Part shown: piece after piece, positions 1-20,121 of the stretch
Layout: each line of letters begins with the position of its first letter
Position numbering within the stretch: the first letter of the stretch is position 1
Position numbers and translations under genes: made by a program
Virus record (IMG/VR): IMGVR_UViG_3300048588_000231
Location: 1 to 20,121 of that record
Length of the DNA stretch: 20,121 bases
Source: a virus
Strand: one strand, 5' to 3'
The notes under the pieces: generated by a model
The model's database searches: none
The model's input: only the letters and a program-made list of their open reading frames with translations
What the model was told of the DNA's origin: nothing

Positions 1-1344
1 CCGCTCGATCTGCGAAAGGGTCTTGCGCGCCCATGTGGTGCCAACGCCACCGGATGAGGTTGCTGAGGCCGAAGCGCCACCAGCAACCACGCCGCCAAAA
101 AACTGGTTATCGTTGGCGTAAGGCTGCCCGGTGACGGTCTGCGGCGTGTTCGGCTGGCTGATCGAAGCCGCGAAGAACGTATCCGCGTCGGTGTAAAGCG
201 AACCTGCAATTGCATAGCTGACCGAGACTGTCGCAGCGTAGAAGGAATCAGCGTCCGAATAGAACGTGCCTGAGACAGTGTAGGATGCGCTGACGGTCGA
301 GCCATAGAACGCGTTGGCATTGCTGAACAACACGCCGTCGATGTTCTGTGGTGCGCCGGCTTGCCCTACCGTGGCAGCATAGAAGCTGTCAGGATCGGTG
401 TAGAGCGAGCCTGCAATGTTGACAGCGCCACGGCCTACAGTCGCCGCGTAGAATGTGTCTCCATCTGTAAACAGCGCCCCGGAAATCGTGACCGTGCCGG
501 GAGCAACCGTTGCGGCGTAGAATTGCGCCGAATTGTCGAAACGCGCGCCTGTTATCGCGTATGTTTTGCCAAGCGTAGCGGCATAAAACGTGTCAGCGTC
601 GCTATACAACGCACCGCTGATGTTTACGGTGCCGCGCCCGACTGTAGCGCCATAGAAGCTGTTCGAGTTTGTGAACAGGCTTCCGGTTATCGACTGCCCG
701 CCACCACCACTCGCCACCTTGAAGGCGATGATCATGCCGGAGTGCGATTGCTTGGTGAACGGGAAGCTCGCCCCGGTCGAATATCCTGTAGAGCCGTTCG
801 CCGTTACGTCGCGAGACGCCACGCCGATGCTGTCGCGGGTTCCTGATGCTGAAACCGGCCCCGATGACCGGATATGCGTGAAACTGTTAGTCCAGCCAGT
901 CAGGTCGGCGCTCATGTCGCCGCTGTTATTGGACGAGCCTATGGCCGCGAGTAGAAGTCTGTCGCCCGCTGTTGGCGTGATGCTTGGCGTCGTATAGCTG
1001 CCATCACTCGAATTGGTGCACTGCCCCGCCGAAATGTCATAAGGCGCGGCATCTAGCCCGGAAACCTCCAGCAGCACCCATGATGAATTGGTTGCCGAAC
1101 CGATGGTGTACTGAAACGAGTTCGAGCCACCGGAAGCGACTTTCCACCAGATATAGCCGCCGTGGAACGTCTGCTGTTCCATGCCGGTGGATTGCGTCCA
1201 GCCGGTGTTTGGCGTCCCGTTGTAGTCATCCGCCGCGAAACACAGAACGATCAGGTTGCCATTGGTAGGCGTCGAAGGAAACGACGCCGTTACCGTGGCG
1301 CTTGTAGATGTTCCCTCCGCTGATTGAACAAGGGTTGCGGCCAT
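1..1344 (-). CDS. Tail/adhesin-like structural protein with tandem repeats (partial, cut at left edge)
   Basis: The frame is open from ATG at 1344 to the window edge (448 codons, no stop), so the C-terminus is missing. Residues 1-215 are rich in Gly/Ser/Thr with alternating hydrophobic strands, like the beta-sandwich domains at the start of many phage tail and appendage proteins. Residues about 220-420 hold nine tandem units of 22-25 residues. Each follows the pattern G-x-L-Y/F-x-D/N-x-D/N-x-F-Y/F-A-A-T-V, then a variable stretch ending I/V-S/T/A-G. A Gly/Ser linker follows, and the last visible residues look like the start of a new domain. The ATG lies 3 nt after the stop of the preceding gene, so the two are probably co-translated; no strong ribosome site is visible. 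By position after terminase and portal it is likely a virion surface, tail fibre or decoration protein. The exact role is not recognised. Confidence 0.75.
   Translation of the reverse strand, partial: MAATLVQSAEGTSTSATVTASFPSTPTNGNLIVLCFAADDYNGTPNTGWTQSTGMEQQTFHGGYIWWKVASGGSNSFQYTIGSATNSSWVLLEVSGLDAAPYDISAGQCTNSSDGSYTTPSITPTAGDRLLLAAIGSSNNSGDMSADLTGWTNSFTHIRSSGPVSASGTRDSIGVASRDVTANGSTGYSTGASFPFTKQSHSGMIIAFKVASGGGGQSITGSLFTNSNSFYGATVGRGTVNISGALYSDADTFYAATLGKTYAITGARFDNSAQFYAATVAPGTVTISGALFTDGDTFYAATVGRGAVNIAGSLYTDPDSFYAATVGQAGAPQNIDGVLFSNANAFYGSTVSASYTVSGTFYSDADSFYAATVSVSYAIAGSLYTDADTFFAASISQPNTPQTVTGQPYANDNQFFGGVVAGGASASATSSGGVGTTWARKTLSQIER
85..684 (-). repeat. Nine tandem 22-25 residue protein repeats (66-75 bp units)
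   Basis: The repeats are read in the frame of the 1-1344 gene. Unit lengths are 23, 22, 23, 23, 25, 22, 22, 25 and a shorter last unit. The core F-Y-A-A-T-V with upstream D-x-D-T/S is kept in most copies, while the DNA has drifted, so the repeats are old and selected at protein level. Length variation falls in the linker after A-A-T-V (for example V-G-R-G-T versus V-G-Q-A-G-A-P-Q). Such a pattern suits a beta-helix or stacked beta-hairpin shaft. The fold is inferred. Confidence 0.8.
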
Positions 1345-1347
1345 GGC

Positions 1348-1761
1348 TTAGAGCGCGAAGATGCCGCTCGCATTCCATGTAATCGTTATTGAGCCGCCGT
1401 TGGGCGTGACTGGCAAGCCAGTCTGACCAGTGTCGATATAGGCCACCAGCCGCCATGTCGTGTTGGCACCAGCGTTCTTGCGATAGATGACGATGGCCTC
1501 TGCCGAGTTGCCCGATACCGCGCTGAACGTCACATCGCCACCATCCACGACACCATTCGTCAATGTCGGCGTGGTGATTTCCTGATCGGTCCCAACAATG
1601 CCCGAAAGGCTCGAATAGAATTCGTGTGAGGCCGAATAGGTGTAGGTGCCGGTATCGACCAGCGCCACATAAAGGCCCGTCGTTCCTGAGCCAGTGATGG
1701 CGCTGTTTGCCGAGGCATTGAGCAGCGCCTCCTTGTATTTCGGATAGATTGCGTTTGCCAT
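1348..1761 (-). CDS. Conserved phage structural protein, about 137 aa
   Basis: A 137-residue protein beginning M-A-N-A-I-Y-P-K. It contains Y-V-A-L-V-D-T and, near the end, L-V-A-Y-I-D-T-G followed by L-P-V-T-P-N-G-G. From memory this is a widespread family in tailed phages, always uncharacterised and found near portal or tail genes; it is rich in predicted beta strand. Its ATG overlaps the portal stop by one base (TAATG), and its own stop lies 3 nt before the next gene, so it sits inside the late operon. A minor virion or head-tail role is inferred from position only. Confidence 0.8.
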   Translation of the reverse strand: MANAIYPKYKEALLNASANSAITGSGTTGLYVALVDTGTYTYSASHEFYSSLSGIVGTDQEITTPTLTNGVVDGGDVTFSAVSGNSAEAIVIYRKNAGANTTWRLVAYIDTGQTGLPVTPNGGSITITWNASGIFAL

Positions 1762-3962
1762 TATTGCAGAACCTTTCTGGACCCTGCGGCCTTACCGGTT
1801 TTCGGATCGCGGATGAGTTCGTTGGGGGCGGATACAACGCGGGCGATCTGCTCAAGCTGTGCGTTGTTGGCCTCGCCCTGGTTGACGATAAGCTGGCCCA
1901 GCATACCGAGGCCCTGCATGATGATTTCCGTGCCGGTCTTGACCGTTGTCTGGCCGTCCGGGCCTTCTTCTTCGACGCCGCCGTTCTCCAAGGCCTTCGC
2001 CTTATGGTTCAACTGCATTTCCATGATCTTGAGGTCGTAGGCGTCCTGAAGCTTCTGGCGCTGCAAGGCCATGTCGTCATTGTGCTTCTGGCGGGCGAGA
2101 TTGGATTGCTCCCGCGCCTTGGCCATGTCCACCGACTGGTCCTGCTTCAACTGCTGGTTTTCCTGTGTCAGCGTATCAAGCTGCTGCTTGCCCTGCTCAA
2201 TCTGCTTCTGAATCTCGGGCGGTATCTGACCCGAATTCATCTTCTCCAGCTTCTCGGCAATGTCGTCGGCACCCGGCCAATCGAGGTTCTTGGCAAGCTC
2301 TGGAACGATGACCGGCGCGCCCTGCGGATATGCCCTGAGCGCTTCCGTCATGGATGCTGCGGCTTCTTCCCTGCGCGTCGTGAAGCTTGGGCCGGTGGTG
2401 ACCGTGAGGTCATACTTGCCAGCAGTAAGATCGTGCAGCGCCTCAATGGCCTTGCCCGTCTCGTCAACGACAGGCTGCCCGGTCTTTGGGTCCTGAACCT
2501 GATAAGGCGCGTTGATCTGCTTGGCTTCCTGTTTGCCGTCCTCGCCAATCACACGCACAATGCGCTCTGTGTCATACACATGCGGGATGAGGTCGATCAG
2601 GATGCGCCCGGTGTGCCTGATGGCGCGGGCCATGTTGTCTACGAAGTGGAAGGTGGAAATATCCCCTTCCCGCTGGCGGGCCATGATGGCCTTGCCGCTG
2701 GTTTCGTTCGAACGCGCGCCCAAGGATGCATCGTACATGCCGACAATGGCCTTGATGTCATCAGAGGCGTTCAATGCCTCCTGCAAGGCTCCTGCGGCTG
2801 GTCCCGTATCGAGTGTCTGGCGCTGCGGCGGAGTATTGCCCGCTGCCGGAACAGGATCGTACTCAAGGAACGAATGGCTTTGCGTGTTGGCCGTCTGCCA
2901 CCGGGCAATATCGCTATCGAATGCGCCCTTTGGTCCGATGAACGGCACCTTGGGAGCCAACGCTATCAACTCGGCAGCGGTCGTGCGCCAATAGTTGAAC
3001 GTCCGCTGCGCATCCTTGGCGTTGTGGATCAGGGAGCGGAAATAGCGCTTCCCCTGCACATCGAACTCGTCGCCGTAGACAGGAATAATCGGGATGAACC
3101 GCCCCGGCCAATCCTTGCTTTCAAGGATTTCCGCGCCGGTCATGAAATGCTGTGTGACCTTGTGCGATTTGACCCTGCGCTCGCCGTTGGGTTGCAACAC
3201 GCCTGCCTGTAAAAGCGCTATCAGGTCAGGATCGTTGTTTAGCTGGTCCCTGCTGTAAATCTGGCCGTCCTGCATGCGGACGATGATGCGTTCGATTTCC
3301 TCGCGCTTCCACCATTCGGCCACCAGCACGTCATTTTCGACGCGCCAATGCTCATCCTGCCAACTGGCATCGTCCCAATCGACCCTCGCCTTATCGCCCC
3401 ATTGGGCTTCGAACTGGTCCTTGGTCAGCCGATCTACGACAAAGGCCGTGTTCCAGTCAGATGAATCGGCCTCGGTGGAATTCGGATCGCCGTAGACCGA
3501 GAACGGGTTGATGACGCGCTTGATCTGGATATCCATGTCGAAGCTGTCATCGAAGGCGTAATCCAGCCCGACACGCCAGTAGCCAAAGCCCGCAGTAACC
3601 GCGCATTCCACGCCGGTATCGTAGGCAACATCAGCCGATGATGTGTATTCGATGTTGCGGATCAGACCGTTGATGACCTCGGCAGTCTCTGGATCGGCCC
3701 CGCTATCGGCAGGATGAACCTTGATTGCCGGCTTGTTCTGTCGTGCATCGTTTACGACCTGGCGAATGAAGGCAGGCAGCTTGTTGATGGTGAGGCACGG
3801 ACGCCTCTCCTTCTCGCGCTGCTTCATGACCGCTTCCGGCCATTGCTCACCTAGACGGGCAAAGCGCACGTCATCGATTGCAGTCTGCCGGTTGTGATCG
3901 GATGCATCAGCCGCCTCGCTAAAGGCGTCCTTGGCTTCCTTGAGAAGATCATCGTCAGCCAT
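1761..3962 (-). CDS. Portal protein, P22-like
   Basis: This 733-residue protein has the size and sequence style of P22 gp1-type portals, the dodecameric ring at one head vertex through which DNA is packaged and to which terminase docks. The N-terminal region matches the family well: early W-P-E, then P-C-L-T-I-N-K-L-P-A-F-I-R-Q-V-V-N-D, then Q-N-K-P-A-I-K-V, then G-Y-W-R-V. Residues 590-660 form a Gln/Lys/Glu-rich helical segment, consistent with the helical barrel at the C-terminus of P22-type portals. The start ATG overlaps the terminase stop by one base (TAATG), as does the next gene at its end. The usual scaffold and major capsid genes do not follow directly; a 137-residue protein and the repeat protein come instead, so capsid genes must lie beyond the left edge. 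Confidence 0.93.
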   Translation of the reverse strand: MADDDLLKEAKDAFSEAADASDHNRQTAIDDVRFARLGEQWPEAVMKQREKERRPCLTINKLPAFIRQVVNDARQNKPAIKVHPADSGADPETAEVINGLIRNIEYTSSADVAYDTGVECAVTAGFGYWRVGLDYAFDDSFDMDIQIKRVINPFSVYGDPNSTEADSSDWNTAFVVDRLTKDQFEAQWGDKARVDWDDASWQDEHWRVENDVLVAEWWKREEIERIIVRMQDGQIYSRDQLNNDPDLIALLQAGVLQPNGERRVKSHKVTQHFMTGAEILESKDWPGRFIPIIPVYGDEFDVQGKRYFRSLIHNAKDAQRTFNYWRTTAAELIALAPKVPFIGPKGAFDSDIARWQTANTQSHSFLEYDPVPAAGNTPPQRQTLDTGPAAGALQEALNASDDIKAIVGMYDASLGARSNETSGKAIMARQREGDISTFHFVDNMARAIRHTGRILIDLIPHVYDTERIVRVIGEDGKQEAKQINAPYQVQDPKTGQPVVDETGKAIEALHDLTAGKYDLTVTTGPSFTTRREEAAASMTEALRAYPQGAPVIVPELAKNLDWPGADDIAEKLEKMNSGQIPPEIQKQIEQGKQQLDTLTQENQQLKQDQSVDMAKAREQSNLARQKHNDDMALQRQKLQDAYDLKIMEMQLNHKAKALENGGVEEEGPDGQTTVKTGTEIIMQGLGMLGQLIVNQGEANNAQLEQIARVVSAPNELIRDPKTGKAAGSRKVLQ

Positions 3963-5506
3963 TACGCCATCCAGCTTCCAGCGCCGTAAGTGACAGGCTT
4001 CGGCCTAGGCCTCGGCTCATGCACAGGCTCGGCAAACGTCAGCGCCACCGCGTCCCACTCATCAGGGGAGCGAAGGCCGCGCTTGCGAATGTCTTCTTTG
4101 CTTTCGAGAACGACGCGGCTCAGGCTGTCGTATTTGTAGCCCGGAGCGCAGGCATCGACCTGCAAACTGTCTCGGTCTGGAATGCTGGTGCCACCAGCTT
4201 CTTCCAGCCATTCCTTTGATTTGCCCCACATCTCAGCGCGGCGATTGGCATAGCCACCCTTTGGCCTGCCTGCCTCGTCTAGCGGCTGGGGCTCAAGTGG
4301 TGCGGAACCGAAGTTGATGGCGCGGACAATCTCGCCGTAACCCATCTCCAACAGGCGGTCGTAAACACCAGCACCAACACCGCCCACATCGATGAACATG
4401 CGGGCTGGCTTCTCGGTATCAATGACCTGTTTAGCCCAACCTGCGCCCGCCATTGTGTCCAGCTTCGAGCGGCTTTCGACCTTCTCGACTTTACGACCGC
4501 GACGGAAGGCCATCGAGTGACGGTCGGCACCCTTCCAAGCCGGGTCATATCCAATCACCAGCGGCCCGGATGCTTCGACAGTTGCCTTTCTGGCCCTCAG
4601 AACCAATTCTGACGGGATGAAGCTGTCATGCCCTGTCATCTGGAAGGCTTCTGCTGCCGTGGCAGGATATTCCTGCTTGAACAGCATCGGGTCTTTCAAC
4701 TCGGCAATCTTGTTGCGCCGCCAGACCATCTGTTCGGGTTCGAGGTTGTGCGCTTCCATGTAGCCACGCTCCTCGTCGTCCAGTTCAAACCCGTCCGGTA
4801 CGTCGCGCCGATACTCAGGCTGCCAGAACCACGGGATGAAGATGGCGATGTAGTCGCCAATGCCCTGCTCTGCCTGTTGCCAGCGCTGGTGAAATTCGCC
4901 ACCCATACCGTTTGCGGTGGATTCCAGGATGATTTCAGTTCCCGGCAAGTCGGGGATTGCCTGGACAACACCAGCAAAGTGCGTTGGCGCGTTGGGCCAG
5001 AATGCTACCTCAGACCCGTGGAACAACTGCACCGTCTGAGAGCGCCCTGTTGCCTTCGCCCCTGCGGTGCCTACCGCATAGCCGCTTTCCAGCCGGTCGA
5101 AATACAGTTCCTTGGCGTTGGCTGCCGATGTGCTTGGCTTCACAAGCGTGGGCACATGCTGATGATAGCGATCCACCATGCCGAACAGGTTGTTGGTGGC
5201 GTCCTGCTCATGAGTGAGAATGAAGCAGCGCAGGCCCCAATTATGTGTAACGCGGTGATAGAAGCGCCCGCCGACGTAGGTTGATATGCCCTGCTGGCGT
5301 CCTTTGAGGACCAGTGCGCGAACCTTGCCGGTTTCTGCCTTCTGCGCCTCAAGCCTCGAATGCAGGTAGGTTTGCGCCTCATTCAGGTCGAGCGGAACAA
5401 TTGAGCCGTCTTTCGACCTGATGCGCAGACAGCGAGGCGCGTAGTGTTCAAATTCGTCCTTGAGCCGCTGGAATACGCCAAGGTCCGTTTCACTTAAGCT
5501 GAGCAA
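3962..5506 (-). CDS. Terminase large subunit
   Basis: A 514-residue packaging ATPase and nuclease. The Walker A-like motif K-G-R-Q-Q-G-I-S-T is at residues 68-76 and the Walker B region (F-H-G-S-E-V-A-F-W) at 162-170. The coupling motif E-S-T-A-N-G is at 195-200. The RNase H-fold nuclease domain has its acidic residues at D321 (G-Y-D-P-A-W), D373 (F-I-D-V-G-G) and D482/D485 (S-P-D-E-W-D-A). Length is typical. The start is a TTG at 5506, because the frame upstream closes at a TAG (5540-5542) with no ATG between and no Met occurs until residue 110. It overlaps the 3' end of the small upstream gene by 17 nt. It would work with the portal immediately downstream to fill the capsid. Confidence 0.93.
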   Translation of the reverse strand: MLSLSETDLGVFQRLKDEFEHYAPRCLRIRSKDGSIVPLDLNEAQTYLHSRLEAQKAETGKVRALVLKGRQQGISTYVGGRFYHRVTHNWGLRCFILTHEQDATNNLFGMVDRYHQHVPTLVKPSTSAANAKELYFDRLESGYAVGTAGAKATGRSQTVQLFHGSEVAFWPNAPTHFAGVVQAIPDLPGTEIILESTANGMGGEFHQRWQQAEQGIGDYIAIFIPWFWQPEYRRDVPDGFELDDEERGYMEAHNLEPEQMVWRRNKIAELKDPMLFKQEYPATAAEAFQMTGHDSFIPSELVLRARKATVEASGPLVIGYDPAWKGADRHSMAFRRGRKVEKVESRSKLDTMAGAGWAKQVIDTEKPARMFIDVGGVGAGVYDRLLEMGYGEIVRAINFGSAPLEPQPLDEAGRPKGGYANRRAEMWGKSKEWLEEAGGTSIPDRDSLQVDACAPGYKYDSLSRVVLESKEDIRKRGLRSPDEWDAVALTFAEPVHEPRPRPKPVTYGAGSWMA

Positions 5507-5741
5507 GCAAGTCTTCGAACCGAACCGTCGCGTCGATATCTACAGCCTGCGCCGGCTTCCCGTCCGTCCTGTCCGCAACCATTTGGATAGCCTGCATGTC
5601 GCCGGCTTCCGCCTTGTCGAGCAGAACCTTGGCGATGTTGCGCAGCTTCTTGTGGTCTTCGCCTGCCGCGGCGATTTCAATGCGCAGCGCATCCGCAAAC
5701 GGCTTTTCCTGCCGCCTGCCGCTATTTGCGTTTCCTGCCAT
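5490..5741 (-). CDS. Terminase small-subunit candidate (DUF5681-like), 83 aa
   Basis: The protein begins M-A-G-N-A-N-S-G-R-R-Q-E-K-P-F and continues with a helical segment ending R-T-D-G-K-P-A-Q. The K-P-F-x-D-A-L-R start and D-x-x-D-G-K-P pattern resemble DUF5681-type phage proteins that often sit just before the large terminase. I chose ATG 5741, with GGA 7 nt upstream, over a longer frame to 5894 that would overlap the upstream gene and whose extra residues look non-coding. Position directly before and overlapping the large terminase makes a DNA-recognition role plausible. No HTH is obvious by eye. Confidence 0.75.
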   Translation of the reverse strand: MAGNANSGRRQEKPFADALRIEIAAAGEDHKKLRNIAKVLLDKAEAGDMQAIQMVADRTDGKPAQAVDIDATVRFEDLLAQLK

Positions 5742-5844
5742 TTTAAAATCCGTAACCGTATGAAAGCGTTGTCGGCCTTCCGCCAGGATTGCCGCTCTTG
5801 CCCTTTTCGAAGGGAACACCAACCATGCTGTTAATCCGCTGTTC

Positions 5845-6108
5845 TCAGCGACGGGATGGCCATTCCGGCCAATCCTTGCCCATTGCCACACCAAGACAGG
5901 CGGCCAACTCAGCGTATCGCTTCTTGCCGATGCCCGGCACCAGCATCAGATTGCCATTACGTCCCATTCTTTCAATCTGTTCTAGATCAACAACTCCAAA
6001 CGCCTTGAGGTAGTTTGATGTTACCACCGTGATAGGAAACCAATTGATGCCCTTGCGGTCCTCATCCTTTGGTAAAGGTGGGAGGATAGGCCTTCCGCGC
6101 TCAGCCAT
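5845..6108 (-). CDS. Small conserved phage protein with helix-hairpin-helix-like tail
   Basis: An 87-residue protein of unknown function. Its C-terminal part contains L-V-P-G-I-G-K-K-R-Y-A-E-L, which looks like a helix-hairpin-helix DNA-binding hairpin (G-I-G core). The start has a good ribosome site (GGAGG, 6 nt before ATG) and overlaps the preceding small gene by 8 nt. It is the second gene of the late leftward block before terminase. A nucleic-acid-binding role is suggested only by the hairpin motif. Confidence 0.6.
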   Translation of the reverse strand: MAERGRPILPPLPKDEDRKGINWFPITVVTSNYLKAFGVVDLEQIERMGRNGNLMLVPGIGKKRYAELAACLGVAMGKDWPEWPSRR

Positions 6109-6268
6109 TGCTGGCCTCCCGACGAGGGGCAGGCGTTGAATTCTGCGGAGTTAGCTTCAGCCCGAATGACTTCGCTTCTACGGCAGCCTTCTGTTGGAAT
6201 ATGGCCCAATCTGAATCAGACATGCCAACTGGCTTTTGAAGAAGCGAATACAGATTGTTCTCAGCCAT
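6101..6268 (-). CDS. Small hypothetical protein, 55 aa
   Basis: Starts M-A-E-N-N-L-Y-S-L-L at ATG 6268 with AGG 7 nt upstream. A longer reading would use TTG at 6310, but that has no ribosome site. The protein has a central helix (S-D-S-D-W-A-I-F-Q-Q-K-A-A) and a Pro/Arg-rich tail. Family not recognised. It is the first gene of the leftward late block and overlaps the next gene by 8 nt. Confidence 0.55.
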   Translation of the reverse strand: MAENNLYSLLQKPVGMSDSDWAIFQQKAAVEAKSFGLKLTPQNSTPAPRREASNG

Positions 6269-6341
6269 TGCTCTGCCTGGAAATGAAAAGGCCCGCGCAT
6301 GGCGAGCCAATCAAAGCCGCTTCGATACCAGCGGCTAAAAA

Positions 6342-6360
6342 TATCCAATTATCTTCGATT
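6342..6360. promoter_or_regulatory. Degenerate second operator (TATCCAA-N5-TTCGATT)
   Basis: A 19-bp site whose left arm is identical to the perfect inverted repeat at 6373-6391 and whose right arm matches 5 of 7 bases. Centres of the two sites are 31 bp apart, about three helical turns, which would put two bound dimers on the same DNA face. Binder unknown; the HTH protein at 6745-6939 is the obvious candidate. Confidence 0.45.
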
Positions 6361-6366
6361 TCCCTG

Positions 6367-6395
6367 TTGACATATCCAAGTTGGTTGGATACATT
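6367..6395 (+). promoter_or_regulatory. Strong sigma-70-type promoter with operator in its spacer
   Basis: A perfect -35 TTGACA (6367-6372), 17 bp of spacer and -10 TACATT (6390-6395). The spacer and -10 edge are filled by a perfect 7-bp inverted repeat, TATCCAA-GTTGG-TTGGATA (6373-6391), so a bound repressor would block polymerase. It drives the plus-strand genes at 6418 and 6745. Confidence 0.7.
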
Positions 6396-6417
6396 GAGAA
6401 CAACAAAGGAGATCGAC

Positions 6418-6741
6418 ATGCCTACCGTCTACGCCATCCACGCTCCGGAAGCCGAAAAGTTGGAAACGGTTAAGTCCGAAATGGAAGCGATGGGGGCCCC
6501 GACGATCCGTGTCATCGACTGCGGCGATTACTACATGGCCATGGAAGGATCGCACCGCCTAGCTGCGGCCCACGAACTCGGTATCGACCCCGAACTGGTA
6601 ATCTATGAGCAAGAAGACGAAATCGATATTTCCGGTTTCGACTGGTTCGATTCCGCTAATTGGGCCGAAACCGTTTACCCGGCAGGCGAAGTCGCCGGTG
6701 AACTGTTCTCCCCTCAACAGGCTACCCCATATAGGTTTTAA
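6418..6741 (+). CDS. ParB-like motif protein, 107 aa
   Basis: Starts M-P-T-V-Y-A-I-H-A-P-E at ATG 6418, behind AAGGAG about 6 nt upstream. The longer frame from 6136 lacks this site and crosses the promoter, so I reject it. The core Y-Y-M-A-M-E-G-S-H-R-L-A-A-A-H-E-L-G resembles the ParB/sulfiredoxin-like E-G-x-H-R motif (nucleotide binding in ParB). The protein is much shorter than ParB and has no HTH; the second half is acidic. Similar stand-alone proteins occur in rhizobial genomes and phages without known function. It is the first gene of a two-gene plus-strand operon inserted between two leftward blocks. Confidence 0.75.
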   Translation: MPTVYAIHAPEAEKLETVKSEMEAMGAPTIRVIDCGDYYMAMEGSHRLAAAHELGIDPELVIYEQEDEIDISGFDWFDSANWAETVYPAGEVAGELFSPQQATPYRF

Positions 6742-6744
6742 TCC

Positions 6745-6939
6745 GTGACCTCAGAACAATTCGCCCAATGGCTTGCTGACATGAAAGTGGCTGGCCTTGC
6801 CCGCTCGGACGCCAAATGCGCCGAACTGCTCGGGCTATCGGCTAATTCTGTGCTGGCTATGAAACAGCGCGGGACCGATCGCCGCACTGCACTGGCCTGC
6901 CGCGCTCTCCTGCACCGGCTTGAGCCATATCCAGGCTGA
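6745..6939 (+). CDS. Small HTH protein, candidate autoregulator
   Basis: A 64-residue protein starting at GTG 6745, 3 nt after the stop of the ParB-like gene. Residues 22-42 (A-K-C-A-E-L-L-G-L-S-A-N-S-V-L-A-M-K) form a plausible helix-turn-helix, followed by R-G-T-D-R-R-T-A-L-A-C and a final helix. The length suits a minimal Cro-type DNA-binding protein. Because it is co-transcribed from the promoter with two inverted-repeat operators, negative autoregulation is a reasonable inference. Small proteins of this type are frequent in rhizobial phages. Confidence 0.65.
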   Translation: MTSEQFAQWLADMKVAGLARSDAKCAELLGLSANSVLAMKQRGTDRRTALACRALLHRLEPYPG

Positions 6940-6960
6940 GCCTGTTAGCCTCTATGGGAT

Positions 6961-7048
6961 GCGAGGCGGCGGACTTAGGGGGCGGCAGGTACGCTAGCCT
7001 CTGCCTTTGGCCCATATCGGGTTACTTTCCGTCCCGCAGCCGCCTCGC
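6961..7048. repeat. Long-range inverted repeat, possible structured RNA
   Basis: GCGAGGCGGC at 6961-6970 is the exact complement of GCCGCCTCGC at 7039-7048. Pairing can resume inside after a 4-nt bulge (GGAC with GTCC). The 68-nt interior can fold further (GGCAG with CTGCC). The result would be a long rod with inner hairpin, readable from either strand. Function unknown. Confidence 0.5.
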
Positions 7049-7074
7049 TACACCGTCTTGTGACGGCGGTTGAA

Positions 7075-7224
7075 TGGCGGCCCGTCCCGGATTTGAACCA
7101 AGGATTCTCCGACGCCGCTTTTCAGGCGGACACCGCTTCGCCAGTCGGGAAAACCGGTCACACGGCTTGCCGGCGTATTCAGTCGCAGACGAGTTTCCCG
7201 CTCGCCTGTCCCTACTTACGGGCC
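7075..7224 (-). tRNA. tRNA-like element (degenerate or with displaced 5' acceptor strand)
   Basis: Reading the minus strand, the 3' end is convincing. A T-arm has loop TTCAAAT closed by CTTGG/CCGGG, then comes acceptor strand ACGGGCC, discriminator G and encoded CCA (7077-7075). Upstream are a Ser/Tyr-like D-region (C-C-C-G-A-C-T-G-G), an anticodon-type hairpin CCGC-CTGAAAA-GCGG (loop would read GAA) and an 11-nt variable region. A normal-length molecule starting near 7159 has acceptor GACCGGT, which pairs at only 5 of 7 positions. A perfect 7-bp partner, GGCCCGT, lies further out at 7218-7224, making 150 nt. It could be a tRNA pseudogene, a phage tRNA with insertion, or a tRNA mimic. Amino-acid identity is not assigned. 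Confidence 0.4.
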
Positions 7225-7322
7225 GTACTCGATCCGCTCTCGCGGAATTCTCTGATGATGGCTTACCGGCGCAAAGCGCCCCAGTAACATGAGCGTCAGT
7301 TATTCTGATTTGCGCGCCTAAG

Positions 7323-7910
7323 TCAAGCAGCATGGCGATTCTCACGCACAGTTTTGAAGTGGCGTGCAAAAACATTGCATAGAACCCGTGTCGCCCCGAT
7401 CATATGGTGCAACTCCATTCCGTCGATAACCACGTACTGGAGCGCGGCCCATAGGTTGTCGCGGCTGTAGTTCTGTGCTTCCTGTATCTGATTACGGACG
7501 GTCTTGTCCTCGGCAAGCACGTCCTTACACCAGCGTTCGTAGGCTTCCGAGTCTGTTCCGTCGCCAGCCGGCGCATCTGGGTCATAGACTGCTGCTGATG
7601 ACTGCAAGGCGCGGGAAACACGCTGGCGAAGCTGTAGGTACTGTTGAGCGCCCTCGTACTGCGCCTCTGACAGGCCGTCTTGTGCGCCGATCAGGTTGAG
7701 ATACCCGATGAAGCTGCCTGCCTTCTGGTCCATAGCCTGTGATGCTGGAATGCCCAAACGTCTTGCCCTCGCTTCAACTGGATCGACATGCGCCACGCTG
7801 TGATCGACACCGGAGCGTGACAATCTGCCATTAGGCTCCCGAACACCGTCCTTCTTTGGCCGGCCTCGCTTAGCCCTGAGTTTCGCCGCTTTCGTCCTTG
7901 CCGCCTTCAT
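7323..7910 (-). CDS. Conserved phage protein, 195 aa, basic N-terminus
   Basis: Starts M-K-A-A-R-T-K-A-A-K-L at ATG 7910, with AGGGA 5 nt upstream; the longer frame to 8066 overlaps the upstream gene and has no ribosome site. The N-terminus is strongly basic (K-R-G-R-P-K-K), followed by V-R-E-P-N-G-R-L-S-R-S and V-D-P-V-E-A-R-A-R-R-L-G-I, then a helical body. From memory the R-E-P-N-G-R-x-S-R type occurs in uncharacterised phage proteins. The basic start suggests nucleic-acid binding. It is the last protein gene of the leftward early operon, so a switch to late expression is possible but not shown. Confidence 0.75.
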   Translation of the reverse strand: MKAARTKAAKLRAKRGRPKKDGVREPNGRLSRSGVDHSVAHVDPVEARARRLGIPASQAMDQKAGSFIGYLNLIGAQDGLSEAQYEGAQQYLQLRQRVSRALQSSAAVYDPDAPAGDGTDSEAYERWCKDVLAEDKTVRNQIQEAQNYSRDNLWAALQYVVIDGMELHHMIGATRVLCNVFARHFKTVRENRHAA

Positions 7911-7927
7911 GCTGTCCCTCGTGGTGG

Positions 7928-8134
7928 CTAGTTGCCGGTTTCCGTCTGCTTTTCGAAGCAAGGGCAACCGACGCAATCGACTTCTGGCCGGACCATTAGA
8001 CCGCCGCCGACAGCCTTTTTGAGCCATGCTGGCGCTGTGCCTATGTGCTTCGAAGGCCATATGCACAGGAAGACTGCGACTGGCTCATCGTTGCAGTAAG
8101 CCTCGTCGGAAATGCTGAGATGCTTACACTTCAT
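7928..8134 (-). CDS. Small cysteine-rich protein, 68 aa
   Basis: ATG 8134 follows a strong ribosome site (AGGAGG, 5 nt). Six cysteines occur at about residues 3, 14, 24, 54, 57 and 59, the last three as D-C-V-G-C-P-C-F. Metal binding (zinc or iron-sulfur) is a fair inference. Family not recognised. It ends 17 nt before the start of the next gene of the operon. Confidence 0.65.
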   Translation of the reverse strand: MKCKHLSISDEAYCNDEPVAVFLCIWPSKHIGTAPAWLKKAVGGGLMVRPEVDCVGCPCFEKQTETGN

Positions 8135-8143
8135 CCCCGCCTC

Positions 8144-8392
8144 CTATTGCCCTGAGCGGATGGCGGCGGCATACCCTGCCGGCAATCTTACGTGAACATC
8201 ATCCGGCGGGACGTGAATGAGCGGGTCGAGGCTTTCCACAATCTTCGCCGCTTCCTCCCGTCCGCGCTTCTCTGCCTCGTAGAGCGCCCTGCTGACCACA
8301 TAGACGCTGCCTTGAGAGGCAATGCCGTCGATGTCCTGAATGACCTTCGCCGCCCGCTGCATCAGTTCGTCGGTGAGCCAGTCGTTCTCCAT
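8144..8392 (-). CDS. Small hypothetical protein, 82 aa
   Basis: Starts M-E-N-D-W-L-T-D-E-L at ATG 8392, which overlaps the stop of the DUF4406 gene by one base (TGATG); an alternative start 36 nt earlier lies inside that gene. It is helical and acidic, with a central E-A-E-K-R-G-R-E-E-A-A-K-I-V helix and a Pro-rich stretch. Function unknown. Confidence 0.6.
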   Translation of the reverse strand: MENDWLTDELMQRAAKVIQDIDGIASQGSVYVVSRALYEAEKRGREEAAKIVESLDPLIHVPPDDVHVRLPAGYAAAIRSGQ

Positions 8393-8748
8393 CACCCCTG
8401 CTCCTTGTCTTCTGATAGGGCGGACCATTCGATCACATCAAGCCCGCAGTTTTCCGCTAGGGCTTTCTCCGCTGAAACACCCTTGGATGCCCGCCACCCC
8501 GGCAAAAGCACGATGGTATCGGCCTCAAGGCAGATGAACGCTGAATAGGCGGCGAACGCCTTGCGAATCGGGAAATCCTTCGGGTCGCCCTTGTGCGGAA
8601 ACTCGGCTGGATTGTAGACGCGGTGTCCAGCCGCTCGAAGTTCGCCGGCGACCTTGCGAAACAGAGGATAGTTATATTCTGGCAAGCCCGTCATTGGGCC
8701 AGACAGGTATATCACGCGAGGGTCTATCTTCGTCATGGCGGGGGTCAT
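8392..8748 (-). CDS. DUF4406 protein (nucleoside deoxyribosyltransferase-like fold)
   Basis: A 118-residue protein. V-I-Y-L-S-G-P-M-T-G near the N-terminus, then N-Y-P-L-F and V-Y-N-P-A-E-F-P are the family signature of DUF4406. This family is related to nucleoside 2-deoxyribosyltransferases and is common in phages; later I-V-L-L-P-G-W-x-x-S-K-G matches the family's substrate loop. Substrate unknown; a nucleotide or nucleotide-sugar binding or salvage role is inferred from the fold. ATGA overlap with the GcrA-like gene upstream and TGATG with the gene downstream. Confidence 0.85.
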   Translation of the reverse strand: MTPAMTKIDPRVIYLSGPMTGLPEYNYPLFRKVAGELRAAGHRVYNPAEFPHKGDPKDFPIRKAFAAYSAFICLEADTIVLLPGWRASKGVSAEKALAENCGLDVIEWSALSEDKEQG

Positions 8749-9302
8749 GCTGCTGCCTGCAAAACACGCGGGGCGTATCGTTCGCTCGATGTACCCGCTC
8801 CGATTGATCTACGACGATGGCATTCGCACCACGGCCCTTCTGATGGCGCGCCGCAGAACAGGTGCATCTCGCCCTTCTCCGCGTCGTTCACAGCCCAACG
8901 GCATTCGTTGAAGCCCAGCAAGTGAATGGGCCTGCCGACTGTCATGCGCTCGCCCGGAACGAATGAAGGCTCAGGAAGTGGCTTTGAGGGCACATGCTCG
9001 AACAGGATCGAAGGCGACACCACCTTGATGCGGCGGCGCGGCTGGGCAGGCTTGTGAACGCGCAGTTCGCTGGCGGGCTTGGCGCGGCTCTTGCGCTTCT
9101 TGAGTTCCGCAACACGCTGTCCGGGCCAGCCAGACGCGCGAGCAAAACCTATCGCCGCCAATTCCTTGTTGCGATGAACGCGGCCAATGACGGCATTGCC
9201 GGACATACCCATTAGAGCGCCGATCTTACGGGCTGACAGGCCCTCGCGGAGCAAATCAGCAACGCGCGCATCCTGTTCCCGTGTCCAGAGCTTGAATGCC
9301 AT
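8745..9302 (-). CDS. GcrA-family cell-cycle regulator, phage-encoded
   Basis: 185 residues from ATG 9302, coupled to the preceding stop by TGATG; the longer frame to 9341 has no support. Residues 6-45 give the GcrA N-terminal DNA-binding region (L-W-T-R-E-Q-D-A-R-V, then A-R-K-I-G-A-L-M, then G-N-A-V-I-G-R-V-H-R). The C-terminal region has the family's C-R-W (134-136), F-C-G-A (149-152), W-C-x-x-H (158-162) pattern, which resembles a small metal-binding or sigma-contact module. In Caulobacter and relatives GcrA binds sigma-70 and promoters methylated at GANTC by CcrM. A phage copy could redirect host cell-cycle transcription or time phage genes. The middle region (65-120) is longer and more basic than I would expect of host GcrA. 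Confidence 0.85.
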   Translation of the reverse strand: MAFKLWTREQDARVADLLREGLSARKIGALMGMSGNAVIGRVHRNKELAAIGFARASGWPGQRVAELKKRKSRAKPASELRVHKPAQPRRRIKVVSPSILFEHVPSKPLPEPSFVPGERMTVGRPIHLLGFNECRWAVNDAEKGEMHLFCGAPSEGPWCECHRRRSIGAGTSSERYAPRVLQAAA

Positions 9303-9535
9303 CACAACGCCTCCATGTTGACGCGAGGACGCCAAGGGCAACGCGGGTCATTGATGATCGGATCGCCCATAACCATCCCGGTCAGGCTACGATTGTCGTC
9401 CGGTATCTCTCCCCGGCGCTTGGCTAGTTCTTCGAGATTGATACGCCCTGCCATGCCGCGAAGGCCGGCGGCCTTTTTCCCGGCAGCCCCTTCTCGCCAT
9501 TCCAATTGACGTTCCAGTCTTTTTCTCGCGCTCAT
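9302..9535 (-). CDS. Small basic hypothetical protein, 77 aa
   Basis: ATG 9535 is preceded by AGGAGG and overlaps the stop of the helicase C-terminal remnant (ATGA). The first half is basic (R-K-R-L-E-R-Q-L-E-W-R-E) and the second contains P-D-D-N-R-S-L-T-G-M-V-M-G-D-P. Not recognised. The ribosome site lies inside the last codons of the remnant, so this gene was originally coupled to the helicase gene. Confidence 0.6.
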   Translation of the reverse strand: MSARKRLERQLEWREGAAGKKAAGLRGMAGRINLEELAKRRGEIPDDNRSLTGMVMGDPIINDPRCPWRPRVNMEAL

Positions 9536-9624
9536 GCTGCCTCCTGCTCACCGCGATTGAGGAACACGCGGTCCCAAACGCCACGGTCAAATGATGAGTG
9601 ATAACGATAGGTGGATTGGTTCAT
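9532..9624 (-). pseudogene. Orphan second copy of the helicase C-terminus (30 codons)
   Basis: Immediately after the HNH stop (ATGA overlap) the minus strand encodes M-N-Q-S-T-Y-R-Y-H-S-S-F-D-R-G-V-W-D-R and ends E-Q-E-A-A, then TGA. The helicase gene at 10130-11947 ends with the related Q-E-T-Y-R-Y-H-S-S-F-D-R-S-L-W-D-R. The two copies share Y-R-Y-H-S-S-F-D-R-x-x-W-D-R but differ at nearly every third codon position, so this is not a recent copy. It is best read as the original 3' end of the helicase gene, cut off when the HNH cassette entered. It might still be translated as a tiny peptide. Confidence 0.8.
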
Positions 9625-10133
9625 GCGACGTTCGCAAACTCGCCATGTAGGCGTTTCGCGGCCTCCGCATATGCCGCTGCGGCTAGTTCTGGTGTCTCGA
9701 ACGTGCCGAGTCTGTGGCGATGCCCGGACGCCTTAATCTCCGCGCACCATTTCCCCAGCCTGCGATGTAGCCAGACGCCCTTATAGCCAGACGTGTTACG
9801 GCTAGTTTTCCCACGGTTGAACAGGTTCTCGGAGTTGGTGGCCTCGCGAAGGTTATCCCAAGCGTTGTTCGTGCCAATTAGATCGATGTGATCAACATGG
9901 TTTTCAGGCCATTGTCCCGTCATGTAGACCCACGCCAAGCGATGTCCCAAGAAGAGCTTCCGATGCGGTGGCAGGCGAATTTCGATATATTCGCGGTTTC
10001 GCCTTCGACACATCGAGCCAGCGACGACGCCCGTAAATCGCGATGTTCGGCCGGTCCTTTCTCGCCAGCGGAAAATCCCTGTTTTAGGGTCGTAGTCCAA
10101 AAGCACCCGGATTTCTTCAGCCGTCGGATTCAT
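9621..10133 (-). CDS. HNH homing endonuclease with AP2 domain (copy A)
   Basis: 170 residues. The HNH part reads H-R-L-A-W-V-Y, then H-V-D-H-I-D and N-N-A-W-D-N-L-R-E-A-T, followed by N-T-S-G-Y-K-G-V-W and an AP2-type DNA-binding domain to the end. This is the common HNH_3/AP2 architecture of mobile phage endonucleases, which cut an uninfected allele and spread by repair. The ATG overlaps the helicase stop (ATGA) and the stop overlaps the downstream remnant (ATGA), so the cassette is seamlessly coupled. It lies between two diverged versions of the same helicase 3' end, which marks both the target gene and the insertion point. Confidence 0.9.
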   Translation of the reverse strand: MNPTAEEIRVLLDYDPKTGIFRWRERTGRTSRFTGVVAGSMCRRRNREYIEIRLPPHRKLFLGHRLAWVYMTGQWPENHVDHIDLIGTNNAWDNLREATNSENLFNRGKTSRNTSGYKGVWLHRRLGKWCAEIKASGHRHRLGTFETPELAAAAYAEAAKRLHGEFANVA

Positions 10134-11947
10134 GCGGCATTCTCCTTAACTTCATCACGGGGAATATATTGCCGATCCCACAAGCTGCGATCGAAGGACG
10201 AGTGGTACCGGTAAGTCTCTTGACTAAACCAAAGCCCAACCTTGCCTTCGAAGTCGCCATTGCGCTGCTTGGCGACGTTCAGGAGGACGCCGGGCTTCTG
10301 GTCCAGTTCGTGGCGCTCGACCTCAGTCTTGGCTGCGCCTAGTTCTTCCTCGTGGCGACGGTTGCGCCACACCGTCAGGATATTGAAGGCGTTGGCTCCG
10401 ATCTCCATTGCGCCCTTGATGTCCTCGGTTTCAGGTGCTCCCTGCCCACGCTCTCCCTTTCGGGAATGCGCCACCAGATGCAGGTGCACGTTGTTCTGGA
10501 TCGTCCAGTCGACAATCTGGAAGACTGCCTTTTCCTGCCCGTTGTAATCATCCTGGGCGATGCCAAGGCGCATCAGGCTGTCGATGATGAACTGGTCGCA
10601 GCCGTACTTGGCGCGGGCATAGTCGAAGACTTCCAACAAAGCCGGCACACCCGCCTTGCCGACGCGCTCGTAGAGCAGCAAGCCCCTGTCGAGCCAATCC
10701 AGTATGCGTTCGATGAACGGCCCGGTTGGCCGGTCCACACCACCCGTCTGCTTGCACATGCGGCGCAAGGTCTGCTCACCCTTCATTTCGAGTGAAGCGA
10801 GGCAAATGCGGCTGCCCTGCTTGATCCAGTGAGGGATGCAGTCGGAAATGATCTGGCTCTTGCCTGACCCCGCCGCGCCGCTCCACAGCGTCATCTCTGC
10901 CGGCCGGAAATGCAGCTTGTCGGATATCTTGCCGTAAGGAACAGAGTATCCCTGCCGTTCCTCATGGGCAGGCCAGAACAGGTGAACAACCTTGTCGGTG
11001 TAATCGCTGGCTCGCTTTAATCCTTCCGGGTCTAGGGCTTCCGCCCTTTGCAGCGCCTCACCCATTGCAAACTCGCCAATGCCCGACACAAGGCATTCGT
11101 TCGCATCCTTGGCCGGCAACTTAACCCGATAGCAACGATGGCGTCCGAGACGGGCCGCAATTTCCGCTGCGGCTTCGTCTCCGGGCTGATCCATGTCCGT
11201 TGAAATATAAATCCTCTCGAACCGGTCCAGCCGCTCGAACTCGTTTTCGATCCAGTTCTGTTTCCCGCCCTTGCCGCCGCCGAACGGGACAGACATGGCC
11301 GGATACCCATAAGCCGCCCATGACAGCGCATCGATTTCGCCTTCAGTGATGATGACCTGACGAGCGTCTGCCGGGATTGCCTGCCACCCGAACAGGATAG
11401 GCTCGCAATTCGCAGCGGTAGGACGTGGCTTGGCCCCATCTTTGGCCTCCCTCGCCTTGGCAAGCGCTAGAACACCATCCGGCAGCAGGAATGGGAAAAT
11501 GATATCGTTGCCCTGCGCTGCGACCTTGTACGATTTCAGGATTTGAGCCGGTATGTTCCGATCTTCGGTGAGGTAATCCAGAACCCGGCCTTGTGCTTCC
11601 GTGCATTGGGGCTTCGGCGGGCGCGTGAAGGCTTTCTTTGGCTCCCGGTAAGGTTCTGGCCTTGTGACGCCAAGCCATGCCCTTGCTGCGTCCAGCGCCT
11701 CGGAAAGCGTACCGCCCTTGCAGGCTACCCACAGGTCCAGCAGGTCGCCGCCCTCGCCTGATTGGAAATCCTGCCACACGCCGGCCTTCGGCCCGACGAG
11801 ATGGACACCAAGCGATTGCCCCTTCTCACCACCCACAGAGCCGGCGCGCCATTCTGGCCCATCCTTGCGGCCACCAGGCAAGAGCATTTCCGCCACGGCC
11901 TGCGCGCGGTCTGCCAACATGCGTTTGATTTCGGTGATATCGGCCAT
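10130..11947 (-). CDS. TOPRIM primase/DnaB-type helicase
   Basis: 605 residues with a gp4-like layout. An N-terminal region lacks an obvious cysteine zinc finger. A TOPRIM domain follows (I-I-T-E-G-E-I-D-A-L-S with E202; S-T-D-M-D-Q-P-G-D with D251/D253). Then comes a RecA-fold helicase with Walker A G-A-A-G-S-G-K-S (357-364) and Walker B F-I-I-D-S (453-457), plus V-A-H-S-R-K and K-Q-R-N-G-D further on. It should unwind DNA at the phage fork; primase activity is uncertain without a zinc finger. ATG 11947 overlaps the upstream stop (TGATG). The last about 30 codons are the version adjoining the HNH cassette; a diverged alternative end is stranded at 9532-9624. Confidence 0.9.
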   Translation of the reverse strand: MADITEIKRMLADRAQAVAEMLLPGGRKDGPEWRAGSVGGEKGQSLGVHLVGPKAGVWQDFQSGEGGDLLDLWVACKGGTLSEALDAARAWLGVTRPEPYREPKKAFTRPPKPQCTEAQGRVLDYLTEDRNIPAQILKSYKVAAQGNDIIFPFLLPDGVLALAKAREAKDGAKPRPTAANCEPILFGWQAIPADARQVIITEGEIDALSWAAYGYPAMSVPFGGGKGGKQNWIENEFERLDRFERIYISTDMDQPGDEAAAEIAARLGRHRCYRVKLPAKDANECLVSGIGEFAMGEALQRAEALDPEGLKRASDYTDKVVHLFWPAHEERQGYSVPYGKISDKLHFRPAEMTLWSGAAGSGKSQIISDCIPHWIKQGSRICLASLEMKGEQTLRRMCKQTGGVDRPTGPFIERILDWLDRGLLLYERVGKAGVPALLEVFDYARAKYGCDQFIIDSLMRLGIAQDDYNGQEKAVFQIVDWTIQNNVHLHLVAHSRKGERGQGAPETEDIKGAMEIGANAFNILTVWRNRRHEEELGAAKTEVERHELDQKPGVLLNVAKQRNGDFEGKVGLWFSQETYRYHSSFDRSLWDRQYIPRDEVKENAA

Positions 11948-12648
11948 CAGAGGACACCCCGATATTCCGGCTCGTCACGCCAGTCAGACGGCTTCCCTGC
12001 ACTGGGCTTGCCCCGCCTATCGTCAGCAGCCTTGCGAACCCAGTTCTTCCACGTGGATTGCCAATCGAGCTTCACGCCACGCTGGCCCGGTTGACCCCGC
12101 CAGTAATCTCGGAACTTCTCGGCCTCCCTTGCAGCTTCGCCTGCCGACAAGCCTTCAGCCTTGGCGAATACCTCGTCAGGCGACCATTCGTCCGGAAGTC
12201 GTGAACCGCGTTTTTTGGAAACACCGCTAGGTGTTTCTTTTCCTTCTATGGTTATGGTATCTGGAAGATGCTGTGGCAAAACGGTAGCAATTGCTACAGC
12301 CGTTTCTTTATCTTTCAATGACTTAGAAGCGCCACCCTTGGCCCCGGCGGAAGCTCTCGATTGGCTTTTACTCTCGCTTTTTTGGAGCTCTTTTGTAAGG
12401 CGATTATGGGTGATGGCGCCGTCCTGACGGTTGAAAAACGGCATCATGTCATCGGCAACGGCGCGCCATTTTTTCAGCGACATTCGGCACACTCTGGCCA
12501 ACTTCACGTCGTCATCTGGAAGGCTACCGCCAGCGTTCCACATGGCCATCAGCATGAGCATGTAGGCCCCGATATGCTCGGTGCTAAGGTGCAGCGTATC
12601 CCCAAGGAAGTCGGAGACATAGAGCTGCATAAATGGCCGCTCGCTCAT
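11947..12648 (-). CDS. DUF1376 (YdaU-like) replication protein
   Basis: 233 residues from ATG 12648, which overlaps the upstream stop (ATGA). The longer frame to 12723 lies inside the upstream gene and is rejected. The N-terminal region P-F-M-Q-L-Y-V-S-D-F-L-G-D-T, then L-S-T-E-H-I-G-A-Y, is the DUF1376 signature. A low-complexity Ser/Lys linker follows, then a C-terminal domain with Y-W-R-G-Q-P-G-Q-R-G-V-K-L-D-W-Q-S-T-W-K, found at the end of phage replication initiators and helicase loaders. Directly upstream of the helicase, it is the best candidate for the origin-binding or loader protein. Confidence 0.85.
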   Translation of the reverse strand: MSERPFMQLYVSDFLGDTLHLSTEHIGAYMLMLMAMWNAGGSLPDDDVKLARVCRMSLKKWRAVADDMMPFFNRQDGAITHNRLTKELQKSESKSQSRASAGAKGGASKSLKDKETAVAIATVLPQHLPDTITIEGKETPSGVSKKRGSRLPDEWSPDEVFAKAEGLSAGEAAREAEKFRDYWRGQPGQRGVKLDWQSTWKNWVRKAADDRRGKPSAGKPSDWRDEPEYRGVL

Positions 12649-12839
12649 TGAAGCGTCTCCCCATTGTATAGGGCTTGAAGGGGAGCCGGGACGGCAATCT
12701 GATGCTCTGGCGGGAGCCGGCAATTGATGAACTCAATCCAAGCGTCAGCGGCGCGCTGGGCATCTTCGTACAGCATCGACTTTTCGGCCTGATGCTTGGC
12801 GTCTCGATATGCGAGAAATGCTTTGTGCTGGTCGCTCAA
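12645..12839 (-). CDS. Small hypothetical protein, 64 aa
   Basis: Starts at TTG 12839, overlapping the stop of the DUF1064 gene (TTGA), and its stop overlaps the DUF1376 start (ATGA). The sequence is helical (A-F-L-A-Y-R-D-A-K-H-Q-A-E-K) with a Pro-rich tail. Function unknown; confidence rests on the tight coupling at both ends. Confidence 0.55.
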   Translation of the reverse strand: MSDQHKAFLAYRDAKHQAEKSMLYEDAQRAADAWIEFINCRLPPEHQIAVPAPLQALYNGETLQ

Positions 12840-13198
12840 CGCACCACCTCCACGTCGATCCCATTGAAGGCGCGCATCAGGTTGCGCTTGATCTTGAACA
12901 CGTCCGTCTCGACGCCCTTCACATCAATGACGCGAAAGCGGTCCTGCTCATGGTCCCAGAAGGCAGCATCAGCGACGTAGACGCAGATCAGTTCGCCTTT
13001 CGGGCCGAGTATCTGGAAACGGCGCTGTAGCTCCAGCCCGCCAATCTTCCCGGCCTTCTCAAGCTGGATCAGGCCCTCGCAATAGATGGCTTCCCGCTTG
13101 CTGGCGTAGCGCCGGCCTTTCACCGTCACCGGCTTGTTTCGGTACTTCGATGGTTTGGCAGCCGGCGCAATCTGCGCCCTCGCCTCGGCAGCGCTCAT
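12836..13198 (-). CDS. DUF1064 protein, PD-(D/E)XK nuclease-like
   Basis: 120 residues from ATG 13198 (AGGA 4 nt upstream); a GTG at 13228 would add ten residues but lacks this site. The family pattern is clear: K-Y-R-N-K-P-V-T-V, A-S-K-R-E-A, L-E-K-A-G-K-I, L-E-L-Q-R-R-F, Y-V-A-D-A-A-F, then I-D-V-K-G-V-E-T-D-V-F-K-I-K. The E of K-R-E-A, the D of Y-V-A-D and D-V-K are the expected catalytic-core residues of a PD-(D/E)XK fold. Such proteins accompany phage replication genes and are thought to resolve or nick DNA; activity not shown. Confidence 0.85.
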   Translation of the reverse strand: MSAAEARAQIAPAAKPSKYRNKPVTVKGRRYASKREAIYCEGLIQLEKAGKIGGLELQRRFQILGPKGELICVYVADAAFWDHEQDRFRVIDVKGVETDVFKIKRNLMRAFNGIDVEVVR

Positions 13199-13209
13199 GC
13201 GTTCCTGGT

Positions 13210-13314
13210 TCAAACCACCACCCTCCACGCCAGATAGGCCAGCGGAGCGGTTGCCAGAGCCATGAGGATGACAAGACGGAGTAAGCCGGGAGAGACGGGT
13301 TCAGGGGCGTTCAT
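13210..13314 (-). CDS. Tiny single-span membrane protein, 34 aa
   Basis: ATG 13314 overlaps the HNH copy B stop (ATGA). The sequence begins M-N-A-P-E-P-V-S-P-G and is followed by a hydrophobic helix (L-L-R-L-V-I-L-M-A-L-A-T-A-P-L-A-Y-L-A) and a short V-V-V end. One transmembrane segment is predicted by eye. It fits the gap between the HNH and DUF1064 genes exactly. Family not recognised. Confidence 0.55.
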   Translation of the reverse strand: MNAPEPVSPGLLRLVILMALATAPLAYLAWRVVV

Positions 13315-13868
13315 TTCGCGTATTCCTTCTCAGAAGCCTTGCCAGCAACAGAATCAGCAAAGCGCACAAGCGCCGTAGCCGTGCGGCCATGGTTCTGGTG
13401 GTAACCGTTATCGTCTTGGAAAATGCTTCGCGCTGCGGCGGCGGCTTCGAGGCTATCAAAGCTGCCGATATGTTTGTTTTTCCCGCCGTGACATGATTGC
13501 GCGTACCAGCGGCCCGTTCTTGGGTTGAGGTACACTCCGGGAACGCCGTGCGAATTGTCTGATCTAAGTGGGCTATTCCTCATGTTTTCGAGATGAGAAA
13601 CAGCCCTCAGATTTACTATCCTGTTATCGAGACAGTCTCCGTTGACGTGGTCTATTTCTCCATCGGGAAACTCGCCGTGCATATAGAGCCAAGCCAGCCG
13701 ATGCGCAGGGTAAGGTCTGCCGCCAATCCCAATCCGCCAGTATTTCCCCGATCGACAGCCTGCATTCGCGCCAGCTTGTGCTTTGGGAGAGGTGGAAATC
13801 CTCCAAACAAAAACACCCGTCTGCGGATCGTACGAAAGCAGGTTGCGAATTTCATCAGTGCTCAGCAT
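13311..13868 (-). CDS. HNH homing endonuclease with AP2 domain (copy B)
   Basis: 185 residues from ATG 13868 (AGGGGG, 5 nt upstream; GTG at 13871 also possible). The order is D-E-I-R-N-L-L-S-Y-D-P-Q-T-G, H-R-L-A-W-L-Y, E-I-D-H-V-N-G-D and N-R-I-V-N-L-R-A-V. An AP2-type part follows from S-H-G-V-P-G-V-Y, and a basic tail of about 25 residues. It is the same architecture as the other three HNH genes but clearly diverged, so separate arrivals are likely. It starts 9 nt after the upstream stop, and its stop is coupled to the tiny membrane protein. I see no duplicated gene end around this copy. Confidence 0.88.
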   Translation of the reverse strand: MLSTDEIRNLLSYDPQTGVFVWRISTSPKAQAGANAGCRSGKYWRIGIGGRPYPAHRLAWLYMHGEFPDGEIDHVNGDCLDNRIVNLRAVSHLENMRNSPLRSDNSHGVPGVYLNPRTGRWYAQSCHGGKNKHIGSFDSLEAAAAARSIFQDDNGYHQNHGRTATALVRFADSVAGKASEKEYAK

Positions 13869-13877
13869 CACTCCCCC

Positions 13878-14255
13878 CTAAGTTCTGGAGCGATCAGCAA
13901 GGCGAGCCATCGCGCGGACAGCATCAACGAACGGGCGAAAGAAATCCGCCTCCGGGCCATCCAGGAGAGCATCGGCACGGTTGATGATTTCGGTGATCGT
14001 GCGGAGTTCTTCTCGGCCATAGCGGAGTCCCGTCTGTTCTTCGATTTTTCTGATTTCATCAGCGCTGATGGATATGCGCGGATCGGCATACCAAGCGTCT
14101 CTGACGCGATTATAAGTCCAGCCTAGCCGACGAGACGCCAGCCGTAGCCGAGCCTTCACCGAACCGATGGACGGCGGAGCGATATGGTTACGGAGCGCGT
14201 ACTGCGTAAACTCAACGCTGCTCATGTCGGATTTCTCCACTGCATTGTCGGACAT
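13878..14255 (-). CDS. Conserved rhizobial prophage protein, possible DNA-binding, 125 aa
   Basis: ATG 14255 with AGGAG about 9 nt upstream. The N-terminal half, K-A-R-L-R-L-A-S-R-R-L-G-W-T-Y-N-R-V-R-D-A-W-Y-A, looks like a basic helix pair that could bind DNA. The rest is helical (I-S-A-D-E-I-R-K-I-E-E-Q-T-G-L). From memory similar proteins recur next to replication genes in rhizobial prophages. Regulatory role is a guess. Confidence 0.7.
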   Translation of the reverse strand: MSDNAVEKSDMSSVEFTQYALRNHIAPPSIGSVKARLRLASRRLGWTYNRVRDAWYADPRISISADEIRKIEEQTGLRYGREELRTITEIINRADALLDGPEADFFRPFVDAVRAMARLADRSRT

Positions 14256-14689
14256 TTCATTTTTCTCCTGTCAGTGTGTTGTCCGTACACACCGGCAGCT
14301 AGGCCCAAAGCTTGGGCGGAAAGGGTAAGGACTTGGAACGACTTGGCCCCATTGCACGCAAAGTCTTGCAGGACGCGAAGCGCGCTATGGAGGCGAGGAA
14401 AGACGGCTTGGAGCGCCGTGAAGGCTCCAACGAATTTGAACCGGAGCCGAGCCGGGAGGGCATGGCTCAAGACTCCGGTATCCGCGAACGCTGTACCGAG
14501 CGCGGATTGGGTAGCGGGCAGGAATTTGACGTTTGCAACAATACCGCCCCGGTTGAGGGCCCGGTCGTCACTACCACCTGCCCGCATACGAAGCGGCTGG
14601 TAGGCGGCGCTGTTTCGGGACTGGTTTCGAACAATCCCGCGCTTCGAATTCGAGAAAGGGCAAATGCCTCCAATGACAATGTCCGTCAT
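14222..14689 (-). CDS. Doubtful ORF, 155 aa, possibly decayed or antisense
   Basis: The frame opens at ATG 14689, coupled to the HNH copy C stop (ATGA) with GGGGG upstream, which favours translation. It ends 34 nt inside the next gene. After M-T-D-I-V-I-G-G the sequence is Arg/Ala/Phe-rich without family features. A plus-strand frame (14312-14782, TTG start, no clear ribosome site) lies codon-for-codon opposite it and has a more ordinary charged composition. I cannot decide between a real leftward gene, a plus-strand gene, or a broken gene. Confidence 0.35.
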   Translation of the reverse strand: MTDIVIGGICPFSNSKRGIVRNQSRNSAAYQPLRMRAGGSDDRALNRGGIVANVKFLPATQSALGTAFADTGVLSHALPARLRFKFVGAFTALQAVFPRLHSALRVLQDFACNGAKSFQVLTLSAQALGLAAGVYGQHTDRRKMKCPTMQWRNPT

Positions 14690-15357
14690 GAGCCACCCCC
14701 GACCAATCGAGATTCTCGCTCGCACTCGACGGATACCGGATTGGCAAATTCACCAAACGCACGTAGCGCGGCCAAACGATAGGCATCCGCCGCTCGCTCA
14801 CGAGACAGGAAAGAGCCGAGATGCTTCTTCTTCCCATCGATAACGATAGATGCCGTCCATACTTGCGCGGCTTTGTTCCAAGACACGCCCTTGACCCCCG
14901 ACGTATTGCGAGGGGAGAGACCACTATTCGCCCCATTTTGGCTAAGCGTCGCTGGCCTGAGATTTTCTATTCTATTGTCGGCACGAAGGCGGTTCTTGTG
15001 GTCAATAAATGTGCCTGGTTCTTCGCCGTAGTGTACCAACCATGCCAAATGGTGGGCCCTGAACTGTCTGCCAAGAATACGGATGCGTACGTACCCGTTG
15101 TGAGTAAGCGTACCCGCTTCTTTGCCCGCGTTCTTCCCATTCCACGCCCTATTTTGAGGCGAATCCATTGGCTTCGGGAGCCACCAGAATTTGCCGGTCT
15201 GCGGATCGTACCGAATGGCTTTTTTGATTTCTTCGACATCAATCGAATTGATTTGCGCGCTGTCCCTCGTCGCGCATGGCTGGGCGGGGGTGTGTCCCTG
15301 CTCTCGTCCAGCCGCCTCCTGATTGGGTGCAACGACAATTTCTTTACTAGCCACCAT
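14686..15357 (-). CDS. HNH homing endonuclease with AP2 domain (copy C)
   Basis: 223 residues from ATG 15357, with GGAGG 7 nt upstream; the frame continues up to 15459 but that part is inside copy D. A 40-residue polar N-terminal extension precedes the usual start (E-E-I-K-K-A-I-R-Y-D-P-Q-T-G). Then come H-H-L-A-W, F-I-D-H-K-N, N-R-I-E-N-L-R-P-A-T and an AP2 part (N-T-S-G-V-K-G-V-S-W). The HNH core has K-N in place of the usual D/N-G-x pair, a point to check for activity. It overlaps copy D by 11 nt. The tail after G-E-F-A-N ends in R-E-S-R-L-V-G-G-G-S. Confidence 0.87.
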   Translation of the reverse strand: MVASKEIVVAPNQEAAGREQGHTPAQPCATRDSAQINSIDVEEIKKAIRYDPQTGKFWWLPKPMDSPQNRAWNGKNAGKEAGTLTHNGYVRIRILGRQFRAHHLAWLVHYGEEPGTFIDHKNRLRADNRIENLRPATLSQNGANSGLSPRNTSGVKGVSWNKAAQVWTASIVIDGKKKHLGSFLSRERAADAYRLAALRAFGEFANPVSVECERESRLVGGGS

Positions 15358-15880
15358 GTGCAGGCCTCCGCCCATGCATGGGATGGAAGCCGTAGCGTAT
15401 CTCTGCCAAACGTCGGGCTTCGGCTGCATCCGCCAGACTGTCGAATATTCCGAGTTCAATCGGATTGGGTTTTAAGCCCAGCCTAGCGCGCCATCTGCCC
15501 GTGGCCTTATGGAAGCTGACACCAATCACGCCGGAAGTATTGCGCCTATCAAGGCCTCTATTCCTGAGGTTTTCGGACCTCGTAACCTCTCGTAGATTGG
15601 AAATCTTATTGTTGAGGCGGTCACCGTCGATATGGTCTATTTCTCTCGCCCAGCACCCATGTACGACGGCCCACACGATATGATGCTCTCTATACAACCC
15701 GCCGAGAACGCGAACGACCCTGTACCCTTGCGTGTTGACGCCCCCGGCTCGTTTGCCAGAGAACCTTGCGTTCCAATGGGGGTGGCGGTCGTCTCGATAC
15801 CGCCAGAACAAAGTGCCACTTTCCGGATACACATCCAGCCAACTAAACAGCACGGGGAGCGGCATGAAGTTCGCGCTCAT
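15347..15880 (-). CDS. HNH homing endonuclease with AP2 domain (copy D)
   Basis: 177 residues. ATG 15880 overlaps the stop of the preceding gene (ATGA). It shows S-G-T-L-F-W-R-Y, E-H-H-I-V-W, E-I-D-H-I-D-G-D, N-K-I-S-N-L-R-E-V-T, S-E-N-L-R-N-R and R-N-T-S-G-V-I-G-V-S-F leading into the AP2 domain. All key His/Asn positions look intact. It stands directly beside copy C, so two endonuclease genes have stacked at one junction of the operon. Confidence 0.9.
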   Translation of the reverse strand: MSANFMPLPVLFSWLDVYPESGTLFWRYRDDRHPHWNARFSGKRAGGVNTQGYRVVRVLGGLYREHHIVWAVVHGCWAREIDHIDGDRLNNKISNLREVTRSENLRNRGLDRRNTSGVIGVSFHKATGRWRARLGLKPNPIELGIFDSLADAAEARRLAEIRYGFHPMHGRRPAHGG

Positions 15881-16209
15881 GCGTCCACCGTATGGTCGGT
15901 GCCGTGAAGCATGGCGGTGAAGACGCTGATGTCAGTTTTGCGGGTCTCAACCGGGCGGAAGCGGCCTACGAAATAGCCGACGTGTTTGCCATAGAACCGA
16001 TGAGACCACTCCGACCGCTTAAGTTCAACGAACTCGCAAACGGGATATCCTTCGGTGTCAACCCAGATGCGCGAAATTGTATAGATGGCACCAACCTTTG
16101 GTGCCTCCGACGCATCCCATGCGCCAGGCACGAAATTGACGCCACTGATATGGCTCGCATCGACGCACACCACCTTCATGCCCACATGCCAGTGGAGGTA
16201 GCTGCTCAC
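15877..16209 (-). CDS. Conserved phage protein with T-D-I-S-V-F-T-A-M-L tail, 110 aa
   Basis: Starts at GTG 16209 with GGAGG 7 nt upstream; the internal ATG ten codons later has no ribosome site. It contains W-H-V-G-M-K-V-V-C-V-D, then V-G-A-I-Y-T-I-S-R-I-W-V, then R-F-R-P-V-E-T-R-K and T-D-I-S-V-F-T-A-M-L. The N-terminal part looks like a small beta barrel (SH3-like). From memory the T-D-I-S-x-F-T-x-M-L ending recurs in rhizobial and other alphaproteobacterial phage proteins of unknown function. It is coupled at both ends. Confidence 0.75.
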   Translation of the reverse strand: MSSYLHWHVGMKVVCVDASHISGVNFVPGAWDASEAPKVGAIYTISRIWVDTEGYPVCEFVELKRSEWSHRFYGKHVGYFVGRFRPVETRKTDISVFTAMLHGTDHTVDA

Positions 16210-16637
16210 GCTGCGCCCTCCTGCTCCTTGCGAGCGGACTGGACTTCACAAAACAGCGGACGCACGATGCCGTCGCAGTCCATGAAGAATGGGGCTGGTT
16301 TCAGGTTTTCAAATTTCGGGATGGCATTATGAGCGATGAGGTCCGGGCGGTTGTGACAAGCGGCAAGAGCCTGCTTGGTGGCGAAATTGACATCAAGGAT
16401 ACCGGCATCGTCCCGGCATTCATCGACGTGGTGACGGAACACCGCCACAATAGCGGCATCGTCTATCTTTCGTTCGGATGCACGTCCAAGGATGGAGACA
16501 ACCGGGGGGAAGTCTTGCTTACCCACAGGCTCAGGATGAGCCTGGTCATGGCGCAAAGCCTCAGGGACACCCTCTCCAATCTTATTGGCGATGCGATGAA
16601 GCCAGTCGACAAATCGCAGGCGAATTGAATGGCTCAC
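16206..16637 (-). CDS. Alternative leftward ORF, probably an antisense shadow
   Basis: A 143-codon frame with GTG start and a strong ribosome site (AAGGAGG) overlapping the stop of the Cro-like gene (GTGA), and GTGA again at its end. These signals argue for a gene. Against it, the sequence is rich in His, Cys and Arg and is the codon-aligned complement of the better-looking plus-strand frame 16329-16628. The start signals may simply be a copy of those at 16209, because both lie next to the same 14-bp direct repeat. Only the last 25-35 codons lie outside the plus-strand gene. Confidence 0.35.
   Translation of the reverse strand: MSHSIRLRFVDWLHRIANKIGEGVPEALRHDQAHPEPVGKQDFPPVVSILGRASERKIDDAAIVAVFRHHVDECRDDAGILDVNFATKQALAACHNRPDLIAHNAIPKFENLKPAPFFMDCDGIVRPLFCEVQSARKEQEGAA
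16224..16237. repeat. 14-bp direct repeat, left copy
   Basis: CTCCTTGCGAGCGG on the plus strand, identical to 16646-16659. On the minus strand both copies encode A-R-K-E near a gene end and are followed within 20 nt by GTGA, a stop/start overlap. Confidence 0.7.
16329..16628 (+). CDS. Plus-strand gene inside the leftward operon (possible moron), 99 aa
   Basis: ATG 16329 follows GGGA at 7 nt. The protein reads as a compact alpha/beta domain: I-D-I-K-D-T-G-I-V-P-A-F-I-D-V-V, then I-V-Y-L-S-F-G, then H-R-L-R-M-S-L-V-M-A-Q-S-L-R-D-T-L. It resembles small uncharacterised alphaproteobacterial proteins with a P-x-F-V-D strand and a final M-P/V-x-L-x-x-L helix. It runs against the surrounding operon, ends 5 nt before the Cro-like gene's stop, and lies between 14-bp direct repeats, which fits an added cassette. 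Function unknown. Confidence 0.5.
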   Translation: MSDEVRAVVTSGKSLLGGEIDIKDTGIVPAFIDVVTEHRHNSGIVYLSFGCTSKDGDNRGEVLLTHRLRMSLVMAQSLRDTLSNLIGDAMKPVDKSQAN

Positions 16638-16846
16638 TGCGCATCCTCCTTGCGAGCGGGGGCGGGAATGAAGTCCGTTGCAGAAACCTTGCCTGATGTG
16701 GCTTGTTCAATTGCGGCCACCGCATCCCAAGACGGCATCGACAGCCCCCGGCGCAGCCGGTTGACTTGGGATTGAGACATGCCAACGATTGCCGCAAACG
16801 CAGCGTCAGTTAGCTTTCGGGCGCTGAGATACTGGTCAAGCTTCAT
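16634..16846 (-). CDS. Cro-like HTH protein, 70 aa
   Basis: M-K-L-D-Q-Y-L-S-A-R-K-L-T-D-A-A-F-A-A-I-V-G, then M-S-Q-S-Q-V-N-R-L-R-R-G, forms a clear HTH of the XRE/Cro type at residues 13-35. The size is that of a stand-alone Cro. It is the first gene of the leftward early operon and diverges from the CI-like gene at 16924 across a 77-bp gap filled by operator sites. The -10 position proposed for its promoter would place the mRNA start almost at the ATG, so the message may be leaderless. It may also activate replication, as CII does; the sequence cannot tell. Confidence 0.8.
   Translation of the reverse strand: MKLDQYLSARKLTDAAFAAIVGMSQSQVNRLRRGLSMPSWDAVAAIEQATSGKVSATDFIPAPARKEDAQ
16646..16659. 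repeat. 14-bp direct repeat, right copy
   Basis: Exact copy of 16224-16237. The 422-bp unit between them carries the plus-strand gene 16329-16628. Deletion across the repeats would rejoin the Cro-like gene directly to the gene starting at 16209. Confidence 0.7.
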
Positions 16847-16855
16847 GCCCCATCA

Positions 16856-16903
16856 ATGCATCTCATGCATATGCATGTCAAGCATTTTATGCATGGCATG
16901 ACA
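16856..16903. promoter_or_regulatory. Right operator array: three repressor-type sites with leftward promoter
   Basis: Three 15-bp sites: ATGCATCTCATGCAT (16856-16870), directly abutting ATGCATGTCAAGCAT (16871-16885), then a 3-bp gap and ATGCATGGCATGACA (16889-16903). A leftward promoter is suggested by TTGACA (complement of 16876-16881), 17 bp, and a weak CATTGA (complement of 16853-16858); its -35 lies in the middle site. The layout is the mirror image of 18176-18223. Confidence 0.75.
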
Positions 16904-16923
16904 TTTTGGCGCTGTAGGGCAAA

Positions 16924-17385
16924 TTGTATCCTGTGAGGATGGCACCAAAACCGAAACCAGAGAGACAGCGCGCAAAGCACTACTTCAAAGAGTGGCGCGT
17001 GATGCTCTACCCGAACCAGACGGACGCTGAGGAAAAGCTAGGCTGGTCGCAGTCCAAGGTAAGCCGACTGGAAAGCGGGGCCACGCCCTACAACCAGGAC
17101 GATCTTGAACACGCTGCGGAGGTGTTCGGATGCTCCCCAATTGATCTGATTAGCTGGCCTCCAAATCTTAAAGACAGTGAAGCCACGCGGCGCTTGCGTA
17201 CTGCTCTCTTAGCCTACGGAATTGATGGAGATCGGCTGGACCTTGCAGTAGGTGCCGTCAGTGTCCTGCTGCGCGCCCGCGAGGTACAATCATCACAAGA
17301 CCAATCTCGTGATTTATCTCAATCATCCAATCGCCCCCATGAATCAGAGCCATCGCGGTCGAAATCTGTGCAGCGTACCTCTTAA
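16924..17385 (+). CDS. CI-like HTH repressor candidate, 153 aa
   Basis: The start is TTG 16924 (AGGG 4-5 nt upstream) or ATG 16939. K-H-Y-F-K-E-W-R-V, then A-E-E-K-L-G-W-S-Q-S-K-V-S-R-L-E-S-G, then P-Y-N-Q-D-D-L-E is the typical XRE layout of alphaproteobacterial phage and chromosomal repressors. There is no LexA/CI-type S24 autocleavage domain: after residue 110 only a Ser/Gln-rich tail remains. Induction by RecA-driven self-cleavage is therefore not expected; induction would need another route. It faces the Cro-like gene across the three-site operator, making it the likely binder of both arrays. Confidence 0.8.
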   Translation: MYPVRMAPKPKPERQRAKHYFKEWRVMLYPNQTDAEEKLGWSQSKVSRLESGATPYNQDDLEHAAEVFGCSPIDLISWPPNLKDSEATRRLRTALLAYGIDGDRLDLAVGAVSVLLRAREVQSSQDQSRDLSQSSNRPHESEPSRSKSVQRTS

Positions 17386-17497
17386 CGGCCATCTTCGGAT
17401 CGACGGGCGGTCCCGCCCCTGCTGCTTCTCGTAGCCCTGCAACGATTTCATGGTTCCGCGACTTATAGCGCGGGCGGTGTCGATATTCGATTGCCAA
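17258..17497 (-). CDS. Small rhizobial-type hypothetical protein, 79 aa
   Basis: TTG 17497 with AGG about 7 nt upstream. The C-terminal half, M-A-L-I-H-G-G-D-W-M-I-E-I-N-H-E-I-G-L-V, resembles small uncharacterised rhizobial proteins with an H-G-G-x-W and H-E-x-x-L pattern. Its 3' end overlaps the tail of the CI-like gene by 128 bp on the opposite strand, so one of the two ends may be wrong; the CI-like tail is low-complexity there. Function unknown. Confidence 0.45.
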   Translation of the reverse strand: MAIEYRHRPRYKSRNHEIVAGLREAAGAGPPVDPKMAVKRYAAQISTAMALIHGGDWMIEINHEIGLVMIVPRGRAAGH

Positions 17498-17550
17498 TTG
17501 CCTGCCCTCAGTAGGCCCTAATAGGAAGCAATTCCTTTTGGTAATGTCAA

Positions 17551-17565
17551 GAACAGAATGGGAAC
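17551..17565 (+). promoter_or_regulatory. Candidate SOS box (LexA), GAAC-N7-GAAC
   Basis: GAACAGAATGGGAAC matches the direct-repeat LexA site known from Rhizobium, Rhodobacter and Caulobacter (GTTC-N7-GTTC on the other strand) with exact spacing. It lies 72 bp before ATG 17637. A single match is expected about 0.6 times by chance in 20 kb on two strands, so location is the main support. Confidence 0.5.
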
Positions 17566-17636
17566 AGAGTTAGCGGCTTGTGATGAGCGGGGAAAGGCGC
17601 TTAGATCGGCAGCGGTCCAGGAGTTGGTGAGGGGAA

Positions 17637-17909
17637 ATGTTTTCAGAGGCTTTGATGGGACTTGGCGCGTTCAATTCCATGCTCGATATGGCGAAGGGAT
17701 TGAAGGACATTAACGACACCGCCGTGAGGAACGGGGTGATTGTAGAACTCACTGAAAAAATCATGGCCGCACAGGCGGCGCAGGCGGCGCTGATTTCCAA
17801 GGTAGCCGAGCTTGAAAAAGAACTGGTGCGCTTTGAAACATGGGAAGCTGAGAAACAGCGCTATGACCTGTACGAGATTAAAAAGGGAAGGTTCACCCGC
17901 AGGCTGTAG
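17637..17909 (+). CDS. Coiled-coil part of an amber-split coiled-coil/zinc-ribbon protein
   Basis: 90 residues, ATG 17637, GAGGGG just upstream. It starts M-F-S-E-A-L-M-G-L-G-A-F, then K-D-I-N-D-T-A-V-R-N, then a long helix rich in Ala/Glu/Lys (E-K-I-M-A-A-Q-A-A-Q-A-A), ending F-E-T-W-E-A-E-K-Q-R-Y-D-L-Y-E-I. From memory the rhizobial family continues directly into a zinc ribbon. Here a TAG (17907-17909) stops the frame and the zinc ribbon follows in the same frame. A possible SOS box lies upstream, and a strong terminator closes the transcript. Confidence 0.75.
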   Translation: MFSEALMGLGAFNSMLDMAKGLKDINDTAVRNGVIVELTEKIMAAQAAQAALISKVAELEKELVRFETWEAEKQRYDLYEIKKGRFTRRL

Positions 17910-17915
17910 GAATCG

Positions 17916-18071
17916 ATGGAGGGTTCCGAGCCTCCGCATCATATATGCGCTCAGTGCTACAATCGAGGCGTCAAGTCGATCTTGCAAAGCAAGGTCTCGG
18001 AAGTGGGCCGCAACACGCTGCTTGTATGCGGTGAGTGCAAGACAGAACTTAACTTGTCGCTTGCCGTCTAG
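17916..18071 (+). CDS. Zinc-ribbon part separated by an in-frame amber codon, 51 aa
   Basis: In the same frame as the preceding gene, two codons after its TAG, ATG opens M-E-G-S-E-P-P-H-H-I-C-A-Q-C-Y-N-R-G-V-K-S-I-L-Q. It ends around V-C-G-E-C-K-T-E-L, giving two C-x-x-C pairs of a zinc ribbon. The sequence TAGGA at the break supplies a ribosome site 4 nt before this ATG, so re-initiation could make the domain separately. Alternatives are nonsense mutation, sequencing error or amber read-through. The zinc cysteines are all intact, which argues against long decay. Confidence 0.6.
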   Translation: MEGSEPPHHICAQCYNRGVKSILQSKVSEVGRNTLLVCGECKTELNLSLAV

Positions 18072-18097
18072 AGCCATCGCCAAATCCCGACTTTCCC

Positions 18098-18121
18098 AGC
18101 CCGCCTAGCGCGGGCTTTTTG
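18098..18121 (+). terminator. Rho-independent terminator
   Basis: AGCCCGC (18098-18104), loop CTAGC, GCGGGCT (18110-18116), then a run of T to 18120. A 7-bp GC-rich stem with T tract, 27 nt after the zinc-ribbon stop. It separates the lysogeny region from the rightward early operon. Confidence 0.88.
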
Positions 18122-18175
18122 CTGCCCTTGATTCGTCCTGTTATCCGCCATCGCGGCGGCGTTGTCAAAAATTCG

Positions 18176-18226
18176 ATGCATGACATGCATTTAATGCTTG
18201 CAATGCATATGCATCTCGTGCATATT
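18176..18226 (+). promoter_or_regulatory. Left-type operator array with rightward early promoter
   Basis: Three 15-bp sites: ATGCATGACATGCAT (18176-18190, a perfect palindrome around its centre), 3-bp gap, ATGCTTGCAATGCAT (18194-18208), directly abutting ATGCATCTCGTGCAT (18209-18223). A promoter fits as TTGCAA (18198-18203), 17 bp, CATATT (18221-18226), with the -35 in the middle site. Site order and spacing mirror the array at 16856-16903. It controls the genes from 18262 on. Confidence 0.75.
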
Positions 18227-18261
18227 CTCCCCAACAACAACACACCCGTTGGAGAGAGAGC

Positions 18262-18447
18262 ATGGACAGCGGCACACTGATTTCAGCAGCACATGACGAC
18301 GTGAGGCATGTGCTGGATGTTCTGGCTTATGCCGCCGCTGGCGGTTCGAGATCCAAGCCGACAATCGCTCAACTGAACGACATCGTTGCTCGGCTTGAGA
18401 ATGCAGACAAGTTTCTCAAGGCTGCCAAAGCGGAGGATCGTTCGTGA
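18262..18447 (+). CDS. First gene of rightward early operon, 61 aa
   Basis: ATG 18262 with GGAGA upstream, 36 nt after the proposed -10. Helical, with D-D-V-R-H-V-L-D-V-L-A-Y-A and L-N-D-I-V-A-R-L-E-N-A-D-K-F-L. Family not recognised. As the first product made when repression lifts, a regulatory or anti-host role is possible but unsupported. Confidence 0.65.
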   Translation: MDSGTLISAAHDDVRHVLDVLAYAAAGGSRSKPTIAQLNDIVARLENADKFLKAAKAEDRS

Positions 18448-18704
18448 TGACCTCCCCCATTCATGGCGCAACGCTCGCCACCACGTTCAGCGACCTGACT
18501 TCGGCCCTGTCGGCAATCTCAAAGCCAAGCTCATTCGACGTGTTCGTGTCGGTGCGCCGGTTCGGCCCAAATATCGCCCGCCCGATCAAAATCCTGTTCC
18601 GCTCCGAAGCCTACTACTGGGTCAACGAGCGTGAGCTTGAACTGCTCCGCGCCGGTCGCCTTCCCGAAGATATCGGCCTTGAGCCTGTCGAGGAGGATGA
18701 GTGA
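18444..18704 (+). CDS. Small hypothetical protein, 86 aa
   Basis: GTG 18444 lies 7 nt after GGAGG; ATG 18447 (TGATG overlap with the previous stop) is the alternative. The middle contains F-D-V-F-V-S-V-R-R-F-G and P-I-K-I-L-F-R-S-E-A-Y-Y-W-V-N, then an acidic C-terminus. Not recognised. Confidence 0.65.
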   Translation: MMTSPIHGATLATTFSDLTSALSAISKPSSFDVFVSVRRFGPNIARPIKILFRSEAYYWVNERELELLRAGRLPEDIGLEPVEEDE

Positions 18705-18931
18705 TGGCTACCTACACCAGCATCCACTACGCGCACAAAATCCGTGCCGAAGCAGGCACTACCACCGGCGCGCCCCTGATTGTAAAAATCGACAGGGACA
18801 ACGGCGGCATTCTCGGCGACGAGATAACCCTGTTCACCGACGACCACGAGCTTACCCGATTGCTGGCAGACGCCATCAATGCAGCGGTTGCGGCCCGTAG
18901 CGCGGCGAAGGCCGAAAGGGAGGCCGCGTGA
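18704..18931 (+). CDS. Small hypothetical protein, 75 aa
   Basis: ATG 18704, 7 nt after AGGAGG and overlapping the previous stop by one base. Contains P-L-I-V-K-I-D-R-D-N-G-G-I-L-G-D-E-I-T-L-F-T and an Ala-rich final helix. Probably a small beta sheet plus helix. Function unknown. Confidence 0.65.
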   Translation: MATYTSIHYAHKIRAEAGTTTGAPLIVKIDRDNGGILGDEITLFTDDHELTRLLADAINAAVAARSAAKAEREAA

Positions 18932-19035
18932 TGCTCTCCTTATCGAACTGGCTCGCAGCCAGCCCCAATCGCATCTTCGCAACAATCGCAATCTTCACCC
19001 TTCTCGGGTGCGCAATGGAAAGGCTGCCGGTATGA
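18931..19035 (+). CDS. Tiny membrane protein or lipoprotein, 34 aa
   Basis: ATG 18931 overlaps the previous stop and follows GGGAGG by 7 nt. The sequence starts M-L-S-L-S-N-W-L-A-A-S-P-N-R and has a hydrophobic helix I-F-A-T-I-A-I-F-T-L-L-G-C. L-L-G-C would fit a lipobox, although a single-span protein is equally possible. The ATGA coupling at the end supports translation. Confidence 0.6.
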   Translation: MLSLSNWLAASPNRIFATIAIFTLLGCAMERLPV

Positions 19036-19280
19036 GCGCGACCCCTGCCCAACTTTCAGCCTTGAAGTGGCTGCGCAATCGAAATGGCGATGGCGTCTTT
19101 GCAGGTAAAGGCCAAGTCCTTTTGGCTGGAGGTGAACGCGCTGGCGTCATGCGCGGCACGTGGTCCGCTCTAGAGCGCCTTGGTTTTGTCGAACGATACA
19201 ACATTCGCCGCCTGCGTGTAACCGAGGCCGGCAAATCCATCGCGCTCCATACGGTTTCCGAGTCGGAGAGCGCCCCATGA
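19032..19280 (+). CDS. Winged-helix-like phage protein, 82 aa
   Basis: ATG 19032 overlaps the previous stop (ATGA); the longer frame from 18879 overlaps two genes and is rejected. L-S-A-L-K-W-L-R-N-R-N-G-D-G-V-F, then R-G-T-W-S-A-L-E-R-L-G-F-V-E, then R-R-L-R-V-T-E-A-G resembles a winged helix with its wing before the last helix. Similar proteins are frequent in rhizobial phages. DNA binding is inferred. Confidence 0.7.
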   Translation: MSATPAQLSALKWLRNRNGDGVFAGKGQVLLAGGERAGVMRGTWSALERLGFVERYNIRRLRVTEAGKSIALHTVSESESAP

Positions 19281-19432
19281 CCCGCCCCTACCAGATGGAC
19301 GGCGCGGAACAGCGCGCAAAACTGGCCCGATGGGAAACCATTCTCATCCTCGCCGGAATCCATCCCCTCAAAGCAATTCTGATTGTCGCCGCTGTAGCCG
19401 GTGACATGGCCGACGAAAGGAAAGCGGCATGA
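19277..19432 (+). CDS. Small hypothetical protein, 51 aa
   Basis: ATG 19277 overlaps the previous stop (ATGA), and its TGA overlaps the next ATG. Contains W-E-T-I-L-I-L-A-G-I-H-P-L-K-A-I-L-I-V-A-A-V-A-G, two short hydrophobic segments that may be a helical hairpin or buried core. Family not recognised. Confidence 0.6.
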   Translation: MTRPYQMDGAEQRAKLARWETILILAGIHPLKAILIVAAVAGDMADERKAA

Positions 19433-20121
19433 ACACCGTAGCCAATGCACTGACAGTCGAGCATGAACCGCAGCGGGAAATCATCGAAGCGCCGACCACG
19501 GTACCGGCTTCGGAGTCCGCCGCAATCTTCCAGATCATCGAGCGCGCCGCCCGCGACCCGAACGTTGACGTTGATAAGATGGAGCGCCTTTACGCGATGC
19601 AGGAGCGCGCTTTGTCGCGCCATGCAGAACAGGCTTTTAACGAGGCCATGAAGGCCGCTCAAGCCGAAATGCGGGCGATTGCCGCCGACGCTAACAACCC
19701 GCAGACCAAGAGCAAGTACGCGACTTACGCCAAGCTCGATAGCATCTTGCGCCCCATCTACACCAGGCACGGCTTTTCCGTCAGCTTCGATGAGGATGAC
19801 AGCCCGAAGGCGGAGCACATTCGTGTGCTGGCCTATGTGGCGCACGAAGCCGGTTTCACCCGCACCTATCGCAAGGACATGCCGGCAGACGGCAAGGGTG
19901 CGAAGGGCGGCGACGTGATGACCAAGACCCACGCTGCCGGCGCGGCTGCATCCTACGGGATGCGCTACCTGCTCAAGGGCATCTTCAACGTAGCAGTTGG
20001 TGAGGAAGATGCAGACGGCAATGCGCCAGAGGATAACCCCGGCGCCATAACGCCCGATCAGGCAGCGACAATTCGCGACCTTCTGGAAAAGAGCGGAACC
20101 GATGCCGACAAGTTCTGCGAG
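19429..20121 (+). CDS. ERF-family single-strand annealing protein (partial, cut at right edge)
   Basis: 231 codons from ATG 19429 (ATGA overlap) to the edge, still open. Residues 60-110 carry the ERF signature F-N-E-A-M-K-A-A-Q-A-E-M, then T-K-S-K-Y-A-T-Y-A-K-L-D-S-I-L-R-P-I-Y-T-R-H-G-F. Later come T-H-A-A-G-A-A-A-S-Y-G-M-R-Y-L-L-K-G-I-F-N, and a linker after E-E-D-A-D-G. ERF proteins (P22 Erf type) anneal complementary single strands for phage recombination and genome circularisation. As the best-known gene of the rightward operon, it defines this block as recombination. Confidence 0.92.
   Translation, partial: MNTVANALTVEHEPQREIIEAPTTVPASESAAIFQIIERAARDPNVDVDKMERLYAMQERALSRHAEQAFNEAMKAAQAEMRAIAADANNPQTKSKYATYAKLDSILRPIYTRHGFSVSFDEDDSPKAEHIRVLAYVAHEAGFTRTYRKDMPADGKGAKGGDVMTKTHAAGAAASYGMRYLLKGIFNVAVGEEDADGNAPEDNPGAITPDQAATIRDLLEKSGTDADKFCE

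Follow-up and report, generated by a model that had tools for sequence, protein, structure and literature searches.

A phage HNH gene inserted together with a foreign 3′ end of its primase-helicase target: a probable case of terminus replacement by a homing endonuclease

An HNH gene lying between two diverged copies of the 3′ end of one helicase gene raises the question of which end is the original one and how the other came to be there. The window, which is the whole stretch of DNA analyzed here, covers 20,121 nt, positions 1 to 20,121 of the IMG/VR virus record IMGVR_UViG_3300048588_000231. The layout given in the original prediction, with the HNH gene between the two ends, ATGA overlaps and a 30-codon frame, was confirmed, all features being on the minus strand. 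The target, described there as a helicase, was indeed so and could be refined by Pfam (Toprim_2, AAA_25/DnaB_C) and PHROGs (PHROG 239, “DNA primase/helicase”) to a DNA primase/helicase of the Toprim + DnaB-like type (10130..11947, 605 aa). It is chimeric, with a native body of codons 1–~574 and a foreign last portion of ~31 codons (10130..10226); its C-terminus is GLWFSQETYRYHSSFDRSLWDRQYIPRDEVKENAA (in a fuller stretch, SQETYRYHSSFDRSLWDRQYIPRDEVKENAA), followed by the stop codon. The HNH gene (9621..10133, 170 aa) overlaps this end with its start through ATGA, and an AAGGAG inside the foreign helicase end precedes its ATG. The 30-codon frame (9624..9532) encodes MNQSTYRYHSSFDRGVWDRVFLNRGEQEAA up to its stop and overlaps both the HNH stop and the start of the next gene (9535), with an AGGAGG inside it preceding the ATG of the latter. 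Pairwise alignment with two empty alleles, L003 and L404, delimited the inserted cassette, which consists of the foreign last ~31 helicase codons and the HNH gene, to 606 nt (9621..10226) in place of 2 nt. The insertion point is at codon 574/575 of the primase-helicase, within the conserved motif GLWF-xQ-x-TYRYHSS; the empty-allele sequence around it is GGGCTTTGGTTCGACCAATCCACC, and the native sequence at the putative target site of the HNH enzyme is GLWFDQSTYRYHSS.

The origin of each end was indicated by relatives without the HNH gene. Among the 47 IMG/VR loci that encode the helicase, the closest without the HNH gene is L003, in which the helicase ends in GLWFDQSTYRYHSSFDRGVWDRVFLARGEQEAA and its stop and passes straight into the next gene. 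The DNA identity of the window to L003 was 95.3% for the body (codons 1–573) and 92.2% for the stranded copy, and that of the present helicase end was 60.0%. The second empty allele, L404, is 99.94% identical to L003 and likewise continues into the 9532–9624 version, and more distant helicases without the HNH gene (~78–88% protein identity) end in DQ/EQ-x-TYRYHSSFDRG, like the stranded copy. From these comparisons, the present end is foreign and the 9532–9624 end native. The empty allele that had been predicted, running into the 9532–9624 version, was thus found, as was the stranding of the original end, and the opposite outcome, in which empty relatives end like 10130–10230 with the 9532–9624 segment as an independent gene elsewhere, was not encountered.

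The two ends have 16 of 25 residues in common, with a DNA identity of 57%, and their similarity score of 96, which is 17–19 s.d. above shuffles, was the highest among 305 HNH loci. The claim of a common protein motif with nearly all third codon positions different held in that 19 of 24 third positions differ, but the first and second positions also differ (6 of 24 each). Therefore, the new end is a diverged homologue and did not arise by purely synonymous recoding, so that in the phrase “foreign, recoded C-terminus” the first adjective stands, in line with the low identity to the L003 end, and the second does not, nor is recoding by design indicated. Searches for the donor of the foreign end gave a best match of 79% over 52 nt (L007) by blastn among the loci, no match by tblastn of 49 residues in phages, and, by a peptide-pattern scan, nothing beyond the contigs already known and one distant helicase (L081).

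The enzyme encoded by the cassette matched HNH_3 (PF13392) with 52 bits (cutoff, 24.8) and AP2 (PF00847) with 38.9 bits (cutoff, 33.3), the latter, together with an ERF domain match in PDB, indicating a separate DNA-binding domain. D81, H82, and N103 are conserved and spaced like D74, H75, and N96 of I-HmuI (numbering of PMC12724721). The HNH protein, a predicted endonuclease, has the D-H…N residues of active enzymes, and the combination of HNH_3 with AP2 is recognizable as the IPA-HNH homing endonuclease architecture. With a probability of about three in four, we consider the 606-nt insert to be a terminus-replacing free-standing HNH homing endonuclease gene that comes together with a foreign version of its target gene's 3′ end. 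The gene-end replacement by an intronless homing endonuclease that had been proposed is supported, in anatomy and direction, by L003 and L404.

The HNH gene exhibits presence/absence polymorphism at one site in this conserved gene, being present in the window, L001 (identical to the window), L002, and L011 and absent from L003 and L404. The window, L002, and L011 have an identical cassette and ~2.2 kb of downstream sequence (DNA identical down to 7375), whereas their helicase bodies differ. The helicase of L011 agrees with L003 at 51/51 informative sites from 11465 to 10433 and with the window at 10268–10226, placing the switch from the empty-allele to the cassette haplotype within 10268..10433 (minus strand), 42–207 bp before the insertion point. 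The cassette was transferred with 42–207 bp of its upstream flank into an L003-like genome, and the empty L404 and the occupied L011 come from the same metagenome. Because the same pattern would result from one ordinary crossover, the flank downstream resembling the window for >2 kb, L011 is evidence of transfer and does not yet demonstrate homing driven by the endonuclease. Only one cassette haplotype was found, from what look like related metagenomes. An assembly artefact was ruled out, since the four occupied contigs differ in their flanks and isolate genomes show the same arrangement.

The arrangement was also sought at 305 testable HNH genes, obtained from HNH-motif pattern scans and other loci, by counting those with a peptide common to the ~330 nt before and the ~150 nt after the HNH gene (z of at least 6 and score of at least 40). 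Ten of the 305 had such a peptide on both sides, and the number expected was 0.8 (mean of ten permutations), about 12 times fewer. Relatives without the HNH gene confirmed one further gene-end case and two gene-start cases. In the former, the i-spanin gene of Salmonella phages Seszw_1 (L113), SB28, BUCT_XGG_PSM_3377, and LPSTLL ends in NAGLTCQKQYESLIK and a stop before the HNH gene, with AREAGLMCEAQYNSLRNKKPLS and its stop stranded after the HNH gene in Seszw_1; the gene has the ending AREAGLACEAQYNSLRNK in the HNH-less Shigella phage DS8, Salmonella phages INT59, Skate, and 64795_sal3, and Escherichia phage HC8A. The replaced end is longer here than the stranded piece. In the first gene-start case (L296), the HNH gene opens with the start that belongs to the portal gene, ATGACTGACAAATTAACTCTCGCCGT, which over 26 nt shows no difference from relatives that lack this HNH gene (Klebsiella phage ST13-OXA48phi12.5, Kp4864-1, and CobraSix, the last having another small gene upstream), and the portal gene now starts with the recoded ATGAGCGATAAATTAACACTTGCGGTA; its scan values (z 5.9, score 38) are just below the counting threshold. 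In the second (L316), a nuclease gene now starts with ATGACAACAATTATTGC, and its displaced start, ATGAGCACAATCATCGC, as in the relative MW202545 (L402), runs into a stop, the HNH gene starting separately. Candidate cases are thyX (L095), terS (L114), a tail fibre gene (L300), L162, a RuvC-like gene (L057), and a gene end in L215. For L300, a distant search of relatives found no usable HNH-less allele; among the HNH neighbours L054–L060, a shared start occurs only in L057; and the scan matches L345 and L186 were inspected and not counted as cases. In the 5′ form, comprising the portal and nuclease genes and the thyX, terS, tail fibre, and ruvC-like candidates, the HNH gene would capture the start signals of its target.

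As a separate observation, an int-alpA-like RNA (RF02996) was detected immediately ahead of the HNH gene in L395 (1083–1147, E 0.0015) and L215 (2146–2212, minus strand, E 0.0055), both below the gathering score, and by sequence motif also in L113 (~12620–12700) and L118. It is possibly an HNH-associated RNA.

Phage genomes are mosaic, and the helicase end and the HNH gene could have been joined in by illegitimate recombination, with the HNH gene having no part in its own spread; the single crossover that is enough for L011 would suit such ordinary mosaicism. Against this stand the loss of only 2 nt on insertion with exact restoration of the reading frame, the recurrence with other HNH genes and unrelated targets, at gene ends and starts, well above the permutation level, and the assignment of the IPA-HNH architecture to a homing endonuclease class, and we regard this explanation as unlikely, although deserving some weight. 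That the stranded frame acts as a functional small gene or as a translational-coupling leader, and is not a mere relic, is suggested by its being open over 30 codons, beginning on the HNH stop and carrying the AGGAGG for the next gene. It is, however, the native helicase end in L003, from which it differs by 3 amino-acid changes in 30, with no sign of strong protein selection, making this very improbable as an explanation of its own; a functional role would be compatible with terminus replacement as a secondary one. A tandem duplication of the helicase end within the phage, followed by divergence and insertion of the HNH gene between the copies, would account for one motif in two copies in tandem, but it is refuted by the empty alleles L003 and L404, and an in-situ copy could hardly have diverged alone to 60% while the body stayed at 95% and the stranded copy at 92%, which leaves it scarcely credible. 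Introns frequently harbour HNH genes, but an HNH gene inside a group I intron or an intein, with the second copy as the 3′ exon, can practically be dismissed, given that the helicase is already full-length with its stop before the HNH gene, the 4-nt overlaps on each side leave no space for an intron, and a search of the entire window against Rfam gave no match, even at a limit of E = 1.

The arrangement resembles that of the WHO elements, which in Torulaspora and Lachancea yeasts are found at the aldolase gene FBA1 (Coughlan et al. 2020, PMC7282813) and in which an endonuclease gene is accompanied by a different, replacement 3′ end upstream, the target is chimeric and intact, and the displaced native end lies downstream. 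Here, too, a foreign 3′ end directly precedes the endonuclease gene in a chimeric full-length target, and the displaced native fragment lies downstream. WHO elements, however, have an intein-related (HO-like) zinc-finger enzyme that targets FBA1, a nuclear yeast gene, with proposed meiotic homing, relic clusters, and demonstrated cleavage and allele specificity (PMC7282813), whereas the present enzyme is of the HNH_3/AP2 type, resides in a phage primase-helicase gene in single copy, has putative activity, and belongs to an arrangement that has a 5′ mirror form in phage genes as well. By this analogy, the phage cassette would work like a WHO element but is not one. The fungal mitochondrial mORFs with foreign C-termini in Allomyces atp6 and Glomus atp6, atp9, cox2, and nad3 (PMC3630166) similarly combine a foreign C-terminus and an endonuclease ORF with the native C-terminus left downstream, and the identities to a relative in Glomus (native, 91–98%; inserted, 64–81%; PMC3630166) are comparable to the 92% and 60% here. 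They differ in encoding LAGLIDADG or GIY-YIG enzymes in mitochondria, some fused in frame, as opposed to HNH in an IMG/VR virus record with phage genes. The free-standing HNH and GIY-YIG endonucleases of T4-like and other phages, which spread by intronless homing, share with the present case a position beside a conserved gene, presence/absence among relatives, a nearby recombination boundary, and HNH with AP2 (IPA-HNH), but the accessible parts of these accounts do not describe gene-end replacement or a stranded terminus (PMC2988022, PMC10448857, PMC12724721). The ShiLan-type insertions in phage methylase genes, likewise intron-less and intein-less HNH genes within a phage gene, are, in the part of the account available, tolerated in frame with no replacement end (PMC11855218). 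No phage precedent for terminus replacement was found in the open-access literature.

Under terminus replacement by a homing endonuclease, the HNH enzyme would cut or nick HNH-less alleles at a putative site extending across the insertion point; a co-infecting phage with the cassette would serve as the repair template, from which the foreign end would be copied in together with the HNH gene, with one crossover in the helicase body and one in the displaced native end. The foreign end restores a full-length and presumably functional helicase and supplies the likely ribosome-binding site of the HNH gene, and the next gene keeps its own in the displaced native end. A recognition site lying wholly in the native end would leave the stranded copy cuttable, so the site probably extends over both sides of the insertion point; its left half would be retained in the occupied allele and its right half would survive in the stranded copy. 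The occupied allele may be resistant. The replacement end would have to differ from the native one because the site would otherwise be rebuilt, or a direct repeat could recombine the HNH gene away; the divergence of the new end may thus also prevent its deletion by repeat recombination.

The other HNH genes of the window gave no clean case of terminus replacement. The HNH gene at 13311–13871 (minus strand) ends in TALVRFADSVAGKASEKEYAK. In L003, where this HNH gene is absent, that sequence closes a different gene; 13377–13175 is 96% identical to L003, and the upstream gene (14255–13878) is of another PHROG family than the L003 gene. This is a fusion of an HNH gene with a gene end that was displaced, not a homologous replacement. 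L002 (1–330) has yet another gene end there, which makes the place look like a hot spot for gene exchange. Two more HNH_3/AP2-type genes are present at 14740–15237 and 15416–15838 (minus strand), making four in 20 kb, and the former also has a copy in L003 (~97% DNA identity). A phage-encoded homologue of the cell-cycle regulator GcrA (8745–9341, minus strand) suggests an alphaproteobacterial host. In Bartonella (L073, L074, L077, and L079), the helicase matches are split by 0.26–0.54 kb near residue 191–196, which is the boundary before the Toprim domain.

A replacement terminus explains how a selfish gene that is neither in an intron nor in an intein can target a conserved, presumably essential gene without killing it. 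Most previously known examples of the terminus-replacing strategy come from yeast and from the mitochondria of fungi, and here it is HNH-based and in phages; the same logic with an unrelated nuclease family suggests repeated invention. The signature of the same peptide in different codons flanking an HNH gene on both sides can be used for searches, testable predictions are provided, including for cultured Salmonella phages, and annotators should be aware that a short ORF adjoining an HNH gene may represent a gene end that was displaced. We lean toward the view that replacement of a gene end or start with a diverged copy, in both orientations, is a general strategy of integration, unrecognised until now, among free-standing phage HNH homing endonucleases, that it evolved independently of WHO elements and mORFs, and that it would steadily exchange the ends of conserved genes between lineages; this offers a mechanism by which mosaic junctions arise within the terminal parts of phage core genes.
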